From assembly GCF_004364245.1 (NCBI RefSeq), contig NZ_SOAV01000009.1, forward strand, positions 248,001 through 312,000: DNA of 64,000 nt, given 5' to 3'. Below, piece by piece: positions 1-64,000 of this stretch. The DNA comes from Streptomyces sp. BK208 (lineage in GTDB: Bacteria; Actinomycetota; Actinomycetes; Streptomycetales; Streptomycetaceae). How positions within the stretch are numbered: position 1 is the first letter of the stretch; each line of letters begins with the position of its first letter. The notes beneath the pieces were generated by a model. That model had not been told where the DNA came from. It did not search any database and worked only from the letters and a program-made list of their open reading frames with translations. A program made the position numbers and the translations under genes.

Positions 1-386
1 ATCGGCACCCGCAACCGCTCCGGCAGGGACTGTACGAGCAACCGCACCGAGGGGTCGGCCTGCTCGGGGTGCGGGCGCACCGCGACCTCCGCGGTGACCC
101 GGCGCACCGCCCGGCGCTCGCGCTCCAGTCTGCGCCAGTGGTCCCGGACGAGGTTGGCGGCGGTGACGTAGAGGAAACCGCGGGGTTCCTCCACGGTCGT
201 CCAGCGGGCCCACAGCCGGGTGAACGCCTCCGAGGCGATCTCGTGGGCCGTCCCGTCGTCGTCGACGAGCCGGCGGCACCAGCCGGCGAGGCGCGGATAC
301 AGGGCGGCGAACAGCTCGGACGCCGCCCTGTCACGGGACCGTTTCAACGCTCTCCATGGTCGTGAGGGTATGCGGGGGGGGTGCAC
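1..386 (-). CDS. ECF-family RNA polymerase sigma factor (3' part outside window)
   Basis: The gene enters the window from its start and runs off the left edge, leaving about 128 residues. It reads as a sigma-70 region 2 (LYPRLAGWCRRL, then AHEIASEAFTRLW and a GFLYVTAANLVRDHWRR stretch), followed by a charged linker and the beginning of region 4 (QSLPERLR). This is the layout of extracytoplasmic-function sigma factors. I chose the GTG at 384-386; a TTG 15 codons later is possible because the intervening residues are not sigma-like. It lies 25 bp after the sortase gene on the same strand, so sortase, its small partner and the sigma factor may be one operon. Eight consecutive G/C bases sit just after the GTG. 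No anti-sigma factor is visible in the window. Confidence 0.8.
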   Translation of the reverse strand, partial: MHPPRIPSRPWRALKRSRDRAASELFAALYPRLAGWCRRLVDDDGTAHEIASEAFTRLWARWTTVEEPRGFLYVTAANLVRDHWRRLERERRAVRRVTAEVAVRPHPEQADPSVRLLVQSLPERLRVP

Positions 387-411
387 GGGCGCCGCGCGCC
401 CTCGCCGGCGC

Positions 412-1026
412 TCAGCCGGTTGCGCTCAGCCGGGCGAAGACGATGACGTTGTCCCGGTACTCCTCGCCGTCGCGCGGGCCGCCGCAGGTGATCAGCCGCA
501 ACTCCGGCCCGGCCACGTCGCCGTACACGTCGTCCGTCGGGAAGTCGGCCTTGGCCACCGTGCGCAGGGCCGTGACCGTGAACCCGGCCGTCGAACCGTT
601 CTCCAGTCTGGCCTCGATCCGGTCGCCTCGGTGCAGCCGCGCGAGATGCCGGAAGACCCCGTCCCCGTACCGGCCCACCGTGACGTGGCCGAGGAGGACC
701 GACGGCCCGACCTGGCCCGGAGTGGGCGAGTGCCGGTACCAGCCGGCGCGGTCGTCGTCCGTGACGGGCGGGACCTCCACCGTGCCGTCCGACGCCAGCC
801 CGAGACCCATCACCGGGGTGTCGACGCCGATGGCGGGGATGCGCAGCCCCACCGGAACCGAACGCGCCAGCGGCCGCACCGGCTGCGCCGGGGCCGAGGC
901 GGGCGGTGTCGCGGCCGCCTCGGCCGCCGGGCGGGCGGCGTCACCGTCACCCTGGCCGCCGCCGCAGCCCGCGAGCAGTACGGTCAGCGCGACGGCGGCC
1001 AGGGCGTGACCGGGACGCGGGATCAT
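412..1026 (-). CDS. Class F-type sortase (lipobox-bearing)
   Basis: 204 residues. The N-terminus MIPRPGHALAAVALTVLLAGC has a hydrophobic stretch ending in a lipobox-like LLAGC, suggesting a lipoprotein or membrane anchor outside the cell. The sortase core follows after about residue 50: IPAIGVDTPV at the start of the beta barrel, catalytic His in LLGHV, Cys in LITCGG, and the catalytic Arg probably in EYRDN. Sortases are transpeptidases that join sorting-signal proteins to the cell wall. The His/Cys/Arg trio is complete. Its start codon overlaps the stop of the upstream small exported protein by 4 bp, so the two are translated together and that protein is the best substrate candidate. Assignment to class F rather than E rests on the ITCGG motif and the neighbour, not a search. 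Confidence 0.85.
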   Translation of the reverse strand: MIPRPGHALAAVALTVLLAGCGGGQGDGDAARPAAEAAATPPASAPAQPVRPLARSVPVGLRIPAIGVDTPVMGLGLASDGTVEVPPVTDDDRAGWYRHSPTPGQVGPSVLLGHVTVGRYGDGVFRHLARLHRGDRIEARLENGSTAGFTVTALRTVAKADFPTDDVYGDVAGPELRLITCGGPRDGEEYRDNVIVFARLSATG

Positions 1027-1409
1027 GCGCCGGTCGCTCCCGCCCGCCGGCGGCGTACGACGAAGACGACCGCGCCGCCCGCGAGGAGCACCCCGCCGGC
1101 ACCCGCGCCGATCAGACCCCCGTCCGCCCCCGCCCCGTCCGCGGACGTCACCACCCCGGTGTCGGCCGCGCCTTCCGGTACGGCGGAGACCTGGCCGTCG
1201 GCGGGCGCCGGGGCCGGCGCCCGGGTCGGCTCGGCCGGCGGGACGCTGGCGCTCGGCGTGGCGGCCTCGGTGGGCGCCGCACCGGTGCCCGGGGCGCTCT
1301 CGGCGGGGGCGGAGGGGGCCGCCGTGGGGCCGTCGGCGAAGGCGGGCGCGGTGCCCGCCAGGACGGCGGTGCAGGCCAGGGCCACGGCACTGAGGATGGT
1401 TCGGCGCAT
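1023..1409 (-). CDS. Small exported, C-terminally membrane-anchored Ala/Pro-rich protein (probable sortase partner)
   Basis: 128 residues. A Sec signal peptide (MRRTILSAVALACTAVLAG, cleavage near AFA) is followed by about 65 residues of Ala/Pro/Glu/Thr low complexity, a Gly/Ala-rich hydrophobic segment (LLAGGAVVFVV) and a terminal RRRR tail. That is the topology of a sortase substrate, but there is no LPXTG or LAXTG. The nearest candidate is AADTG, about 24 residues before the hydrophobic run, an unusually long gap. The stop codon overlaps the sortase start (ATGA). I infer a surface protein handled by that sortase; enzymatic function is unknown. Confidence 0.75.
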   Translation of the reverse strand: MRRTILSAVALACTAVLAGTAPAFADGPTAAPSAPAESAPGTGAAPTEAATPSASVPPAEPTRAPAPAPADGQVSAVPEGAADTGVVTSADGAGADGGLIGAGAGGVLLAGGAVVFVVRRRRAGATGA

Positions 1410-1605
1410 CGGGTCGCTCTCTCTCGTCGTCGGCGCCCCGGCACGGCGCGTGGGTGCGGTGCGGGGCGGATCGGACGGAGAGACGAGGCAGGGGGACACC
1501 GGGTTGTAAAGGGATGGCAAAGTCGTTTTCCCCGGTGCCGCCGCCCGGCCCTTACGAAGCGGTGACGTGCCGGTCGGGGCGCCCGGTCCGGCGCTTCCGC
1601 GGGCC

Positions 1606-1611
1606 TAGCGT
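1606..1611 (+). promoter_or_regulatory. -10 element of leaderless promoter
   Basis: TAGCGT lies 7 nt before the ATG at 1619, so transcription should begin at the start codon. No ribosome binding site is seen. No clear -35 hexamer is visible. Confidence 0.5.
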
Positions 1612-1618
1612 GAGACGC

Positions 1619-2623
1619 ATGCGCGTACTGGTCACCGGCAGTGCCGGTTTCATCGGGTCCCACGTGGTGGAGGCCCTGCGGGAGCACGGGCACGAGCCCG
1701 TCGGCTACGACGTCCGCGAGGACCCCCGCGCCGACGTGCGCGACCCGGCGGCCCTCGCGCGGGCGCTGGCCGGTGTGGACGCCGTGTGCCACCAGGCGGC
1801 GATGGTCGGCCTCGGCAGCGGGTTCGCCGACGCGGCGGAGTACGTCTCGCGCAACGACCTGGGCACCGCCGTACTGCTCGCCGCGATGGCCGGCGCGGAC
1901 GTCCGGCGGCTGGTGCTCGCGGGCTCGATGGTCGTGTACGGGGAGGGGCGGTACGCCTGCCCCGCGCACGGGGTGGTGCGGCCGGGGCCGCGCGCCGTCG
2001 CCGACCTGGACGCGGGCCGCTTCGAGCCGCTGTGCCCGGAGTGCGGCGCGGACCTGTCCCCGGGGCTGGTCGGCGAGGACGCCCCGGCCGACCCGCGCAA
2101 CGTGTACGCCACGACCAAGCTGGCCCAGGAGCACCTGGCCGCCGCCTGGGCCCGGACGACCGGCGCTACGGCGGTGTCGCTGCGCTACCACAACGTGTAC
2201 GGCCCGCGGATGCCCCGCGACACCCCGTACGCCGGGGTCGCCTCCTTCTTCCGGTCCGCGCTGGCCCGCGGCGAGGCCCCGCGCGTCTTCGAGGACGGCC
2301 GCCAGCGCCGGGACTTCGTGCACGTGCGGGACGTGGCGGCGGCGAACGTCGCCGCGCTGGAGTCCGCCCGGCCGCCCCAGGGCGCCCTGAGCGCGTACAA
2401 CACCGGCAGCGGTGAGCCGCACACCGTGGGCGAGATGGCCACCGCCCTGGCCGCCGCCCACGGCGGTCCCGAGCCCGTCGTCACCGGCGAGTACCGTCTC
2501 GGCGACGTCCGCCACATCACCGCCGACTCCGCCCGCCTGCGCACCGAGTTGGGCTGGCGGCCCCGGGTGGGATTCCAGGAGGGCATGCGGGAGTTCGCGC
2601 GGGCCGGTCTGCGCGGGGCGTGA
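1619..2623 (+). CDS. NAD-dependent nucleotide-sugar epimerase/dehydratase with Cys-rich insertion
   Basis: 334 residues, extended SDR fold. The dinucleotide-binding GSAGFIGS motif is at residues 7-14 and the active-site YATTK near residues 162-166, with RYHNVYGP and RRDFVHVRD motifs typical of UDP-glucose 4-epimerase-like enzymes further on. Between the cofactor domain and the YxxxK there is an insertion carrying CPAH (about residue 114) and CPEC (about 138), which could form a small zinc site. Likely role: conversion of an NDP-sugar feeding the two glycosyltransferases at 4750-6098. The ATG at 1619 is supported by a leaderless promoter. It converges with the histidine kinase, with only 9 bp between their stops. 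Substrate cannot be told from sequence. Confidence 0.85.
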   Translation: MRVLVTGSAGFIGSHVVEALREHGHEPVGYDVREDPRADVRDPAALARALAGVDAVCHQAAMVGLGSGFADAAEYVSRNDLGTAVLLAAMAGADVRRLVLAGSMVVYGEGRYACPAHGVVRPGPRAVADLDAGRFEPLCPECGADLSPGLVGEDAPADPRNVYATTKLAQEHLAAAWARTTGATAVSLRYHNVYGPRMPRDTPYAGVASFFRSALARGEAPRVFEDGRQRRDFVHVRDVAAANVAALESARPPQGALSAYNTGSGEPHTVGEMATALAAAHGGPEPVVTGEYRLGDVRHITADSARLRTELGWRPRVGFQEGMREFARAGLRGA

Positions 2624-2632
2624 GCCCGGGGC

Positions 2633-3745
2633 TCAGGCCTCCGCCAGGGGCAGGGTCACCTCGAAGCGGCAGCCGCCGGGGATGTTGCGGACCGTGGCCC
2701 GGCCCCGGTGGGCCTCGACGATGCCGCGGACGATCGCGAGACCCAGGCCGGCGCCGGCCGGGGGCGTACGGGCGTGGGTGCCGCGCCAGCCGGTGTCGAA
2801 GACCCGCGGCAGGTCCTCCTCGGGGATGCCGCCGCAGCCGTCGGTCACCGAGACCACCACGCCGTCGGCGCGACGCTCCGCGGCCACCGCGACCGTGCCG
2901 TCGGCGGGGGTCCGGCGGATCGCGTTGACCAGCAGGTTGCCCAGCACCCGGCTCATCTCCCTGCCGTCCACCTCGACCGGTACGGCCGCCACGGCGTCAC
3001 CGACCAGCCGTACGCCCTGTTCGCGCGCGAGCGGGTCCGCGCCCGCGAGGGCGTCGCCGACCAGGTCGTAGAGCGAGATGCGGGCCGGGGTCAGGACGAG
3101 TGTGCCGGCGTGGATGCGGGAGAGTTCGAAGAGGTCGCCGACCATGTCGTTGAGGCGTTCCACCTCGGCGCGGATCTGCCGCAGGTAGCGGTCGGGGTCG
3201 GCGGCGACGCCGTCCTCCAGCGCCTCGGCCATGGCGCGCAGACCGGCCAGCGGGGTGCGCAGGTCGTGCGAGATCCAGGCGACCAGCTCGCGCCGGGAGG
3301 ACTCGAGGGCGCGCTCCCGCTCCCTGGACCGGGCGAGCCGGGCGCTGGTCGACGCCAGTTCGCGGCTGAGCGCGTCCAGTTCGGCGGTCGCCGGTGTGCT
3401 GGGAGCCGCGTAACCGCCGTCGACGCCGAACGAGCGTGCCGCGGCGGCCAGTTCGCGGCTGCGGGCGACCACCCAGCGGCCCAGCAGCAGCGCGGTGGCC
3501 AGGGAGACGACGGCCGCCATCGCCACGACGGTCGTGACGACGGACAGGTCGTGCGGGGAGAGGAACATCGCCCAGGCGACGGCCAGCGTGCCCGCGAGCA
3601 TGGCGAGGACGGCGACCGCCGCCACCACGGCGAGCGACGCCGTCAGCGAGCGCCGCCGGATCAGCCGCAGCACGGCCGCGCCGGCCAGGCCGGTGGCGGC
3701 GGCGCCCGCGAAGGCGTAGAGGGCGATGAGGAGGGTGGCGTGCAC
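2633..3745 (-). CDS. Two-component sensor histidine kinase (HisKA/HATPase)
   Basis: 370 residues. Two hydrophobic clusters occupy the first 110 residues (about four membrane segments, hardly any extracytoplasmic loop). A linker, the phosphoacceptor H-box SHDLRTPLAGLRAM, an N-box (NLLVNAIRR), a G1 box (DGCGGIP) and G2 (GAGLGLAIV) follow. It lacks a sizeable extracellular sensor, so the stimulus may be sensed in the membrane. The GTG start lies 2 bp after the response regulator stop, indicating translational coupling. It sits between epimerase and glycosyltransferase genes, so it probably controls this cluster. Confidence 0.9.
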   Translation of the reverse strand: MHATLLIALYAFAGAAATGLAGAAVLRLIRRRSLTASLAVVAAVAVLAMLAGTLAVAWAMFLSPHDLSVVTTVVAMAAVVSLATALLLGRWVVARSRELAAAARSFGVDGGYAAPSTPATAELDALSRELASTSARLARSRERERALESSRRELVAWISHDLRTPLAGLRAMAEALEDGVAADPDRYLRQIRAEVERLNDMVGDLFELSRIHAGTLVLTPARISLYDLVGDALAGADPLAREQGVRLVGDAVAAVPVEVDGREMSRVLGNLLVNAIRRTPADGTVAVAAERRADGVVVSVTDGCGGIPEEDLPRVFDTGWRGTHARTPPAGAGLGLAIVRGIVEAHRGRATVRNIPGGCRFEVTLPLAEA

Positions 3746-3747
3746 GG

Positions 3748-4626
3748 TCAGTCCGCCTCCCGGCCGGTGGCGTCGAAGCGGTAGCCCACGCCCCACACCG
3801 TCTGGATCAGCCGGGGCCGGGCCGGATCGTCCTCGACCTTGCCGCGCAGCCGCCGTACGTGGACGGTGACGGTGGAGAGGTCGCCGAAGTCCCAGCCCCA
3901 CACCTCGCGCATCAGCTCCTCCCGGGCGAACGCCCGGCCCGGGTGCCGCAGGAAGAACGTGAGGAGGTCGAACTCGCGCAGGGTCAGCGCCAGTTCGGTG
4001 CCGTCCTTGGTGGCCCTGCGGGCGGCCGGGTCGACCGTCAGGCCGGCCGCGGACGGCGGGCGCGGCGCCCGTGCCGGGGCGGGCCGGGCGCGGCGCAGCA
4101 CGGACTCCACCCGCAGCACCAGCTCCCGCGGGCTGAACGGCTTGGTCACGTAGTCGTCGGCGCCGACCTCCAGGCCGAGGATGCGGTCGTCCTCGTCGCC
4201 CCGGGCGGTCAGCATGACGACCGGCACGGGCCCCCGACCCCGCAGCCGCCGGCACACCTCCAGGCCGTCCATGCCGGGCAGCATCAGGTCGAGCACCACC
4301 AGGTCGGGCCGGTGCGCGGCGGCCCGGGCGAGCGCGGCCGGACCGTCACCGGCCCGGTCGACGCGGTATCCGGCACGGTCCAGGTACCCGGCCACGACCT
4401 CCGCGACGGTGGGGTCGTCGTCGACGACGAGGACCCGGGCGGGTTCGCCGGAGAGCGACGCCGGGGGCCCGGCCGGAGGCGTGGGCGCTGGAGCAGGGGC
4501 GGGCGGGTGTTCGGTCGGGGAGGCGGTCGTCGGCCGTGTGGTGCGGGCCTGCGCCGGGGGCCCCGTGGGCTCGGGCGCGGGCCCGTCGGGGGACGCGGCC
4601 GGCGGGGCAGGCTCGGTGGGCTGCAT
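3748..4626 (-). CDS. OmpR/PhoB-family response regulator with Pro/Ala-rich N-terminal extension
   Basis: 292 residues with the chosen ATG. Residues 1 to about 58 are Pro/Ala/Thr-rich low complexity. The receiver domain follows (VVDDDP acidic pair, phosphoacceptor Asp in VVLDLMLPGMDG, Lys in YVTKPF), then a winged-helix domain (LTLREFDLLTFFLRHPGRAF ... VTVHVRRLRGKVEDD). Typical family length is about 230, so the extension is extra; a later start close to SLSGEPARVLVV cannot be excluded. It is co-transcribed with the kinase just downstream and divergent from the glycosyltransferase at 4750, so it could act on the intergenic region 4627-4749. Confidence 0.88.
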   Translation of the reverse strand: MQPTEPAPPAASPDGPAPEPTGPPAQARTTRPTTASPTEHPPAPAPAPTPPAGPPASLSGEPARVLVVDDDPTVAEVVAGYLDRAGYRVDRAGDGPAALARAAAHRPDLVVLDLMLPGMDGLEVCRRLRGRGPVPVVMLTARGDEDDRILGLEVGADDYVTKPFSPRELVLRVESVLRRARPAPARAPRPPSAAGLTVDPAARRATKDGTELALTLREFDLLTFFLRHPGRAFAREELMREVWGWDFGDLSTVTVHVRRLRGKVEDDPARPRLIQTVWGVGYRFDATGREAD

Positions 4627-4736
4627 GGGGCCAGCCTCGCACCGGCCGCTCGCCCGTGTCCTTCCCGGGCGGGGCCCGCGCCGCGACGTCCGTGTTTCGT
4701 AAGGAGTGGAAGCCCGATTCGTCCGGTTCCGGTTCG

Positions 4737-4742
4737 TAGGGT
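4737..4742 (+). promoter_or_regulatory. -10 element of leaderless promoter
   Basis: TAGGGT lies 7 nt before the GTG at 4750. The hexamer overlaps the alternative in-frame GTG at 4741, which is why I prefer 4750 as the translation start. Confidence 0.5.
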
Positions 4743-4749
4743 GAAGGCC

Positions 4750-5463
4750 GTGACCACCTCGCCCCCTCCGGACGTCGACGTCGTACTGCCCTGCCTGGAC
4801 GAGGCCGAGGCCCTCCCCTGGGTCCTGGCCCGCATCCCGGCCGGCTGGCGTGCGCTCGTCGTCGACAACGGCTCCACCGACGGCTCGGCGGACCTCGCCC
4901 GCTCGCTCGGTGCCACGGTCGTGACCGAGCCGCGCCGCGGTTTCGGCGCCGCCTGCCACGCCGGGCTGACCGCCGCCACCGCCGACATCGTCTGCTTCTG
5001 CGACTGCGACGCCTCCCTGGACCCTTCCCTGCTGTCCCCCTTCGTGGCCGAGGTCCGGGCCGGCACCTCCGACCTGGTACTCGGCCGCCGGCGGCCGCAG
5101 GCCAGGGGAGCCTGGCCCGCGCACGCCCGGGCCGGCAACCTCGCCCTGGCCCGGCTGCTGCGCCGCCGCACCGGCCTCCGCCTGCGCGACCTCGGCCCGC
5201 TGCGCGCCGCCCGCCGCGAGCGGCTGCTCGCCCTCGGGCTCACCGACCGGCGCAGCGGCTACCCGCTCCAGATGGTGGTGCGGGCCGCCGACGCCGGCTG
5301 GCGGGTCACCGAGCACGACGTCCCGTACCTGCCCCGCACCGGCGCCTCCAAGGTGACGGGAACCTGGCGCGGCACCTGGCACGCGGTACGGGACATGCGC
5401 CGCGTGCTGGCCGAGGCACCGGCCGTCCGCGCCGGGGCGGGCGAGGGGAGCGGGGTCAGGTGA
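4750..5463 (+). CDS. Family 2 glycosyltransferase
   Basis: 237 residues. GT-A fold signatures are present: DVVLPCLDEAEAL at the N-terminus, VVDNGSTDGS nucleotide-binding loop, and a CDCDASLDP acidic motif in place of the usual DxD. QMVVRAADAGWRVTEHDVPY corresponds to the acceptor-side region. It transfers a sugar from an NDP- or polyprenyl-linked donor; the acceptor is unknown. No membrane anchor is seen. Its stop overlaps the next start by 4 bp (GTGA), and that gene in turn overlaps the methyltransferase, giving a tightly coupled three-gene operon divergent from the two-component system. Confidence 0.85.
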   Translation: MTTSPPPDVDVVLPCLDEAEALPWVLARIPAGWRALVVDNGSTDGSADLARSLGATVVTEPRRGFGAACHAGLTAATADIVCFCDCDASLDPSLLSPFVAEVRAGTSDLVLGRRRPQARGAWPAHARAGNLALARLLRRRTGLRLRDLGPLRAARRERLLALGLTDRRSGYPLQMVVRAADAGWRVTEHDVPYLPRTGASKVTGTWRGTWHAVRDMRRVLAEAPAVRAGAGEGSGVR

Positions 5464-6098
5464 CCGCCGCGACCACCCTCCTCGTCATCGCCAAGGAGCC
5501 GCGTCCCGGCCGGGTCAAGACCCGGCTCTCCCCGCCCTTCACCCCCGCCGAGGCAGCCGCGCTGGCCGAGGCGGCGCTCTCCGACACCCTGGCCGCCGTG
5601 GCCGCGACGCCCGCGCGGCGCCGGGTCCTGGTGCTCGACGGCGCGCCCGGCCCCTGGCTGCCGCCCGGTTTCGACGTCGTACCGCAATGCGCCGGCGGCC
5701 TCGACGAGCGGCTCGCCGACGCGTTCGCCGGGTGCACGGGCCCCGCCCTGCTGATCGGTATGGACACCCCGCAGGTGACGCCCGCGCTGCTCACCGCGGA
5801 CTTCCGCGACTGCGACGCCTGCTTCGGTCCCGCCGAGGACGGCGGCTTCTGGGCGCTGGGCCTGGCCCGGCCCGAACCGGCCCTGCTGCGCGGCGTACCC
5901 ATGTCGACGCCGGTGACGGGTGCCGTACAGCGCGAACGGCTCCTCGCGGCCGGGCTGCGGGTACGGGACCTGCCGCCCCTGCGCGACGTCGACACCGCCG
6001 CCGACGCCCGCGCCGTCGCCGCACTGGCCCCGCACGGCCGGTTCGCCGCCCGGCTGGCGGCGTGCGCACCGGCCGGGGACCGGCGGGCGAGCCGGTGA
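5460..6098 (+). CDS. CofC-like nucleotidyl/glycosyl transferase (DUF2064, TIGR04282-like)
   Basis: 212 residues. The N-terminus LLVIAKEPRPGRVKTRLSPP is the characteristic phosphate-binding motif of this family, related to MobA/CofC nucleotidyltransferases. LLIGMDTPQVTPALL and GPAEDGGFWALGL carry the conserved acidic and Gly-rich motifs. Relatives are named after arsenosugar or rSAM/selenodomain-associated transferases, usually paired with a GT2 enzyme, as here. No radical-SAM gene is nearby, so the named pathway cannot be assumed. Both its start and its stop overlap neighbouring genes by 4 bp. Confidence 0.8.
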   Translation: MTAATTLLVIAKEPRPGRVKTRLSPPFTPAEAAALAEAALSDTLAAVAATPARRRVLVLDGAPGPWLPPGFDVVPQCAGGLDERLADAFAGCTGPALLIGMDTPQVTPALLTADFRDCDACFGPAEDGGFWALGLARPEPALLRGVPMSTPVTGAVQRERLLAAGLRVRDLPPLRDVDTAADARAVAALAPHGRFAARLAACAPAGDRRASR

Positions 6099-6880
6099 AG
6101 GCGGCCGCGCGACCCGCCCTCGGCCGGCCGGCCGCCGCCCCCGCGTGGGAGGCCTCGGACCCGTACGCCGCCGCCCTGCGGTCCGGACACGGGCCGCTGT
6201 TCCTGCGCCGCACCGACGGCTGGCTGCTGCCGCTGGACGTGGAGCGCTGGTGCGCCCGGGCCGACGCGGTCGACCTGGAGGTCCTGGACCGCTGCGAGGG
6301 CGCCGTGCTCGACGTGGGCTGCGGACCGGGACGGCTGGTGGCGGAGCTCGCCGCGCGGGGCCGCACGGCCCTCGGCATCGACGTCAGCGAGGCCGCCGTG
6401 ACCCGCACCGTACGGGCCGGGGGCCGGTCGCTGCGGCGCTCCGTGTTCGAGCCGCTGCCCGGCGAGGGACGCTGGGACACCGTCCTCCTCATGGACGGCA
6501 ACGTCGGCATCGGCGGCGACCCCCGCGCCCTGCTCACCCGCGTCGCAGCCCTGCTCGCACCCGGCGGCCTCCTGATCGCCGAGACGGCACCGGTCGAGGT
6601 CGACGAACGCGCCCACGTGCAGGTCGTCGACGTCACCGGCGGGCGGGCGGCCGGCGGTGCCTTCCCGTGGGCACGGGTCGGCACCGGTGCCCTGCTGCGC
6701 CGCGCCGGCGCCGCCGGCTGGCGCGGCGCCGCTCAGTGGACGTCGGGGGAGCGCCGCTTCGTCGCGCTGCGCAGCGGCCGCAGGGCGAGCAGCAGCGCCG
6801 AGCAGCCGAACAGCGCGGCCGTGATCAGCAGCCAGCGGGCGAGGAAGCCGTCCGGCGACAGCGCGGCCGCCGACCGGTAG
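6095..6880 (+). CDS. SAM-dependent methyltransferase
   Basis: 261 residues in this frame. The class I Rossmann motif VLDVGCGPGRLV is followed by LGIDVSEAAV (acidic residue for the SAM ribose), DTVLLMDGNVGIGGDP and a LLAPGGLLIAETAP strand. The fold appears complete by about residue 225 (RRFVALRSG). The last 35-50 residues are Ser/Ala/Arg-rich and come from the antisense of the convergent membrane gene, because no stop occurs until 6880. It probably methylates a product of the two transferases encoded immediately upstream. The 148-bp overlap with the 6733-7218 gene is odd. Confidence 0.85.
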   Translation: MKAAARPALGRPAAAPAWEASDPYAAALRSGHGPLFLRRTDGWLLPLDVERWCARADAVDLEVLDRCEGAVLDVGCGPGRLVAELAARGRTALGIDVSEAAVTRTVRAGGRSLRRSVFEPLPGEGRWDTVLLMDGNVGIGGDPRALLTRVAALLAPGGLLIAETAPVEVDERAHVQVVDVTGGRAAGGAFPWARVGTGALLRRAGAAGWRGAAQWTSGERRFVALRSGRRASSSAEQPNSAAVISSQRARKPSGDSAAADR

Positions 6881-7218
6881 CGCGCGTCCACCCGCCCGCT
6901 GATCAGCGGGAACCACACCAGCAGGAGCAGCCCGGAGAACGCGGCCGGGACGCGTACGTACGGCACCCAGGCACGGCGGTGCACCGCACCGAGCCCGCGT
7001 ACGACGGCCCGGTCGGCCACCGCGTACAGCGGCAGCAGTACCAGGTCGTGCAGCAACGCCGACCCCACGAACCACAGGACCACGCCGGTCAGGTCGCCGT
7101 CGAGCAGCCGCACGCCCGCGTACCCCGCGAGCGCGAACGAGCAGCACAGCAGCAGGATCCGGAAGGGGCTGCCGGTCACGGACCGCGACGGCGGCCACAG
7201 CTTGCGCGCGGGGTTCAT
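6733..7218 (-). CDS. Small integral membrane protein, function unknown
   Basis: 161 residues with four hydrophobic segments (ILLLCCSFALAGYAGVRL, VLWFVGSALLHDLVLLPLYAV, VPAAFSGLLLLVWFPLI, WLLITAALFGCSALLLAL) and basic ends. It follows the molybdopterin oxidoreductase gene with a 4-bp ATGA overlap, so it is probably an accessory membrane subunit or assembly factor for that enzyme. I recognise no catalytic motif. The 3' end overlaps the convergent methyltransferase gene by 148 bp. Confidence 0.75.
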   Translation of the reverse strand: MNPARKLWPPSRSVTGSPFRILLLCCSFALAGYAGVRLLDGDLTGVVLWFVGSALLHDLVLLPLYAVADRAVVRGLGAVHRRAWVPYVRVPAAFSGLLLLVWFPLISGRVDARYRSAAALSPDGFLARWLLITAALFGCSALLLALRPLRSATKRRSPDVH

Positions 7219-8495
7219 CCCAGTTCTCCGAACGTCATCCGGGCCACCCACTTGGTGTTCAGCACACCGGGCGCGGCGGGCACGATGATCCGCGCCGGAT
7301 AGCCGTGGTCGGGGCTCAGCGTCTCGCCGTTCACGGACAGGGCGAGCAGGGAGCGCGGGTCGGCCACCTGGTCGGCGCGCAGGGCCCCGCTGCGGAAGGC
7401 GCCGCGCCGCTGGAGGGACTCCACGAGCAGATCCGGCGGACCGTCCTCGAAACCGGCCAGCGCCGCGAGGTCCCGCAGCCGCACTCCGCGCCACCACTGG
7501 TCGGAGGTCGACCACCCCTCGACGCAGGCGATGGGCAGCGCGGCGCTGTGCTGCGGCAGCCGGAGCAGGTCGGCGCGGGTGAGGCGGACCGTGCCGGTGC
7601 GTCCGACGACGGCGAGCCGCCAGGCGTCCTCGCGGGTCTCGGCCGCGTCGATGCCCGCGTAGGCGGCCGTCTTGTTGACCTGGAAGCCGTTCGGGCCGCC
7701 GCCCGGTTCGGCTCCGCCGTGCGGCGCGAGCAGGGCGGTGGCCCGGGCCGGTCCGTCGAAGGAACGCCCGGCGCTGGTGGCGAGGAGCAGCAGCGAGCCC
7801 CCGCCGACGGTCCACAGCGCCCCGCGCCGCGACACCGTCGGCGGGTCGGGCCGCGGCGACCGCAGGCCGTCGTCCGGCCCCCGGCCGGCCGGCGTGCCGT
7901 CCGGCTCCCGGCCGGCCCGCGCCCGCATGCGCCGTACGTTGCGCAGGGCGGCCGGCGCCTTCAGCACGGCGTGCGCGACGAACGCGGCGAAGAAGACCCA
8001 GGCGCCGTAGAAGTGCAGCGGGTAGAAAGAGCCGGGGAAGAGGTAGTCCAGCTGGATGTTGAGCACCCCGGTGACGAACTCGAAGAGCGCGCCGCCCACC
8101 AGCAGCAGCAGCGACACCCGCTCCAGCGCGTGGGCGAGCGACCGCGCCGGAGGCAGCGTGAACAGCCTCGGCACCACCGACCACAGCTTGGCCAGCAGCA
8201 CCGGGATCAGCACCAGGCCGAGGGTGACGTGGACGCCCTGCGTGAGGCGGTACAGCCAGGGCGGGTCGGTCGGCCAGGCGAAGAGGTAGAAGCCGAGGAT
8301 CCCCTTGTCCGGTGTCTTGTCGTTGACCGGGGACAGGTCCGGGTTGTAGGCGGCGTACGAGAGCAGTCCCGTCACGAACAGGACGGTGATGCCGGCCAGC
8401 AGGACGAGGCCGAGCACCGAGGTGAACCAGGGCCCGCGCAGCGGGCTGCGCCAGAAACCCGGCGAGGACGGAAGCCGTGGGGCGAGGTCGCGCAT
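7215..8495 (-). CDS. Membrane-anchored molybdopterin-dependent oxidoreductase
   Basis: 426 residues, two modules. Residues 1 to about 205 form a cytochrome b561-like membrane unit with His residues in the helices (VHVTLGL, PLHFYGAWVFFAAFVAHAVLK) that could bind haem. After a Pro/Arg-rich linker and a hydrophobic segment, the C-terminal 180 residues are a sulfite-oxidase-type molybdopterin domain (LPIACVEGWS with the metal-ligand Cys, WRGVRLRDLAALAG, DHGYPARIIVP, KWVARMTF). It probably oxidises or reduces a small molecule at the membrane surface. The ATG at 8495 fits a leaderless promoter (TACGGT at 8502-8507, minus strand); an ATG 16 codons upstream is less likely. Confidence 0.87.
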   Translation of the reverse strand: MRDLAPRLPSSPGFWRSPLRGPWFTSVLGLVLLAGITVLFVTGLLSYAAYNPDLSPVNDKTPDKGILGFYLFAWPTDPPWLYRLTQGVHVTLGLVLIPVLLAKLWSVVPRLFTLPPARSLAHALERVSLLLLVGGALFEFVTGVLNIQLDYLFPGSFYPLHFYGAWVFFAAFVAHAVLKAPAALRNVRRMRARAGREPDGTPAGRGPDDGLRSPRPDPPTVSRRGALWTVGGGSLLLLATSAGRSFDGPARATALLAPHGGAEPGGGPNGFQVNKTAAYAGIDAAETREDAWRLAVVGRTGTVRLTRADLLRLPQHSAALPIACVEGWSTSDQWWRGVRLRDLAALAGFEDGPPDLLVESLQRRGAFRSGALRADQVADPRSLLALSVNGETLSPDHGYPARIIVPAAPGVLNTKWVARMTFGELG

Positions 8496-8501
8496 GTCCC
8501 G

Positions 8502-8507
8502 ACCGTA
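8502..8507 (-). promoter_or_regulatory. -10 element of leaderless promoter
   Basis: Read on the minus strand, TACGGT lies 6 nt before the ATG at 8495. It supports that start codon. Confidence 0.45.
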
Positions 8508-8596
8508 GGCCGGGACGGGGCCCCGGAACGGTCCCCGACCCATGACGAAACGCTGACGTCCACCCCGCGCACCACCGCGTGGGCGGTCTCCCGGCC

Positions 8597-8602
8597 TACG
8601 GT
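8597..8602 (+). promoter_or_regulatory. -10 element of leaderless promoter
   Basis: TACGGT lies 6 nt before the GTG at 8609. The same sequence drives the divergent oxidoreductase gene on the other strand. Confidence 0.45.
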
Positions 8603-8608
8603 GCCGAG

Positions 8609-9979
8609 GTGAACCGCCTCCGCTCCGTCCCCCGCGACCTGTACGCGGCGGTGGCCGCCGCGCTGCTCGTGGCGGCCGCCGTCCTGGTCGGCCGGTACGT
8701 GTACACGTACGACGACCTGATCGTCGGCTGGCCGCCGCTGCTGGGCCGCTGGGACCCGCACGCGGGCCCCGGCACCCCGGCCGCCGTCCTGGTGGCGGCG
8801 GCGACGGTGGTGTACGGCCCGGCCGTCGCCGCCCGCCTGCCGTGGCGTGCGCTGCTGCCCGCGGCCTGGGGGGCGTCGATGGCGTGGATCTGGTCGCTGG
8901 CCCTGGTCGACGGATGGCGGACGGGCGTCGCGGGCCGGCTCACCACCCGCCACGAGTACCTCACGGTGATCGACCGCTGGCAGGACATCCCGGCGGTCCT
9001 GCGCGACTTCACCGCGCACATCCTGATCCACTCCCCCGACAACTGGCCCGCCCACGTCGCCGGGCACCCGCCGGCGGCCACGCTCACCTTCGTGCTGCTC
9101 GACCGGATCGGGCTGGGCGGCGGGGGCTGGGCCGGGGTCTGGTGCATCACCGCGGGCGCGACCGGCTGTGTGGCGGTCCTGGTGACGGTGCGCGCCCTGG
9201 CCGGGGAGCGGCTCGCCCGGCGGGCGGCGCCCTTCCTGGTGTCGGCACCGGCCGCCGTGTGGTGCGGCACGTCCGCCGACGGCTACTTCGCCGCGGTCGC
9301 CGCCTGGGCCGTGGCGCTGCTGGCCCTCGCCGTCACCGGCCGGTCCCTGTGGTGGGCAGCGGGTTCGGGCCTGCTCTTCGGTCTGACCTGTTTCCTCTCC
9401 TACGGCCTCACGCTGCTGGCGGTGGTCGCGGCGGCCGTCCTGCTGCTGGGGCGGCGCGGGGTGCGGAGGCGGCCGGTGCTCCTCGTGCCGCTGCTGGCGG
9501 GTGCGGCGGTGATGCCGGCGGCCTTCACGGCGGTGGGCTTCGACTGGTGGGAGGCGTACCGCCTGCTGGTGACCCGCTACTACGAGGGCGCGGCCGGCGT
9601 CCGCCCCTACGGCTACTGGGTGTGGGCCAACCTCGCCTGCACGGTGCTCATCACGGGCCTGGCGACGGCGGCGGGCCTGCGCCGGGCGGGGGGCGTGCTG
9701 GTCCGGTGGCGCGGCGGGGGCGTGCGGGCCGGGAGCGGACCGGTGGAGGACGCCCGCGGGGAGGAGATCCGTCTGGCGTTCCTCGTGGCCGCCGCGCTGC
9801 TCACCCTGCTGGCCGCCGACGTGTCCGGTATGAGCAAGGCGGAGACGGAACGCATCTGGCTCCCCTTCGCCCTGTGGCTCCTGCCGTCCTGCGCGTTCCT
9901 CCCCCGCCCCCGTGCCTGGCTGGCGGCGCAGACGGTGCTGGCCCTCCTCCTCAACCACCTGCTGGCGACGGGCTGGTAG
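8609..9979 (+). CDS. Polytopic membrane protein, GT-C glycosyltransferase-like
   Basis: 456 residues with about ten hydrophobic segments. Features resembling GT-C transferases that use polyprenyl-phosphate sugars are an acidic pair in the first extracytoplasmic loop (YTYDDLIVGW) and an AGHPPAATLTF motif comparable with the HPP motif of that superfamily. Amphipathic WRTGVAGRLTTRHEY lies between. If correct, it could place sugars made by the neighbouring transferases onto an external acceptor. It is divergent from the oxidoreductase and may belong to the same pathway. The specific family cannot be fixed by eye. Confidence 0.65.
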   Translation: MNRLRSVPRDLYAAVAAALLVAAAVLVGRYVYTYDDLIVGWPPLLGRWDPHAGPGTPAAVLVAAATVVYGPAVAARLPWRALLPAAWGASMAWIWSLALVDGWRTGVAGRLTTRHEYLTVIDRWQDIPAVLRDFTAHILIHSPDNWPAHVAGHPPAATLTFVLLDRIGLGGGGWAGVWCITAGATGCVAVLVTVRALAGERLARRAAPFLVSAPAAVWCGTSADGYFAAVAAWAVALLALAVTGRSLWWAAGSGLLFGLTCFLSYGLTLLAVVAAAVLLLGRRGVRRRPVLLVPLLAGAAVMPAAFTAVGFDWWEAYRLLVTRYYEGAAGVRPYGYWVWANLACTVLITGLATAAGLRRAGGVLVRWRGGGVRAGSGPVEDARGEEIRLAFLVAAALLTLLAADVSGMSKAETERIWLPFALWLLPSCAFLPRPRAWLAAQTVLALLLNHLLATGW

Positions 9980-9987
9980 GTGGGAAA

Positions 9988-10071
9988 AAGCGTGAGCAGC
10001 CGGCCCGCGGCTGTCCTCGGGGCGCTCAGACGAGCCCCGCGAGGACAGAACGGGGGGAAGCGCTCACGCTT
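9988..10071. terminator. Nested two-stem terminator between convergent genes
   Basis: An outer stem pairs AAGCGTGAGC (9988-9997) with GCTCACGCTT (10062-10071). Inside it a second stem pairs 10011-10027 with 10032-10048 (CTGTCCTCG.../...CGAGGACAG, two small irregularities, AGAC loop). It lies between the stops of the 8609-9979 gene and the minus-strand kinase and could terminate both. Confidence 0.7.
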
Positions 10072-10100
10072 CGGCCGTGGCGCACCGCCCGCCGCGCCGG

Positions 10101-11351
10101 TCAGCCCTCGCAGCGCAGCTCCACCTCGAGGGCGGTCGGGCCGCCGGGCGGGCTGGTCAGGCGGAAGGTGCCGTCGAGCGCCGCGACGCGGCGGCGGATG
10201 CCGGTCAGGCCCGAGCCGCCGTCCTCGTCGGCGCCGCCCCGGCCGTCGTCCTCGACCAGCAGCCGCAGCCGGCCGCCCCGGCCCCGGACGGTGACCGAGG
10301 CCCGCCCGGCGCCGCTGTGCTTCGCGATGTTCGTCAGGGCTTCGGCGACCACGAAGTAGGCCGTCGCCTCCACCGACGCCGCACACCTGTGCGGCACGTC
10401 CGTCTCCACGCGGCACGGCACCGCGCAGTCCGCGGCGAGCCCGGACAGCGCTCCCGCGAGACCCCGGTCGGCCAGCACCGGCGGCAGGATGCCCCGCGCC
10501 ACCGAACGCAGCTCCGCCAGTGCCTGCTCCGCCGCGGACTGGGCCCGCTCCAGCAGTTCGTCGGCCCCGGCCGGGTCCCGTGCCGCCATCCGCCGCGCGG
10601 CTCCCAGCAGCACGGTGACCGACACCAGGCGGTTCTGCGCGCCGTCGTGCAGGGAGCGTTCGATGCGGCGCAGTTCCGTGGCGTGGGCGTCCAGCGCCGC
10701 GGCGCGGGTCGCGGTCAGCTCGGCCACCCGCAGGGACAGGTCCGTGTCCGGTCCCGCCGCCAGAAGCCGCCGGGCCGGGGCGGCCTGGAGCCGTGCCATG
10801 CCCGGGCCGAGGCCCAGGAGGATCGCCGTCCAGCCCACACCCAGCAGCGTCGCCGTGAGCGCGTCCAGCCAGCTGTGGGCGGTGCCGACACCGATGGACG
10901 TGGTCGTCGCGTCCTCGGGGATCAGGGGCCACCACAGGGGAAAGGTGGTGTCCCGGAAGGCGCACACCGGCAGCAGGAGACCGAGCAGGCCCAGCAGCAG
11001 ACCCAGCGTGCCGTGCCGCACCAGCCAGGCCAGCTCACGCCGGGTCGTCGGGTCGCCCCACGCGGACCGCAGCCGGGTGGGCGGCGGGTCGGGCGGGACG
11101 ATCTCGACACCCCGGCGGGAAAGGCGCTCGCGTTCCCGGCCGGCGAGCGCGTGCAGGGCGCGCAGCGCGAGGGGCGCGAGCAGCAGCCCGGCCCCGACCG
11201 GCGCGGTCACCGCCGCCAGGGCCAGCAGCACCAGCACGCCCAGCCCCCGCACCGCCGTACCGAGTCCGCCGACGAGCTGCCCCGTCGCCGTACCGGCGGC
11301 GCGCAGGGACCGTACGGCGGTCTCCCGCACGGACGTGACCGGGACCGTCAT
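10101..11351 (-). CDS. Orphan NarL/DesK-type sensor histidine kinase
   Basis: 416 residues. Four hydrophobic segments lie in two groups (about residues 30-65 and 115-190). The HisKA_3 dimerisation domain has RRIERSLHDGAQNRLVSV with the phosphoacceptor His; HATPase motifs follow (EALTNIAKHSGA, VEDDGRGG, GSGLTGIRRRVAALDG). No response regulator is adjacent; the only NarL-type regulator in the region is at 18925 and is already paired. It is divergent from the small membrane protein and ABC exporter at 11560-15106, and likely senses a substrate of that exporter. Confidence 0.88.
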   Translation of the reverse strand: MTVPVTSVRETAVRSLRAAGTATGQLVGGLGTAVRGLGVLVLLALAAVTAPVGAGLLLAPLALRALHALAGRERERLSRRGVEIVPPDPPPTRLRSAWGDPTTRRELAWLVRHGTLGLLLGLLGLLLPVCAFRDTTFPLWWPLIPEDATTTSIGVGTAHSWLDALTATLLGVGWTAILLGLGPGMARLQAAPARRLLAAGPDTDLSLRVAELTATRAAALDAHATELRRIERSLHDGAQNRLVSVTVLLGAARRMAARDPAGADELLERAQSAAEQALAELRSVARGILPPVLADRGLAGALSGLAADCAVPCRVETDVPHRCAASVEATAYFVVAEALTNIAKHSGAGRASVTVRGRGGRLRLLVEDDGRGGADEDGGSGLTGIRRRVAALDGTFRLTSPPGGPTALEVELRCEG

Positions 11352-11451
11352 CCGCCTGCCTCCCTCCGGGCCGTACGCACCGCCTGCGGCGGGCTCGACG
11401 GGGCCGACCCTATGCCGCGGGAGCGGTCGGCGACGGGTGCGGAGCCGGAAA

Positions 11452-11467
11452 GTACAGCCTGCTGTAC
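11452..11467. promoter_or_regulatory. Perfect palindrome between orphan kinase and ABC operon (putative operator)
   Basis: GTACAG-CCTG-CTGTAC is a perfect 6-bp inverted repeat, about 48 bp upstream of the -10-like TAGCGT at 11515 and about 100 bp upstream of the kinase start. The adjacent nine bases GTACCCCGG (11464-11472) recur at 18901 upstream of the second ABC operon. Confidence 0.5.
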
Positions 11468-11514
11468 CCCGGACCCGGTGGCCCACGGGATCGGCGGCGG
11501 GGGGTCCCGCTCCC

Positions 11515-11520
11515 TAGCGT
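11515..11520 (+). promoter_or_regulatory. -10-like element upstream of small membrane protein/ABC operon
   Basis: TAGCGT is followed about 32 nt later by a GGAGG ribosome binding site and the ATG at 11560, so this transcript should carry a short leader. Confidence 0.4.
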
Positions 11521-11559
11521 CGAGGACGACCGAGAGCGACGCCGACGGAGGCCGCAGCC

Positions 11560-11817
11560 ATGACCCACCAGGACCATCAGGACCCCTACCGCCTGGGCAC
11601 ACCCCAGGCCGCTCCCGCCGACGGCGACGGCCCGGGCGCCGTCTCCCGCGGGGACCTCCTGCGCACGCTGCTGTGGACGGTGGTGGTGCTCAGCGCGGTC
11701 GCCAACATGGCCCTCTCCTTCGCCGGTGCCGCCGCCCCGCTCCACCTGGCCAGCGGCCTGGTCACCGTCCTCGCCGCCGGCACCCTCGTCGTACGCGCCC
11801 TGCGGGGGCGGCGATGA
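11560..11817 (+). CDS. Small two-helix membrane protein preceding ABC transporter
   Basis: 85 residues. A hydrophilic N-terminus (MTHQDHQDPYRLG) is followed by two hydrophobic segments (LLWTVVVLSAVANMAL and LASGLVTVLAAGTLVV) and a basic RALRGRR end. It has a GGAGG ribosome binding site 8 nt upstream. Its stop overlaps the ATPase ATG by 4 bp, so it is the first gene of the exporter operon, perhaps an accessory or sensor subunit. No known motif is seen. Confidence 0.75.
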   Translation: MTHQDHQDPYRLGTPQAAPADGDGPGAVSRGDLLRTLLWTVVVLSAVANMALSFAGAAAPLHLASGLVTVLAAGTLVVRALRGRR

Positions 11818-12569
11818 GCACCGCCGCCCCCGCGACCGTCACCGCGCGCCGGGCGCCCGCCATCGCGCTGGAGGGCGTGACCAGGACCTACCCGGGCGGC
11901 GTCCGGGCCTTGGACGACGTGACGCTGACCGTCGGACACGGCACGTTCCTCGCCGTGATGGGGCCCTCGGGCTCCGGCAAGAGCACCCTGATGCACTGCG
12001 CCGCCGGGCTGGACACCCCCACGTCCGGCAGCGTCCGCGTCGACGGACAGGAGATCTCCGGCCTGAACGAGACCCGCCGCACCGAACTGCGCCGCGAACG
12101 CGTCGGGTTCGTGTTCCAGGCGTACAACCTCATCCCCTCGCTCAGCGTCGAGGACAACATCACCCTGCCGCTGCGCCTGGCCGGGCGCCGCCCGGACCGG
12201 GACTGGCTGCGCACGCTGACCGAGCGGGTGGGGCTGGCCGACCGGCTCACCCACCGGCCGGCCGAGCTGTCCGGCGGCCAGCAGCAACGGGCCGCCGTGG
12301 TACGGGCGCTGGCCGCGAAGCCCGCCGTCGTCTTCGCCGACGAACCGACCGGCGCGCTGGACCTGCGCAGCGCCCACCAGGTCCTCGGCCTGCTGCGGGC
12401 ACTCGTCGACGACCTCGGTCAGACGGTGGTCATGGTCACCCACGACCCCGCCGCCGCGGCCCGTGCCCACCGCGCCCTGGTGATGGCCGACGGCCGGGTG
12501 GTCGAGGCCCTGGAACACCCGACGGCGCCGCACCTCGCCGACCGTCTCGTCGCGTTGGGGGAGCGGTAG
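11814..12569 (+). CDS. ABC transporter ATP-binding protein (MacB/LolD type)
   Basis: 251 residues. All nucleotide-binding motifs are present: Walker [10 protein letters not shown] (about residue 53), Q-loop [14 protein letters not shown], signature LSGGQQQR, Walker [13 protein letters not shown], and H-loop VTHD. The FQxYNLxP and DEPTGALD wording marks the MacB/LolD/FtsE branch that powers FtsX-fold permeases. It is encoded directly before the 844-residue permease and together they make an exporter, probably of peptides, lipids or antibiotics. Confidence 0.93.
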
Positions 12570-12571
12570 CC

Positions 12572-15106
12572 GTGCTGCACCTCGCCCTGCGCACGGCCGC
12601 GCACCGGATCACCGCACTGCTCGCCGTTGCCTGCGCGGTCCTGGGCGGCGCCGCGCTGATCACCACCACCGGCGTGCTCGCCGAGTCCGGACTGCGTTCG
12701 CAGCTGCCGCCCGGGCGGCTGGGCGGCGCGGACGTCGTGGTCGCCGCCGACCAGGAGTTCCACCCGAGCGGGGACCTGCCCCTCGCGCTGCCCGAGCGGG
12801 CCACGGTCCCGGCCCGGCTCGTCGAGCGGCTGGCCGCCCTGCCGGGTGTCACCGCGGCCGTCGGCGACATCGGCTTCCCGGCCGCGCTGGTCGACGCCCG
12901 GGGCGGCATCACCCCCGTCGCCGAGGACCCGGGGACGGCGGGGCACGGCTGGTCCTCGACCGCGTTGCTGTCGGACGCGCGGGTGCGGGGCCGGGCGCCG
13001 TCCGGCGCGGACGAGGTCGCCGTGGACGTGCGCACGGGCCTGGCGGTCGGCGAGCGCGTCGAGGTGGTGGCGAACGGGCGCCCCGCTGCCGCCTACCGCG
13101 TCTCCGCACTCGTCGACGCCCCGGGCGCGGGCGTCTACTTCGCGGACGGGACGGCCGCCGGGCTGGCCGCGCGCGACGCCGGGAGCGAAGGCCCGCGCGC
13201 GGGGACCGTGGACCTGATCGGGCTGCGCACCGACGCCGGTGCCGGGGACCGGGTCGCCGCCGCCGTCCGCGAGGAGGTGGCGGGCACGGGCCTGGAGGTG
13301 AGCACCGGCGCGGACCGGGGCGACGCGGTGGCGCCCGGCGCCGGGTCGGCGCGCTCGCTGCTGGTCCTGCTCGCCGGTTCGCTCGGCGGGATCGTGCTGC
13401 TGATCACCGGGTTCGTCGTCGCGGGCGCGCTGGGCGTGACCATCGCCGGGCAGCGACGCGACCTGGCGCTGATGCGGGCCGTCGGCGCGACGCCGAAGCA
13501 GATCCGCCGCCTGGCCGCCGCGCAGGCGACGGTCGTCGCGGTGGTGGCGCTGGTACCGGGCGTGGCCGTCGGCTACCTGCTGGCGGGCCGCTTCCGGGAC
13601 CTGCTGGCCGGCCACGACGTCCTCCCGCCCGAACTGCCCCTCACCCTCAGCCCCTTGCCCGCACTCGCCGCGCTGCTCCTGGTGGTGGCGGCCGTACGGC
13701 TCTCCGCCCGCTGCGCGGCCTGGCGCACCTCGCGGCTGCCGGCGACCGAGGCGGTCGCCGAGTCCCGCAGCGAACCGCGCACGCCGTCGCGGACGCGGAC
13801 CGGTGCGGGGCTGCTGCTGATCCTCGGCGCCTCGGCGCTCTCGGTGGTACCGCTGCTGTCCCGGACGGTCCTCGGAGCCTCGGTCACCTCCGTCGCGGGC
13901 ATCGTCGCCGCGATCGGCCTGGCGCTGTCCGGCCCGGCGCTGGTCAAACGGGCGGGCGAGGCCGCCGTCCGGCGACTGCGCCCCGACGCCGCCGCCCCGA
14001 CGTGGCTGGCGCTGTCCAACGTACGGGCCTACGCCCTGCGCCTGTCGGGCGTGATCAGCCCGCTGGCCATGGGCATCGTCTTCGTCCTGACGTACACCCT
14101 CACCCAGACGACGGTGCTGGCCGCCACCTCCGACGACATCCGGGCAGGCACCCTCGCCCAGTACGAAGTGACGGCGCCGGCCCTGGGCGGGCTGCCCGAC
14201 GGCACCCTGTCCGCCGTACGGGACGTGCCCGGCGTACGGGCCGCGGCACCGGCCGGGACGACCACGGTGGTGTGGGAGTACGAGGAACTGGGCGAACCCG
14301 CGGCCGAGTCCGCCTCGGCGACGGTCCTCACGCCGGACGCCCGGGGCGTCCTCGACCTCGGTGTGACCGGCGGCAGCCTGGACCGGCTGACCGGGGCCAC
14401 GGTCGCCGTGAGCGGCGAGGCCGCCCGCACGCGCGGCGCCGGGCTCGGCCAGCGGGTGCGCCTGGTGCTCGGCGACGGGGCCCGCGTCGACGCCCGGGTC
14501 GTCGCCGTCTACGACCGGGGCCTGGGCTTCGGCCCGGTCGTCCTCTCCCGTCAGCTGGCCGCCGGGCACACCACGACCGGCCTCGACCAGCGGGTGCTGG
14601 TCCGCACCGACGGCACGCAGGAGGCGGGGCGGGGCCTCACCGCGCTGGCCGCCGGCCGCCCCGGCCTCACCGTCGCGGGCACCGCCCCGGACGCCTCGGG
14701 CGCGGACGCGCCGCCCGAGGTGTGGATCAACCTGGCGGTGGTCGTGGTGCTCCTCGGCTACCTGCTGCTGAGCATCGCCAACAGACTGGTCGCCGCCACC
14801 GCCCAGCGCCGGACCGAGATCGCCGCGCTGCGTCTGGTGGGCACGACCCCGCGGCAGATCCGCGCGATGATGCGCCGCGAGGCCGCCGTCGTCGCCGCCG
14901 CGGCCCTGGTCTGCGGCCTCCTGCTGTCCGCCGTCCCGCTGGCCCTCCTCGGCCAGGGCCTCCTCGGCCGCCCCTGGCCGGCGGGCCCCGTCTGGCTCCT
15001 CCCGGCGGTGGTGGCGACGGTCGTGGCGACCTCGTACCTCACGGTCGAACTCCCCACCCGCCACGCCCTGCGCACCCCTCCGGCGGAGGGACTGCGCACG
15101 GGGTGA
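12572..15106 (+). CDS. FtsX/MacB-type ABC transporter permease (two FtsX units)
   Basis: 844 residues. Topology is one N-terminal membrane segment, a large extracytoplasmic domain (about residues 40-255), three segments, further segments in the middle, a second extracytoplasmic domain (about 525-715) and three terminal segments. Two FtsX motifs are visible: [17 protein letters not shown] and [17 protein letters not shown]. The GTG start is 2 bp after the ATPase stop. The stop codon lies inside the first unit of a 24-bp tandem repeat. Substrate is unknown; the family exports lipoproteins, lipids or antimicrobial peptides. Confidence 0.9.
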
Positions 15107-15162
15107 CCCCGGGCACTGCGCACGGGGTGACCCCGGGCACTGCGCACGGGATGACCCCGGGC
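15091..15162. repeat. Three tandem copies of a 24-bp unit spanning a stop codon
   Basis: Units begin at 15091, 15115 and 15139, each starting ACTGCGCACGGG; the third differs at one base. The first unit encodes the last codons and TGA of the permease, so the gene's end has been copied twice into the intergenic space. Each unit contains GGGGTGACCCC, a small hairpin. The rest of the 15107-15426 gap is G+C-rich and non-coding. Confidence 0.9.
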
Positions 15163-15362
15163 CCGGGGCGCCGCCCCCGGAAGCGGACAGGGGACGCGTC
15201 GCACGCCGACCGGTCCGTCCCCGCGCCACCGGAAGGCCCGACGTCGGCACCGAGCCGGGTCGGGGCGCGGGACGGTCCGCGGGCCGGAAGCCGGGGCCCG
15301 CACCGGGCGGCGGGACCCACGGCCTCCGGAGGGACGGAGCCCGTCGCGGGTCCGGGACCCCG

Positions 15363-15379
15363 GACGGGCGAAGCCCGTC
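15363..15379. terminator. Possible terminator hairpin between convergent ABC permease genes
   Basis: GACGGGC-GAA-GCCCGTC is a perfect 7-bp stem. It sits in one of two imperfect direct repeats (AGCCCGTCGCGGG... at about 15343 and 15372) within the 320-bp gap between the two permease genes. Confidence 0.4.
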
Positions 15380-15426
15380 GCGGGGCCGGGACCGAGGTCC
15401 CGGGGAGCGCCACGCCCCCGTGGGGC

Positions 15427-17946
15427 TCAGGCCGGCCCGCGGTCGCGCAGTGCCGTGCGGGCCGGGAGGGTCACGGCGGCGAGCACGAGGGCCGTCGCGG
15501 TGGCGGCGAACGCGGCGTACAGGAGCGGGGGGACGTGCGGGGACTCGCCGGTCAGGCCGCGCATCATCGGAGTCAGCGTGATCACGGCGATGGCGGTGCC
15601 CAGGGCCACGCCCGCCGCCGAGACCAGCAGGCTCTCCCAGCCCAGCATGCGCAGCACCTGCCGCCGGGTGGAGCCGACGAGACGGAGCGTGGTCAGTTCG
15701 CGGCGGCGGTCCAGGACCGTCATCACCAGGGTGTTGACCGCGGCGACGGCGGCGAAGCCGCCCAGGACGCCGGCCATCACGTAGTTGGCCCAGGCGCCGA
15801 ACTCGCGGTCCACGTTCCGCGCGAGGGCGTAGCCGGAGGCGTCGGTGACCTCGCCGAGCGCGCGGAGCGGTCCGGCGTCGCCGCCGCTGACCAGCAGCGT
15901 GTCGGCGAACGCGGACGTGACGTGCCCGTCCAGGGACGCGCGGTCCATGGTGACCGCGGGCAGGCCCAGGCCACGGCCGTAGACCGCGACGACCTCGGGG
16001 GCGGTCCTCGTGCCGTCGGGGAGGTAGAGCGGCAGCCTGTCGCCGAGTCCCGCGTCCGTGGCGTCGGCAAGGGTTCGGTCGATGGCGATCCGGCCCTCGC
16101 CCACCCGGTCCAGGCTGCCGTCGCGCACGTCCAGGTCCTGCACCTTCGCGAGCTGCGCGCCGGATCCCGAGACGCCCTGGGTCGCCGTCCCCTGCAACGA
16201 CGTCTCGCCGCCGCCCCGGACGGGCACCAGGACCTGCGTGTCCAGCAGGCTCACGGCCGCGTCCACACCGGGGGCGCGGGCGGCCCGGTCGGCGGCGTCG
16301 GCGGGCAGACCCGCCGGGCCGGTGACGACGTGGTCGGCCGTGATGCCGTCGCGGAGCTGCTCGGCGGCGACGTGGCTCTCGCTGGTGTGCATGAAGACCA
16401 GCGTCGAGGCGAAGGCCATCGCCAGCACGATCGGGGTGATCGCGGAGGCCAGCCGGCGCGAGTTGGCCCGGGAGTTGGCGGCGGCCAGCGATGCGGACGC
16501 GCCGCCCCCGCGCAGCAGCAGGCCGAAGAGCGCCGCGCACACCCGCGCCAGGACCGGCCCGAGCAGGGCGACGGCCAGCATGAAGAGCATGACGACACCC
16601 AGCGAGGCGTTGGCCGCGTCGGCCCCGGCGGCGGAGGCCGCCACCCCGGCGAGCACCGAGCCGCCGGCGACCGCGGCCACCCCGAGGACGGTCCGCACGA
16701 CGCCCGGCCGCAGCCGCTCCACCGAGGCCTCGGCGAGCGCCTGACCCGGCTTGGTCCTCGCGGGCCTGCGCCCAGCCGCCCAGCCGGCGCCGAGCGCCGT
16801 GAGCAGCCCGAGACCGGTGGCGGCGAGCAGCGGGAACCCCGAGACGTGCAGATCGACCGCTTCCGGTACGGCCCCGCGGTCCTGCATCTGCCCGAACCAC
16901 CAGTGGGCGAGCCCGATGCCAGGCAGACAGCCGAGCAGTCCGGCGAGCGGGGCGACGAGCAGGGCCTCGGCTGCGACCGCGCGGCGGATCTGCCGCGGGG
17001 TGGCGCCCACGGCGCGCAGCAGGGCGAACTCCCGGGTGCGCTGGCCGACGGAGAGGGCGACCGTGCCCGCCGCGGTGAAGACCGCGACCAGGGTGGCGAT
17101 CCCGCCGAAGGAGCCGCCGACCGCGAAGAGCGTCTCCTTGGCGTACGCCAGCCCGTGGTCCTCGACCTCGCCGCGGTCGTCGCCGGTGAGCACCTGCGCG
17201 CCGGAGCCGGCCAGGGCCTTCCCGACGGCGGCCGCGAGGTCGCCCGCATCGACGCCCTCCCGGGCCATGACGGCGATGGCGTCGGCCCGGCCCGGGTGCC
17301 CCGCCAGCACGGAGGCCTCGGCGTCGGCGAACCAGGCCACGGCCCCGCCGCCCGCCTCCTCCCCGGTGCTGTCGCCGGCGCCGGGGGAGGCGAGGCCCGA
17401 CACCCGGAAGTCGGCGCGTCCGTCGGCCGTCTCCAGCGCGACGGTGTCGCCCACACCGGCCCCGGCGGCACCGGCCGCCCCGGTGCCGAGGACGACCTCG
17501 CCGGCGTGCGGCGCGGCGCCCTCGGACAACGTGGTGCCGGTGAAGACGTGCGAGCCCCAGCCGTGGCCGGTGAGCGCGCCGGACCGGGCGGCGCCGCCGT
17601 GCACGGGGAAGGTGAGGTCCGGTACGGCGGCGGCCGCGCCCGGCGCCCGGGCGGCCTTCGCCGCCAGTCCCGCGTCCACGCGGGCGGTGTCCGGCAGCGG
17701 GTACGCGGTCTCCTCGGGGCCGTCGACGGTGTCGGCGACGACCCGCGCGGACTGGTCGGCGGCCGCGACGACCGGCGCGTCCGCGTACCGCTCGGCCGGC
17801 ACGGAGGCGCGGATGCCGGTCTCCAGCAGGACACCGCAGGCCGCGACGATCAACGCGGACATCATCAGCGCGACGAACGTGCCCGCGAACGAGGCGGGCT
17901 TGAAGCGGACGGCGGAACGGGCGAGACCGTTGGGCCTGAGACTCAC
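15427..17946 (-). CDS. FtsX/MacB-type ABC transporter permease
   Basis: 839 residues. The organisation mirrors the 12572-15106 permease: N-terminal segment, large outside domain to about residue 265, and two FtsX cores with [19 protein letters not shown] and [18 protein letters not shown]. The GTG start overlaps the ATPase stop by 4 bp. It is driven by the ATPase upstream. Because this operon lies next to a NarL-type two-component system and shares a promoter motif with it, it is probably an inducible exporter of an antimicrobial or envelope-stress compound. Confidence 0.9.
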
Positions 17947-18797
17947 GCCGCCACCCCCGCCCCGGCGACGGCCCCCGCCGCGGCCCGCGTACGGCCGGTG
18001 AGCGCGGCCATGCGTGCCGCGATCCGCTCCGCCGAGCCCCGTTCGAGATGGTCGGCGAAGGCTCCGTCGGCGAGGAACAGGACACGGTCGGCCCAGGCGG
18101 CCGCGGCCGGGTCGTGGGTGACCATGACGACGGTGGCGCCGAGGCTGTCCACCGCGTGCCGCAGCAGCCCGAGGACCTCGGCGGCGGTGCCGGTGTCCAG
18201 GGCGCCGGTGGGCTCGTCCGCGAAGATCACGTCGGGGGCGGTGACCAGGGCGCGGGCGACGGCCACCCGCTGCTGCTGGCCGCCGGACAGCTCCCCCGGC
18301 CGGCGCCGCGCCTTGTCGGCCAGCCCGACCCGCGCCAGCACCTCGGCGGCCCGGCCACGGTCCTGGCGCTGCCCGGCCAGGCGCATCGGCAGCAGGACGT
18401 TCTGCTCCACGGTCAGCGACGGCAGCAGGTTGAACGCCTGGAAGACGAAGCCGAGGCGGCTGCGGCGCAGCTCGGTGAGCGCGTTCTCGCTCATGCCGGT
18501 GATCTCCGTACCGCCGAGCCGCACCGATCCCGCCGACGGCCGGTCCAGCCCGGCAGCGCACTGCAGGAAGGTGGACTTGCCGGACCCGGACGGCCCCATG
18601 ACGGCGGTGAAGGTGCCGCGCGGGAGGGCCAGGTCGACGCCCGCGAGCGCGTGCACGGCGCCCGCGCCGCGTCCGTACCGCCGCCGGACCCCGCGCAGTT
18701 CGACGGCGAGACCCGGGGTGGCGGCCGGCGCCCCGGGGCACTCGTCCGCTCCCGGCAGCCGCCCGGCCTCCTGCCGCCTGCCCTTGCGTAGCCTCAT
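17943..18797 (-). CDS. ABC transporter ATP-binding protein (MacB/LolD type)
   Basis: 284 residues. Walker [11 protein letters not shown]-loop [14 protein letters not shown], signature LSGGQQQR, Walker [13 protein letters not shown] and H-loop VTHD are intact. It carries about 30 extra N-terminal residues (basic, then Pro/Gly-rich) before the ABC core. GAGGAG-like ribosome binding site lies 9 nt before the ATG. First gene of a two-gene exporter operon. Confidence 0.92.
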
Positions 18798-18900
18798 GGT
18801 CCCGTCTCCTCATCCGTGCGCAGGTGCGTCCTGCTGACGGGGGAAGAGTGCGGGGGCGGCCGCCCGCCGGGCGTCATACCCGGGAGCCAATGTGGGACCG

Positions 18901-18916
18901 GTACCCCGGTAGGGGG
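18901..18916. promoter_or_regulatory. Motif shared with the kinase promoter (putative response-regulator box)
   Basis: GTACCCCGGTAGGGGG lies about 104-119 bp upstream of the ABC ATPase. The stretch TACyCCGGTAGGGGG recurs at 20915-20929 upstream of the two-component operon. Confidence 0.5.
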
Positions 18917-18924
18917 CGGCCGGA

Positions 18925-19602
18925 CTACTGCTCCCCCGGGGCCACCAGTCCCGACTCGTAGGCGAAGACGACCGCCTGGGCGCGGTCGCGCAGGTCGAGC
19001 TTGGTGAGGACGCGGCTCACGTGCGTCTTCACCGTCTGCTCGGCCAGCACCAGGTGCTGGGCGATCTCCCCGTTGGACCGGCCGCGGGCGACCAGGGCCA
19101 GGACCTCGGTCTCGCGCTCCGTCAGGCCCTTGAGCCGCTGCGCGGGCCTGCCCCGGGCAGGGGGGCGCTGCCGGGCGAAGTCGGCGATGAGGCGGCGCGT
19201 CACGGAGGGCGCGAGCAGCGCGTCGCCCGCGGCCACGATCCGGACCGCCGCGATGAGGTCGGCCGGCGGCGCGTCCTTCAGCAGGAAGCCGCTGGCGCCG
19301 GCCCGCAGCGCCTCGTACACGTAGTCGTCGACGTCGAACGTGGTCAGCATCAGCACCCGCGGCCGGTGGGTCACCCCGCGTGGCGGCGACAGCAGCCGTC
19401 GCGCCGCCTCCAGGCCGTCCATCTCGGGCATCCGCACGTCCATCAGCACGACGTCGGGATGGGTACGCCGGCTCAGCTCGACGCCCTGCGCACCGTCGGG
19501 GGCCTCGCCCACCACGTCGATGTCGCTCTGGGCGGCCAGCAGTGCGGCGAATCCGGCCCGCACCATGGCCTGGTCGTCGACGATGATGACGCGCGTCGTC
19601 AC
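18925..19602 (-). CDS. NarL/LuxR-family response regulator
   Basis: 225 residues. Receiver domain: DDQAMVR acidic pocket, phosphoacceptor Asp in DVVLMDVRMPEMDG, and Lys in FLLKDAPP. C-terminal LuxR HTH: LTEREVLALVARGRSNGEIA ... VKTHVSRVLTKLDLRDR. Its start overlaps the kinase stop by 4 bp. Neighbouring FtsX exporter genes lie directly downstream on the same strand after a 127-bp gap with a candidate binding motif, suggesting the regulator turns the exporter on. Confidence 0.93.
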   Translation of the reverse strand: MTTRVIIVDDQAMVRAGFAALLAAQSDIDVVGEAPDGAQGVELSRRTHPDVVLMDVRMPEMDGLEAARRLLSPPRGVTHRPRVLMLTTFDVDDYVYEALRAGASGFLLKDAPPADLIAAVRIVAAGDALLAPSVTRRLIADFARQRPPARGRPAQRLKGLTERETEVLALVARGRSNGEIAQHLVLAEQTVKTHVSRVLTKLDLRDRAQAVVFAYESGLVAPGEQ

Positions 19603-20852
19603 GTGAAGTCCTCTTCGGTCAGCGGAAGGTGGGCTGCGACCCGGAAGCCGCCGCCGGGCAGCGGGCCGGCGTCGAGGGTGCCGCCGACGAGCCGCACCCG
19701 CTCGCGCATGCCGACGAGTCCGTGCCCGGTGCCGCCCGCTTCGAGCGGCGCGGCGGGCGGTCCGGGCGGCCGGTCGTTGACGACGAGGACGGTGAGCCGG
19801 TCGCGGCCGGGGTCACCGGCGGGCGCCGCCACCGACAGCGACACCCGCGTCCGGGCACCCGGCGCGTGGCGTACGACGTTCGCGAGGGCCTCCTGGACGA
19901 TCCGGTACGCCGAGAGTCCCACCGCATCGGGCACCCCGGTCCCGCGGGGAGGGTCGCAGGGGGTGAAGTCCACCGGCACACCCGTCCTCGCCGTCGCCTC
20001 CACCAGCTGCCCGATCCGTGCGAGGCCCGGCTGGGGGGCCAGCTCGCCGTGCGCCTCCTCGTTGCGCAGGACGCCGAGGAGCCGTCGCATCTCGCCGAGC
20101 GACTCCCGGGCGGTCGCCGCGATGGACGTGAACTCCTCGCGGACGTCCGGCGGCAGCGCCGTCAGGCGGTACTCCGCGGTGTCCGCCTGCACGGTGATGA
20201 CGGACATGTGGTGCGCCACCACGTCGTGCAGCTCCCGCGCGATGCGGGCCCGCTCCTCCAGCAGCGTCCGCCGGCCGCGCTCGGCCTCGCTGATCGTCTC
20301 CTGCTCGGCCAGCCTGCGCTGCACCTCGTGGCGCTCGCGCAGGGCGCCGCCCAGCAGGAGCGCGACGCCGCCGAGGATGGTGAGCAGCAGCTCCCTGGCG
20401 CCGGCGCCGTGGGGCGCGACGAACACCAGGCCGACGTTCGCACCCGCCGTCGCCAGCCACACCAGCAGCAGCGTCCGGCGCCGCTCGCGCAGGCCGAGGG
20501 CGAGGCAGAGGCCGACGTACCCGACCAGCTCCATGGGCGGGAACGGCCACAGCAGCCGCTCCGGGAAGTCCACGGTGAGCAGCGCCAGCGCACCGGCCAC
20601 GTCCGCGGCGAAGACCACGTACCAGGCGTGCAGCGGACGGACCACGGCGAGCAGCAGCGGGGCCGCCTGCGCGACGGCCAGGGCGCTCGCCACGCCGCCG
20701 TTCAGGCCGTAGTCGGCGGTGAGGACCACGATGGTGGAGGGCAGCAGGGCGACGCTCAGCACGAACGCCACGGCCCACGGCAGCGCCCGCACCCACCGCC
20801 GCGAGGCCCCCGCGAGCAGCGGGCGGGGACGCTCCTCCTCCACTGAGGTCAT
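19599..20852 (-). CDS. NarL-type sensor histidine kinase
   Basis: 417 residues. About five to six hydrophobic segments fill residues 20-170, then a short coiled stretch (EVQRRLAEQETISEAERGRR). The HisKA_3 motif ERARIARELHDVVAHHMSVI contains the phosphoacceptor His; HATPase motifs include EALANVVRHAPGA and GTGHGLVGMRERVRLVGG. The start is supported by a leaderless promoter (TAGGGT at 20860-20865). It overlaps the regulator gene by 4 bp. Membrane-embedded sensing is likely, since loops are short. Confidence 0.92.
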   Translation of the reverse strand: MTSVEEERPRPLLAGASRRWVRALPWAVAFVLSVALLPSTIVVLTADYGLNGGVASALAVAQAAPLLLAVVRPLHAWYVVFAADVAGALALLTVDFPERLLWPFPPMELVGYVGLCLALGLRERRRTLLLVWLATAGANVGLVFVAPHGAGARELLLTILGGVALLLGGALRERHEVQRRLAEQETISEAERGRRTLLEERARIARELHDVVAHHMSVITVQADTAEYRLTALPPDVREEFTSIAATARESLGEMRRLLGVLRNEEAHGELAPQPGLARIGQLVEATARTGVPVDFTPCDPPRGTGVPDAVGLSAYRIVQEALANVVRHAPGARTRVSLSVAAPAGDPGRDRLTVLVVNDRPPGPPAAPLEAGGTGHGLVGMRERVRLVGGTLDAGPLPGGGFRVAAHLPLTEEDFT

Positions 20853-20859
20853 GCGCACC

Positions 20860-20865
20860 ACCCTA
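20860..20865 (-). promoter_or_regulatory. -10 element of leaderless promoter
   Basis: On the minus strand TAGGGT stands 7 nt before the ATG at 20852. Confidence 0.5.
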
Positions 20866-20912
20866 GGTGCCCGGCGCATCCGTGCCGTCCTCCCGGGGAG
20901 CCAGGCCGAGGT

Positions 20913-20930
20913 GATACTCCGGTAGGGGGT
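20913..20930. promoter_or_regulatory. Motif shared with the ABC operon promoter (putative response-regulator box)
   Basis: GATACTCCGGTAGGGGGT is centred near -70 of the two-component operon. It matches the element at 18901-18916. Confidence 0.5.
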
Positions 20931-21131
20931 CGGGGACACCCGGCCGAGCCGCCCCCGCCGGGACCGGACCGCACGGCCGCGTCCCGCACGTCCAGCCCGC
21001 GGACCTCGCCCCACCCCCACGACCGTCCGCCCCGCCCCGCCCCGGTCAGCCGCACACCGGGCGCGGTACCGGCGGGTTCGGCCCCCATGTACACAGTCCT
21101 CGGTGATCCAGAACAGCCCGATCATGGCCAT
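20931..21131 (-). pseudogene. Frameshifted remnant of a conserved small hypothetical gene
   Basis: From the ATG at 21131 the frame reads MAMIGLFWITEDCV, a start I recognise from a Streptomyces hypothetical family. It then diverges after the GTGTACATG at about 21087-21095. The adjacent frame continues in family style with YMGAEPAGTAPGVRLT and WGWGEVRGLDVRDAAVRS. Two missing bases would rejoin them. The second frame then runs into the kinase promoter, so the gene is also shortened at its 3' end. A GGGGGGAG ribosome binding site remains. The family memory is from general knowledge, not a search. Confidence 0.6.
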
Positions 21132-21216
21132 GGGTGTCTCCCCCCTGACGGTGCGGATGCCGGCGCGGTGCCGGTGTCGTGGGAGGAGACGGACTTGATC
21201 ATCCCGGGTTCCCGGG

Positions 21217-21579
21217 TCAGCCCCGTCGGCCCGTGACGCGGAACTCCATCCACTCGACTCCCGGAACGGTGAAGCGGGAGCCGGTGTTCACCGAGGCGAC
21301 TCCGTCGAACTCACCGTCCGCCCCCGGGTCTCCCAGCGCCCAGGGCGAGGCGATCCGCCACGCACTCCGCAGGACGGAGAGGAGCGCGGCCTCCGGAGCG
21401 ACCGCCGAGAGGGGCGAGACCAGGCACAGTTCGGCAAGCTCGGGGAACTTCCGGTACCGCTCCTAGGTCTCGATCCGGACGGCCCTGTCCAGCCGAGCCG
21501 CAAGCCGGCCGACCGTGCGCTCCGCCGCGCGCCGGTCGTTGGCACGTACGTGACAACGCCATCGGATCGTCTCGAACAT
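21217..21579 (-). pseudogene. Small gene interrupted by an in-frame amber codon
   Basis: One reading frame from the ATG at 21579 to the TGA at 21217-21219 encodes 120 codons, with a single TAG at codon 39 (21463-21465). Before it: MFETIRWRCHVRANDRRAAE and RLDRAVRIET; after it: ERYRKFPELAELCLVSPL, FDGVASVNTGSRFTVPGVEW and MEFRVTGRRG. Both halves look protein-like in codon usage. In the relatives I remember, a Trp occupies this place, so a TGG to TAG change would explain it. It could be a recent nonsense mutation, suppression, or a sequencing error. Confidence 0.6.
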
Positions 21580-21722
21580 GCACCAAGCTTCCCGCACGGG
21601 GAGGGACCACCGTGCCCCCGCGAGACGACGCACACGCCGGGTCGCGGGCTCGCTTCGCACCCGACACGGACGCGGCGCCCCGGTCGGACGTGCCGGCCGG
21701 GGCCCTCGTCACAACCCGGATG

Positions 21723-23807
21723 TCAGGTCGCGGCGGCGAGTTCGGCCGAAGGCGCCGGCCGCGGAGTCGCCCGGTCCAGCGGGACGACGACGGAGCCGTG
21801 GAATCGGTGCACGGCATCGTCGACGCTGCGGATGAAGCCCGATTCGGTCTTGCCGCGGGAACTGCCCATGCTCTTGAAGAGGGAGAGCCGGAATCCGGTG
21901 ATCTGGGCGCCGTTCTTCGGGAGCATGTCCCCGGGCTCCGGCCGCAGTCGCTCCAGAGTGCCTCGCGGTCCGCCCGCCTCGCCCTCGACCAGGGTCTCGA
22001 CATGCAGATCGGCGGGTGCTTCGGCCAGCCGTCTGACGAGGCGTTTGGCCCAGGTCAAGGGGTATCCCTGGTCGGGAGCGGGGAGGTCGAAGGACGTGCG
22101 CAGTTTTCCGGTGCGCAGGTCGGCGGTGATCGCCAGGACGCCCGGGGTGCCCTCGATGCGCAGTTCGGCGTGCAGCCTGCCGTCCGTGCACAGACGGTCC
22201 GCCATGTCCGCTCGCCGGGCCTCGGGGGCGGACCCCCGCTTGGCGCGCCGTACGGGGAGCACCTTGTGCCCGAGCTCGCCGCCGAGTCCCAGGCAGACCT
22301 GCCTGATGAGACGCTCCCAGCTCTCGACCACCTCCAGCAGGCGCGGGTCGCCCTGGCACAGGGTCTCGTCATCGATGCCACGGCGTACGGGCACCCAGGC
22401 AGCACCCATGTTCTGGAAACCGTGGCAGCCGGAGTTCTCGTGCTGAAGGTAGTGCAGGAGCTCCTGCAGCAGCCAGGCGTGTGCGGCGTTGCCGACACCC
22501 TCGTGCCGCAGCAGCATCTGGGCCTGGTGGGCCACTTCGGCCCAGGACAGATGCCACAGAGCGACCTTGTGCTTGCGCCGGCCGTCGATCTTGACCTCGA
22601 CGAGCGGGCTGCCCTCCAGGGCGACGTCGTTGGAGAGCGTGATGACGGCCTCGTAGCCTCGACGCGCGGCGATGTCCGCGTAGGCCTGCACCTGCTCGGA
22701 CCTGAGCGCGTTGCCGTTGGTCTTGGTCTCGACGAGTGCCGTCCACAGCTTGCCCGCCCGCTCCACCCGGATGACCCCGTCAGGACGGCGCGGGGTGTCG
22801 CCGTGCGGCAGCGCTACCTCCGTGAAGGTCTCCATGCGGCCCGCCGGAGCACCGAAAGCGGCGGTGAGCCTCCTGCCGAACTCCGGCACCTGTGCCATCA
22901 CCGACAGCAGCACCGAGGTGGCGCGTGTCTCGCGGTCGCGGTCGCTCTTGAGCGCGGAGACCGGAAAGAGCCTCGCCTCCCGCCAGGAGTCGTTCTCCGC
23001 GAGGGACTTCTTCACCACCTTGGGCAGGGTGACCTTCTTCTTGGCGGTGCGGGGACGTGCGGCAGCCTTCTTCGGCCGCGTCTCTTCCTCGGACCGCCGG
23101 GGGGCGGGGACCGCTTCCAAGGGCGCAGACGGCGCCTGGCCGGCCGAGGCCGCGGGCGAGAACTCCTGCTCCGCGGCACGAGGCGGCTGCTCCTCGGCGT
23201 CGGCCGCGGGCGGCGCGACCTCCTCCGCCTCGGCGTCCGGCTGCTCGTCCGCACCGGCCGCGTCGTCGTCGATGTCCACGCCGAAGTCCGTCGCGAGCCC
23301 GGCCAGCCCGTTGTCGTATCCCTGGCCGACTGCCCGGAACTTCCACTCCTCACCGCGCCGGTACAACTCGCCGAAGATGAAGGCGCTCACCGAGCCCGCG
23401 TCTTCGATCGTGAACCGGAGCAGGTCGTCCCCGGAGCCGTCGGCCAAGGACACCCGGAGGTCGTCCAACTCCCCGAAGCCGGCTCCTCCGTACCGGCTCG
23501 CGGCCACGACCAGCCGTTCCACGTCGGGCGGAACGGCGGTCAGGTCGAAGACGATGCGGTCCTCGCTGCCCTCCCCCGAGGGAGCCTTGCCCAGCAGCTG
23601 CACACTGCCGTCGGCGGCGACGGGGTTGTTGTAGAAGTAGAAGTCGGCGTCACTGCGCACCTTCCCGTGCCCGCCCAGCAGCAGGACGGACACGTCCGCG
23701 TCGCCCTCCCCGGTCGGGCTGGCCCAGCCCAGGCTCACGATCACCGAGCCGACGCTGTCGCTCAGGGCCGACAGGGCGATGTTGGACCCTTTGACCATTT
23801 CGTGCAT
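21723..23807 (-). CDS. TerD-domain protein fused to a PD-(D/E)XK nuclease-like domain
   Basis: 694 residues. Residues 4 to about 165 are a TerD domain (VKGSNIALSAL, VSLGWASP, DADFYFYNNP, ELDDLRVSLADG, FGELYRRGEEWKFRAVGQGY). A linker of about 100 residues follows, first acidic Ala/Pro/Glu-rich, then Lys-rich (PKKAAARPRTAKKK). The third part carries RRPDGVI followed by LWTALVETKTNG, the pattern of a restriction-like nuclease active site, and EQVQAYADIAARRGYEAVITLSND. The last 130 residues (LHAELRIEGTPG ... FRLSLFKSMGSS) form another globular unit. Ter proteins respond to tellurite, envelope or phage stress; the fusion suggests Ca-binding sensing coupled to nucleic-acid attack. ATG at 23807 has a GGGGGG ribosome site. 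Confidence 0.82.
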   Translation of the reverse strand: MHEMVKGSNIALSALSDSVGSVIVSLGWASPTGEGDADVSVLLLGGHGKVRSDADFYFYNNPVAADGSVQLLGKAPSGEGSEDRIVFDLTAVPPDVERLVVAASRYGGAGFGELDDLRVSLADGSGDDLLRFTIEDAGSVSAFIFGELYRRGEEWKFRAVGQGYDNGLAGLATDFGVDIDDDAAGADEQPDAEAEEVAPPAADAEEQPPRAAEQEFSPAASAGQAPSAPLEAVPAPRRSEEETRPKKAAARPRTAKKKVTLPKVVKKSLAENDSWREARLFPVSALKSDRDRETRATSVLLSVMAQVPEFGRRLTAAFGAPAGRMETFTEVALPHGDTPRRPDGVIRVERAGKLWTALVETKTNGNALRSEQVQAYADIAARRGYEAVITLSNDVALEGSPLVEVKIDGRRKHKVALWHLSWAEVAHQAQMLLRHEGVGNAAHAWLLQELLHYLQHENSGCHGFQNMGAAWVPVRRGIDDETLCQGDPRLLEVVESWERLIRQVCLGLGGELGHKVLPVRRAKRGSAPEARRADMADRLCTDGRLHAELRIEGTPGVLAITADLRTGKLRTSFDLPAPDQGYPLTWAKRLVRRLAEAPADLHVETLVEGEAGGPRGTLERLRPEPGDMLPKNGAQITGFRLSLFKSMGSSRGKTESGFIRSVDDAVHRFHGSVVVPLDRATPRPAPSAELAAAT

Positions 23808-24015
23808 GGAACCCCCCAGACACTTGCTTCCGAGCCCGGACGGGCTCCCCTCGCCCGTCCGCCATGACGCGTTGTGTGACACACGGCACAATCAACGCAC
23901 GGCGGCACTCTAATGCGTGGTGAGGGCAATCGGGGCTCCGAGCACAGAAGCACCCGGTGCGGGGCACCCGGCGCACGGCCGGCCGACGGTGTGGCCGGCC
24001 GTGGGTGGGTTCTGG
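23808..24015. promoter_or_regulatory. Promoter region of the TerD gene and terminator side of the CorC gene
   Basis: The 208-bp gap contains GTGTGACACAC (23873-23884 region) as an imperfect dyad within a locally AT-richer stretch, likely the control region for the TerD gene. No RNA gene or ORF with coding bias is seen. Confidence 0.3.
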
Positions 24016-25041
24016 TTACGGCGCCACCGGCGTCGTCGGGCCCACCAGTTCCGTCAGGACGTCCTCCATCGTCACGAAGCCCAGGACCGCGCCCGTCTCG
24101 CCGGTGACGGCGGCCAGGTGGCTGTCCTCGGTGCGCAGGGCGGTGAGGGTGTCGTCCAGGGGGGTGTCGATGCGGACGCGGGTGACGCGGTGCAGGGCGG
24201 TGCGCGGGAAGGGGCTCTCGCGGTCGGTCAGGCCCAGGGTGTCCTTGATGTGCAGGTAGCCGAGGACGGTGCCGCCGGGACCGGTGACCGGGAAGCGGGA
24301 GTAGCCCGCGTCGGCGGCCGTGCGTTCCAGCTGGGCCGGGGTGACCGTGTGCGGGACCGTGCGCATCTTCTGGGCCGGGACCAGGATCTCGCCCACCGGG
24401 CGGGTGCCCAGCTCCAGCGCGTCGCGCAGGCGTTCGCCGTCGGCCGGGGTGAGCAGGCCGGCCTCGCTGGCGTCGACCACCATGCGGGCCAGCTGGTCGT
24501 CGGTGAAGACGGCCTCGACCTCGTCCTTCGGCTCCACCCGCAGCAGCTTGAGGAGCGTGTTGGCGAAGGCGTTGATGCCGAAGACGACCGGCTTGAGGGC
24601 GCGGGTGAGGGCGACCAGCGGCGGGCCGAGGACCAGCGCGGTGGTCGCCGGGGCGGCCAGCGCGATGTTCTTCGGGATCATCTCGCCGATCAGCATGTGC
24701 AGGTACGTCGCCAGGGTCAGGGCGATGGCGAAGGCGACCGGGTGGACCAGCGCGTGCGGCATGTGCACCGCCTCGAACACGGGCTCCATCAGGTGCGCGA
24801 TGGCCGGCTCCGCGACCGCGCCGAGCACCAGGGAGGAGACGGTGATGCCCAGCTGGGCCGTGGCCATCAGCTGGGAGATGTGCTGGAGGCCCCACAGGGT
24901 CATCCGGGCGCGCTTGTCGCCCGTCTTCGCGCGCGGTTCGATCTGGCTGCGGCGCACCGAGATCATGGCGAACTCGGCGCCCACGAAGAACGCGTTGGTC
25001 AGCAGCGTCAGCGCGCCGACGAGGAGCTGTACGACGGTCAT
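24016..25041 (-). CDS. CorC/HlyC-type CNNM-CBS membrane protein
   Basis: 341 residues. An N-terminal DUF21 (CNNM) transmembrane domain with four hydrophobic segments (LLVGALTLLTNAFFVGAEFAMISVRRSQIE, IGEMIPKNIAL) precedes two CBS motifs (RFPVTGPGGTVLGYLHIKD and AAVTGETGAVLGFVTMEDVL). Family members are linked to Mg/Co efflux or Na-coupled Mg transport; the C-terminal CorC domain is absent or very short. It overlaps its larger homologue upstream by 4 bp, and the two probably work together. Confidence 0.88.
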   Translation of the reverse strand: MTVVQLLVGALTLLTNAFFVGAEFAMISVRRSQIEPRAKTGDKRARMTLWGLQHISQLMATAQLGITVSSLVLGAVAEPAIAHLMEPVFEAVHMPHALVHPVAFAIALTLATYLHMLIGEMIPKNIALAAPATTALVLGPPLVALTRALKPVVFGINAFANTLLKLLRVEPKDEVEAVFTDDQLARMVVDASEAGLLTPADGERLRDALELGTRPVGEILVPAQKMRTVPHTVTPAQLERTAADAGYSRFPVTGPGGTVLGYLHIKDTLGLTDRESPFPRTALHRVTRVRIDTPLDDTLTALRTEDSHLAAVTGETGAVLGFVTMEDVLTELVGPTTPVAP

Positions 25042-26447
25042 CGGGCCAGCTCCCGCTCAGCGTGCGCCGACGGTTCGTGCGACGCGGGTCCGTGCTCCGG
25101 CCCGGCATCGTCCGGCGCGGGTCCGTGCGCCGGCCCGGCACCGTCGGGCACGGGGGCCGTGACGCGGAGGCGGTCGGCGCGGTGGTGGTCGACGTCGAGG
25201 ACGTCGATGCGCCAGCCGTCGAGGACGACCACGTCGCCCTTGGCGGGGATGCGCGTCAGGTGGGTGGCGACCAGGCCGGCCAGGGTCTCGTACGGTCCCT
25301 CCGGCGCGGTCAGGCCGATGCGCGCCAGGTGGTCCAGGCGCAGCGAGCCGTCGGCGTCCCAGGCCGCGCGGCCGTCCGACCCGGCGGGGGCGGGCAGCAG
25401 GTCCGGCGTCTCGACCGGGTCGTGCTCGTCGCGCACCTCGCCGACGACCTCCTCGACGATGTCCTCGACGGTCGCCACGCCCGCCGTACCGCCGTACTCG
25501 TCGATGACGACGGCCATGGTGCGGGTGGCGCGCATGCGCTCGAGGAGGCGGTCGGCGGGCAGGCTGTCCGGCACCAGGAGGGGCGCGGTGGCCAGCTCGG
25601 TGACGGGGGTGGACCGGCGCCGCTCCGGCTCCAGGGCCAGCACGTCGCGGATGTGGACGGTGCCGACGACCTCGTCCAGGCTGTCGCGGTAGACCGGGAA
25701 GCGGGACAGGCCGGTGGCGTGCGAGAGGTTCGCGGCGTCGGCGGCGGTGGCGTGCGCCTCCAGCGCCTTGACGTCCACGCGCGGGGTCATGACGTTCTCC
25801 GCGGTCAGCTCGCTCAGGTGCAGGGTGCGCACGAACAGCTCGGCCGAGTCGGCCTCCAGGGCGCCCTCCGCCGCCGAGTGCTGGGCGAGGGCGACCAGCT
25901 CCTCGGCGCTGCGGGCGGACGCCAGCTCCTCGGCCGGCTCCAGGCCGAAGCGGCGCACGAAGCGGTTCGCCGTGTTGTTCAGGTGCCGGATGAAGGGGCC
26001 GAAGGCGGTGGTGAAGCCGCGCTGCGGGCCCGCGACGACCTTCGCGACGGCCAGCGGCCGGGAGATCGCCCAGTTCTTGGGGACCAGCTCGCCGACGACC
26101 ATGAGGACGACCGTGGAGAGGATCACGCCGAGCAGGGTCGCCACCGTGGAGGCGGCGCCGCCCAGGCCGATCGCCGCCAGCGGGCCGCGCAGCAGCGCCG
26201 CGATCGACGGCTCGGCCAGCATGCCGATGACCAGGGAGGTCACGGTGATGCCGAGCTGGGCGCCGGACAGCTGGAGGGTCAGGGAGCGTACGGCCTTCAG
26301 GGCGCCGTCGGCGCCGCGCTCACCGGACTCGGCGGCCCGCTCCAGGTCACCGCGCTCGACGGTGGTGAGGGAGAACTCGGCCGCGACGAAGACCGCGCAG
26401 GCGAGGGTGAGCAGGAGGGCCAGCAGGAGCAGCAGGACCTCGGTCAC
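25038..26447 (-). CDS. CorC/HlyC-type CNNM-CBS-CorC membrane protein
   Basis: 469 residues. DUF21 domain (LACAVFVAAEFSLTTVERGDLE, VVGELVPKNWAISRP), CBS pair (SRFPVYRDSLDEVVGTVHIRDVL; MAVVIDEYGGTAGVATVEDIVEEVVGEVRDE) and a C-terminal CorC/HlyC domain (LDHLARIGLTAPEGPYETLAGLV). A Ser/His/Ala-rich tail of about 35 residues follows. GTG start. First gene of the two-gene operon with the 24016-25041 homologue. Likely divalent-cation homeostasis at the cytoplasmic membrane. Confidence 0.9.
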   Translation of the reverse strand: MTEVLLLLLALLLTLACAVFVAAEFSLTTVERGDLERAAESGERGADGALKAVRSLTLQLSGAQLGITVTSLVIGMLAEPSIAALLRGPLAAIGLGGAASTVATLLGVILSTVVLMVVGELVPKNWAISRPLAVAKVVAGPQRGFTTAFGPFIRHLNNTANRFVRRFGLEPAEELASARSAEELVALAQHSAAEGALEADSAELFVRTLHLSELTAENVMTPRVDVKALEAHATAADAANLSHATGLSRFPVYRDSLDEVVGTVHIRDVLALEPERRRSTPVTELATAPLLVPDSLPADRLLERMRATRTMAVVIDEYGGTAGVATVEDIVEEVVGEVRDEHDPVETPDLLPAPAGSDGRAAWDADGSLRLDHLARIGLTAPEGPYETLAGLVATHLTRIPAKGDVVVLDGWRIDVLDVDHHRADRLRVTAPVPDGAGPAHGPAPDDAGPEHGPASHEPSAHAERELAR

Positions 26448-26638
26448 CGTGCCACCCCGCTTCCCTCACGCACAGACGGGGGAACGGACGGGCCGGCCGA
26501 GGCGCGGCCGGTACTAGGGGGCTCCATTACGGAACGGGACTCCTTAGCGGGGTCGGCGGGCGCCGGTACCAGCCGGGCGCCCGAGGGTTCTCCCTCATGG
26601 TAAAGGACGAGCAAAGAGAGCGGGAGTCCTGAGACCCC

Positions 26639-26661
26639 TATGCTTCTACTCGCCTGTAGAG
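26639..26661 (+). promoter_or_regulatory. -10 element plus operator overlapping the start site of the Spo0M gene
   Basis: TATGCT (26639-26644) is followed directly by TTCTACTCGCCTGTAGAG (26644-26661), an imperfect dyad that would straddle the transcription start. The same arrangement recurs at 27761-27784. Confidence 0.6.
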
Positions 26662-26718
26662 AACGGCCGGGCCGTTCCGGTTGTTCCCCGCACGAAACGT
26701 GAAGGAGTGAACGCCTCG

Positions 26719-27762
26719 ATGGTGTTCAAGCGGCTGCTCGGTTCCCTCGGCGTGGGCGGACCCACGGTGGACACGGTCCTCGACCCGGGCGCCGCCCGGC
26801 CGGGAGGCACGTTGTCGGGCCGGATCCACCTGGTCGGCGGCACCGCCGACCACGACGTCGAGCACGTCGCGCTGGAGCTGGTGGCCCGCGTGGAGACCGA
26901 GCACGAGGGGGGCGGCCCGGGAGGTGAGGGCGAAGGCGTCCTCACCTTCGGCCGGCAGGTCGTCGCCGGGGCCTTCCGGCTCGCGGCGGGCGAGGAGACG
27001 AGCCTCCCGTTCACGGTGGCGCTGCCCTGGGAGACCCCGGTCACCGAGCTGCACGGACAGCCCCTGGGCATCGTGCTCGGCGTGCGCACCGAGCTGGCGG
27101 TCGCCGGCGCCCGGGACAAGGGCGACCTCGACCCGCTGAGCGTGGCGCCGCTCCCGGCCCAGGAGGCGGTCCTGGAGGCCCTCGGGCAGCTCGGCTTCGG
27201 CTTCCGCTCCGCCGACCTGGAGCCGGGCCGCATCGGCGGCACCGGGCAGAAGCTGCCCTTCTACCAGGAGATCGAGCTGACTCCGCCCCCGCGCTACGCC
27301 CACCAGGCCGCCGAGATCGAGCTGACCTTCCTGGCCGTGCCGGACGCCCTCGAAGTGGTGCTGGAGGCGGACAAGCGCGGCGGCCCGTTCTCCGACGGCC
27401 ACGACGCGCTCAGCCGCTTCACCGTCCCGCACGAGGGTCCCGCCGGGCCGCAGGACTGGAGCGCCCTCGTCGACGGCTGGATCCAGGAGCTGGTCGAGCA
27501 CCGCGCGTCGTACGGCTCCCACGCGGTGTACGGCCACGACTCCGGGTACGGCGGCCACGACCCCGGATACGGCGGCCACGGCGGTCACGAGGCGGGCCAC
27601 TCGGGCGGCGGGACCGGGACCGGTGCCGCCCTCGCGGCCGGGGCGGCGGGGATCGCCGGGGGCATGGTGGCGGCCGAAGTCGTCGACGAGGTCGGGGACT
27701 TCTTCGAGGACGCCGCCGAGGACGAGGACGGCGAGTACGACGGGTACGCCGCCGAGGACTGA
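26719..27762 (+). CDS. Spo0M-like sporulation-control protein (arrestin fold)
   Basis: 347 residues. The first 245 residues are a Spo0M domain (MVFKRLLGSLGVGGPTVDTVL, GGTLSGRIHLVGG, LPFTVALPWETPVT, ELELTF-type strands), a cytosolic arrestin-like beta fold linked to sporulation control and stress. The tail is unusual: a Tyr/Gly/His-rich repeat (GHDSGYGGHDPGYGGHGGH), a Gly/Ala hydrophobic stretch and a strongly acidic end (EDAAEDEDGEYDG). The His-rich part could bind metal. I chose the ATG at 26719; the in-frame GTG at 26707 overlaps the AAGGAG ribosome site. Confidence 0.85.
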   Translation: MVFKRLLGSLGVGGPTVDTVLDPGAARPGGTLSGRIHLVGGTADHDVEHVALELVARVETEHEGGGPGGEGEGVLTFGRQVVAGAFRLAAGEETSLPFTVALPWETPVTELHGQPLGIVLGVRTELAVAGARDKGDLDPLSVAPLPAQEAVLEALGQLGFGFRSADLEPGRIGGTGQKLPFYQEIELTPPPRYAHQAAEIELTFLAVPDALEVVLEADKRGGPFSDGHDALSRFTVPHEGPAGPQDWSALVDGWIQELVEHRASYGSHAVYGHDSGYGGHDPGYGGHGGHEAGHSGGGTGTGAALAAGAAGIAGGMVAAEVVDEVGDFFEDAAEDEDGEYDGYAAED

Positions 27763-27784
27763 TAACTTCTACAGTGCTGTAGAG
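27761..27784 (+). promoter_or_regulatory. -10-like element plus operator of the TerB-like gene
   Basis: GATAACT is followed by TTCTACAGTGCTGTAGAG (27767-27784), whose core TCTACAG-TG-CTGTAGA is a perfect 7-bp inverted repeat. It overlaps the Spo0M stop codon and aligns base for base with 26644-26661. Confidence 0.65.
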
Positions 27785-27843
27785 GTCGGGTTCGCACCCG
27801 ATCACCCCCTTCCCGTCCGACCGGTACGGAGTACGGAGTTCTC

Positions 27844-28299
27844 ATGGCCCTGTGGGACCGCCTCAAGGAGTCCGCGTCGCAGATGCAGACGCAGCTCGTC
27901 GCGAAGAAGAACGACCTCAAGAGCGGCGCCTTCCGCGACGCCAGCATGGCGATGTGCGCGCTGGTGGCGGCGGCCGACGGCACCGTCGACCCCGCCGAGC
28001 GGCAGCGGGTCGCCCAGCTGATCTCGACCAACGAGGTGCTGCAGAACTTCCCCGCCGACGACCTGCGCCGCCGGTTCGAGGGCAACCTGGACAAGCTGAC
28101 CGCCGACTTCGCCTTCGGCAAGGTCGGCATCCTCCAGGAGATCGCCAAGGCGAAGAAGAAGCCCGCCGAGGCACGGGCCGTGGTGCAGATCGGCATCGTG
28201 ATCGGCGGCGCCGACGGGGACTTCGACAAGGACGAGCGCGCCGTGGTCCGCGAGGCGTGCTACGCCCTCGACCTGCCGCCGCACGAGTTCGACCTCTGA
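27844..28299 (+). CDS. TerB-family tellurite resistance/stress protein
   Basis: 151 residues, all-helical and cytosolic. TerB features: MALWDRLKESASQMQTQL, MAMCALVAAADGTVDPAERQRVAQ, and VVQIGIVIGGADGDFDKDERAVVREACYAL, with two acidic clusters (ADGTVDPAE and ADGDFDKDE) that suit metal binding. TerB associates with the membrane-linked Ter complex. Its operator is shared with the Spo0M gene just upstream, so both respond to one regulator even though each has its own promoter. Confidence 0.9.
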   Translation: MALWDRLKESASQMQTQLVAKKNDLKSGAFRDASMAMCALVAAADGTVDPAERQRVAQLISTNEVLQNFPADDLRRRFEGNLDKLTADFAFGKVGILQEIAKAKKKPAEARAVVQIGIVIGGADGDFDKDERAVVREACYALDLPPHEFDL

Positions 28300-28337
28300 G
28301 CCTCGAGGCCGCGCCGCCGGGCCCGCCGGCGGTGCCG

Positions 28338-28371
28338 TAGATTCCGTGGGCGGGCCCGTGCCGCGGGCCCG
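28338..28371 (+). promoter_or_regulatory. Promoter and leader hairpin of TatA-like gene
   Basis: A -10-like TAGATT (28338-28343) is followed by a perfect 8-bp hairpin (CGGGCCCG 28351-28358 with 28364-28371) in the presumed 5' leader, ahead of the GGGGAG ribosome binding site. Confidence 0.35.
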
Positions 28372-28397
28372 CACCGCACGTCCACCAGGGGAGCACC

Positions 28398-28631
28398 GTG
28401 TTCGGACTCAGCGAGATCGCGCTCGTCCTCGTCGTCGTCGCCGTCGTCCTCGCCGTCAAGAAGCTCCCCGAGCTGACCCGCTCGGCGGGCAGGTCGGCCC
28501 GCATCCTCAAGTCCGAGGCCCGCGCGACGAGGGACGCGGACGAACCGGGGACGCCGCGCGTCATCCAGGGGGAGGCGGTCCGGCGCGAGGACGGCCCCGG
28601 CACCGGCGCCCAGGACACGCCCCGGGCCTGA
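28398..28631 (+). CDS. TatA/E-like twin-arginine translocation protein
   Basis: 77 residues. The layout matches TatA: a short outside N-terminus MFGLSE, a single membrane helix (IALVLVVVAVVLAV), a hinge KKLPEL, an amphipathic helix (TRSAGRSARILKSEARA) and a charged flexible tail. The Glu in the FGLSE motif and the KKLPEL hinge are family hallmarks. No tatB or tatC is adjacent, so this is probably an extra, dispersed TatA. Confidence 0.8.
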   Translation: MFGLSEIALVLVVVAVVLAVKKLPELTRSAGRSARILKSEARATRDADEPGTPRVIQGEAVRREDGPGTGAQDTPRA

Positions 28632-28651
28632 CCGGCGTACCGGCGGGCGGG

Positions 28652-30319
28652 TCAGGACGGATCCTCCGGCACGGCCGACAGCAGGCTGTGCACGATCGGG
28701 CCCGCGGAACCGCCGCCGGTGACGCCCTCCTCGACCACGACGGCGACGGCCACGTTGCCCCGGTGGGCGACGAGCCAGCCGTTGTTGTCCTGGTCGTCGG
28801 AGACCTCCGCGGTACCGGTCTTGGCGCCGACCTCGCCGGGCAGATCGGCCAGGACGCGTGCCGTGCCGTCGGTGACGGTGGCCCGCATCAGCTCGCGCAG
28901 CTGCGTGACGACCTTGCCGGGGAGCGGCTCGGTGCGGGTCCCGTCCTCGTGGCCCGCGGTGACGGACGGCTGGTGGAACTCGCCGGAGACCGCGGTGGCC
29001 GTCACCGACGCCATGATCAGCGGGTTGGCCTGGACGCGGCCCTGCCCGATCATCGACGCCGCCTTCTCCGTCTCGTCCTTGGGATCCGGCACCGAGCCGT
29101 CGTACGTCGGGATGCCGATGTGCCACTCCTGTCCGACCCCGAAGTAGGTGCGCGCGACCTTGCCCAGCTCACCGTCGTCGAGCTTGCCGCGCAGGCCGAT
29201 GAAGGCGGTGTTGCAGGACTCGGTGAAGTCCTTGCGGAAGGTGGCGCCCGGGTGTTCCGACGTCTCGACGTTGTGGAACTCCTTGCCCACCGTCAGGTAC
29301 TTGGGACAGTCCACGACGTCGTCGGGCGCGACCGCGTCCTTGAGCAGCAGGGCGCTGCTGGTGACGATCTTCCAGGTGGAGCCGGGCGCGTAGGTGCCGG
29401 AGGCGGCGCGGTTGAAGCCGGTGGAGGGGGAGTTGGCGAGGGCGAGGACCTCGCCGTCGTCGACGCGCAGGGCGACGAGGGAGGCGTTCTTCCCGCCGGC
29501 CTCCCCGAGGGCCTTCTCCGCGGCGGCCTGCCAGGTCGCGTCGAGGGTGGTGCGGGCGGGCCGGTCCGCGGTCGCCGGGTCGGGCTTCTTCCCGAAGGAC
29601 GCCTCGGTACGTACCGTCTCGCCGTCGGCCCGGCCGACCAGCTCGATCGCACCGCGCGGACCGCCGCCGCCCGCGTCACCGGCGAGCCGGCCCAGGAGCG
29701 GGGCCAGGGACGGGTACGCGCCGTCCACGAGCGAGACCCCCTGGCGGTCCGTGACCTGCGGCGGGGTGCTCTCCTCGCGTTCGAGGCGGAACTTCTGCGT
29801 GTCGCTCAGCCGCGGGTGCACCAGGGACAGCCGCCAGTCCACCTTCCAGCCGCCGCCCTCCTGCTCGCGCAGCGGCAGCCGCGACTCGTACGTCCAGGTG
29901 CCCAGGCCGGTGACCGGCATCCGGGCGGTGAACGGGACGCCGAGGGTGCCGTCCTCGTCCTCCTTCGCCGCGCCGGCCGCCGCCGTCAGCTTCGGTTTCT
30001 CGATGTCGAGCCCGGCGGTGAAGCTCCGCAGCACCTCCTGCGCCTTCGCCGGCTCGGTGGTGCGGCCGGCGGCGTTCGGCAGGCGCCCGGCGGCCCAGTC
30101 GGCGAGGAAGGCACGCGCCTGCCGCAACGCGGCCGGGTCGGGTCCGTCGTCGCCGCGTGCGAAGGGGCCGACCCCGGCGGCGTACGAGCCGCCCGCGGCG
30201 ATCGCGAGCACGAGCGCCACGGCGGCGACGGCCCGCACACCGTTGCGGGGCCCGCGACCGCGGGGAGAGACGGGGCGGGGGGAGCGGGCGGAGTAGGGCG
30301 AGTGGGAGAGGTCGGACAT
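28652..30319 (-). CDS. Class B-type penicillin-binding protein (transpeptidase)
   Basis: 555 residues. One membrane helix (AVAAVALVLAIAAGGSYAA) follows a basic N-terminus. An NTF2-like MecA_N domain covers about residues 55-160, a dimerisation region follows, and then the transpeptidase has STWK (active Ser about residue 315), SCN (about 368) and KTGTAE (about 499). It cross-links peptidoglycan outside the cell. It is 17 bp downstream of the esterase lipoprotein gene and probably co-transcribed. It lacks PASTA domains. Not one of the essential division PBPs by context, rather a dispensable paralogue. Confidence 0.9.
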   Translation of the reverse strand: MSDLSHSPYSARSPRPVSPRGRGPRNGVRAVAAVALVLAIAAGGSYAAGVGPFARGDDGPDPAALRQARAFLADWAAGRLPNAAGRTTEPAKAQEVLRSFTAGLDIEKPKLTAAAGAAKEDEDGTLGVPFTARMPVTGLGTWTYESRLPLREQEGGGWKVDWRLSLVHPRLSDTQKFRLEREESTPPQVTDRQGVSLVDGAYPSLAPLLGRLAGDAGGGGPRGAIELVGRADGETVRTEASFGKKPDPATADRPARTTLDATWQAAAEKALGEAGGKNASLVALRVDDGEVLALANSPSTGFNRAASGTYAPGSTWKIVTSSALLLKDAVAPDDVVDCPKYLTVGKEFHNVETSEHPGATFRKDFTESCNTAFIGLRGKLDDGELGKVARTYFGVGQEWHIGIPTYDGSVPDPKDETEKAASMIGQGRVQANPLIMASVTATAVSGEFHQPSVTAGHEDGTRTEPLPGKVVTQLRELMRATVTDGTARVLADLPGEVGAKTGTAEVSDDQDNNGWLVAHRGNVAVAVVVEEGVTGGGSAGPIVHSLLSAVPEDPS

Positions 30320-30336
30320 CGGGAAGTCCTTGTCGG

Positions 30337-31347
30337 TCAGCGGCCGGGGCCGGGGTCGGTGAAGAAGTCGAGGATCGTGTCGGTCGCGTCCAGGGCCTTG
30401 CTGACGGGGCCGAACCCCTCGGGCGGGGGGACGGCCGAGCCCGGCCAGGTGTGTCCGGCGCCGTGGACGACGAGGAGGCGCACGGTGCCACCGTGCCGGG
30501 CGCCGCTCCCGAGCCGCCACACCGTCCGGTCGTAGCCCCTCTCCTGCCGCGTGACCGGTTCGCCCGCGTTCCCGGCCGCCGCGAAGGCCGCCGCGGTGTC
30601 GCGGGCCGACCGGGTCGGCAGGACCGGTTCCCCGGGGTCCGGCGGCGGGGAGGGCAGCCCGGCGAGGGGCCGGACGGGGTCGTCGGCGCCGTAGACGACC
30701 ATGACGGGGACCGGCCCGGCGGGCTCCACGGCGGCGTCGCCGGTGGGCAGTTGCCCGGAGACCGAGGCCGCGCCGGCGAGCAGCTCGGGGCGCTCGGCGG
30801 CCATCCGCAGGGCCATCGAGCCGCCGTTGGAGAACCCGGCGACGTAGACCCGGGCGGGGTCGGCCCGCTCGGTGCGGACCAGGTGCGCGATCAGCGCCTC
30901 GGTGAACCGCACGTCCCGGCCGGGGTCCGGGCGCTGCTTCGTGGCCCGGGCGCCCGCGCCCCAGCCGTGGCCGAGGCCCTCGGGGAAGGCGACGAGCATG
31001 CCGCGCGCGGCGGCGGCTCGCTCCAGCCGGGTCTTGGCGCGCAGTTCGGCCGCGTCGGCGCCACGGCCGTGGAAGGCGACGACGAGGGGCCGCGGTCCTT
31101 CGGCACCGGGGGCGGGGGCGGGCCGGTGCAGGAGGTAGCGGCGGACGTCGCCGTCCACACGGAGCCGCCCGCGGACCTCGGGCCCCGGGGTGGCCGTCCC
31201 GGCGCCGCCGGCCGGGGCGGACGGGACGCCCGGCGACGGCGCCGCGTCCGGACGGTCGGAGTCGGCGGCGCAGCCGGACAGCGGCAGGACGACGGAGAGG
31301 GCGAGCACACCGGGCCACCGGCGGAATCGGTCACGGAGGGAGCGCAT
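30337..31347 (-). CDS. Secreted lipoprotein esterase of the PHB depolymerase/feruloyl esterase type
   Basis: 336 residues. A signal sequence ends in the lipobox LSGC (about residue 25), followed by a Pro/Ala linker. The alpha/beta hydrolase has an oxyanion region VVAFHGRGA, nucleophile elbow GFSNGGS, an acid region VYGADDPV and a terminal His in VHGAGHTWPG. Such enzymes cleave polyesters or feruloyl esters. Divergent from the LysR gene at 31433, which could control it. Upstream gene of the operon with the penicillin-binding protein. Confidence 0.85.
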   Translation of the reverse strand: MRSLRDRFRRWPGVLALSVVLPLSGCAADSDRPDAAPSPGVPSAPAGGAGTATPGPEVRGRLRVDGDVRRYLLHRPAPAPGAEGPRPLVVAFHGRGADAAELRAKTRLERAAAARGMLVAFPEGLGHGWGAGARATKQRPDPGRDVRFTEALIAHLVRTERADPARVYVAGFSNGGSMALRMAAERPELLAGAASVSGQLPTGDAAVEPAGPVPVMVVYGADDPVRPLAGLPSPPPDPGEPVLPTRSARDTAAAFAAAGNAGEPVTRQERGYDRTVWRLGSGARHGGTVRLLVVHGAGHTWPGSAVPPPEGFGPVSKALDATDTILDFFTDPGPGR

Positions 31348-31418
31348 GGCCCGAGGAGAGCAACCCGGCGGAGCCCCTGTCCAAGACCGATATGGATGTC
31401 CGCTCGATCAATCCCCGA

Positions 31419-31424
31419 TATGAT
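31419..31424 (+). promoter_or_regulatory. -10 element of the LysR gene
   Basis: TATGAT lies 8 nt before the GTG at 31433, so the transcript is probably leaderless. CGATATG occurs at 31388-31394 and 31417-31423, a possible self-binding pattern. Confidence 0.45.
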
Positions 31425-31432
31425 TACTGGTC

Positions 31433-32395
31433 GTGGACCTGGTGCGGCACCTGGAGTGCTTCGTGGCTGTTGCAGAAGAGTCACACTTCGGGCGTGCCGC
31501 GGCCCGGCTCGGCATGGCCCAGCCGCCCCTGTCGCAGCGCATCCAGCGGCTGGAGAAGGAGCTGGGCGTCCGGCTCTTCGAGCGCACCAGCCGTCAGGTG
31601 ACGATCACCGAGGCGGGCACGCTGCTGCTCACCGAGGCCCGTGAGCTGCTGGCCCGCGCCGAGTCCCTGCGCAGTGCCGCCCGCCGCATCCGGGACGGCG
31701 AGAGCGGCATGCTGCGCGCCGCGCTGTCCCCCGACATCTCCGGCGAGACCGTCGCCGCGCTGCTGGCGGACTTCCGGCGCCGGCACGCGGGGCTCCGCCT
31801 GGAGCTGCACGAGCTGACCACCGCCCAGCAACTCGCCGGTTTCGCCGCCCACGAGCTGGACGTCGGCCTCATCCACCACCCCTGCGACGTCACCGGCCTG
31901 GAGCTGGGCCCGGTGCTCCGCCGCGACCTCGGCGTCCTGCTGCCGCGGGGTGCCCCGCAGACGGAGCTGGACGAGGTGCCGCTCGCCGCCCTCGCCGGCT
32001 ACGACCTGGTCCTCTTCCCGCGCGCCGACGCCCCCGCGGTCTACGACGACCTGCTCACCTCCTGTGCCCGGGGCGGCTGGACGCCGGCCACCGTGCGGCA
32101 CGGCCAGGGGGCGAGTTTCGTCCGCGGCCTGGTCCTGTCGTCCGGGGCCGTCGCCCTCGGTCCCCGCGACACCCGGCTCGTGATCCCCGGCGACCAGGAC
32201 CTGGTCTGGCGCCCGCTGGCCGGGGCCCCGCCCGTCTGGCGGCACTCCGCGGCCTGGCCCAAGGGACGCGGCGACGCCGCCGTGGGCGCCTTCGCGGACG
32301 CGGCGACCCACGCCCTGCGCACCACGGCCGACGCCCACTCCGAGGCACCCGCCCGGCCCCTGCACCTCCGCCCGGCATCGGAGTTCTGGCTGTGA
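31433..32395 (+). CDS. LysR-family transcriptional regulator
   Basis: 320 residues. The N-terminal winged HTH reads HLECFVAVAEESHFGRAAARLGMAQPPLSQRIQRLEKELGVRLFERTSRQ, a textbook LysR domain. An effector-binding domain follows from about residue 92. The gene is followed by the repeat ORF and the class A beta-lactamase in the same direction, an AmpR/AmpC-like arrangement except that both genes point the same way. Its stop overlaps the next GTG. The final residues LRPASE and the bases after them are duplicated ahead of the beta-lactamase. Confidence 0.92.
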   Translation: MDLVRHLECFVAVAEESHFGRAAARLGMAQPPLSQRIQRLEKELGVRLFERTSRQVTITEAGTLLLTEARELLARAESLRSAARRIRDGESGMLRAALSPDISGETVAALLADFRRRHAGLRLELHELTTAQQLAGFAAHELDVGLIHHPCDVTGLELGPVLRRDLGVLLPRGAPQTELDEVPLAALAGYDLVLFPRADAPAVYDDLLTSCARGGWTPATVRHGQGASFVRGLVLSSGAVALGPRDTRLVIPGDQDLVWRPLAGAPPVWRHSAAWPKGRGDAAVGAFADAATHALRTTADAHSEAPARPLHLRPASEFWL

Positions 32396-33063
32396 CCGAC
32401 ACCGCCGCCATCGGCTGCCCGCCCGCACACCGCCCGACGGCCACCGCCATCGGCTGCCCGCCCGCACACCACCCGACGGCCACCGCCATCGGCTGCCCGC
32501 CCGCACACCACCCGACGGCCACCGCCATCGGCTGCCCGCAGGCACGCCGTTCGACCACCGCCGCCACGCCCTACGGCCGTCCACCCGCACTCCGTTCGGC
32601 TGCCACCGCCTCCGGTTCTCCCCAGGCGCTCCCCGCGACCGCCACCGTCCGCCCGCCGACCGCCAACGCCTCCGGCCGTCCACCCGCGCTCCGTTCGGCT
32701 GCCACCGTCTCCGGTTCTCCCCGGGCGCTCCCCGCGACCGCCACCGTCCGCCCGCCGACCGCCAACGCCTCCGGCCGTCCACCCGCACTCCGTTCGGCTG
32801 CCACCGCCTCCGGTTCTCCCCGGGCGCTCCCCGCGACCGCCACCGTCCGCCCGCCGACCGCCAACGCCTCCGGCCGTCCGCAGGCACGCCGTTGGACCGC
32901 CACCGGCTCCGGGCGGCCACCCACGCCCCGTCGGACCGCCGCCGCCTCCGGCCGCCCCCAGGCACACCGTTGGACCGCCACCGACACCCCCGGGACCGTC
33001 CCGCCCCCCGCCGCAGAGAGCCGGCCGGTGGGCCTGCGCCCGGCGTCGGAGGTCACGGCATGA
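32392..33063 (+). CDS. Tandem-repeat ORF of uncertain coding status
   Basis: 223 residues, frame continuous from a GTG overlapping the LysR stop to a TGA overlapping the beta-lactamase ATG. The product would be Ala/Pro/Thr/Arg-rich: three copies of AIGCPPAHHPTAT, then three copies of a 33-residue unit starting GRPPALRSAAT, then degenerate 13-residue units. No known domain, signal peptide or membrane segment. Because the repeat periods (39 and 99 bp) are multiples of three, other frames are open too, so translation cannot be inferred from openness. The flanks look like a duplicated LysR/beta-lactamase junction, so this may be expanded spacer DNA. Confidence 0.35.
   Translation: MTDTAAIGCPPAHRPTATAIGCPPAHHPTATAIGCPPAHHPTATAIGCPQARRSTTAATPYGRPPALRSAATASGSPQALPATATVRPPTANASGRPPALRSAATVSGSPRALPATATVRPPTANASGRPPALRSAATASGSPRALPATATVRPPTANASGRPQARRWTATGSGRPPTPRRTAAASGRPQAHRWTATDTPGTVPPPAAESRPVGLRPASEVTA
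32407..32523. repeat. 39-bp tandem repeat, three units
   Basis: Units start at 32407, 32446 and 32485 with GCCATCGGCTGCCCG and are nearly identical. A fourth, divergent unit starts at 32524. Confidence 0.9.
32575..32871. repeat. 99-bp tandem repeat, three units
   Basis: Units start at 32575, 32674 and 32773 with GGCCGTCCACCCGC, differing at only a few bases. Degenerate shorter units continue to about 32990. Near identity points to recent expansion. Confidence 0.92.
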
Positions 33064-33938
33064 CCGACACCTCCACCGCCGCCCGGCTGAACGCGGCCTT
33101 CACCGACGCCGGGGTCACCGGGTGGCTGCACGCCGTGGACATCGACTCGGGGGCACAGGTCGGGGCCGGGGCCGATCAGCCGGTCTGCACGGCCAGCGTC
33201 CACAAGCTGTGCGTACTGGTGGCGCTGCACGAGCTGGCGGCGGCCGGGGCGCTGGACCTCACGGAGCGGATCGAGTGCCCGCCGGCCGGACGCACCCCGG
33301 GGCCGACCGGGCTCGCGGCCATGCTCGACCCGGTCCGGCTGTCGCTGCGCGACGCCGCCTTCCTGATGATGTCGGTCAGCGACAACACCGCCGCCGACCT
33401 GCTGGTGCGCCGGGTCGGTCTGGACGCCGTGAACCGCACCACCGCGCGGCTCGGCCTCACCAGGACACGGGCGGTGCACGGCTTCGGCGAGATGCTGGGC
33501 ACCATGCGCGAGGACGCCGGGCCCGACGGCGCCCGGGCGCTGACCGACCCGCGTGTCATCACCCGGCTGCGGGCCCTGGACCCGGCCCGCACCAACCGCA
33601 GCACCCCCCGGGACATGACCCGCCTGCTCGGCGCGGTGTGGCGGGACGAGGCCTGCCCGCCCGAGTACGGCGCCGCGATGCGCCGGATCATGGGGCTCCA
33701 GGTGTGGCCGCACCGCCTGGCCTCGGGGTTCCCCTTCGACGACGTGCACGTCGCGGGCAAGACCGGCAGCCTGCCGACCCTGCGCAACGAGGTCGGCGTC
33801 GTCGAGTACCCCGACGGCGGCCGCTACGCCGTGGCCGTCTTCACCCGCACCGCCCACACCGCGGCCGTGCTCCCGGCGGCGGACGCGGTGATCGGCACCG
33901 CCGCCCGGATCGCGGTGGACGCCCTGCGGACCCAGTAG
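33060..33938 (+). CDS. Class A beta-lactamase-family serine hydrolase, apparently cytoplasmic
   Basis: 292 residues. Motifs: SVHK (Ser about 46, Lys 49), SDN (about 106) and KTGS (about 234), in the right order and spacing for a class A fold. There is no signal peptide or membrane helix, so it is likely intracellular, unlike secreted resistance enzymes. It may act on a cytosolic ester/amide or beta-lactam that has entered. Control by the LysR protein encoded upstream is likely from context. Confidence 0.88.
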   Translation: MTDTSTAARLNAAFTDAGVTGWLHAVDIDSGAQVGAGADQPVCTASVHKLCVLVALHELAAAGALDLTERIECPPAGRTPGPTGLAAMLDPVRLSLRDAAFLMMSVSDNTAADLLVRRVGLDAVNRTTARLGLTRTRAVHGFGEMLGTMREDAGPDGARALTDPRVITRLRALDPARTNRSTPRDMTRLLGAVWRDEACPPEYGAAMRRIMGLQVWPHRLASGFPFDDVHVAGKTGSLPTLRNEVGVVEYPDGGRYAVAVFTRTAHTAAVLPAADAVIGTAARIAVDALRTQ

Positions 33939-33972
33939 GGACATATCGGGCGCTTTATCTCATTCGGGGGTA

Positions 33973-33978
33973 CATAAT
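33973..33978 (+). promoter_or_regulatory. -10 element of leaderless promoter
   Basis: CATAAT lies 6 nt before the ATG at 33985, in a local AT-rich patch. Confidence 0.45.
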
Positions 33979-33984
33979 CAGAAC

Positions 33985-34356
33985 ATGAGTACGGCAACGT
34001 ATGTACTGCTGGCCGCGCCCTCGGGCGGGCTCAGGGTCGCGGTGGTCTTCATCATCGGGCTGGTGGTAGCCGGCGCGCTGATCTGGGCCGTACGCACGGG
34101 CATGCGGGTCATGGACCGGGAACCCGACCGCCCCCGCGCCGACGAACAGCCGCACCTCCCCGCCACGGGCGCCGTCCGCGAGGAGCGGGAGATGCGCGAA
34201 CCCGACGAGATCCCACTGAGCGAGGACGGAAGCCCTCGGCTGATGCCCTACGAGCTGCACCACTCGGGCAGCCGCCGCGGCGAGGACCAGAACCGGCGCC
34301 GCTGGCTGCCGGGGTCCAGCGGGGCCTTCGGCAGCGGCGGGCCGGGGCACGTCTGA
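33985..34356 (+). CDS. Single-pass membrane protein (DUF6479-like)
   Basis: 123 residues. One membrane helix (VAVVFIIGLVVAGALIWAV, about residues 18-37), then a hydrophilic tail with many charged residues and PRLMPYELHHSGSRRGEDQNRRRW near the end. This is a common Streptomyces architecture that I recognise as DUF6479-like; function unknown. It precedes the ThrRS leader region by 158 bp. Confidence 0.75.
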   Translation: MSTATYVLLAAPSGGLRVAVVFIIGLVVAGALIWAVRTGMRVMDREPDRPRADEQPHLPATGAVREEREMREPDEIPLSEDGSPRLMPYELHHSGSRRGEDQNRRRWLPGSSGAFGSGGPGHV

Positions 34357-34458
34357 ACCGCCCGTCCCGCACGACACAGCGGCCGGGACACCCTCCCGGC
34401 CCCTGGCCGGCACACCGTCCCGGCCCCCTTTCGCCGACGAGGGTCGCGCGGCACGGCC

Positions 34459-34479
34459 GAGCGGTCGGGAAAACCGCTC
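34459..34479. promoter_or_regulatory. Perfect inverted repeat upstream of the ThrRS leader
   Basis: GAGCGGT (34459-34465) and ACCGCTC (34473-34479) form a 7-bp dyad with a 7-nt spacer, ending about 22 bp upstream of the -10 element. It could be an operator, or a terminator for the 33985-34356 gene. Confidence 0.45.
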
Positions 34480-34501
34480 GCGTCCGCGCCCGTCCCCCCG
34501 C

Positions 34502-34507
34502 TAGCGT
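34502..34507 (+). promoter_or_regulatory. -10 element of the ThrRS leader transcript
   Basis: TAGCGT lies 7 nt before the leader-peptide ATG at 34515, so ribosomes would load directly on the 5' end. Confidence 0.5.
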
Positions 34508-34514
34508 CCGCTCC

Positions 34515-34571
34515 ATGAAGCGCGCCAGTGCGTCCTCGATGACGACGCCGGGAACGTCCCCGGCGCGCTGA
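34515..34571 (+). CDS. Threonine-containing leader peptide of the ThrRS attenuator
   Basis: Eighteen codons: MKRASASSMTTPGTSPAR then TGA. Codons 10, 11 and 14 are all ACG (Thr), and no proline- or leucine-type run competes with them. The start follows a leaderless promoter. The peptide ends 16 nt before a perfect terminator stem. A hairpin (GCCGGG 34547-34552 with CCCGGC 34559-34564) begins at the second Thr codon, the position expected for ribosome-controlled folding. The product itself probably has no function; translation speed is the signal. Confidence 0.75.
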   Translation: MKRASASSMTTPGTSPAR

Positions 34572-34586
34572 CTGCTGACCCAAGTC

Positions 34587-34618
34587 CGAAGCCCCGGGGC
34601 GAGTGCCCCGGGGCTTCG
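34587..34618 (+). terminator. Attenuator terminator ahead of the second thrS
   Basis: A 14-bp perfect stem (CGAAGCCCCGGGGC with GCCCCGGGGCTTCG, GAGT loop) lies between leader peptide and synthetase. CCCCGG at 34558-34563 in the leader can pair with CCGGGG at 34594-34599, giving a mutually exclusive antiterminator. Confidence 0.8.
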
Positions 34619-34658
34619 TCGCGCGGTGCTCGTCCTGGACCGTTCCGAGGAGACCACC

Positions 34659-35966
34659 GTGCCCCACCAGGACCGGCACCCCGAGCCCGGCCGGCACCCC
34701 GGCCACGCCGACGCCCACGACCGTGACCACGCCGACGACCGCGCCCACGCCCACGACCACCGGCGCCTCGGCCGCGAACTGGCGCTGTTCGACACCGACC
34801 CCCTCATCGGCGCGGGCCTGCCGTACTGGCTGCCCGACGGCGCGGTCGTGCGCCACACCCTGGAGGAGTACGTCCGCGAGGCGGAGCGCCGGGCCGGTTA
34901 CCGGCACGTCTACTCGCCCGTCCTCGGCAAACGCGAGCTGTACGAGATCTCGGGGCACTGGGAGCACTACCGCGACGACATGTTCCCGCCGATGGAGCTG
35001 GGCTCCGAGGAGGTCGTGCTGCGCCCGAGCCTGTGCCCCCACCACGCCCTCGTCTACCGCTCCCGCGCCCGCAGCTACCGCGAGCTTCCCCTGCGCATCG
35101 CCGAGCTGGGCGCGATGTACCGCTCCGAGCCCTCCGGCGTACTCGGCGGACTGACCCGGGTACGGGCCATCCACCTCAACGACGCGCACGTCTTCTGCAC
35201 CCCGGACCAGGCCGCCGGCGAAGCGCGCGCCGCCCTCGGGCTGATCCGCCGCGCCCACGCCGACCTCGGCATCCGGGCCGCCCGCTACCGCCTGTCCCTG
35301 CCGGGGCCCGGCGGCAAGTACGTCGCCGACCCGGAGCTGTGGCGGCGGTCCACCGCACTGCTCGAAGAGGCCCTGGACGGACTGCCGTACGAGGCGGCGG
35401 AGGGCGAGGCCGCCTTCTACGGCCCCAAGATCGACGTGCAGATCGAGGACCCGGCCGGCCGCGAGTCGACCCTGTCGACCGTACAGATCGACTTCCACCA
35501 GCCCGCACGCTTCGGCCTGCGCCACATCGGCCCCGACGGCACCGCGCACCGGCCGGTCATGGTGCACCGCAGTGTCATCGGCAGCGTGGAACGCGTGGTC
35601 GCCCACCTGATCGAGGCGCACGGCGGCGCGTTCCCGGCGTGGCTGGCCCCGGTGCAGCTGGTGGTGCTGCCGGTGGCCGAGGCGCAGCGGGACAGGGCCC
35701 ACGCCCTCGTCCGGCGGGCCGTCGAGCGAGGGCTGCGCGCCGAGGTCGCCGACCCGGAGCGCGGCAGCCTCGGCGCCCGGGTCCGGGCGGCGCGCAAGGT
35801 GCCGTACCAGGCGGTGATCGGCGGGCGGGAGGCCCGGGAGGACGATCTGGTCGACGTACGCCTGCGGGACGGCCGCCGCCCCGGCCGGCTGTCCGGGACC
35901 GAGCTGCTGCGCCGGATCGCCGACCGGGTCGGGGCACGCGGCCCCGAGCTGTGGGAACCGGCCTGA
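34659..35966 (+). CDS. thrS: Second threonyl-tRNA synthetase, lacking editing domain, His-rich N-terminus
   Basis: 435 residues against about 640 for full ThrRS. The TGS and editing domains are missing and replaced by about 45 residues rich in His and Asp (HPGHADAHDRDHADDRAHAHDH). The class II core is intact: motif 2 RSEPSG, motif 3 HRSVIGSVERVV, and the three zinc ligands Cys (RPSLCPHHA), His (LNDAHVF) and His (VMVHRS). An anticodon-binding domain follows (LPVAEAQRDRAHAL). It should charge tRNA-Thr but not proofread seryl-tRNA. The GTG at 34659 follows GAGGAG by 6 nt. Expression is probably controlled by the Thr leader attenuator. A housekeeping thrS should exist elsewhere. Confidence 0.92.
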   Translation: MPHQDRHPEPGRHPGHADAHDRDHADDRAHAHDHRRLGRELALFDTDPLIGAGLPYWLPDGAVVRHTLEEYVREAERRAGYRHVYSPVLGKRELYEISGHWEHYRDDMFPPMELGSEEVVLRPSLCPHHALVYRSRARSYRELPLRIAELGAMYRSEPSGVLGGLTRVRAIHLNDAHVFCTPDQAAGEARAALGLIRRAHADLGIRAARYRLSLPGPGGKYVADPELWRRSTALLEEALDGLPYEAAEGEAAFYGPKIDVQIEDPAGRESTLSTVQIDFHQPARFGLRHIGPDGTAHRPVMVHRSVIGSVERVVAHLIEAHGGAFPAWLAPVQLVVLPVAEAQRDRAHALVRRAVERGLRAEVADPERGSLGARVRAARKVPYQAVIGGREAREDDLVDVRLRDGRRPGRLSGTELLRRIADRVGARGPELWEPA

Positions 35967-36015
35967 GGCCGCGTAGGGTCACCGGCGCCCCGCACGCACC
36001 GTAAGGAGCCTCGCC

Positions 36016-36996
36016 GTGACGACCCCCGCCGACCAGCAGCAGCCCGTTCCGGTGATCATCGACTGCGACACCGGCATCGACGACGCCCTGGCCCTGCTGC
36101 TGGCGGTCCGCCACCCGCGCCTGGACCTGCGCGCGGTCACCTGTGTCGCCGGGAACACGGACGTGGCGGGGGTCGTACGGAACACGCTGACCGTGCTGGA
36201 GCACGCCGGCGCCCCGGACGTCCCGGTCGCCCGGGGTGCCGAGCGGCCGCTGATCGAGGGCGTGCGCACCGCCCGGCACGTGCACGGCGCCGACGGCATG
36301 GGCGACCTCGGTCTGCCCGCCCCCACCCGCGCCCCCGCCGACGTGGACGCGGTGACGCTGCTGCGCCGGGAGATCCTCGCCGCCCCGCGCCCGGTCACGC
36401 TGATCCCCACCGCGCCGCTGACCAACATCGCGCTGCTGCTGCGCACCCACCCGGAGGTCACCGGCAACATCGAGCGCATCGTGTTCATGGGCGGCGCGGT
36501 GGCCACCGGCAACGCGACGCCGGTCGCCGAGTTCAACGTCTGGCACGACCCGGAGGCCGCCGCGATCCTGCTCACGGCCGGGGTGCCGATCACCATGTAC
36601 GGCCTGGACGTGTTCGAGCGGGTGATCGTGCCCGGCGTGGACGTGCGGCGGCTGCGGTCGAGCGCCGAACCCGGCACCCGCCTGGCCGGCGAGCTGCTCG
36701 CCCACCGCGGTCCGGCCACCGACGCCGCCGACCCCGGCGGCGGACTCGGCGACGCGGGCGCGGTCTGCGCGGTGATCGACCCTGAGGGCCTGACCACGCG
36801 GCGGCTGCCCGTCGAGGTGTCCCTCGCCCCCGGCCCCGCACGCGGCCAGACGCTCGTCGACCGCCGGCTGCGCGCCGGCGAGTCCGAACTGCACGAGGGC
36901 ACACGCGAACAGCCGCTGGTGGACGTGGCGCTGGACGTGGACGTGGCCCGGTACGTGCGGCTGTACCTCGGGGCGGTCGAGCGCACGGAGGCGTAG
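36016..36996 (+). CDS. Inosine-uridine-preferring nucleoside hydrolase family protein
   Basis: 326 residues. The Ca-binding DCDTGIDDA motif is at residues 16-24, followed by VTCVAGNTD, LIPTAPLTNIALLL and FNVWHDPEAA, all family hallmarks. It cleaves ribonucleosides to base and ribose in the cytosol for salvage. The GTG has an AAGGAG site 7 nt upstream, and a -10-like TAGGGT lies near 35976. No other purine or pyrimidine gene is adjacent. Confidence 0.9.
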   Translation: MTTPADQQQPVPVIIDCDTGIDDALALLLAVRHPRLDLRAVTCVAGNTDVAGVVRNTLTVLEHAGAPDVPVARGAERPLIEGVRTARHVHGADGMGDLGLPAPTRAPADVDAVTLLRREILAAPRPVTLIPTAPLTNIALLLRTHPEVTGNIERIVFMGGAVATGNATPVAEFNVWHDPEAAAILLTAGVPITMYGLDVFERVIVPGVDVRRLRSSAEPGTRLAGELLAHRGPATDAADPGGGLGDAGAVCAVIDPEGLTTRRLPVEVSLAPGPARGQTLVDRRLRAGESELHEGTREQPLVDVALDVDVARYVRLYLGAVERTEA

Positions 36997-37035
36997 TCAC
37001 CGGCGCGTCGCGGGCGCGCGGGTTCGCTTTTCGGG

Positions 37036-37060
37036 TGATCTGGACAGACGTAACAGATCA
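37036..37060. promoter_or_regulatory. Inverted repeat upstream of the alpha-glucosidase
   Basis: TGATCTG (37036-37042) and CAGATCA (37054-37060) form a perfect 7-bp dyad with an 11-nt spacer, ending 36 bp before the GTG. A sugar-responsive repressor site is plausible. Confidence 0.45.
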
Positions 37061-37096
37061 GCTCGTGCCGCCCGCACGCACCGCGAAGGAGGCCGC

Positions 37097-38767
37097 GTGA
37101 CCGTACGCAGCACCGCCGGCACCCCCGACCTGTCGTCCCAGGACCCCAACTGGTGGCGGCAGGCCGTCATCTACCAGGTCTACCCCCGCAGCTTCGCCGA
37201 CGCCGACGGCGACGGGCTCGGGGACCTGCGCGGCATCACCCAGCGCCTGACCCACCTGGCCGCCCTCGGCGTGGACGCCCTGTGGCTCAGCCCCTTCTAC
37301 CCCTCCGAACTGGCCGACGGCGGCTACGACGTCGACGACCACCGCGACGTCGACCCGCGCCTGGGCACCCTGGACGACTTCGACGCGATGACCGCCGAGG
37401 CCCACCGGCTGGGCCTCAAGGTGATCGTCGACCTGGTGCCCAACCACACCTCGCACCGTCACGCGTGGTTCCGCGAGGCCCTGCGGGCGGGGCCGGGTTC
37501 CGCGGCCCGCGACCGGTACGTCTTCCGGGACGGCCGCGGCGAGCACGGGGAACTGCCGCCCACCGACTGGCAGTCCGTCTTCGGCGGCAGCGCCTGGCAG
37601 CGGGTGCCCGACGGACAGTGGTACCTGCACCTCTTCGCAGCCCAGCAGCCCGACCTGAACTGGGAGAACGAGCAGGTCCGCACCGACTTCCGCACCACCC
37701 TGCGGTTCTGGTGCGACCGGGGCGTCGACGGCTTCCGCGTCGACGTGGCGCACGCGCTGGTCAAGGACCTCTCCGAGCCGCTGCGCGACCTCGGCGCCCC
37801 CGAGCTGAGCGGCGAGGCGGCCCTCGCCGAGTTCGCCCCGGGCACCCACCCCTTCTACGACCGGGACGACGTCCACGAGGTCTACCGGGACTGGCGCAAG
37901 ATCCTCGACGCCTACACCCCGCCCCGCACGGCCGTCGCCGAGGCCTGGGTCCCGGGCGCCCGGCGCGTGCTCTACGCCCGCCCGGACGAACTCGGCCAGG
38001 CCTTCAACTTCGAGTACCTCCAGACCGGCTGGGACGCCGACGAGCTGCGCGAGGTCATCGCCGGGTCGCTGGCCGACGCGCGGGCCGCCGGGGCGTCGGC
38101 GACCTGGGTGCTGTCCAACCACGACGTCGTCCGCCACGCCACCCGTCTCGTCCTGCCGCCGGACACGGACCCCGACGCCTGGCTGCTGTCCGGCGGCAGC
38201 GCACCCGCCGTCGACGCGGCGGCCGGGCTGCGCCGGGCCCGCGCGGCGACGCTGCTGATGCTGGCGCTGCCCGGATCGGCGTACGTCTACCAGGGCGAGG
38301 AGCTGGGGCTGCCCGAGGTGGCCGACCTGCCCACCGAGGTCCTCCAGGACCCGATCTGGGAACAGACCGGGCACGTCCGCAAGGGCCGCGACGGCTGCCG
38401 GGTGCCGCTGCCGTGGACGACGGACGGTCCGTCGTACGGCTTCGGCGCCGGCGGCGCGTGGCTGCCGCAGCCGCCGCACTTCGCCCGGTACGCCGTCCAG
38501 GCCCAGGACGGGGTGGCGGGCTCGACGCTGGAGCTGTACCGCACGGCCCTGCGCCTGCGCCGCAAGCTGCTCGACGGTGAGTCGCTGACGTGGTCGGACG
38601 ATGTGCCGGCCGGTGTCCTGCGGTTCGACCGCTCGGACGGCTGGCGCTGCGTCGCCAACCTCTCCGGCCGGACGGTCGACCTGCCGGCCGGTGAGGTCCT
38701 GCTGAGCAGCGCACCGCTGGAGGACGGGCGGCTGGGCCCCGACACGACGGTGTGGCTGGGCCTGTGA
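37097..38767 (+). CDS. GH13 alpha-glucosidase (oligo-1,6-glucosidase-like)
   Basis: 556 residues. Conserved GH13 regions: YQVYPRSF and DGDGLGDLRGI (Ca/loop region), VDLVPNHTS (region I), GFRVDVAHAL (nucleophile Asp about residue 216), VAEAWV (acid/base Glu about 281) and LSNHD (about 341). QPDLNWEN is typical of the alpha-glucosidase/oligo-1,6-glucosidase subfamily. No signal peptide, so it hydrolyses imported malto- or isomalto-oligosaccharides in the cytosol. GAAGGAGG precedes the GTG. No sugar ABC transporter or LacI gene is adjacent. Confidence 0.93.
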   Translation: MTVRSTAGTPDLSSQDPNWWRQAVIYQVYPRSFADADGDGLGDLRGITQRLTHLAALGVDALWLSPFYPSELADGGYDVDDHRDVDPRLGTLDDFDAMTAEAHRLGLKVIVDLVPNHTSHRHAWFREALRAGPGSAARDRYVFRDGRGEHGELPPTDWQSVFGGSAWQRVPDGQWYLHLFAAQQPDLNWENEQVRTDFRTTLRFWCDRGVDGFRVDVAHALVKDLSEPLRDLGAPELSGEAALAEFAPGTHPFYDRDDVHEVYRDWRKILDAYTPPRTAVAEAWVPGARRVLYARPDELGQAFNFEYLQTGWDADELREVIAGSLADARAAGASATWVLSNHDVVRHATRLVLPPDTDPDAWLLSGGSAPAVDAAAGLRRARAATLLMLALPGSAYVYQGEELGLPEVADLPTEVLQDPIWEQTGHVRKGRDGCRVPLPWTTDGPSYGFGAGGAWLPQPPHFARYAVQAQDGVAGSTLELYRTALRLRRKLLDGESLTWSDDVPAGVLRFDRSDGWRCVANLSGRTVDLPAGEVLLSSAPLEDGRLGPDTTVWLGL

Positions 38768-38881
38768 CGGGACGGTGAGACCGGCCCCGGCGGCGACCCG
38801 CTCGCGCGTCCCGCCGGGGCGGGTACCGGCCGCCCGGCTCGGGCCGGGCGGCGGGGCCGGGCCCGGGTCGTCGGGGTGCCC

Positions 38882-38905
38882 GTGTGCCGGTGTGCCGGTG
38901 TGCCG
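38882..38905. repeat. 8-bp tandem repeat
   Basis: GTGTGCCG occurs three times in a row, with a fourth partial copy, between the stops of the convergent glucosidase and HTH-TPR genes. Confidence 0.8.
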
Positions 38906-38921
38906 GGGTGCCGCGGGTGGG

Positions 38922-40271
38922 TCAGAGGGGCGGTTGTGCGGGTGCCGGGCCCAGGGTGGTCGTGCCGGGCGCGGTGCGGTGTCCGAGGCCGGTGCGGTAC
39001 GCGTCCAGGGCCGCCTCCACGCGCCCGGTGCGGCGCAGCAGGTCGCCGAGGAGCCGGCACAGGTCGGCCAGGTCGCCGGCCGCGCCGGCCCGCTCCAGCA
39101 GGCTCAGCGCACGGACGTAGTGCTCCTCGGCGGTCTCGGTGTCCCGGGCGTCCTCGGCGATGATGCCGAGCAGCCGGTGCGCGCCCGCGGAGTGCACCGC
39201 GCCGCGCTCGGAGGAGAGGTCGTCCAGGACGCCGTGCAGCAGTTCGGCGGCCTCGGCCGACTTGCCGCGCCGGTGCAGCACGTCGGCCAGTTCGACGGCG
39301 ACCTGGCTGCTGTAGAGGGCGGCCCGGCTGGCCGACAGCATCCCGAGGGCCTCGCGCATCTCCTCCTCCGCGCGCGGGAGTTCGCCGTTCTGGGCGAGGA
39401 CGTAGCCGCGCATCCAGTGGCAGTTGGCCAGCTCCGTGCGCAGTTGCAGCGTGCGGTACAGCTCGGCCGCCTTGGCGAGCGAGGCGTCGGCGTCGGCGAG
39501 GCGGCCCTCGGCGAGCAGGGTGCGGGCGACGGACCGGTGCATGCGGGCCACCAGCGCCGGGTCACCGGCGGTGGGGGCGAGGGAGAGGGCGAGTTCGGCG
39601 GCCTGGGCGGCGCGTGCGTGGGCGCCCATGTCCATGTACGGGCCGATCGCGCTGGCGTAGAGCAGCAGCAGCGCGTCGGGGTCGTGCAGGCCGCCGCGGT
39701 TCAGCTCGTCGAGGGTGGACTCCAGGAGGTAGACGGCGTACCGCAGTTCACCGGCGAGGTAGTGCGCGAGGGCGCGTCCGCGCACGGCGGGCACGCGGGC
39801 GGGCAACGGAGCGCCGGCCTCGGCGAGGCACTGCTCGGCACGCTCGAAGTACTCACGCCCGTCGGTCAGTTCACCCGTCTCCACGGCGCACTCCCCGAGC
39901 CCGAGCAGCGCGGCGGCCCGTTCCTCGGCCAGTTCGTGCTCCTCTGCCTCGGCGAGCAGCCCGGCGTACTGCCCGGCCGCCTCTTCGGCACCCCCGGTGG
40001 CGAGGGTGCGCTGCGCCTCGGTGAGCCTGAGGCGCAGGTCGGTGGCGAGGTGGGCGGGGCGTCCGGTGGCCAGCTCCTCGTAGCCGACGCCGAGCCGCTC
40101 GGCGAGGTGGCGCAGCGCGTCGTCGGAGGGGCGGACGCGGCCGGCCTCCAGGGTGGAGATGTAGGCGGGCGTGTAGGCCGGTTCCGCCAGCTGGCGCTGG
40201 GTCAGTCCGCGCTCGGCCCGCAGTCGCTGCACCCGGCGTCCGACGGCGTTTCGGTCGTCACGGTCACCCAC
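38922..40271 (-). CDS. XRE-type HTH regulator with C-terminal TPR repeats (RRNPP-like architecture)
   Basis: 449 residues. HTH_XRE: VGRRVQRLRAERGLTQRQLA ... YTPAYISTLEAGRVRPSDDALRHLAERLGV (residues 10-65). From about residue 80 to 440 the protein is a chain of helical TPR-like hairpins (AAGQYAGLLAEAEEHELAEERAAALLGLGE; VARTLLAEGRLADADASLAKAAELY; AEEHYVRALSLLERAG). Such HTH-TPR proteins in Firmicutes bind short imported peptides. GTG start. The gene is divergent from a 63-residue exported peptide across a palindrome-rich 112-bp region. It could alternatively be one of the many Streptomyces XRE-TPR regulators without a peptide ligand. Confidence 0.88.
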   Translation of the reverse strand: MGDRDDRNAVGRRVQRLRAERGLTQRQLAEPAYTPAYISTLEAGRVRPSDDALRHLAERLGVGYEELATGRPAHLATDLRLRLTEAQRTLATGGAEEAAGQYAGLLAEAEEHELAEERAAALLGLGECAVETGELTDGREYFERAEQCLAEAGAPLPARVPAVRGRALAHYLAGELRYAVYLLESTLDELNRGGLHDPDALLLLYASAIGPYMDMGAHARAAQAAELALSLAPTAGDPALVARMHRSVARTLLAEGRLADADASLAKAAELYRTLQLRTELANCHWMRGYVLAQNGELPRAEEEMREALGMLSASRAALYSSQVAVELADVLHRRGKSAEAAELLHGVLDDLSSERGAVHSAGAHRLLGIIAEDARDTETAEEHYVRALSLLERAGAAGDLADLCRLLGDLLRRTGRVEAALDAYRTGLGHRTAPGTTTLGPAPAQPPL

Positions 40272-40317
40272 TGCCGACTCCCCCTGTGGCTCTTGCCGTT
40301 CGACTCGGACGGCTCTA

Positions 40318-40347
40318 GGTTAAACCGCGTATTAAGTGCGCTTAACC
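40318..40347. promoter_or_regulatory. Nested TTAA palindromes in the divergent HTH-TPR/peptide promoter
   Basis: TTAAG-TGCG-CTTAA (40332-40345) is a perfect inner dyad; GGTTAA (40318-40323) and TTAACC (40342-40347) form an outer dyad. The patch is far more AT-rich than its surroundings and is a good operator for the HTH protein. Confidence 0.55.
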
Positions 40348-40383
40348 GTGCTTGACACACCCGCTGATTCCGCAGAGGACACC

Positions 40384-40575
40384 GTGCCCGGACGCACCCG
40401 CACCGCCGAACGTTACGCCAGGGCCCTCGCCGCCGCCGTCGCCGCCGTGGCCTGCCTGCTGCTGGCCGCGAACGCGGTCCCCGCCGACACGGCACCCCGC
40501 TCCTCGCCGTCGGCGCCGGTACCGGAGCCCGACGGCGCCCAGCCCGCCCGGGACGCGGCCTCGGCGGTCGGCTAG
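40384..40575 (+). CDS. Short exported peptide divergent from HTH-TPR regulator (candidate signal pre-peptide)
   Basis: 63 residues. Basic n-region (MPGRTRTAERYAR), a 20-residue hydrophobic core (ALAAAVAAVACLLLAANA) and a likely cleavage at VPA before DTAP leave a mature tail of about 29-32 residues, Pro/Ser/Ala-rich and ending DAASAVG. The GTG at 40384 follows AGAGGA by 4-5 nt; an in-frame GTG at 40348 lacks a site and would bury the signal peptide. Size, export signal and divergent placement suit a peptide pheromone, but no family match is recognised. Confidence 0.6.
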   Translation: MPGRTRTAERYARALAAAVAAVACLLLAANAVPADTAPRSSPSAPVPEPDGAQPARDAASAVG

Positions 40576-40584
40576 CGGGGCCTG

Positions 40585-40610
40585 CCCGGACGCCTCGCCC
40601 GGCGTCCGGG
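40585..40610. terminator. Terminator hairpin between convergent genes
   Basis: CCCGGACGCC (40585-40594) pairs perfectly with GGCGTCCGGG (40601-40610), six-base loop, just after the exported-peptide stop. Confidence 0.7.
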
Positions 40611-40659
40611 GTCACCCCGGCAGGGGCACCGGGCGGACCGGCGGCGGCAGTCGCGGCGC

Positions 40660-41739
40660 TCAGCCCTGGGTCTGCAGGCGGCTCAGTTCACGCTGGACGT
40701 GGTCCAGCGCGCCCTCCCGGCTGCCCGGCACACGACCGCGCAACGCGGCCAGCGGTGGGCCCAGTTCGCGGGCCCGCACCGCGTCGCGGATCCGCCCCCA
40801 CTGATGGTGGGCCCGGTCGGCGGCCGCCTCCACGGCGGGCGCCTGCGGGGGCTGCCCGGCACCGAGCCGGGTCTCGGCCACCGCCAGCCAGGCCCGGCAG
40901 CTGCGCACCGGGTCCCCCGCGAACATCGCCAGGTCGGCCCGGACCTCGGCCCAGTGCAGCGCGTCCTCCGAGGCGGGCCCGTACGCGTGGGCCGCGGCCC
41001 GCTCGTGCCGGGCGGCGAGCGCGTCGGCGTCCCCGTGCCGCCCGAAGCGCACCGCGGCGGCGATGACGGCGTGCGGGTCGCCCGCCACCGGCCCCGGCGC
41101 GGTCAGCACCAGGTCCGTCGAGGCCACCGCGCCGCCGCCCGCGGCGTCGGCGGCAGCCCGGGCCAGTGCCTGCTGGTGCAGCACGTCCGGCGGCGGCCGG
41201 TGCCCGCTGCGCAGGATCGTCGCGACACCCCGCATGTACGCCGGTACGGCCACCGTCCGCCGGGCGGGCGGCGGCGCGACGCGGCCGTAGACGGCGTTGT
41301 TGCGCCCGCAGTCGAGCGGGTGGGCGCGCAGCCACTGCCAGGTCTCGTGGTCGGCGTGCAGGTCGAGCAGCAGCGTCGTCGCGCCGCTCGGCCGCAGCCG
41401 CAGCTCCTCGCGGATCCAGTGCCAGGGCAGGGCGGTGTAGCGGACGGTCGCCGGGGTCGTGCGGGCCAGCGCCAGGTGCGGCAGGCGCTGGCGCCGGTCC
41501 AGCTGGAGCTGCCCGGCGACGTAGACGGTGAGCGGTCCGGGGGCCGCCGCGGCGGCCCGCAGCCGGGTCAGGACGGCCTGCGGCTCCAGCGGGTCGGCGA
41601 GTTCGACGACGTTCGCCGTGTCCGTGCCGGAGAGCACGGCGGGCGGCACGGCCGCGAGCACGGGGAGCACCGAGGCGGCGTCCACCAGGCACCCGCGGCC
41701 CACGGGCGCCGCCGCGAGCAGCAGCACGGTCCCGGGCAT
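40660..41739 (-). CDS. Hypothetical protein, possibly a degenerate caspase-like fold with helical tail
   Basis: 359 residues. I do not recognise a family with confidence. The N-terminal half alternates strand-like and helical segments, including PLTVYVAGQLQLD and TTLLLDLHADHE. These sit where caspase-like peptidases have their YxGHG and LLLDxCHS motifs, but the catalytic His and Cys are absent. The C-terminal 120 residues are helical and Ala/Arg-rich (RHERAAAHAYGPASEDALHWAEVRADLAMFAGD), TPR-like. The ATG at 41739 follows a GGGGGAGGGGA site; an upstream ATG at 41793 is less likely. Adjacent to the SpoIIE phosphatase gene on the same strand. Confidence 0.7.
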   Translation of the reverse strand: MPGTVLLLAAAPVGRGCLVDAASVLPVLAAVPPAVLSGTDTANVVELADPLEPQAVLTRLRAAAAAPGPLTVYVAGQLQLDRRQRLPHLALARTTPATVRYTALPWHWIREELRLRPSGATTLLLDLHADHETWQWLRAHPLDCGRNNAVYGRVAPPPARRTVAVPAYMRGVATILRSGHRPPPDVLHQQALARAAADAAGGGAVASTDLVLTAPGPVAGDPHAVIAAAVRFGRHGDADALAARHERAAAHAYGPASEDALHWAEVRADLAMFAGDPVRSCRAWLAVAETRLGAGQPPQAPAVEAAADRAHHQWGRIRDAVRARELGPPLAALRGRVPGSREGALDHVQRELSRLQTQG

Positions 41740-41895
41740 GTCCCCTCCCCCTGTCGTTCCCTGTCGTTCCGCGTCGATCACGTACGGCAGCACCGTAGCC
41801 GTTGCGACCGCGCGGCGGTGCCTCCGGGCGTCCGGCGCCCGCGCGACGCGCTGCCCGCCCCGTGCCCCGCCCCGTGCGTGCCGCGGCCAGGGCGC

Positions 41896-43089
41896 CTACG
41901 GCCACACCGGCGGCCGCCCCGCCCGCCGCACCGCGAAGACCGTGGTGTCGTCCCCCAGCCGCCCCCGGCAGTGCCGCAGCGTGCCGTCGCGTACGACGTT
42001 CACCAGCCGCTGCGGCGAGGTGTCCGACGGGTCGCCCGCGACGGCCGCGACGACGGCCTCGCCGTGCGGGTAGAAGGCCCCGTCGGGATCGCGGGCCTCG
42101 GTGACCCCGTCGGTCACCAGCAGCAGCGTCTCGTCCGCGGCGAGCGCGGCGCGGGCGACCGGGAGGACGGAACCCGGCGTGAGCTCGCTCATGCCCAGCG
42201 GCAGACCGCCGGTCACCGGCAGCGGACGGACACCGCCGGGCCCGACCGCGAGCGGCGGCTCGTGGCCGAAGTTCACGATCTCCACGGCGTCCGGCTGGTC
42301 GAGGCGGAAACCCACCAGGACGGCGGTGGCGAAACGGTCCCCGTCGGCCCCGCCGAGGGCCGCGGTGTGCGCCCGGTGGCGGAGCATGCGGATCTCCAGG
42401 TGTCCGGCGACCACGGCGAGGTCCGCCTCGTGGTAGGCGGCCTCGCGGAAGGTGCCGAGCAGGGCCGCGGCCGCGTCCACCGCGCCGAGCCCCTTGCCCT
42501 GCACGTCGCCGAGGAGGACGCGGGTGCCGTGCGGGCCCGGCTGGATGTCGTAGAAGTCGCCGCCCACCCGCGCCTCGCTGTCCGCGGCGAGATACACGGC
42601 GGCGTGGTCCAGGCCGCCGAAGCCCGCCGGCAGCGGACGCAGCACCGTGCGCTGCGTGGTCTCCGCGATGTCCCGCATGTGCAGCATGCGCTGTTCGCCC
42701 GCGACCCGGAACGCGGCGGCCACCACGGCGACGAGCCCGCCGATGACGACGAGCATCAGCCCGGGCAGCCCGGTCTCGTCCCGGTGTCTCCAGACGTTGT
42801 CGGCGAGGATGTAGACGACGAGGGACAGCACCGCGAACACGGCGGTGCCGCGCACCCCGCAGAGCGCGGCGGCGACGCCGGGCACCAGGACGGTCCAGGC
42901 CACGATCTGGAAGACGTTCGTGGCCACGTCGGCCACCGCGATGGCCGTGAGCATCAGGAACGGGACCATCCAGGCGACGCTGTGGCCGCGCACGCTGAGC
43001 AGTTCGTGCCGGGACTCGGCGGCGGTCCGCCCGACGGCGAAGGCCAGCCCGCCGAGCACCTTCCGGCCGCCACGCACCGGCTCTCGCAC
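41896..43089 (-). CDS. Membrane-bound SpoIIE-type PP2C phosphatase
   Basis: About 397 residues with the GTG at 43087-43089; GTGs at 43099-43101 and 43075-43077 are alternatives. Four hydrophobic segments (VAWMVPFLMLTAIAVADVATNVFQIV, VLVPGVAAALCGV, AVFAVLSLVVYILA, GLMLVVIGGLVAVVAAAF) precede a PP2C/SpoIIE domain: VGGDFYDI, LLGDVQGKGL, NFGHEPPL, LLLVTDGVTEARD and DDTTVFAVRR, with the metal-binding acidic residues in place. It probably dephosphorylates an anti-anti-sigma factor in an envelope-stress or developmental switch. Confidence 0.88.
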   Translation of the reverse strand: MREPVRGGRKVLGGLAFAVGRTAAESRHELLSVRGHSVAWMVPFLMLTAIAVADVATNVFQIVAWTVLVPGVAAALCGVRGTAVFAVLSLVVYILADNVWRHRDETGLPGLMLVVIGGLVAVVAAAFRVAGEQRMLHMRDIAETTQRTVLRPLPAGFGGLDHAAVYLAADSEARVGGDFYDIQPGPHGTRVLLGDVQGKGLGAVDAAAALLGTFREAAYHEADLAVVAGHLEIRMLRHRAHTAALGGADGDRFATAVLVGFRLDQPDAVEIVNFGHEPPLAVGPGGVRPLPVTGGLPLGMSELTPGSVLPVARAALAADETLLLVTDGVTEARDPDGAFYPHGEAVVAAVAGDPSDTSPQRLVNVVRDGTLRHCRGRLGDDTTVFAVRRAGRPPVWP

Positions 43090-43214
43090 GTGTCCCCTCA
43101 CACGGGACAGCGAAACACGCCCCCGCCGGGCCCGCATCCGGACTTGCCAGTCCCGGCGCCCAGGTGTGCCCTGGTAGACGGGGGCAGACGGGGCGAGGCG
43201 AGAGGAGTGCGCCC

Positions 43215-43751
43215 ATGGCTCACGCGACACCCGCACACACGACGGCCACCGGCACCCGCACCGGCCCGGACCCGGGCACCCCCGGGCGCACGACGCCCGA
43301 CGTCTTCGGCAGGAGGACCCACCTGCTGATGAAGTGGGCGATGCCCGTCGTGACCGCGCTGGTCTACGGCTACTGGGTCGCGTCCGTCCGCCGCCACGGC
43401 GGCCCCATCACCGGCTGGAACCTGCTGATCGGCTTCCTGTCGGTGCTCGCGTTCGCCGTCCTCTACTTCGCGGTCCGCGCCGTCTCCCGACGACTGCCGC
43501 GCGAGGCCCACGCGGCACTGTGGGGAGCGTTCGCGGGCAGCGCGCTGGGCTTCCTGTACTCGGGCAGCGGCGTCGCCATGTTCACCTGCGTCCTCGCCTC
43601 GCTGCTGCTCGCGGCGGCGGTGACGGCCACGCTGATCTACCACTACTACACCCACCGGGACGCGGCGGACACCCGCGCGGCCTGGGAGGCCCGCGAGGCC
43701 GGGAGGGCCCACGACGCCCGGACGGCGGTCCGGGCGGCGCGCACCACCTGA
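43215..43751 (+). CDS. Multi-pass membrane protein, function unknown
   Basis: 178 residues. A Thr/Pro/Gly-rich N-terminus of about 30 residues precedes four hydrophobic segments (MKWAMPVVTALVYGYWVA, GWNLLIGFLSVLAFAVLYFAV, ALWGAFAGSALGFLYSGS, FTCVLASLLLAAAVTATLIYHYY) and a charged Ala/Arg tail. GAGGAG lies before the ATG. Divergent from the phosphatase gene. No motif is recognised. Confidence 0.8.
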   Translation: MAHATPAHTTATGTRTGPDPGTPGRTTPDVFGRRTHLLMKWAMPVVTALVYGYWVASVRRHGGPITGWNLLIGFLSVLAFAVLYFAVRAVSRRLPREAHAALWGAFAGSALGFLYSGSGVAMFTCVLASLLLAAAVTATLIYHYYTHRDAADTRAAWEAREAGRAHDARTAVRAARTT

Positions 43752-43823
43752 CCGGCTCGTCTCCGGGGGCCATTTGCAGTCACGCCGGTCGCCCGGCGGG
43801 CCCGCGGGGGTTTGTCTCGAAGG

Positions 43824-44744
43824 GTGCTCCCCCGCCTCCGGGGCGTCCTGTCGGCCGTCCTGCTCGCCCTCGCCTGCCTGCTCGCGCCGTGCGCCACGCT
43901 GGCGGGCTGGGCGGTGCACGGGCCGGCCGACACCGACCGCTACGTCGCGGCCGTCGCGCCGCTCGCCGACGATCCCGACGTCAGGGAGGCGGTGGCCGAC
44001 ACGCTGGGCGACGGCTTCACCGGGCTCGTCGACGAGGTCACGGCCGGCCCCGTGAGCGGCAGCGTGCGGCTCTTCGTGCGGGACGCGGCCCGCTCGTTCA
44101 CCCGTACCGAGGCCTTCCGCGAGGGCTGGGACGCCGCCAACCGCACCGTCCACGCCGCCGTCCTGCGCGCCCTGCGCGACGACGGGGCGGCCGGGCGCCC
44201 GGTCACCGTCGACCTGGCCCCCGTCACCGAACGCGTGCGGGACCGGCTCGCCGAGGACCACGTGCCGTTCGCCCGGCGCATCCCGGTCCGGCACACCGCG
44301 GTCACCGTGTTCCCGGCCCACGAGACGGACCGGCTCAGGAAGGGCTACCACGTGCTCGACGTCGCCGCCGTCTGGCTGCCGCTGGCGGCCGTCGTCTTCG
44401 CGCTCACCGGCATCGCCCTCGCCGCCCGCCGCCGCCGCGCCGTCACCGCCGCCGGGATCGGCACCGCCCTCGGCGGGGCGCTGCTCGCGCTCACCGTCGT
44501 GGTCGGCCGCCGGCTGACCGTCGCCGGACTCCCCGGCCCGGTGGACGGTCCCGCCGCGGGCGCCGTCTACGACGCCCTCACCGAGACCCTGCGCACCGCC
44601 TCCTGGCTCCTGGTCGCCCTCGGCCTCACGGTCGCCCTGGCCTCGTGGCTCACGGACCGCTACGGACACCGGCCGCACCGCCGCAGCCGGGCGCCGCGGG
44701 CCGCCGAGCCGTCACCGCCCCGGCCGACGCGCACCGGGCTCTGA
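43824..44744 (+). CDS. Membrane protein with large extracytoplasmic domain, function unknown
   Basis: 306 residues. One N-terminal membrane segment (GVLSAVLLALACLLAPCATLAGW) is followed by about 140 residues likely outside (DTDRYVAAVAPLADDPDVREAVADTLGDGF, TDRLRKGYHVLDVAAVW) and three more segments, ending in a basic Arg/Pro tail. The DTDRYV ... PLADDPDV wording is common to a family of Streptomyces integral membrane proteins of unknown role. I chose the GTG at 43824; an in-frame TTG at 43812 is possible. Confidence 0.78.
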   Translation: MLPRLRGVLSAVLLALACLLAPCATLAGWAVHGPADTDRYVAAVAPLADDPDVREAVADTLGDGFTGLVDEVTAGPVSGSVRLFVRDAARSFTRTEAFREGWDAANRTVHAAVLRALRDDGAAGRPVTVDLAPVTERVRDRLAEDHVPFARRIPVRHTAVTVFPAHETDRLRKGYHVLDVAAVWLPLAAVVFALTGIALAARRRRAVTAAGIGTALGGALLALTVVVGRRLTVAGLPGPVDGPAAGAVYDALTETLRTASWLLVALGLTVALASWLTDRYGHRPHRRSRAPRAAEPSPPRPTRTGL

Positions 44745-44801
44745 GCCCGGAGTCGTTGCGGGAGTCGCCGGCCGGGGCGGCGTCCGGCGGGGGGGGGCGG
44801 C

Positions 44802-46886
44802 TCAGACGCCGATGTCGCGGCCGTCCGCGCGCCACACCGCCACGACCGCCGGGCGCACGATCTTCCCCGGCCCGTCGGGCCAGTTGCTGGCCGGCCGCTC
44901 CACGGAGGCGCCGTCGACCTCGCCGGGGTGCTGCACGGCGACCAGGACCCGCCGGTCCTGGACGAGCGGACCGCAGGTCTCCGCGCCGGTCGGCACGGTC
45001 AGGAACTGCTTCAGCTCGCCGCGCCGGTCGCCCCTGGTCGCCACACCGAAGAGCCCGTCGTGGGTGCCGAGGGCGTTGCCGTCGGTGGAGATCCACAGGT
45101 TGCCGTGGTCGTCGAAGGCGACGTTGTCCGGGCACGAGATCGGGCTGACCCGGTCCTTGGGGAAGCCCGCGAAGTAGGTCGCCGGGTCCTCCGGGTCGCC
45201 GGCGACGAGGAACAGCGACCAGCCGAACCGGGTGGCGTCGGCCCGGCCGCGGTGCTCGGTCAGCTCCAGGACGTGACCGTGCTTGTTGGCGTTGCGCGGG
45301 TTGGCCTCGTCGGGGCCCGCGTAACCGGCCTTGCCGCGGTTGGTGTTGTTGGTGAGGGCGACGTACACCTTGCCGGTGGTCGGCGACGGCTCGATGTCCT
45401 CGGGCCGGTCCATCTTGGTCGCGCCGACCTTGTCCCCGGCGAGCCGCGTGAACACGCACACCTCTTCGGCGCTCATCCCCTCGACGTGCGAGACGGCACC
45501 GCGCTCCGTGGCGGTGACCAGCGGGAGCCAGGTGCCGCCGCCGTCGAACTCGCCGTCGCGCGGCAGCGTGCCCGTCCCGTCGACCTCGATCGCCGGGGAG
45601 TCGCCGTCGAGCCTGGCGACGTACAGGGTGCCCTCGTCGAGCAGCGACAGGTTGTGCTCGCGGGCCCAGCGGGAGTTCCCGTGCCGCATCCGCTTGCTGC
45701 CGACGAACTTGTAGAAGTAGTCGAACCGCTCGTCGTCGCCGGTGTAGACGACCGGCCGCCCGTCGTGCGTCAGGCGTACGGTCGCCGCCTCGTGCTTGAA
45801 CCGGCCGAGCAGCGTGTGCTTGCGCGGGGTGGAGTCCGGGTCGTACGGGTCGAGTTCGACGACGTACCCGAAGCGGTGCACCTCGTTCGGCTCCCGCGCC
45901 ACGTCGAACCGCTTGTCGAACCGCTCCCACTTGCGCTCGGTGGCTCCGGTCCCGATCCCGTACCGCTTGTCGGTGGCGCTGGAGGCGTTGGCGAAGTACT
46001 GGTTGAAGTTCTCCTCGCCGTGCAGCGTCGTGCCCCACGGGGTGGTGCCGCCGGAGCAGTTGTTGAGGGTGCCGAGCACCTTGCGGCCGGTGCGGTCGGC
46101 GGAGGTCTTCACCAGGTCGGACCCGGCGGCGGGCCCGGTCAGCCGGAACTCGGTCGTGGCGGTGACCCGCCGGTTCAGCCGGTGCCGCGTGACGGGCGTC
46201 AGCCGGCCGCTCCCGCGCTCCTCCTCCACGGCGACGACGGACAGCCCGTGCGCGGCCCAGGCGATCTCGACCTGCTCGCGGGTCGGGTTCGCGGGGTCGT
46301 AGCCGCGGAACATGAGTACCTCGTCGGTGTACTCGTGGTTCGCGACGAGGAGCTGGCGGCCGTGCTCGCCCCGCAGCGGCAGCAGCGCCAGGAAGTCGTT
46401 GTTGTACCCGAACTGCCCCGCCTGCGCCCGGGCGCTCTGCCTCTCCGGGTCGAAGGCGGGCGCCCCGCGCAGAATGGGCTCACCCCATCGGATGACGACG
46501 TCCTGCCGGTACCCCTCCGGAACGGTCACGGTGTCGTCGGTGTTGGGAGCGACGGGGGTGAACCGCAGTCCGCGCGCTCCCTGATCCCCGGACGGCTCGC
46601 CGTTCCCGTGTCCCTTTCCGGCCGCGGGCGCGGCCTGCGCGGACGGCGCCCCCGCCACGCCCACCGCCCCGGCACCCGCCGCCGCGACGGTGACGACGGC
46701 GGCGGCACGCATCACGGAACGGCGGCTGAGCGCACCGGCGATGACGTCACCGACGTACTCGTTGCCGCTGGTGTTCGGCACCTCGTGGAAACAGGCGTCA
46801 CCGCACCGGAAACGGCAGGTCATCGCCGACCGGCCGCCGGGGTGCGAACCGGACGGTGTGCCGATCAACGGCAGGAGCTTGCGCAC
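44802..46886 (-). CDS. PhoX-family alkaline phosphatase/DUF839 protein, Tat-exported
   Basis: 694 residues. A hydrophilic N-terminal stretch with CRFRCGDAC precedes a Tat signal (LSRRSVMRAAAVVTVAAAGAGAVG, cleavage near AQA). The PhoX propeller follows: FGYNNDFLALLPL, VANHEYTDEVLMF, GTLNNCSGGTTPWGTTLHGEENF, RPEDIEPSPTTGKVYVALTNN and SCPDNVAFDDHGNLWISTDG, which include the Ca/Fe-binding acidic residues. It releases phosphate from organic esters outside the cell. The GTG at 46886 follows GGGGAG by 7 nt. A PHO box lies about 80-110 bp upstream, so PhoR-PhoP control is expected. Confidence 0.9.
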   Translation of the reverse strand: MRKLLPLIGTPSGSHPGGRSAMTCRFRCGDACFHEVPNTSGNEYVGDVIAGALSRRSVMRAAAVVTVAAAGAGAVGVAGAPSAQAAPAAGKGHGNGEPSGDQGARGLRFTPVAPNTDDTVTVPEGYRQDVVIRWGEPILRGAPAFDPERQSARAQAGQFGYNNDFLALLPLRGEHGRQLLVANHEYTDEVLMFRGYDPANPTREQVEIAWAAHGLSVVAVEEERGSGRLTPVTRHRLNRRVTATTEFRLTGPAAGSDLVKTSADRTGRKVLGTLNNCSGGTTPWGTTLHGEENFNQYFANASSATDKRYGIGTGATERKWERFDKRFDVAREPNEVHRFGYVVELDPYDPDSTPRKHTLLGRFKHEAATVRLTHDGRPVVYTGDDERFDYFYKFVGSKRMRHGNSRWAREHNLSLLDEGTLYVARLDGDSPAIEVDGTGTLPRDGEFDGGGTWLPLVTATERGAVSHVEGMSAEEVCVFTRLAGDKVGATKMDRPEDIEPSPTTGKVYVALTNNTNRGKAGYAGPDEANPRNANKHGHVLELTEHRGRADATRFGWSLFLVAGDPEDPATYFAGFPKDRVSPISCPDNVAFDDHGNLWISTDGNALGTHDGLFGVATRGDRRGELKQFLTVPTGAETCGPLVQDRRVLVAVQHPGEVDGASVERPASNWPDGPGKIVRPAVVAVWRADGRDIGV

Positions 46887-46964
46887 TGTGTTCTCCCCTT
46901 GGGAATCCCTGTATGCCCTGGTGTCAGCGCGACCGTAGGCGCACATACGTGCGGGGACCGGGCG

Positions 46965-46997
46965 TCGCGGTGAACGCCGGGTGAACCCGGGGAATCC
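46965..46997 (-). promoter_or_regulatory. PHO box (PhoP-binding direct repeats)
   Basis: On the minus strand two consecutive 11-bp units, GTTCACCCGGC (46986-46976) and GTTCACCGCGA (46975-46965), follow a third weaker unit GGATTCCCCGG (46997-46987). They fit the Streptomyces PhoP direct-repeat consensus and lie near the -35 region of the PhoX gene. Confidence 0.75.
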
Positions 46998-47158
46998 GCA
47001 GGGATCTGTGGGGACCGACGGTGACGTCTCGATCCGGCCTTGACGCGTCGCGGCCCGCATGGCAGACCCTGCACAAGATCACAAGCCGGGACCGCTAACC
47101 TTACGTGTCCGTCCTGGCCAGGGATTGACGGCATCAACTCACCCGAAGGGTTGCGCAC

Positions 47159-48775
47159 ATGGGCATTCTCACTCTCCTGCGGAACGCGTTCGGCCGGTCA
47201 CGCAAAGAACGGGCCGCCCAGGCGGAGGGTGCGACGCAGGAGACGGCACCGCCGGTCACCGCGCCGGAGCCGAAGCTCCCGTCCCAGCCCACCGCGCCCC
47301 CGGAACCGGCCGAGACGCCGGCCCAGCCGGAGTCCTCCCAGATCCCCGAGCCCCGCTCGGAACCCACCCCCGACGAGCACGACCTCGTCAAGGCCGCCTT
47401 CACCAACGTCACGGTCCCCAAGCCGACGGACCCGACGCCCACCCCGGAAGCGGAATCGACCCCGGAGCCGGAGGCGGCCGCCGAGCCGAAGCCGAACGCA
47501 GCACCGGAAGCGGAGGCGGCTCCAGAGGCAGCCGAGCCGGAACCGAAGCCCGAGGCAACCGAGGCGAAGCCGAAGGCAGCACCGGAAGCCAAGCCGGAGC
47601 CCGAGGCAGCGAAGACCGAGCCGAAGACCAAGGCGGAGCCGGAGACCAAGCCGAAGCCGAAGGCCGAGCCCGAGGCCAAGCCCGAGGCCAAGCCCGAGAC
47701 GAAGGCGAAGCCCGAGGCCAAGCCCGAGCCCGAGACGAAGGCGAAGCCCGAGTCCGAGCCCGAGACGAAGGTGAAGCCCGAGTCCGAGCCCGAGGCCAAG
47801 GCGAAGCCGGAAGCCAAGGCCAAGCCCGAGCCCGAGCCCGAGACGAAGGCCAAGCCCGAGCCCGAGGCCAAGGCGGAGCCCGAGGCCAAGCCGGAGCCGA
47901 AGCCGAAGCCGAAGCCGAAGGCAGCCAAGGCGGAGCCGAAGGCAGCCGAGGCCGATCCCGCGACCACGCACCCCGCACCCGCCGACGGCGAGGACACCCC
48001 ACAGGGGCCACCCGCACCCGACAACGAATCCGCCACGGGTGGTGCGGGTGGGAACCGGAACGCCGAAGGCGAAGCCGAGGCGTCCCCGGCGCCCGCCCAG
48101 CCGGAGGCTAAGCCCGCCACCCCCGCCACCCGCCTCCGCTCCCACGCCCCCGGCCTCGCCGCCGCCTACAAGGCAGCCGGCACCGCCCTCAAGAAGCACG
48201 ACCTCACCGGCGCCCGCGCCAAGGTCCACCTCGTCCTCGACCGCTCCGCGTCCATGCGCCCGTACTACAAGGACGGCTCCGCCCAGGCCCTCGCCGAGCA
48301 GACCCTCGCCCTCGCGGCGCACCTCGACCCCGAGGCCACGGTCCACGTCACGTTCTTCTCCACCGAGCTGGACGGCACCGGCGAGCTGACCCTCACCGAC
48401 CACGAGAACAAGATCGACGAGCTGCACGCGGTGCTCGGCCGCATGGGCCGCACCAGCTACCACGCCGCCGTCGAGGCCGTCCTCGCCCACCACGACAAGG
48501 AGGCCGCCCCCGGCACCCCCGCCCTGGTGGTCTTCCAGACCGACGGCGCCCCCGACGCCAAGACCCCCGCCACCCAGGCCCTGACGGACGCCGCGGCGAA
48601 CCACCCGCACGTCCACTTCGCCTTCGTGGCGTTCGGCGACCCGGAGAACAAGGCCTTCGACTACCTCCGCAAGCTGAAGACGGGCAACGCCTCCCACTTC
48701 CTGGCCGGCGAGACGCCCAAGGAGCTCACCGACAAGGAGCTCTACGAGGGCGTCCTGGCCGCCTGGCGCCCGTAG
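47159..48775 (+). CDS. VWA-domain (TerF-like) protein with long Glu-Pro-Lys repeat region
   Basis: 538 residues. A short N-terminus ([20 protein letters not shown]) precedes about 260 residues of Pro/Glu/Lys/Ala low complexity ([11 protein letters not shown]-type heptad-like repeats, roughly residues 40-300). The last 220 residues are a VWA domain with MIDAS motif [33 protein letters not shown] and [10 protein letters not shown]. Similar VWA modules occur in TerF/TerY proteins of Ter stress complexes, fitting the TerD- and TerB-like genes elsewhere in the window. The repeat region probably acts as an extended spacer. No export signal. Confidence 0.85.
47440..47950. repeat. Low-complexity coding repeat (Glu-Pro-Lys-Ala)
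   Basis: Runs of GAGCCCGAG, GCCAAG and GAGACGAAG repeat irregularly within the VWA gene, the sort of DNA that varies in length between strains. Confidence 0.8.
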
Positions 48776-48803
48776 GTCCCGCCGGCACGCGCCGGAGCCA
48801 CCC

Positions 48804-48840
48804 TCGGGGGGTGGACGGGGAACCCCCGTCCACCCCCCGA
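48804..48840 (+). terminator. Intrinsic-type terminator after the VWA gene
   Basis: A 16-bp perfect stem (48804-48819 with 48825-48840, TCGGGGGGTGGACGGG arm) with a five-base loop, followed by AAACGCG rather than a T run. Confidence 0.85.
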
Positions 48841-48871
48841 AACGCGTGTGAGGCGAGCCCGGCCGGACCAG

Positions 48872-48877
48872 TAGGAT
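48872..48877 (+). promoter_or_regulatory. -10 element of the leaderless metG promoter
   Basis: TAGGAT lies 7 nt before the metG ATG at 48885. No ribosome binding site is present. Confidence 0.55.
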
Positions 48878-48884
48878 TTCGACC

Positions 48885-50501
48885 ATGGCGGCCACTGGAA
48901 CCGAGAAGCAGGGGGCGAAGGCGTACTACGTCTCGACCCCCATCTACTACGTCAACGACGCTCCTCACCTGGGCCACGCCTATACGACCGTCGCAGGCGA
49001 CGTGCTCACCCGCTGGCACCGCCAGCGCGGTGAGAAGGTGTGGTACCTCACCGGCACGGACGAGCACGGTCAGAAGATCATGCGCACGGCCGAGGCGAAC
49101 GGGGTCACCCCGCAGGCCTGGGCCGACAAGCTCGTCACGGAGGCCTGGAAGCCCCTGTGGGAGCACCTGGAGATCGCGAACGACGACTTCATCCGCACCA
49201 CGCAGAAGCGGCACACCGACCGCGTCCAGGAGTTCGTGCAGGACCTGTACGACAAGGACGAGATCTACAAGGGCGGCTACGAGGGCCCGTACTGCGTGGG
49301 CTGCGAGGAGTACAAGCTCCCCGGCGAGCTGCTCGACGGCGAGGGCGAGTACGCGGGCCAGAAGCTGTGCCCGATCCACAAGAAGCCGGTGGAGATCCTC
49401 AGCGAGGAGAACTACTTCTTCAAGCTGAGCGCGTACAGCGAGAAGCTGCTCGCCCACTACGAGGCCAACCCGGGCTTCATCCAGCCCGAGTCCGCGCGCA
49501 ACGAGGTCGTGAATTTCGTCCGCCAGGGCCTCCAGGACCTCTCCATCTCCCGCTCGACCTTCGACTGGGGCGTGCCGGTCCCCTGGGACGACAAGCACGT
49601 CATCTACGTGTGGGTCGACGCCCTGCTGAACTACGCCACGGCGGTCGGCTACAACGAGAACCCGGAGAAGTTCGAGTCGACGTTCCCCGCCGACGTGCAC
49701 CTGGTCGGCAAGGACATCCTCCGCTTCCACGCGATCATCTGGCCGGCCATGCTGATGGCGCAGGGCCTGCCGCTGCCCGGGAAGATCGCCGCGAACGGCT
49801 GGCTGATGGTCGGCGGCGAGAAGATGAGCAAGTCCAACCTGACCGGCATCAAGCCGCAGGACCTGACCTCGCACTTCGGCGTGGACGCGTACCGCTGGTA
49901 CTTCCTGCGCGCGATCGCGTTCGGCCAGGACGGCTCGTTCTCCTGGGAGGACTTCTCCGCCCGCTACACCAGCGAGCTGGCCAACGACTACGGCAACCTC
50001 GCCTCCCGCGTGGCGGCGATGGTCAACAAGTACTTCGGCGGCGAGCTGCCGGCCGCGACGGCCGACGGTGACGCGGAGAAGGCGATCCACGACGGCCTGA
50101 CCAAGGCGGTCGCGGAGGCCGACCGGAAGATCGGCGAGGAGCTGGACTTCCAGGGCGGCATCCTGGCGGTCTTCGACTTCGTGAAGCAGGTCAACGGCTA
50201 CATCACGGAGCAGGAGCCGTGGAAGGTCGCCAAGGACGACTCGCCGGAGGGCAGGGCCCGCCTGGCGACGATCCTCTACACGGCCGCGGAGTCCCTGCGC
50301 GCGGTGGCGGTCCTGCTCAACCCCGTCATGCCGGACACTTCCCAGAAGCTCTGGGACTCCCTCGGTGCCGAGGCCTCCCTGGGAGCCCTCGCGGACCAGC
50401 GGGTCCAGGACGCGGCGGACTGGGGCCGGCTGTCCGCCGGCGCCACCGTCACCAAGGGCGCGGTGCTCTTCCCGCGTCTTGAGGAGAAGCCGACCGCGTA
50501 A
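48885..50501 (+). CDS. metG: Methionyl-tRNA synthetase
   Basis: 538 residues, class [21 protein letters not shown] contains the HIGH-type motif (HLGH), and GEKMSKSN is the KMSKS loop (about residue 313). A Cys pair CVGCEEY with LCPIHK forms the connective-peptide zinc knuckle region. An anticodon-binding helical domain follows ([23 protein letters not shown]). No C-terminal tRNA-binding extension, normal for this length. Essential cytosolic enzyme charging initiator and elongator tRNA-Met. Likely leaderless, and monocistronic between two strong terminators. Confidence 0.97.
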
Positions 50502-50518
50502 CGCGCTCGCTACAGCAG

Positions 50519-50552
50519 GGGCCCGGGAGAAGCAGAGGCTTCTCCCGGGCCC
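50519..50552 (+). terminator. Terminator after metG
   Basis: A perfect 15-bp stem: GGGCCCGGGAGAAGC (50519-50533) and GCTTCTCCCGGGCCC (50538-50552), AGAG loop. Confidence 0.88.
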
Positions 50553-50603
50553 TCCGCGTTTGCGAAGATCGAACGACAGCCATCTCACGTGGGGGGACTT
50601 TCC

Positions 50604-50969
50604 ATGGCACTGTTCGGCAACGCGCACAGCATCGACCCGGCTCAGGCCCAGCAGGAGTACGCCCGTCTGCTCGGCCACGGCGAGCAGGTGCACGCCGCCT
50701 ACCTGCTGATACGCGACACCATCATGTTCACCGACCGTCGGCTGCTGCTGGTCGACAAGCAGGGCATCACCGGCAAGAAGACCGAGTACCACTCGATCCC
50801 GTACCGCAGCATCACGCACTTCGCGGTGGAGACGGCCGGCCACCTCGACCTGGACGCCGAGCTGAAGATCTGGCTGTCCGGTTCCCAGGCGCCCATCCAG
50901 AAGACCTTCACCAAGGGCGTCGACATCTACGAGGTCCAGGCGATCCTGACCCAGTTCGTGGCGCGCTAG
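50604..50969 (+). CDS. PH-domain-like small protein (YvbH/DUF1696 type)
   Basis: 121 residues, soluble. The pattern MFTDRRLLLVDKQGITGKKTEYHSIPYRSITHFAVETAG followed by LKIWLSGSQAPIQKTFTKGVDIYEVQAIL is a bacterial pleckstrin-homology fold, predicted to sense the cytoplasmic membrane face or form ring-shaped oligomers. ATG at 50604 has GGGGGGA 8 nt upstream. Flanked by terminators on both sides, hence monocistronic. Precise role unknown. Confidence 0.88.
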   Translation: MALFGNAHSIDPAQAQQEYARLLGHGEQVHAAYLLIRDTIMFTDRRLLLVDKQGITGKKTEYHSIPYRSITHFAVETAGHLDLDAELKIWLSGSQAPIQKTFTKGVDIYEVQAILTQFVAR

Positions 50970-51010
50970 CCGTTCCCCCGTGAGGCCGGGTGATCCCGGC
51001 GTGCGGCATC

Positions 51011-51049
51011 GGACGGGGTGCCGGACCCGCGGGGTCCGGCACCCCGTCC
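51011..51049. terminator. Very long perfect terminator hairpin
   Basis: Arms 51011-51028 and 51032-51049 pair over 18 bp without mismatch (GGACGGGGTGCCGGACCC arm), GCG loop. It lies between convergent genes and can serve both strands. Confidence 0.85.
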
Positions 51050-51122
51050 GCCGTTCTCCGTGCCGAAGCGGCCCGCCGCTCGTGCCACCCCCGTCGGCAC
51101 CAGCTCCCCTCCGTGTGGTCGC

Positions 51123-51401
51123 TCAGGAGACAAGGGCGGTCGGCTCCTCGTCCTCCAGGACGGCGATCTGTTCCTGGGCCCGCCTCAGGTACTCCTTGCT
51201 CCTGCGCTGGAACTCCGGTGTACGGACCTGGGCCCGGATGTGCTCTTCCACGGCCTCACGAATGACGGCGTTCGCGCTGGCATCCACCACATCGGCGTAG
51301 GCGTTCACCTTCTGCAACAGTGGTTCGGGAAATCGCACGGAGACGACGATCTGCCGCTCCTTGTCCCCTTGACGAGCTGTCTTCCGGGTGTGTTCGGTCA
51401 T
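51123..51401 (-). CDS. Ribbon-helix-helix (CopG-like) DNA-binding protein without adjacent toxin
   Basis: 92 residues. After a basic N-terminus the RHH core reads RQIVVSVRFPEPLLQKVNAYADVVDASANAVIREAVEEHIRAQ; the rest is a charged helix ending in an acidic EDEEPTALVS tail. Such proteins are usually antitoxins or plasmid copy regulators. No small toxin ORF is visible on either side. ATG at 51401 follows AGAGGG. The 411-bp upstream region is AT-rich for this genome and contains tandem 8-bp repeats, a likely autoregulatory target. Confidence 0.82.
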   Translation of the reverse strand: MTEHTRKTARQGDKERQIVVSVRFPEPLLQKVNAYADVVDASANAVIREAVEEHIRAQVRTPEFQRRSKEYLRRAQEQIAVLEDEEPTALVS

Positions 51402-51812
51402 GGAACCCTCTTTCCGACGAGGGCATGCCGCCGCCGACCAGACGGACGACGGCACGCCGGTTACTGTCGCACCCGGGCACAGAAGTGCCAGGGAACGGAA
51501 CGAACTCCGGCGGTCCACACTAGTCGTTCTGTAGTGCTGTAGTGCGGGTATCTCGTAGTTACCTCACTCTCACAGCAAGGCGTGTCGACTGAGTAACTCC
51601 CCGAAGTCCCGACTCGTCAAACGACCCGAGCGCCTTCCGGAAACGGCCCGATGACCCCTCACCGTCCCGCAACCTCAAGTCGTCCCTCGTCAGAGGCAAT
51701 CAGTGCTCTCGTAGTAATAACTTGAGAACTACTGGACGTGTCACCTCTCTGTCGTTCGTGGCGCGTGTAGTCTGACGAGCAGACCCCGGAAGCTGAGAGC
51801 CAGGAGGTACCG
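51402..51812. promoter_or_regulatory. AT-richer 411-bp regulatory region with GTAGT repeats
   Basis: No gene is seen. CTGTAGTG occurs twice in immediate tandem (51529-51544); TCTCGTAGT occurs at 51551-51559 and 51707-51715; ACTACTGG (about 51728) is an inverted partner of the second. Composition falls well below the window average. It likely carries promoters for the ribbon-helix-helix gene (leftward) and the 51813 gene (rightward). Confidence 0.5.
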
Positions 51813-52853
51813 GTGAAGTCTCACGGCGGTTCTGAGAGCGGCGGAGTACCGTCGACGCCCAGGATTTCGGCGGAGCTGGCGCGCGCCACCGCCGAAGAGG
51901 CGGTGCGGGCCATCGCCGGCGGGTCCTCCCACCTCGTCCGCGACCTCGACGTCGACCAGTCGCGCCACGTCCTACCGGAGCCGCAGTCCCCCGAGGAGAA
52001 GCTCGCCCTCCTCCACGACCCGGCCCCCCTCCGGGCCGTCCCTCCGGTCGCCGGGGTGCCCCGGGCCCGCGCGTTCTGGCGCGAGAAGACCGTGGGCGCG
52101 CTCACCGACATCTCCTCCGGCGTCCGCGGAATGCTGTGGGAGCGCACGGACCTCGACACCGACGCACTGGAGGTCATCGGTCCGCACGGCGACCCGGCCC
52201 GGCGCCTCGAGCAGGTCCGCAGGTGCATCGCGGAGGACCGGGCCTTCGTGTCGGTCGCCCTGTGCGGTTCGCTCCAGGACCTGCTGGTCACCAGCCACCC
52301 CTGGGCCGCCTCCCTGTCCGTCCTGGCCAAGGTCCCGGGTGAGCCGATCGCGGCGGCCGTCGCCACCGCCCGTCAGGCCATGGCCGCCGACTGCTCCGAC
52401 GCCTACCGGTTGCTGCTGCCCGAGGGCGACTGGAAGCTGCGCACCGAGGACGACGTCCGCCACCCTGTGGCACCCGGATACGCCATCCTGCCCAAGGAGT
52501 TCCGCGCCCTTCCCTCGCCGCTGCCCGAACAGCTCTGTGCCCACGTCCAGTTCGTCGACGACACCGCCTCGGCCATCACCGAGGCCCTGATCGGCGGTCA
52601 CATCCCGCTGGCGGTCTACCACGGCGGACACGTCCTGGAGTCGGCCGTGGTGCTCGTGGCCGCCGCACACGGCTTCTTCGTCCGACCCCTCACCGAGGGC
52701 GGCACCGTCCTCGCGCCCTGGCAGTGCACCGGGCTGCTGGCCTCCTCGCTGGCCGCAGGAACCGACATCCCCGGGTTGGTGCTGGGACGGTACGAGATCA
52801 ACGCCAAGAACCTCGCCCAGCACCTCGGCCGGGTCCCGCTTGCCGCCCGCTGA
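51813..52853 (+). CDS. Hypothetical protein, no recognised family
   Basis: 346 residues, soluble. The GTG start has an excellent AGGAGG site 6 nt upstream. The N-terminal 90 residues are Pro/Glu-rich and probably flexible. The middle and C-terminal parts look globular: FWREKTVGALTDISSGVRGMLWERTDLDTDALEVIGPHGD, LLPEGDWKLRTEDDVRHPVAPGYAILPKEFRALP and LGRYEINAKNLAQHLGRVPL. The regular mixture of strands and helices suggests an enzyme fold, but I see no diagnostic catalytic motif. Followed after 100 bp by a small membrane protein in the same direction. Confidence 0.78.
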   Translation: MKSHGGSESGGVPSTPRISAELARATAEEAVRAIAGGSSHLVRDLDVDQSRHVLPEPQSPEEKLALLHDPAPLRAVPPVAGVPRARAFWREKTVGALTDISSGVRGMLWERTDLDTDALEVIGPHGDPARRLEQVRRCIAEDRAFVSVALCGSLQDLLVTSHPWAASLSVLAKVPGEPIAAAVATARQAMAADCSDAYRLLLPEGDWKLRTEDDVRHPVAPGYAILPKEFRALPSPLPEQLCAHVQFVDDTASAITEALIGGHIPLAVYHGGHVLESAVVLVAAAHGFFVRPLTEGGTVLAPWQCTGLLASSLAAGTDIPGLVLGRYEINAKNLAQHLGRVPLAAR

Positions 52854-52953
52854 CCTCCGCCCGCCGGCGCCGCGCCGCCTCCTCGGACGTCACCGGCGGG
52901 CGGGCCGCAGCACCCCCATCCCCACCGTCCCCACCTGTGCGAAGGAACGTCGC

Positions 52954-53313
52954 ATGAACCCCACCGACGACAACGTCACCCCGCTGCCGCAACGGGTCCA
53001 GCAGCCGCACTGGGTCCGCAAGCTCGACATCCCCGTGCCGGTGCTCCCCGCACACGTCCGCCGACGGCTGCGGACGCCCGGCTTCTGGACGGCGATGACC
53101 GCCATCGCCGCCTTCACCGCCGCCTACGGCTACGGACAGCTGCCCCGTACCCGGGACGTGGTGGTGGCGTTGGTCCTCACCGGATTCGTCGTCCTCCTGG
53201 GCGCGGTCGGCATGGTGTGCCAGACCCTCAGGGACACCCGCGGCGACTCGGCCGCCCACCAGCGCCGGGACACAGACGCGGGCACCCCCGCGACCCGGCG
53301 TCCGGCGGCCTGA
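52954..53313 (+). CDS. Small two-helix membrane protein
   Basis: 119 residues. A hydrophilic N-terminus (MNPTDDNVTPLPQRVQQPHW) precedes two hydrophobic segments (FWTAMTAIAAFTAAYGYG and VVVALVLTGFVVLLGAVGMV) and a charged tail. GAAGGAA lies before the ATG. Possibly co-transcribed with the 51813 gene. Function unknown. Confidence 0.75.
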   Translation: MNPTDDNVTPLPQRVQQPHWVRKLDIPVPVLPAHVRRRLRTPGFWTAMTAIAAFTAAYGYGQLPRTRDVVVALVLTGFVVLLGAVGMVCQTLRDTRGDSAAHQRRDTDAGTPATRRPAA

Positions 53314-53335
53314 CCGCACGGGCGAAACGGGAAGA

Positions 53336-53366
53336 GCCCCGCACCGGATGATCCCCGGTGCGGGGC
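53336..53366. terminator. Bidirectional terminator between convergent genes
   Basis: GCCCCGCACCGG (53336-53347) and CCGGTGCGGGGC (53355-53366) form a perfect 12-bp stem, flanked by GAAGA and TTCTC; it serves the 52954 gene and aspS. Confidence 0.85.
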
Positions 53367-53383
53367 CCTTCTCGTACCGGCCG

Positions 53384-55147
53384 CTACTTCGGCTGCGGCT
53401 TGCGCACCGTCAGGTGCAGCTCCCTCAGCCGGGACTCGTCCAGCTCGGTCGGGGCGCCCATCATCAGGTCCTGGGCGTTGCCGTTGAGCGGGAAGGCGAT
53501 GGTCTCGCGGATGTTGGGCTCGTCGGCCAGCAGCATGACGATGCGGTCGACACCGGGGGCGATGCCGCCGTGCGGCGGGGCGCCGAAGCGGAACGCGCGC
53601 AGCATGCCGGCGAACTCGCGCTCGACCGTCGCCGCGTCGTAGCCCGCGATCTCGAAGGCCTTGAGCATGATCTCCGGCTCGTGGTTCCGGATCGCGCCGG
53701 AGGACAGCTCCACGCCGTTGCAGACGATGTCGTACTGCCAGGCCAGGATGTCCAACGGGTCCTGGTTCTGCAGGGCGTCCATGCCGCCCTGCGGCATCGA
53801 GAAGGGGTTGTGGGAGAAGTCGATCTTCCCCGTCTCCTCGTCCTTCTCGTACATCGGGAAGTCGACGATCCAGCAGAACCGGAAGACGTTCTCCTCGAAG
53901 TGCCCGGCGCGCCGGGCGGCCTCGACGCGCACCGCGCCCATGATCTTCGAGACCTCGTCGAACTCGCCCGCGCCGAAGAACACCGCGTGGCCGGCGGCCA
54001 GCGACAGTCGCTTGGTCAGCTCCGCGACGTTCTCCTCGGTGAGGAACTTCGCGATCGGGCCGGACAGCTTGCCGTCCTCGCCGACGCGGACCCAGGCCAG
54101 GCCCTTGGCGCCCTGCGAGACGGCGTAGTCGCCGAGCTGGTCGAAGAACTTGCGGGGCTGGGCGGCGACGTCCGGGACGGGCAGCGCGCGCACGTGCTTG
54201 CCGGCGAAGGCCTTGAACTCCGAGCCCTCGAAGACGTCGGTGATGTCGACCAGCTCCAGCCGGGCGCGCAGGTCCGGCTTGTCGGAGCCGTACTTCAGCA
54301 TCGCCTCGCGGAACGGGATGCGCGGGAACGGCGAGGTCACGTGGCGGCCGTTGCCGAACTCCTCGAACAGCTCCGTCATCAGCCGCTCGACCGGCTGGAA
54401 GACGTCCTCCTGCTCGACGAAGCTCATCTCGACGTCGAGCTGGTAGAACTCGCCCGGCGAGCGGTCGGCGCGGGCGTCCTCGTCACGGAAGCAGGGTGCG
54501 ATCTGGAAGTACCGGTCGAAGCCGGAGATCATCAGCAGCTGCTTGAACTGCTGCGGTGCCTGCGGCAGGGCGTAGAAGCGGCCCGCGTGCAGGCGGGAGG
54601 GGACCACGAAGTCGCGGGCGCCCTCGGGGGAGGTGGCGGTGAGGATGGGCGTCGCCATCTCGTTGAAGCCCAGGGCCACCATCTTGCTGCGGATCGAGGA
54701 GATGACCGACGTGCGCAGCATGATGTTGCGGTGCATGCGCTCGCGGCGCAGGTCCAGGAAGCGGTACTCCAGGCGCCGCTCCTCGTTGACCCCGTCCTCG
54801 GTGTTGATGGTGAAGGGCAGCGGCTGGGCGGCGCCGAGCAGCTCGACCTCGCCGACCTCGACCTCGATCTCGCCGGTGGGCAGGTCGGGGTTGATGTTCT
54901 CGGCGCCGCGGGAGACGACCTTGCCGTCGACCCGAACGGTCGATTCCTTGGTGAGCTTGTCCAGCGCCTCGTAGGCCTCGGTGCCCGGACGGGCGACGAG
55001 CTGCGTGATGCCGTAGTGATCGCGCAGATCGATGAAGAGGATGCCGCCCAGGTCGCGCCGATTGTGCAGCCAGCCACTCAGTCGGACGTCGGTGCCGACG
55101 TCAGAGGAGCGGAGCTCGCCGCAGGTGTGGGACCTGTACCGATGCAT
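53384..55147 (-). CDS. aspS: Aspartyl-tRNA synthetase
   Basis: 587 residues, bacterial-type class II synthetase. N-terminal OB-fold anticodon domain ([27 protein letters not shown]), motif 1 region ([14 protein letters not shown]), motif 2 [24 protein letters not shown], a GAD insertion domain (about residues 290-420) and motif 3 [13 protein letters not shown]. Essential cytosolic enzyme charging tRNA-Asp. GATEase is absent from the neighbourhood, so discrimination against tRNA-Asn cannot be judged. A parS site lies 42-55 bp upstream of the ATG, in the promoter region. Confidence 0.97.
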
Positions 55148-55188
55148 CGTCGTTCATCCAGCCTTCGCGGGTCGGGGATGCGTTTCGC

Positions 55189-55202
55189 GTTTCACGTGAA
55201 AC
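55189..55202. other. parS centromere site (ParB-binding)
   Basis: GTTTCACGTGAAAC, a perfect 14-bp palindrome matching the bacterial parS consensus at every base. In Streptomyces many parS sites cluster around oriC, so this fixes the chromosomal neighbourhood. It lies in the 183-bp gap between aspS and the divergent phosphatase gene. Confidence 0.92.
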
Positions 55203-55330
55203 AACCCCAGCGTACCGGGCAGCCACGGCTGCCTTCCTCCGCATCGGCCCGCCCCGGACGCGCCACGGAGCCGGTCCGGGGCCGCGGCGACCGGTGGCAG
55301 CGTCCGATCACCTCTTCTTAAAGTGGGGCA

Positions 55331-57496
55331 ATGCGCACTGGTGAGCCCCTGCCCGAGGTGGAGGACGTCCTTGCCGCCCTCGCGACCGGACTGTGGCACT
55401 GGGACACCGCCACCGGCGAGGTGACGGTGGACGCGGAGACCGCCCGCCTGCTCGGTCTCCCGGCGGAACAGGCGTGCCTCACGGAGGCGCAGGTGCGGGC
55501 CCGGCTGCACCCGGTGGACTGGAACGAGATCACCGGGGTGGTCCAGCTCGCCGTCGCCGAGAACACCCTCGCCGAGGTCCGGATCCGGATCATGGACGAG
55601 CACGGCCACATCGTCCGGGTCGTCCGCAGCCGCTCCAAGCCCTCGTTCGACCCCGTGCGCAAGGCGTACGAGCTGACCGGCACCCTCCAGGAGGTCGCCG
55701 AGCCGAGGCCGGGCACCCCCGCCGGGCGCAGCGCGGTCACCGGCGAGTGGCGCCGCTCGCGGGAGGCCTTCCTGCTGGACGCGGGCCGGGCGCTGGCCGA
55801 GGCGCGGTCCACCGAGGAGGTGCTGCGGGTCGCGGCCGGGCTGTCGATGCCGGGGTTCTCCCCGGACGGCCTCGCGGTCTTCGGGGTCTCGGGCGACCGG
55901 CTCACCGTCATCGGCCACCACGGGCAGCCCCAGCGGGACATGAACCCGTTCATCGACATGCCGCTGGAGACGGACTACCCGGCTGCCGAGGTGGTGCGCA
56001 CCGGCCGGGCCGTCTACCTCTCCTCCCCCGGGCAGTACCGGCACCGGTACCCCCTCACCTGGCCCCTCGCCGAGCGCTTCGGCCGCCACTCCTGGGCCTT
56101 CCTGCCGCTGACGGTGGCGGGCCGCACCATGGGCGCCTGGATGGCGGCCTTCACGTATCCGGTCGCCTTCACGCCCGACGAGCGCTCCGTGCTCACCACG
56201 GTGGCGCGGATGCTGGCCCAGGCCCTGTCCCGGGCGGGCGCCGCCGAGACCCAGCGGGAACTGGCCGAGGGGCTGCAACGCTCCATGCTGCCCATGCTCG
56301 GCCCGCAGATCCCCGGCATGGACGTCGCCGCCCGCTACGTCCCCACCGGCGGCGGCCTCCAGGTCGGCGGCGACTGGTACGACATGATCCCGCTGCCCGG
56401 GGGCCGCATCGCCCTGGTGATCGGCGACGTCCAGGGCCACGACGTGCGAGCGGCCGGGCTGATGGGCCAGCTGCGCATCGCCCTGCGCGCCTACGCCTCC
56501 GAGGGCCACCGGCCCGACGCGGTGCTCGCCCGCGCCTCGCACTTCTTCCACAGCCTCGCCACGTCCGAGGACGACCCGGGCGACCTGCGCTTCGCGACCT
56601 GCTACTACGCCGAGGTCGACCCCGCCACCGGCACCGTGGAGAGCGCCCGCGCCGGGCACCTCGACCCGGTGGTGCGGATGGCCGACGGCACGGCGCTGAT
56701 CCTCGCCACGGCGGGCGGACTGCCGCTGGGCATCGACCCCGACTCGGACTACCCGACGACGCGGCTCGCCCTGGCGCCCGGGGACACCCTGATGCTGTGC
56801 ACGGACGGCCTGGTCGAGACCGGCGGCCACGATCTGCAGAGCGGCTGGCACCGCCTGCGCGTGATCCTGGAGGAGCACACCGGGGGTCTGGAGGAGCTGG
56901 CCGACGCGCTGGTCCAGGCCGTGCACGGTCCCTCCTCGCACCACACCACCGGGCCGCTCGCCGACCGCCGGGAGGACGACATCGCGCTGCTGCTGCTGTG
57001 CCGGCAGGGCGAGGGCTGCGGCTGCGGCGAGTCCACCGCGGCCCGGGCACCGGTCCGGCGCACGATGCTGACGATCGCCCAGGCCGAGCCGGCCCGGATC
57101 GCCACCGCCCGGCAGCACCTGCGCGACCTGCTGCACGACTGGCCCGGCGAGGAGCAGCGGGACGCGGCGGTGCTGCTGCTCTCCGAGATGCTGACGAACG
57201 TCCTGGTCCACACCGACACCGACGCCCTGCTCGTCGCCGAGGTGGTGGGGGAGCCGGGTGAGCGGCGGATCCGCGTGGAGGTCACCGACCACGGCGACGA
57301 CCTGCCGCACAAGCGCAGGCCGGGGGAGATGGCGTCCTCCGGGCGCGGGCTGATGCTGATCGAGCTGCTCGCGGACGCGTGGGGCGTCGCCCCGCGCGGC
57401 GAGGGCAAGAGCATCTGGTACGAGCTCTACGAGTCCGCCGACCCCGACGACGACTCCGGCCCCGCGGCCCGCCCGGAGGTGCCGGCGGCCTCGTAA
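55331..57496 (+). CDS. PAS-GAF-SpoIIE phosphatase with C-terminal anti-sigma-type HATPase
   Basis: 721 residues. A PAS domain (about 10-115: LWHWDTATGEVTVDAETARLLGL, RLHPVDW), GAF domain (about 140-305), PP2C/SpoIIE domain (about 320-560: VGGDWYDM, VIGDVQGHDV, GHLDPVV, LCTDGLVE, EDDIALLLL) and a HATPase_c kinase domain of the RsbW type (about 580-705: LLSEMLTNVLVHT, VEVTDHGDD, GRGLMLIELLADAWG). A CGCGES cysteine cluster sits between the last two. It joins both activities of a partner-switching sigma-factor circuit in one cytosolic protein. The 3' end overlaps the convergent transporter gene by 70 bp. Confidence 0.92.
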   Translation: MRTGEPLPEVEDVLAALATGLWHWDTATGEVTVDAETARLLGLPAEQACLTEAQVRARLHPVDWNEITGVVQLAVAENTLAEVRIRIMDEHGHIVRVVRSRSKPSFDPVRKAYELTGTLQEVAEPRPGTPAGRSAVTGEWRRSREAFLLDAGRALAEARSTEEVLRVAAGLSMPGFSPDGLAVFGVSGDRLTVIGHHGQPQRDMNPFIDMPLETDYPAAEVVRTGRAVYLSSPGQYRHRYPLTWPLAERFGRHSWAFLPLTVAGRTMGAWMAAFTYPVAFTPDERSVLTTVARMLAQALSRAGAAETQRELAEGLQRSMLPMLGPQIPGMDVAARYVPTGGGLQVGGDWYDMIPLPGGRIALVIGDVQGHDVRAAGLMGQLRIALRAYASEGHRPDAVLARASHFFHSLATSEDDPGDLRFATCYYAEVDPATGTVESARAGHLDPVVRMADGTALILATAGGLPLGIDPDSDYPTTRLALAPGDTLMLCTDGLVETGGHDLQSGWHRLRVILEEHTGGLEELADALVQAVHGPSSHHTTGPLADRREDDIALLLLCRQGEGCGCGESTAARAPVRRTMLTIAQAEPARIATARQHLRDLLHDWPGEEQRDAAVLLLSEMLTNVLVHTDTDALLVAEVVGEPGERRIRVEVTDHGDDLPHKRRPGEMASSGRGLMLIELLADAWGVAPRGEGKSIWYELYESADPDDDSGPAARPEVPAAS

Positions 57497-58512
57497 CGCC
57501 CCTGGAGTTCGTGCACGATCCCGAAGGCCGCGGCGGTCAGCGGCACGGCGAGGAGCATCCCCAGGATGCCCGCCACCGAGGCGCCCGCGGTGAGCGCCAG
57601 CAGCACGACGGCCGGGTGCATCTGGACCGTGCGGCTCTGCACCATCGGCTGGAGCACATGACCCTCCAGCACCTGCACGGCCAGCACCACGCCGAGAGCC
57701 CACAGCGCGATGACGAACCCCCGGTCGGCCAGTGCCACCAGCACCGCGACGGCGCCGGAGATGAACGCGCCGAGATAGGGGATGTAGGCGCCGACGAAGA
57801 CCAGCGCCCCGAGCCCGACCGCGCCGGGGACGCGCAGGACGAGCAGCCCGACGGTGATGCAGACCGCGTCGATGAGGGCGATCAGGGTGGTGCCCCGCAT
57901 GAAGCCCTCGACGGCCCCGAACGCCCGCCGGGCCATGGCCTCGACCGTGTCCGCGGCGCCCGGCGGGGCGAGGGCGCGCACCGTGCCGGTGGCCCGGTCG
58001 GAGTCGCGCAGGAAGAAGAAGACGAGCAGCAGGGCCAGCACGGCCATGGCCAGCATCTCGCCGACGACGCTGATGCCGGTCACCACCCCCGAGGCGGCGG
58101 TGCCGCCGAACTTGCCCAGCAGTTCACGGGCGTTGGAGGCGACGTCGTCCAGCGAGGTGCCGGCCGCACCGAAGTGCTCGGCGATGCCCTTGGCCGCGTC
58201 CCGCAGCGAGGCGACGATCTGGTCGCCGGTCTCCACGAGCGCGGAGACCACGATGTACACGGCCCCGCCGACCACGGCCAGCACGGCCGCGCAGGTCAGT
58301 CCGGCGGCCAGCGACCGCTGCACATGGGCCTTCACCAGCCGCCGGTGCAGCGGCCGGAGCAGGGCGGTGCCGAGCAGCGCGAGCAGCGCCGGCGTCACCG
58401 CGGTGCGAAGCTCCACGCAGAGCCGGATCGCGACGTAGACCACACCGCTGGCGAGCAGGACGACGGCGCACCAGGCGGCGAAGCGACGGACCGGACCGGG
58501 GAGCAGGGACAC
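57427..58512 (-). CDS. AI-2E/PerM-family membrane transporter
   Basis: 361 residues with about eight membrane segments. Family motifs: LALLLVFFFLRD, LGALVFVGAYIPYLGAFISG and LEGHVLQPMVQSRTVQMHPAVVLLALTAGASVAGILGMLLAVPLTAA. Relatives export autoinducer-2 or act as Na/H antiporters; substrate here unknown. GTG start. The extreme 3' end overlaps the convergent phosphatase gene by 70 bp. Confidence 0.92.
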   Translation of the reverse strand: MSLLPGPVRRFAAWCAVVLLASGVVYVAIRLCVELRTAVTPALLALLGTALLRPLHRRLVKAHVQRSLAAGLTCAAVLAVVGGAVYIVVSALVETGDQIVASLRDAAKGIAEHFGAAGTSLDDVASNARELLGKFGGTAASGVVTGISVVGEMLAMAVLALLLVFFFLRDSDRATGTVRALAPPGAADTVEAMARRAFGAVEGFMRGTTLIALIDAVCITVGLLVLRVPGAVGLGALVFVGAYIPYLGAFISGAVAVLVALADRGFVIALWALGVVLAVQVLEGHVLQPMVQSRTVQMHPAVVLLALTAGASVAGILGMLLAVPLTAAAFGIVHELQGRYEAAGTSGRAAGPESSSGSADS

Positions 58513-58530
58513 GCTTCCACCCGATCACGC

Positions 58531-58568
58531 ACCGGGCGGGCTGTCCTGCGTGGACGGCCCGCCCGGGT
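58531..58568. terminator. Terminator downstream of the pirin gene
   Basis: ACCGGGCGGGC-T-GTCC (58531-58546) pairs with GGAC-G-GCCCGCCCGGGT (58552-58568), one internal mismatch, between pirin and the transporter gene. Confidence 0.75.
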
Positions 58569-58577
58569 GACGCACGG

Positions 58578-59555
58578 TCAGGCGCCGGGACCCTCGGCGG
58601 ACATCCCGTGCACCGCCGGGACCGTGCCGAGCCGGCCCTTCTGGAAGTCCTCGAAGGCCTGCTGGAGTTCGTCGCGGGTGTTCATCACGAACGGCCCGTA
58701 GTGCGCCATGGGCTCACGGATGGGCCGGCCGCCGAGGAGGACGACCTCCAGGTCCGGCGTGCGGGAGTCCTGCTTCTCGTCCGCGCGGACGGTCAGCGAG
58801 CCCCCGGCGCCGAAGACGGCGGTCTGCCCGAGGTGCACCGGCCGCCGTTCGGCACCCACCGACCCGCGCCCGGCCATCACGTACGCCAGGCCGTTGAAGT
58901 CCTCCCGCCAGGGCAGGGTGACCTCGGCGCCCGGCGCCAGCGTCGCGTGGACCATCGTGATCGGCGTGTGCGTGATCCCGGGGCCCTCGTGTCCGCCCAG
59001 CTCACCGGCGATGACGCGGAGCAGGGCGCCGCCGTCGGGGGAGGTGAGCAGCTGGACGCTGCCGCTGCGGATGTCCTGGTACCTGGGGGCCATCATCTTG
59101 TCCTTGGCCGGCAGGTTCACCCACAGCTGGAGCCCGTGGAACAGCCCGCCCGACATCACCAGCTGCTCCGGCGGCGCCTCGATGTGCAGCAGGCCGGAGC
59201 CCGCCGTCATCCACTGGGTGTCGCCGTTGGTGATGGTGCCGCCGCCGCCGTTGGAGTCCTGGTGGTCGAAGATCCCGTCGACGATGTAGGTCACGGTCTC
59301 GAAGCCGCGGTGGGGGTGCCACGGGGTGCCCTTGGGCTCGCCGGGCGCGTACTCCACCTCTCCCATCTGGTCCATCATGATGAACGGGTCGAGGTGGCGG
59401 TAGTTGATCCCGGCGAACGCGCGGCGCACCGGGAAGCCCTCGCCCTCGAAACCGCTGGGCGCGGTCGTGACGGTGAGCACGGGGCGTGCGACGGCGTCGG
59501 CGGGTGCGGAGACGCGGGGCAGCGTCAACGGGTTCTCGACGGTCACGGCAGGCAT
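58578..59555 (-). CDS. Pirin-family bicupin protein
   Basis: 325 residues. Metal-binding motifs in the N-terminal cupin: YRHLDPFIMMDQMG, WHPHRGFETVTYIVDG and the following DHQDSNGG. LLHIEAPPEQ and LFHGLQLWVNLP are further conserved pirin motifs; a C-terminal pirin domain ends with FVMNTRDELQQAFEDFQKGRLG. Cytosolic Fe-containing protein; relatives have quercetinase activity or modulate pyruvate metabolism. GAGG precedes the ATG. Upstream the tandem GTTGAGC-GTTGAAC (59589-59602) may be a regulator site. Confidence 0.93.
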   Translation of the reverse strand: MPAVTVENPLTLPRVSAPADAVARPVLTVTTAPSGFEGEGFPVRRAFAGINYRHLDPFIMMDQMGEVEYAPGEPKGTPWHPHRGFETVTYIVDGIFDHQDSNGGGGTITNGDTQWMTAGSGLLHIEAPPEQLVMSGGLFHGLQLWVNLPAKDKMMAPRYQDIRSGSVQLLTSPDGGALLRVIAGELGGHEGPGITHTPITMVHATLAPGAEVTLPWREDFNGLAYVMAGRGSVGAERRPVHLGQTAVFGAGGSLTVRADEKQDSRTPDLEVVLLGGRPIREPMAHYGPFVMNTRDELQQAFEDFQKGRLGTVPAVHGMSAEGPGA

Positions 59556-59625
59556 GTCGACCTCCTCGGGCGGTGTGCGACCACTTTAGTTGAGCGTTGA
59601 ACTTCTTGCTACCCCGAACCACGAA

Positions 59626-59651
59626 AGCCCGGAGGGCATTCCCTCCGGGCT
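59626..59651 (-). terminator. Terminator of the SseB-like gene
   Basis: AGCCCGGAGGG (59626-59636) pairs perfectly with CCCTCCGGGCT (59641-59651), CATT loop, 29 bp after the SseB-like stop. Confidence 0.85.
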
Positions 59652-59679
59652 CACGGCAGGCGACGGCGACGACGACGGG

Positions 59680-60150
59680 TCAGCCGTACATGCGGCGCAT
59701 GGCGAAATCGACCATCTGTTCGACGGCCTTCGCATCGAAGACCATCCGGTGCTCACCCTCCATGTCCAGGACGAAGCCGTAGCCGGTCGGCAGCAGGTCG
59801 ATCACCTCCGCGCCGGTGATCACGAAGTACTTGGACTCCTTGCCCGCGTACCGCCGCAGCTCCTTCAGCCCGGTGAACATGGGGATCACCGGCTGCTGGG
59901 TGTTGTGCAGCGCGAGGAAGCCGGGATTGTCGCCGCGGGGGCAGTAGACCTTCGACGTCGCGAAGATCTGCTGGAAGTCCTCGGCGGACATCTGGCCGGT
60001 GGTGAAGGCGCGCACCGCGTCCGCGAGCGAGGGCGGGGACGGCTCGGGGTACAGCGGCGGCTGCTGCCCGTACCCGCCGGCCATCGGCTGCTGCGGGGGC
60101 GGGGAGTACTGCTGCTGCTGTTGGCCCGCGGTCTGGTCGTAGCCGTACAT
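59680..60150 (-). CDS. SseB-domain protein
   Basis: 156 residues. The first 40 are Gln/Pro/Tyr/Gly-rich and disordered (QQQQQYSPPPQQPMAGGYGQQ). The SseB N-terminal domain follows (LADAVRAFTTGQMSAEDFQQIFATSKVYCPRGDNPGFLALH, QPVIPMFTGLKELRRYAGKE, VIDLLPTGYGFVLDM). In Streptomyces these proteins are conserved and of unknown function, likely adaptors. Divergent from the acyl-CoA dehydrogenase. Confidence 0.88.
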   Translation of the reverse strand: MYGYDQTAGQQQQQYSPPPQQPMAGGYGQQPPLYPEPSPPSLADAVRAFTTGQMSAEDFQQIFATSKVYCPRGDNPGFLALHNTQQPVIPMFTGLKELRRYAGKESKYFVITGAEVIDLLPTGYGFVLDMEGEHRMVFDAKAVEQMVDFAMRRMYG

Positions 60151-60207
60151 GCAGCACAGAGTAACGAGTAACGAGTCACAGATGGGCGGCTCGGGGTTGC
60201 TTCTTAT

Positions 60208-60223
60208 TACCGACGGGTAGCAT
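60208..60223 (+). promoter_or_regulatory. Operator and -10 element of the acyl-CoA dehydrogenase gene
   Basis: TACC-GACG-GGTA (60208-60219) is a 4-bp dyad of the type seen before beta-oxidation genes controlled by TetR-like fatty-acid regulators; the overlapping TAGCAT (60218-60223) can serve as -10. Confidence 0.45.
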
Positions 60224-60299
60224 CATCGGAGCTACTAGTTGGTACGTGTACGGATGCGAGGAGCGAGTGCCTCGCCGATCTCTCAACGGAGCCGTCGCC

Positions 60300-62126
60300 A
60301 TGGGGCACTACAAGCCGAATCTCCGGGACATCGAGTTCAACCTCTTCGAGGTGCTCGGCCGTGACAAGGTGTACGGCACGGGCCCGTTCGCGGAGATGGA
60401 CACGGACACCGCCAGGAGCGTCCTGGAGGAGCTGACCCGCCTCTCCGAGAACGAGCTGGCCGAGTCCTTCGCCGACGCCGACCGCAACCCGCCGGTCTTC
60501 GACCCGGAGACCAACACCGCTCCGGTCCCGGCGTCCTTCAAGAAGAGCTACCAGGCCTTCATGGACTCCGAGTACTGGCGCCTCGGCCTGCCCGAGGAGA
60601 TCGGCGGCACCACCTCGCCGCGCTCCCTGATCTGGGCGTACGCGGAGCTGATCCTCGGCGCCAACCCGGCCGTGTGGATGTACTCCTCCGGCCCGGCGTT
60701 CGCCGGCATCCTCTTCGAGGAGGGCAACGAGGTCCAGAAGCACATCGCCTCGATCGCCGTCGAGAAGCAGTGGGGCTCCACCATGGTGCTCACCGAGCCG
60801 GACGCCGGCTCGGACGTCGGCGCCGGCCGCACCAAGGCCGTGCAGCAGGAGGACGGCTCCTGGCACATCGAGGGCGTGAAGCGCTTCATCACCTCCGGCG
60901 AGCACGACATGTCGGAGAACATCCTCCACTACGTCCTCGCCCGCCCCGAGGGCGCCGGACCCGGCACCAAGGGCCTGTCCCTCTTCCTCGTCCCGAAGTA
61001 CGAGTTCGACTTCGAGACCGGTGAGCTGGGCGAGCGCAACGGCGTCTACGCCACCAACGTCGAGCACAAAATGGGCCTGAAGGCCTCCAACACCTGCGAG
61101 ATGACCTTCGGCGACCGCCACCCCGCCAAGGGCTGGCTGATCGGCGACAAGCACGACGGCATCCGCCAGATGTTCCGCATCATCGAGTTCGCCCGCATGA
61201 TGGTCGGCACGAAGGCGATCTCCACCCTCTCCACGGGCTACCTCAACGCCCTGGAGTACGCCAAGGAGCGCGTCCAGGGCCCCGACCTGGCCAACTTCAT
61301 GGACAAGACGGCCCCCAAGGTCACCATCACGCACCACCCGGACGTGCGCCGCTCCCTGATGACGCAGAAGGCGTACGCCGAGGGCATGCGCGCCCTGGTC
61401 ATGTACACCGCCTCGGTGCAGGACGAGATCCAGCTCAAGGAGGCGGGCGGCGAGGACGCCTCGGCCGAGCACGCCCTCAACGACCTGCTCCTGCCGGTCG
61501 TCAAGGGCTACGGCTCCGAGAAGGCCTACGAGCAGCTCGCCCAGTCGCTCCAGACCTTCGGCGGCTCCGGCTTCCTGCAGGAGTACCCGATCGAGCAGTA
61601 CATCCGGGACGCCAAGATCGACACCCTGTACGAGGGCACCACGGCGATCCAGGGCCAGGACTACTTCTTCCGGAAGATCGTCCGCAACCAGGGCGCCGCG
61701 CTGAACTCGCTCGCCGAGGACATCAAGAAGTTCCTGGCGCTCGCCACCGGCGGCGAGGAGCTGTCCGGCGCCCGCGAGCACCTGGCCAAGGCCGCCGTCG
61801 AGCTGGAGGCCATCGTCGGCCTGATGCTCACCGACCTCGCGGCCACCGAGCAGGACGTCAAGAACATCTATAAGGTCGGCCTCAACACCACCCGCCTGCT
61901 CCAGGCCTCCGGTGACGTGATCGTCGGCTACCTGCTCCTCAAGGGCGCCGCCATCGCCGTCGAGAAGCTGCCGACCGCGTCCGCCAAGGACAAGGCCTTC
62001 TACACCGGCAAGATCGCCGCGGCGAAGTTCTTCGCGGCCAACGTCCTGCCCGGCCTCACCCTGGCCCGCAAGATCGCCCAGGGCGTCGAGCTCGACCTGA
62101 TGGAGCTGGACGAGGCGGCCTTCTAG
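60300..62126 (+). CDS. Long-form acyl-CoA dehydrogenase (FadE5-like)
   Basis: 608 residues, longer than the usual 380. It has an N-terminal extension of about 70 residues ([20 protein letters not shown]), FAD-binding [23 protein letters not shown] and the ASNTCEMTF region, [17 protein letters not shown] in the helical part, a catalytic Glu in [17 protein letters not shown], and a C-terminal extra helical domain. It catalyses the first, FAD-dependent step of fatty-acid beta-oxidation. ATG at 60300 follows ACGGAG. Monocistronic, ended by the hairpin at 62147-62186. Confidence 0.95.
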
Positions 62127-62146
62127 GACCGGTCCGTCCCGCCCCC

Positions 62147-62186
62147 ACGAGGGCCCGCTCCCGCCGGACGGGAGACGGGCCCTCGT
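62147..62186 (+). terminator. Terminator after the acyl-CoA dehydrogenase
   Basis: ACGAGGGCCCG (62147-62157) with CGGGCCCTCGT (62176-62186), extended inside by CTCCCG/CGGGAG; one bulged A. Confidence 0.85.
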
Positions 62187-62193
62187 ACGTCGT

Positions 62194-62199
62194 TAAGGT
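62194..62199 (+). promoter_or_regulatory. -10 element of leaderless promoter
   Basis: TAAGGT lies 7 nt before the ATG at 62207, directly behind the preceding terminator. The hexamer overlaps the alternative GTG at 62198, favouring the ATG. Confidence 0.55.
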
Positions 62200-62206
62200 G
62201 AACCCC

Positions 62207-63505
62207 ATGAGCGCACCCTCCCGCTTCGACCGCGGCCACACCGACGATCTGATGACCTTCCTGTCGGCGAGCCCGACTCCGTACCACGCCGTGGCGAACG
62301 CCGCCGAGCGGCTGGAGAAGGCCGGGTTCCGCCAGGTCGCGGAGACCGACGCCTGGGAGGCCACGAGCGGCGGCAAGTACGTGCTGCGCGGCGGTGCGAT
62401 CGTGGCCTGGTACGTCCCCGAGGGTGCCGCGGCGCACACCCCCTTCCGCATCGTCGGCGCCCACACCGACTCCCCCAACCTGCGCGTCAAGCCCCGCCCG
62501 GACACCGGGGGCCACGGCTGGCGCCAGGTCGCCGTGGAGATCTACGGCGGCCCGCTGATGAACTCCTGGCTCGACCGCGACCTCGGTCTGGCCGGTCGTC
62601 TCTCGCTGCGCGACGGCACCACCCGCCTGGTCGACGTCGACCGTCCGCTGCTGCGCGTCCCCCAACTCGCCATCCACATGGACCGCAACGTCACCGCGGA
62701 CGGCCTCAAGCTCGACAAGCAGCGCCACCTCCAGCCCGTCTGGGGCCTGGGGGACACCGTGCGCGACGGCGACCTGATCGCCTTCCTGGAGGACGAGGCG
62801 GGCCTGTCCCGCGGCGAGGTCACCGGCTGGGACCTGATGACGCACCCCGTGGAACCCCCGGCGTACCTGGGCCGCGACCGGGAGCTGGTGGCCGGCCCGC
62901 GGATGGACAACCTGCTGTCCGTGCACGCCGGGACGGCCGCGCTGGCCGCCGTCGCCGCCTCCGGCGCCGAACTTCCGTACATCCCGGTGCTGGCGGCCTT
63001 CGACCACGAGGAGACCGGCTCGCAGTCGGACACCGGCGCCGACGGCCCGCTGCTCGGCACCGTCCTGGAGCGCTCGGTCTTCTCCCGCGGCGGCTCCTAC
63101 GAGGACCGGGCGCGCGCCTTCGCCGGCACCGTCTGCCTGTCCTCCGACACGGGCCACGCCGTCCACCCCAACTACGCGGAGCGGCACGACCCGACGCACC
63201 ACCCGCGCGTCAACGGCGGCCCGATCCTCAAGGTCAACGTCAACAACCGCTACGCCACCGACGGTTCGGGACGCGCGGTGTTCGCCGCGGCCTGCGAGAA
63301 GGCGGACGTCCCCTTCCAGACCTTCGTCTCCAACAACTCCATGCCGTGCGGCACCACCATCGGCCCCATCACCGCGGCCCGGCACGGCATCAGCACCGTC
63401 GACATCGGCGTGGCCATCCTGTCGATGCACAGCGTGCGGGAGTTGTGCGGCGCCGACGACCCGCACCTGCTGGCGAACGCCCTGGTGGCCTTCCTCCAGC
63501 CGTAG
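62207..63505 (+). CDS. M18-family aminopeptidase
   Basis: 432 residues. Zinc-binding motifs of M18 (aspartyl aminopeptidase-like): VGAHTDSP, GPRMDNL, FDHEETGSQS, SDTGHAVHPN and the terminal SMHSVRE. Cytosolic dodecameric enzyme that removes N-terminal residues from peptides; the apeB name is used for actinobacterial members. Leaderless start at ATG 62207. No operon partner. Confidence 0.94.
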   Translation: MSAPSRFDRGHTDDLMTFLSASPTPYHAVANAAERLEKAGFRQVAETDAWEATSGGKYVLRGGAIVAWYVPEGAAAHTPFRIVGAHTDSPNLRVKPRPDTGGHGWRQVAVEIYGGPLMNSWLDRDLGLAGRLSLRDGTTRLVDVDRPLLRVPQLAIHMDRNVTADGLKLDKQRHLQPVWGLGDTVRDGDLIAFLEDEAGLSRGEVTGWDLMTHPVEPPAYLGRDRELVAGPRMDNLLSVHAGTAALAAVAASGAELPYIPVLAAFDHEETGSQSDTGADGPLLGTVLERSVFSRGGSYEDRARAFAGTVCLSSDTGHAVHPNYAERHDPTHHPRVNGGPILKVNVNNRYATDGSGRAVFAAACEKADVPFQTFVSNNSMPCGTTIGPITAARHGISTVDIGVAILSMHSVRELCGADDPHLLANALVAFLQP

Positions 63506-63618
63506 CCGGGAACGCGAACGCCGCCCCACGGCATGAGGGTTGACACCCGGGGTACCCGCACGGAACCGGATCGACCGGATTCCCGGAACCGACCGGCTCT
63601 GACAGGGAGGCAACACTC

Positions 63619-63864
63619 ATGGGCCTCGGCGGGTGCATCATCCTCATCGCCGTGGGAGCCATCCTCACGTTCGCGACCGACTGGGACATGCAGGGCGTCA
63701 ACCTCGACCTGGTCGGCGTGATCTTCATGGTCGTCGGCCTGATCGGCGTCGCGACGTTCAGCAGCATCGCCCGGCGCCGCCGCGTCATGATGCCGCCGAC
63801 GACCCCGGTCGTCGAGGACCGCCCCCACACGCAGGACGGCTACCACAACGGCTACGGCGCCTGA
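63619..63864 (+). CDS. Small membrane protein (DUF6458-like)
   Basis: 81 residues. Two hydrophobic segments (GCIILIAVGAILTFATDW and LVGVIFMVVGLIGVATF) separated by MQGVNLD, then RRRR and a polar tail (HTQDGYHNGYGA). The pattern is widespread in actinobacteria, role unknown. GGGAGG precedes the ATG. Confidence 0.82.
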   Translation: MGLGGCIILIAVGAILTFATDWDMQGVNLDLVGVIFMVVGLIGVATFSSIARRRRVMMPPTTPVVEDRPHTQDGYHNGYGA

Positions 63865-63944
63865 GCCGGCCGGACGTACACGGCACTCGTCCTGTCGGCC
63901 TACCGCCCGCGTCCCGCGGCGGTCGGCGGGGAAGCGGTCAGGAC

Positions 63945-64000
63945 ATGAGATTCCTCGTGTACGACCGGCTCCTCGGCATCGGTGACGACTACTGGATCGA
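63945..64000 (+). CDS. Start of a LURP-one/YxjI-related protein (cut by window end)
   Basis: Only 18 residues are in the window: MRFLVYDRLLGIGDDYWI. This opening matches the LURP-one/scramblase-like beta-barrel proteins common in Streptomyces, as I remember them; the rest cannot be checked here. An AAGCGG-type ribosome site lies upstream. Confidence 0.55.
   Translation, partial: MRFLVYDRLLGIGDDYWI

Follow-up and report, generated by a model that had tools for sequence, protein, structure and literature searches.

Why should the gene for a second threonyl-tRNA synthetase (ThrRS) be preceded by a short ORF with threonine codons and a strong hairpin, and how could this hairpin act when no U-tract follows it? 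The question is raised by thrS2 in the window (here, the whole 64,000-nt stretch of Streptomyces DNA analyzed). The reading favored here, with a probability of roughly 0.6, is that the region upstream of thrS2 would be a leader-peptide attenuator sensing threonyl-tRNA, with a leaderless promoter of the WblC/WhiB7 type driving it and the auxiliary ThrRS gene behind it, and would work through the switch proposed below.

The thrL-thrS2 locus and its product

The leader itself is already known: S. lividans TK24 has a thrL (SLIV_19412) upstream of thrS (SLIV_19410), as reported in 2021 (PMC8079986 Table 4), and its peptide (MKRVRPFLETTPGFVPAR, then stop) is identical to two of the leaders considered here (L005 and L006). 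RNA-seq in S. lividans showed thrL to be leaderless, with termination called “not clear” (PMC8079986). That locus resembles the present one in its orthologous leader, leaderless transcription start site, and single hairpin without a U-tract before a ThrRS gene; the report differs in covering one species and offering no mechanism, and it does not include element F, its X:F pairing, the class-wide distribution, or the ACG/ACC partition described below. Attenuators of Streptomyces trpS2 and leuS had also been predicted, in 2005 (PMC1262725). An earlier note on this DNA, which held that such control was not established for an actinobacterial tRNA synthetase, was in this respect mistaken. The thrL-thrS2 leader is real, and an outline of it had been published for one species. 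What appears to be new, from sequence comparison, is F with its X:F alternative, which would make up a conserved translation-level switch, together with the codon partition; neither was found described in the literature searched, and a 2010 review by Lopatovskaya et al. (cited in PMC4833913) may mention thrS.

The anatomy described in the earlier note (-10 element, 18-codon ORF, hairpin, pairing of CCCCGG at 34558-34563 with CCGGGG at 34594-34599, 14-bp stem, and ThrRS gene) was found in place (Table 1). The locus thus has what is expected of an attenuator, a short leader ORF with clustered cognate codons ahead of the gene for a ThrRS. Given how close the -10 element is to the leader ATG, transcription is probably leaderless. 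D and E form a perfect 14-bp stem around a GAGT loop, and the predicted fold of RNA 34508-34660 beats 200 of 200 shuffles (z -4.2). An Rfam scan of the whole window found no family at gathering score, the T-box covariance model included.

Table 1. Features of the thrL-thrS2 region (window coordinates; letters name pairing elements)
Feature	Position	Strand	Remarks
WblC/WhiB7-type box GAAAAC (consensus GAAAWY)	34469-34474	+	3 nt 5′ of weak -35
-35 TCGCGT	34478-34483	+	weak match; 18-nt spacer to -10
-10 element TAGCGT (TANNNT)	34502-34507	+	7 nt 5′ of leader ATG at 34515
Leader peptide ORF thrL, 18 codons, MKRASASSMTTPGTSPAR then stop	34515-34571	+	ATG start, UGA stop
Element A, GCGCGCC	34520-34526	+	within KRA codons; by folding, partner of 3′ part of C if leader is ribosome-free
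Regulatory Thr codons ACG ACG (codons 10-11)	34542-34547	+	conserved; codon 14 ACG (34554-34556) is window-specific
Element B, CGCCGGG	34546-34552	+	5′ arm of leader hairpin with C; near-invariant
Element C, CCCCGGCGCGC	34558-34568	+	partner of A, B, or D; from sequence and relatives
Element D	34587-34600	+	5′ arm of 14-bp attenuator hairpin; from sequence, fold, alignment
Element X, GGGCGAGTGCC	34597-34607	+	hairpin apex, alternative partner of F; from covariation in three sets
Element E	34605-34618	+	3′ arm of attenuator hairpin, then TCGCGC (no U-tract); from sequence, fold
Element F, GGTGCTCGTCC	34625-34635	+	anti-Shine-Dalgarno (anti-SD) strand; from duplex stability, covariation
Element G, thrS2 SD region CCGAGGAGACCACC	34645-34658	+	SD GAGGAG at 34647-34652; sequestered by F in default fold
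thrS2, 435-aa ThrRS	34659-35966	+	GTG start; catalytic core and anticodon domain, no editing domain

WblC promoters have a GAAAWY box 3 nt before the -35, a 16-19 nt spacer, and a TANNNT -10, and thrS2 of S. coelicolor is given as a representative WblC-activated gene (PMC7157823). The window promoter has exactly this spacing, with a weak -35 hexamer. A strict GAAAWY box lies 30-36 nt 5′ of the -10 in 42 of 87 relatives (0.1 expected from shuffles), at 32-33 nt in 39 of these; a relaxed A-rich box is found in 71 of 87.

By its sequence, thrS2 is a genuine second thrS, and its product has the makeup of an editing-deficient auxiliary enzyme: it matches TIGR00418 (437.5 bits), its only domains are PF00587 and PF03129, so that the TGS and editing domains are absent, and it is 43% identical to the full-length ThrRS encoded elsewhere in the same genome (L002). 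Of 393 congeneric genomes, 174 have a copy at E ≤ 1e-130. In each of the 50 copies read, His-Gln stands where E. coli ThrRS has Ser488-Leu489 (Asn-Leu in the housekeeping ThrRS), while Tyr462-Gly463 is kept (positions in E. coli numbering). In ObaO, which is resistant, Met takes the place of Leu489, a residue close to the obafluorin site, although the L489M change was not enough by itself to abolish binding of obafluorin (PMC11252418). Since His-Gln adjoins the borrelidin/obafluorin pocket, it suggests that ThrRS2 might be an inducible, drug-tolerant backup enzyme. The N-terminus (34703-34760) carries a His/Asp/Ala-rich low-complexity repeat (HADAHDRDHADDRAHAHDHRR) of variable length among relatives, possibly a metal-binding tail.

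Conservation of the leader and its threonine codons

Conservation was assessed by reading the DNA that precedes thrS2 at 90 loci of the genus, that of the window and 89 from congeners. All 90 have the core ACGACG(ACG)CCGG...CCGGCGCGC and the hairpin, and 88 have an in-frame start 6-7 nt after a TANNNT box; the exceptions, L012 and L074, have a lost start or a frameshift. The consensus peptide is M[KQ]RA-x(n)-TTTP[ED]xVPAR, then stop: its N-terminal part varies in length, while the distance from the Thr triplet to the stop is fixed. ACG is found at the first Thr codon in 80 of 84 leaders, at the second in all 84, and at the third in 83, bearing out the earlier note's expectation that the ORF and its Thr codons would be conserved in Streptomyces. 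Of the three ACG codons it singled out (10, 11, and 14), all are present and the first two are conserved; that at codon 14 is peculiar to the window. Judged from these relatives, the ancestral pattern is three consecutive ACG codons, the first of which has been lost in the clade of the window. In the window it is now ATG (34539-34541), with an ACG gained at codon 14, where the S. lividans-like clade has GAG. This is a natural variant on which the number of Thr codons required could usefully be tested.

Searches with R1, a covariance model built on the leader, recovered it from 7 of 9 sampled genera at the level of the order and from 15 of 103 at that of the class, including Streptosporangium, Microtetraspora, Sphaerisporangium, Marinitenerispora, and Allosalinactinospora. 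No such leader lies within 400 nt upstream of the housekeeping thrS (28 genes). In the source genome, the housekeeping thrS (L002, upstream of position 739) is preceded by TACGAT with an ATG 7 nt later; this ATG, some 50 nt ahead of the true start, opens a small ORF that is not Thr-rich.

A few genomes carry additional copies. L124 (G177:C66:11700-13550) is a second leader before a second thrS2, giving two thrL-thrS2 units in one genome; L123 (G335:C1:1150900-1152700) is a second leader that has lost its ATG (CACGGAGCGCGCC) and has no ThrRS after it. L126 (G428:C23:40100-41800) looks like what a deletion left behind: a decayed leader containing an internal TAG (GCCTTAGAG) is joined to the 3′ end of a thrS2-like gene, and an intact copy lies on C22 of that genome.

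Synonymous choice within the leader also points to RNA pairing. Among the Arg codons of element A in relatives, CGG is never used (0 of 78, against 41% expected; P 1.9e-18), and among its Ala codons GCG and GCA together account for 3 of 75 (40% expected; P 7e-13). By these counts, synonymous choice in A is constrained to keep its pairing with C.

The Thr codons of leader and gene are partitioned. Aligned leader Thr codons are ACG in 247 of 252 cases, whereas 77 thrS2 coding regions have 808 ACC and 4 ACG among 828 Thr codons; 73 of the 77 have no ACG, and in the window's own thrS2 all nine Thr codons are ACC. Other codon boxes in thrS2 are not short of G-ending codons (GCG 0.35, CGG 0.42, CCG 0.54, GTG 0.41), genes neighboring thrS2 in the window use ACG freely, and ACG makes up 27% of Thr codons in the housekeeping thrS (28 genes). 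The thrS2 genes are also Thr-poor (2.6% of residues vs. 4.5%). The use of ACG in the leader may be partly dictated by RNA pairing; its avoidance in thrS2 is not. This avoidance fits the selective-charging theory of tRNA isoacceptors (PMC1183508), in which a sensor relies on a codon sensitive to starvation and a responder does without it; in Streptomyces, ACG would be the sensitive codon. With almost no ACG, thrS2 would therefore still be translated during the starvation to which it responds. This division of codons offers a clean natural test of selective tRNA charging.

The hairpin and an anti-Shine-Dalgarno strand

The nine nt after the GC stem average 3.8 U in the genus, and uninterrupted U stretches reach a maximum of 2 in 73 of 90 relatives. 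In L237-L246 (family f21) the GAAG...CTTC lower stem is gone, while the apex, CCGGGGCGAG.GCCCC, persists. U-tracts are absent both after the hairpin of the genus relatives and after the shorter hairpins of L237-L246, so that neither has an intrinsic terminator with a U-tract; since the apex is nonetheless kept, termination is not the conserved feature, although termination at D:E may add a transcriptional layer.

The earlier note had proposed that the Thr codons, both pairings, and the terminator should covary. The codons, pairings, and hairpin are all conserved; covariation is not seen, the arms being nearly invariant. RNAalifold on the full leader recovered just the invariant stems and gave no covariation information, and the A:C, B:C, and C:D pairings are beyond the reach of covariation because A, B, C, D, and E hardly vary. 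All relatives have the complementarity for the mutually exclusive helices, with invariant arms, but in equilibrium folding forced C:D costs 12.5 kcal/mol on average relative to the D:E hairpin state. Three other pairings were considered and rejected: that of the ACG codons with CGTCGT after the hairpin, which is not conserved; C:E as an alternative to C:D, which fails by eye where E is CCGGAGC (L237, L239, L240, L241); and a pseudoknot of intact D:E with X:F, since both compete for almost the whole stem in L237-L246.

The stretch separating the hairpin from the start codon contains F (GGTGCTCGTCC in the window; most relatives have GGTCACTCGCCC), with G (GCGAGGAGACC) as its partner. The SD is paired with a probability of 0.81 in the default fold of the window; among relatives, SD pairing is 0.76, vs. 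0.68 with a shuffled 5′ side (P 5e-8). Anti-SD/SD duplexes lose stability when native partners are swapped (z -8, 0/2000), and two-sided changes number 37 against 26 in shuffles of the genus set (A1). Covariation of F:G is also seen in a second set, whose alignment, however, had been fitted to this pairing; the class-level set has F:G 91.8% paired, near-invariant, and without covariation. As in translational attenuators, the SD of thrS2 thus lies in a conserved helix.

F has a second partner, the hairpin apex X. X:F was noticed in A1 and examined in two further non-overlapping sets, A2 (41 further sequences) and A3 (34 class-level sequences); it was absent from the model behind the second and third alignments, and A2 and A3 played no part in forming the idea. 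Paired cells amount to 95.2, 94.6, and 97.4% in A1, A2, and A3, with 13, 12, and 7 two-sided changes vs. 1.4, 2.9, and 1.2 in shuffles (0/500 each); when the partners are slid by 1-3 columns, pairing falls to 34-57%. In L033, L111, and L251, F tracks changes in X while the SD keeps its GAG. The F positions opposite GGG of X are almost exclusively C or U, giving G-C or G-U pairs, even though they lie in the F:G loop, which argues that F:X is selected in its own right. As F emerges only once the hairpin has been transcribed, X:F comes too late to affect termination at that site; its target must be the read-through mRNA, and the simplest effect would be to free the SD. A conserved, covarying X:F implies control of thrS2 translation initiation.

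With C:D forced, the SD is still mostly paired at equilibrium (0.75 vs. 0.77), and a simple thermodynamic switch was therefore rejected. The ON state must instead be kinetic and co-transcriptional, since D:E with F:G always wins at equilibrium; this kinetic state is the least secure step of the proposal. C:D and full X:F cannot both be complete, because they share GGGGC. Covariation backs the X:F pairing, a candidate for the alternative that would free the SD, to which stalling on the leader would presumably be coupled.

The proposed switch and its alternatives

When tRNA-Thr is charged, the leader ribosome would run to the UGA and cover C; D and E would then pair, burying X and leaving F on the thrS2 SD (OFF). 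If the ACG-decoding tRNA-Thr is uncharged, through Thr limitation or a ThrRS inhibitor, the ribosome would stall on ACG-ACG(-ACG), masking B and leaving C free for D as D emerges. The D:E hairpin would be delayed, and the apex X could capture F while F is being transcribed, leaving the SD open (ON). On a leader without a ribosome, A:C or B:C would occupy C (OFF). By standard footprints, a ribosome on any of the Thr codons should mask B and free C, and one at the stop should cover C. The earlier note's proposal that a stalled ribosome masks B and frees C agrees with this: a conserved Thr-codon leader is suitably placed for it before the second ThrRS gene. Sequence comparison supports the leader, the Thr codons, the hairpin, F:G, X:F, and the codon partition; the order of events, C:D as the trigger, and the physiological signal are as we infer them.

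The earlier note took the locus for classical ribosome-mediated transcription attenuation, with D:E as intrinsic terminator and C:D as antiterminator; on that reading F:G would be a mere GC-rich hairpin. The note's observations are confirmed, and its interpretation is partly supported: a Thr-codon leader sensing tRNA-Thr charging is the best reading, but classical termination is doubtful because there is no U-tract, the antiterminator is so much weaker than D:E, and the conserved SD-sequestering element was missed. The anatomy of leader, Thr codons, and hairpin would suit it, as would the A/U-flanked stems of several relatives (e.g., AAAAGCCCC...GGGGCTTTT in L034); there is precedent in the Streptomyces trpS attenuator, and S. 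lividans trpL2 likewise lacks a U-rich stretch. However, U-tracts are missing even after the shorter hairpins, and a pure terminator gives no reason for the downstream F to coevolve with the hairpin apex. Overall, it seems unlikely. Rho-dependent termination, in which an untranslated leader would expose the RNA to Rho and the hairpins would only modulate leader translation, fits C-rich RNA without a U-tract and has been suggested for Mycobacterium cys leaders (PMC1262725). It does not need the strictly conserved hairpin arms, loop, X:F, and F:G, visual inspection of the leaders revealed no rut-like conserved stretch, and we consider it very improbable.

Still less can be said for the two remaining explanations. 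ThrRS2 might act on its own message by binding close to the SD, in the way that E. coli ThrRS binds a tRNA-like operator; the gene product is of the right kind and the SD region is structured, but the leader peptide, ACG codons, and leaderless promoter would be superfluous although they are the most conserved parts, and the CGU-containing stretch after the hairpin is not conserved, making such feedback hardly credible. The leader ORF might be constitutive, recruiting ribosomes to thrS2 without sensing anything, as leader genes have been proposed to boost translation of nearby genes (PMC4833913). It would have to do so across about 85-110 nt of structured RNA between thrL stop and thrS2 start, and without accounting for the strict conservation of Thr codons and pairing elements; its chances appear equally slight.

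The preferred reading can be made more specific, though at no better than even odds: the leader would be mainly a translation-initiation attenuator, with one anti-SD strand choosing between the SD and the opened apex, an ACG sensor and an ACC responder, and a backup synthetase made under starvation, kept from Streptomyces to relatives of Streptosporangium. It would offer a concrete answer to the question of how the hairpin of S. lividans thrL can function with no U-tract behind it, and suggests that leader control of actinomycete tRNA synthetases may act at translation initiation via a chain of helices, in addition to WblC promoter control.

Vecchione and Sello reportedly found, in 2010, that the auxiliary trpRS1 of S. 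coelicolor is under ribosome-mediated attenuation; we take trpRS1 to be a drug-resistant auxiliary copy, in that respect like thrS2. Together with the Streptomyces trpS2 and leuS attenuators (PMC1262725), it shares with thrL-thrS2 a cognate-codon leader peptide before an aminoacyl-tRNA synthetase gene, but the codons there are for Trp or Leu. The trp and leuS attenuators were described with poly-U terminators (PMC1262725), whereas the thrS2 leader has no U-tract and a conserved SD switch. In the translational attenuators of ermC, ermB, and cat, stalling on a leader peptide likewise changes SD accessibility; unlike the case proposed here, stalling is drug-dependent and the hairpin lies directly over the SD, while for thrS2 the signal would be uncharged tRNA, passed on through a chain of helices. 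In the E. coli thr, trp, and his attenuators, too, the position of the regulatory codons lets a stalled ribosome determine the choice of hairpin; they end in U-tract terminators, and we know of none in which a covarying anti-SD strand has the apex of the terminator as a second partner. The E. coli thr leader uses ACC codons (PMC1183508), in contrast to ACG here. The WblC/WhiB7 regulon includes thrS2 among its activated genes (PMC7157823), in keeping with the GAAAWY/-35/TANNNT spacing; while WblC sets promoter activity, the leader would add a Thr-specific checkpoint.

Elsewhere in the window, where a LysR-type regulator gene meets a serine-hydrolase/beta-lactamase-like gene, tandem repeats of 39, 78, and 99 bp, with up to 98% matches, occupy 32396-33014; in several frames their translations are repetitive and rich in Pro/Ala/Thr/Arg.

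Follow-up and report, generated by a model that had tools for sequence, protein, structure and literature searches.

Does the very small open reading frame that faces an HTH-TPR regulator in Streptomyces sp. BK208 encode the peptide that this regulator reads, and, if so, which part of it carries the signal? The locus lies in the window, by which we mean the whole stretch of 64,000 nucleotides that was analysed. A first-pass annotation had proposed a peptide-signalling pair of the RRNPP type, with the signal in the Pro/Ser/Ala mature tail of a tiny exported product. This interpretation is partly supported: the pair is conserved and divergent, with a dedicated operator and an ORF under selection, but the candidate signal moves from the tail to the signal-like core. 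The locus has the following features (window positions).

38922–40271, minus strand: XRE (HTH_31)-TPR regulator, 449 aa, GTG start; orthologues found in relatives
40293–40321, plus strand: predicted sigma-70-like promoter of the mini-ORF, TTGCCG-17-TAGGTT, by consensus only
40313–40346, no strand assigned: operator with TTAA half-sites at 40320, 40332 and 40342 (0/+12/+22), from recurrence and genome searches
40374–40379, plus strand: ribosome-binding-like site AGAGGA of the mini-ORF, from sequence
40384–40575, plus strand: mini-ORF, 63 codons, GTG start at 40384
40417–40482, plus strand: conserved core of the mini-ORF, residues 12–33, ending AANAVP, under purifying selection
40483–40572, plus strand: Pro/Ala/Ser tail of the mini-ORF, residues 34–63, unconserved, neutral, absent in six relatives

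The tiny exported gene reported opposite the regulator is thus present as a 63-codon ORF whose export signal, like every use of the term signal peptide for it here, is a call made by eye. Its product has a charged start, a hydrophobic stretch, AANAVPA and then Pro/Ala/Ser-rich residues; residues 25–37 read LLLAANAVPADTA.

The regulator, its operator and its partner

As anticipated, the regulator begins with an XRE-type HTH and continues with TPR-like helices. The HTH_31 domain spans residues 10–68 (E 2.5e-11), several TPR families match residues 84–430, and an AlphaFold2 model (mean pLDDT 88.4, pTM 0.77) consists of the HTH followed by 18 TPR-type helices at 73–433. The protein has the layout of RRNPP/RRNPPA receptors (cytoplasmic, HTH plus TPR repeats, about 250–500 aa). 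Does this architecture identify a peptide receptor, as had been proposed? In structure comparisons the model resembled NprR (5dbk, Z 26.5), Rap (25–26) and AimR (20), but folds outside RRNPP scored equally high, with MalT at Z 27.0 and APC subunits at up to 31.4. The likeness to NprR and Rap therefore stands, but it is shared with MalT and with eukaryotic TPR proteins. Because these also match, the fold is too generic to prove peptide sensing; as modelled, it would allow the regulator to bind a peptide. Assignment to named families was rejected for NsdA (NCBIfam NF053720, 23.9 bits against a curated cut-off of 75), for AfsR/SARP (32.5 bits against 1430 with the AfsR model, TPR part only) and for STAND-type MalT, to which the match is confined to the TPR region rather than being full-length with a nucleotide-binding domain.

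The nested TTAA palindromes noted earlier in the shared promoter resolve into three phased half-sites that recur in relatives and are unique in the genome. The exact triple at 0/+12/+22 is found at 87/110 clade loci, with one mismatch at 3/110 and two or more at 20/110, the latter including loci at which sites 2 and 3 are 13 bases farther apart or only the inner pair is left. The consensus of 89 distinct operators from both clades is CTAGGTTAAAC-NNNN-ATTAAGC-NN-GCTTAAC, and all 89 share T at −27 and the −10 dinucleotide TA. The predicted promoter boxes lie at 40293–40298 (TTGCCG) and 40316–40321 (TAGGTT), so that the −10 overlaps half-site 1. A model built from 22 of the 89 operators recovered only this site in the own genome at E≤10 (E 2.9e-9), and a pattern allowing up to 2 mismatches matched once in the 7.7 Mb genome, here; written backwards as a control, the pattern matched once forward and once reverse. 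Neither pattern nor model found a further operator in the own genome that would indicate a wider regulon, and on these searches the pair therefore appears to be its own regulon. At L010, L057, L058, L060, L081, L106 and L221–L224 half-site 3 lies 13 bases farther from half-site 2, at +35 instead of +22. Some related loci (L016, L019, L071, L221–L224) carry a GTAAG-NNNN-CTTAC palindrome at the regulator start.

How constant is the partnership? When 150 Streptomyces genomes were searched with a mini-ORF model, the mini-ORF adjoined the regulator in 56/56 genomes of the regulator clade, with E from 5.8e-19 to 0.009; 53 of these have a regulator at least 81% identical, and G062 (74%), G124 and G139 (in pieces) were added by their upstream ORF. 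Only 2/94 other genomes gave a match at E≤1e-4, namely G022, in which mini-ORF and operator are intact and only the last 22 regulator codons remain, and G013, which holds a degraded remnant without regulator or operator. By locus, the mini-ORF was found at 109/110 (the exception is L097), counted over loci that partly overlap because the two source searches may hold the same species, and it was still found where 1.4–1.9 kb of other DNA separates it from the regulator. The predicted conservation of a regulator-peptide pair is borne out, and an adjacent small ORF with an export signal (read by eye), as expected of RRNPP/RRNPPA systems, is present. In the subclade of L070, L073, L074, L083 and L097, other DNA, DUF397-like by eye, lies between regulator and mini-ORF. 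As for the neighbourhood, window positions 40660–41793, beside the mini-ORF, give a weak EACC1-type caspase match (32.3 bits against a cut-off of 140), and 41896–43236 encode a SpoIIE phosphatase; a caspase-like neighbour occurs at 56/68 clade loci with any flanking match.

Core and tail of the mini-ORF

Which part of the product is conserved? Among mini-ORFs it is the hydrophobic signal-like core, which ends LxxAANAGP. Over 108 distinct ORFs, a set that includes 7 starts of long peptidase genes, the columns up to AANAGP hold Arg −15 and Leu −3 in 100/108 each, and those of the c-region hold Asn +2 in 97/108 and Pro +5 in 103/108. Selection was measured on the 101 distinct mini-ORFs alone (the script caught 115 ORFs, 108 of them distinct, including the 7 long peptidase ORFs; L023, L070, L073, L074, L083, L097, L105, L143 and L147 were left out). 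Core and tail differed sharply, with pN/pS of 0.21 versus 0.85 in close pairs (n=42) and 0.35 versus 0.91 in more distant ones (n=38). For a binned test, 1,500 mini-ORF pairs were drawn and those with equal-length, low-divergence regulators kept, leaving 640 in four bins of regulator divergence, over which pN/pS was 0.24, 0.35, 0.47 and 0.56 for the core and 0.98, 1.0, 0.83 and 0.78 for the tail. The signal peptides of M64 proteins, compared at similar divergence, change more quickly than the core (pN 0.171 vs 0.074 and 0.316 vs 0.198); this control was matched on M64 rather than regulator divergence and has only 4 M64 pairs in its first bin. Since the mini-ORF is under selection at the protein level, it is very probably translated, as the first-pass annotation had presumed.

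The tail behaves otherwise. It varies from 1 to 76 residues without a conserved end, and six genomes (G108, G139, G128, G032, G109 and G087) stop the ORF at the core, giving tail-less products of about 32–37 residues that end ANAGPH, ANAVPR or similar. The last 5–12 residues, where a conserved signal had been sought, thus belong to a neutral stretch of variable length that these genomes lack. The placement of the signal in the Pro/Ser/Ala mature tail (pN/pS 0.85–1.0, against 0.21–0.24 in the core) has to be given up, the selection tests and the tail-less forms having ruled it out. In RRNPP/RRNPPA propeptides the mature pheromone lies in a conserved C-terminal stretch, which the mini-ORF product does not have. 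Codon usage within the core is also uneven: Arg 13 (window 40420–40422) is AGG, AGA or CGA in 87/99 mini-ORFs with Arg there, and the corresponding rates are 5.6% in regulators and 8% at earlier Arg codons.

Origin and possible role of the mini-ORF

Where does the mini-ORF come from? Where regulators are about 58–74% identical, the position of the mini-ORF is taken by an exported M64 peptidase (PF09471) or, at five such loci, an S33/alpha-beta hydrolase adjoins the regulator. M64 lies within 5 kb of the regulator in 30/32 clade-B genomes (exceptions G051 and G057; in G105 it is downstream and not divergent), and any M64 match occurs in only 4/56 mini-ORF genomes (G118, G016, G067 and, weakly, G011), with none found in the own genome. 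A family search found the regulator family in 9/17 genera, Streptomyces among them; 20 loci fetched from it comprise 4 that match M64 and 12 with a neprosin-type exported protein, two of which were tested against Pfam and matched PF03080 (E 3.1e-26 and 7e-26). L188, L196, L197 and L202 have neither, and L196, from the same genus, has the mini-ORF core. An operator similar to that of the mini-ORF clade is usually present at the peptidase-holding slots. Because the slot in related clades holds M64 or neprosin, the mini-ORF probably descends, in shortened form, from an exported peptidase gene and has been kept under selection.

In a midpoint-rooted tree of 48 rows, a 100/100 branch sets the mini-ORF loci apart; their neighbours are the M64 rows L111 and L115 (99/82), and the neprosin rows lie farther out. 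An earlier tree with a distant outgroup, for which 66/142 distinct rows were used (from clade A every fourth row and those labelled 'none'; six labels were assigned manually), is rooted inside the mini-ORF clade on a branch flagged as long, so that 'peptidase first' is the better order of events and not a certain one. Apart from composition, no resemblance in sequence between the core and M64 signal peptides was detected among the matches listed, and the homology claimed is therefore one of place, operator and type of export signal. An S33-type hydrolase gene elsewhere in the own genome (G000 C1:531848–533131, unlinked, 72%) has, by eye, no TTAA operator in its upstream gap of ~110 bases. At L117 the regulator faces a divergent S33-type hydrolase gene, followed by a TTAA array resembling the operator and by the beginning of an M64 gene, which gives the appearance of two peptidases under a single regulator.

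Did the regulator change together with its neighbour? Groove positions were predicted not from coordinates but from what we take to be the canonical TPR register. On that assignment, 6/17 sites fixed differently between mini-ORF and M64 clades are groove positions (171, 243, 283, 333, 370 and 374), against 30/269 comparable sites (p=0.006); this count is that at 80% with more rows (p 0.006), and at 85% it was 5/14 (p 0.008). The commonest residue of the neprosin clade is the M64 one at 13/17 sites and at 4/6 groove sites, so those changes lie on the mini-ORF side. The contrast between M64 and neprosin clades leans toward the groove too (2/4 sites, p=0.067), and the predicted groove had no overall excess of conservation (0.826 versus 0.833 at other helix positions, p=0.60). 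The groove changes connect the emergence of the mini-ORF with a switch of ligand and, with the dedicated operator, make the mini-ORF core the best candidate ligand.

We therefore favour, tentatively and with confidence a little short of even, a dedicated autoregulated pair in which the core ending LxxAANAGP is the likely ligand of the regulator, a role that we infer. The regulator would bind the phased TTAA operator and probably repress both the mini-ORF and itself, because the operator covers the −10 and the start region. The mini-ORF would encode a small hydrophobic peptide in which the signal-like core does the work and the remainder is dispensable. Its ancestor would have been an exported peptidase gene at this position (M64-type among the closest relatives, neprosin-type farther away) from which the catalytic domain disappeared but promoter, operator and an export signal did not. 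Either intact or as a fragment freed by signal peptidase and an intramembrane protease, the core would most likely bind the TPR groove and so alter operator binding, closing a positive or homeostatic loop; export and re-entry or import of the peptide are likewise presumed. The own genome has 13 SBP_bac_5 oligopeptide-binding matches, which are common and not specific, and M50-type membrane protease matches, which are usual; together they lend this processing and import scheme weak support. As only the membrane-crossing front is preserved where relatives carry a secreted protease gene, the locus suggests a left-over export signal turned into a signalling or membrane peptide. The full history, in which an actinobacterial circuit lost a secreted protease, kept its regulator with a changed groove and turned the leftover export signal into the pheromone that this regulator binds, we consider somewhat unlikely. 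Several observations count against the dedicated pair: mini-ORF and M64-clade regulators are ~70% identical and could therefore respond to one ligand that has nothing to do with the mini-ORF, and G022 keeps mini-ORF and operator after near-total loss of the regulator. The missing likeness of the core to M64 signal peptides, the root that the outgroup places inside the mini-ORF clade, the groove's lack of excess conservation and the lean of the M64–neprosin contrast also weigh against it.

The likeness of the regulators and the state of G022 also fit a mini-ORF that encodes an independent small membrane- or secretion-associated protein, beside a regulator sensing another signal, for example the peptides made by proteolysis that peptidase-linked relatives plausibly sense. 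The conserved part is indeed a membrane-spanning segment, and tail-less forms would need no cleavage. We nevertheless regard this as fairly unlikely, given that the operator is unique in the genome, so that no other target of the regulator is seen, that clade-specific groove changes accompany the mini-ORF, and that the near-fixed Asn and Pro of the c-region exceed the needs of a bare membrane anchor. That the mini-ORF is a functionless relic, the leftover signal sequence of a peptidase gene after loss of its catalytic domain, accords with the M64 or neprosin genes that relatives carry at this position, with the neutral tail and with the degraded, operator-less remnant in G013. It is improbable when core pN/pS is 0.21–0.24 over a clade with 101 distinct ORFs, the motif is kept in tail-less forms, and operator and start are kept.

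What of the remaining readings? A classic RRNPP pair with its pheromone in the secreted tail would account for the HTH-TPR architecture, the divergent exported ORF and the presence of NprR and Rap among the closest bacterial folds. A tail that is neutral (pN/pS about 1), varies in length without a conserved end and is lacking in six genomes leaves it hardly any chance, and to judge from the sequence comparisons it is already largely refuted. A small hydrophobic product under a dedicated repressor-like operator could also be a membrane-damaging toxin held down by the regulator in a toxin-antitoxin-like module. This is very unlikely, the core resembling an ordinary export signal and G022, though indirect as evidence, living with mini-ORF and operator beside 22 regulator codons. 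The rare Arg 13 codons, so much more frequent there than in regulators or at earlier Arg codons, would suit a leader peptide whose translation governs transcription or stability of the RNA. Yet no co-directional gene follows the mini-ORF in the window, where the next large ORF (40660–41793) is on the other strand, and selection falls on amino acids; we give this reading scarcely any credence.

If the dedicated pair with a core-derived ligand is real, the locus would capture the birth of a pheromone, in which a secreted enzyme dwindles to its export signal while the regulator persists in a retuned form. Streptomyces, whose signalling literature is dominated by small molecules, would gain receptor-type signalling by peptides, and RRNPP-type peptide-receptor signalling would be placed outside Firmicutes with its evolutionary origin visible. 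The oligopeptide importer BldK has a role in development, and oligopeptide importers would gain a concrete candidate ligand. Even if the ligand step is wrong, the mini-ORF, with its conserved core and neutral tail, is a cautionary micropeptide, for which the annotation 'exported peptide' points to the wrong end.

Comparison with known systems

How does the pair relate to known peptide-receptor systems? NprR controls a neutral protease, and NprR-NprX and other RRNPP systems share with our locus the HTH-TPR layout, a place for NprR among the best bacterial structural matches, and a link to exported proteases. Unlike them, the pair has no conserved C-terminal pheromone, a Streptomycetaceae host and a single operator of its own, and because that pheromone is lacking we do not file it as an RRNPP member, even though on our reading it would behave like an RRNPP or signal-sequence pheromone system. 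More distant XRE-TPR paralogues show other arrangements. Those at L206–L210 (G077, G003, G068, G017, G011) are ~27% identical to the window regulator and 59–89% to the L206 copy; at 5/5 loci (L207 by eye) they face a very small divergent ORF whose product begins with a hydrophobic segment and has Cys-Cys conserved at the C-terminus. The window pair matches the classic RRNPP arrangement less well than these pairs do. Another distant paralogue (L159/L216, G018) faces a 72-codon exported ORF ending KEWNNTLDVPPPKMQ.

In streptococcal Rgg-SHP systems a short hydrophobic peptide gene lies beside an XRE-type regulator. The six tail-less mini-ORF products resemble in layout the SHP precursors, which have about 20–40 residues and their active part at the end; the others do not, most being longer with a neutral tail, and no sequence relation to SHPs was seen. 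SHPs are described as short propeptides in a part of PMC9765709, whose main text does not contain the word 'actinobacteria', and the large RRNPP survey, as far as its account in PMC10075063 goes, covered Firmicutes and viruses. Among the titles and abstracts that literature searches listed, none describes this pair, which does not establish its absence from print.

The enterococcal pheromones offer a parallel for a signal at the end of an export sequence. By the account in PMC7117660, cCF10 corresponds to the final seven residues of the signal peptide of a lipoprotein and is read by PrgX; cCF10 and cAD1, with PrgX and TraA, combine an HTH peptide receptor of the RRNPP family with a pheromone taken from where a signal sequence ends, which is also the region conserved in the mini-ORF. 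Unlike the mini-ORF products, the enterococcal precursors are lipoproteins with a lipobox Cys; the core ends AANAGP with no Cys conserved there, and most mini-ORFs have a short, free tail. The enterococcal precursors are also chromosomal and their receptor plasmid-borne, whereas here the genes are neighbours.

The XRE-TPR regulators of M64 and neprosin genes in Streptomycetaceae, which belong to the same orthologous group as the window regulator, are 51–74% identical to it and share the TTAA half-sites and the divergent exported gene. They differ in that this gene is a full peptidase, at some loci an S33-type hydrolase, and that the ANAGP core is absent from it.
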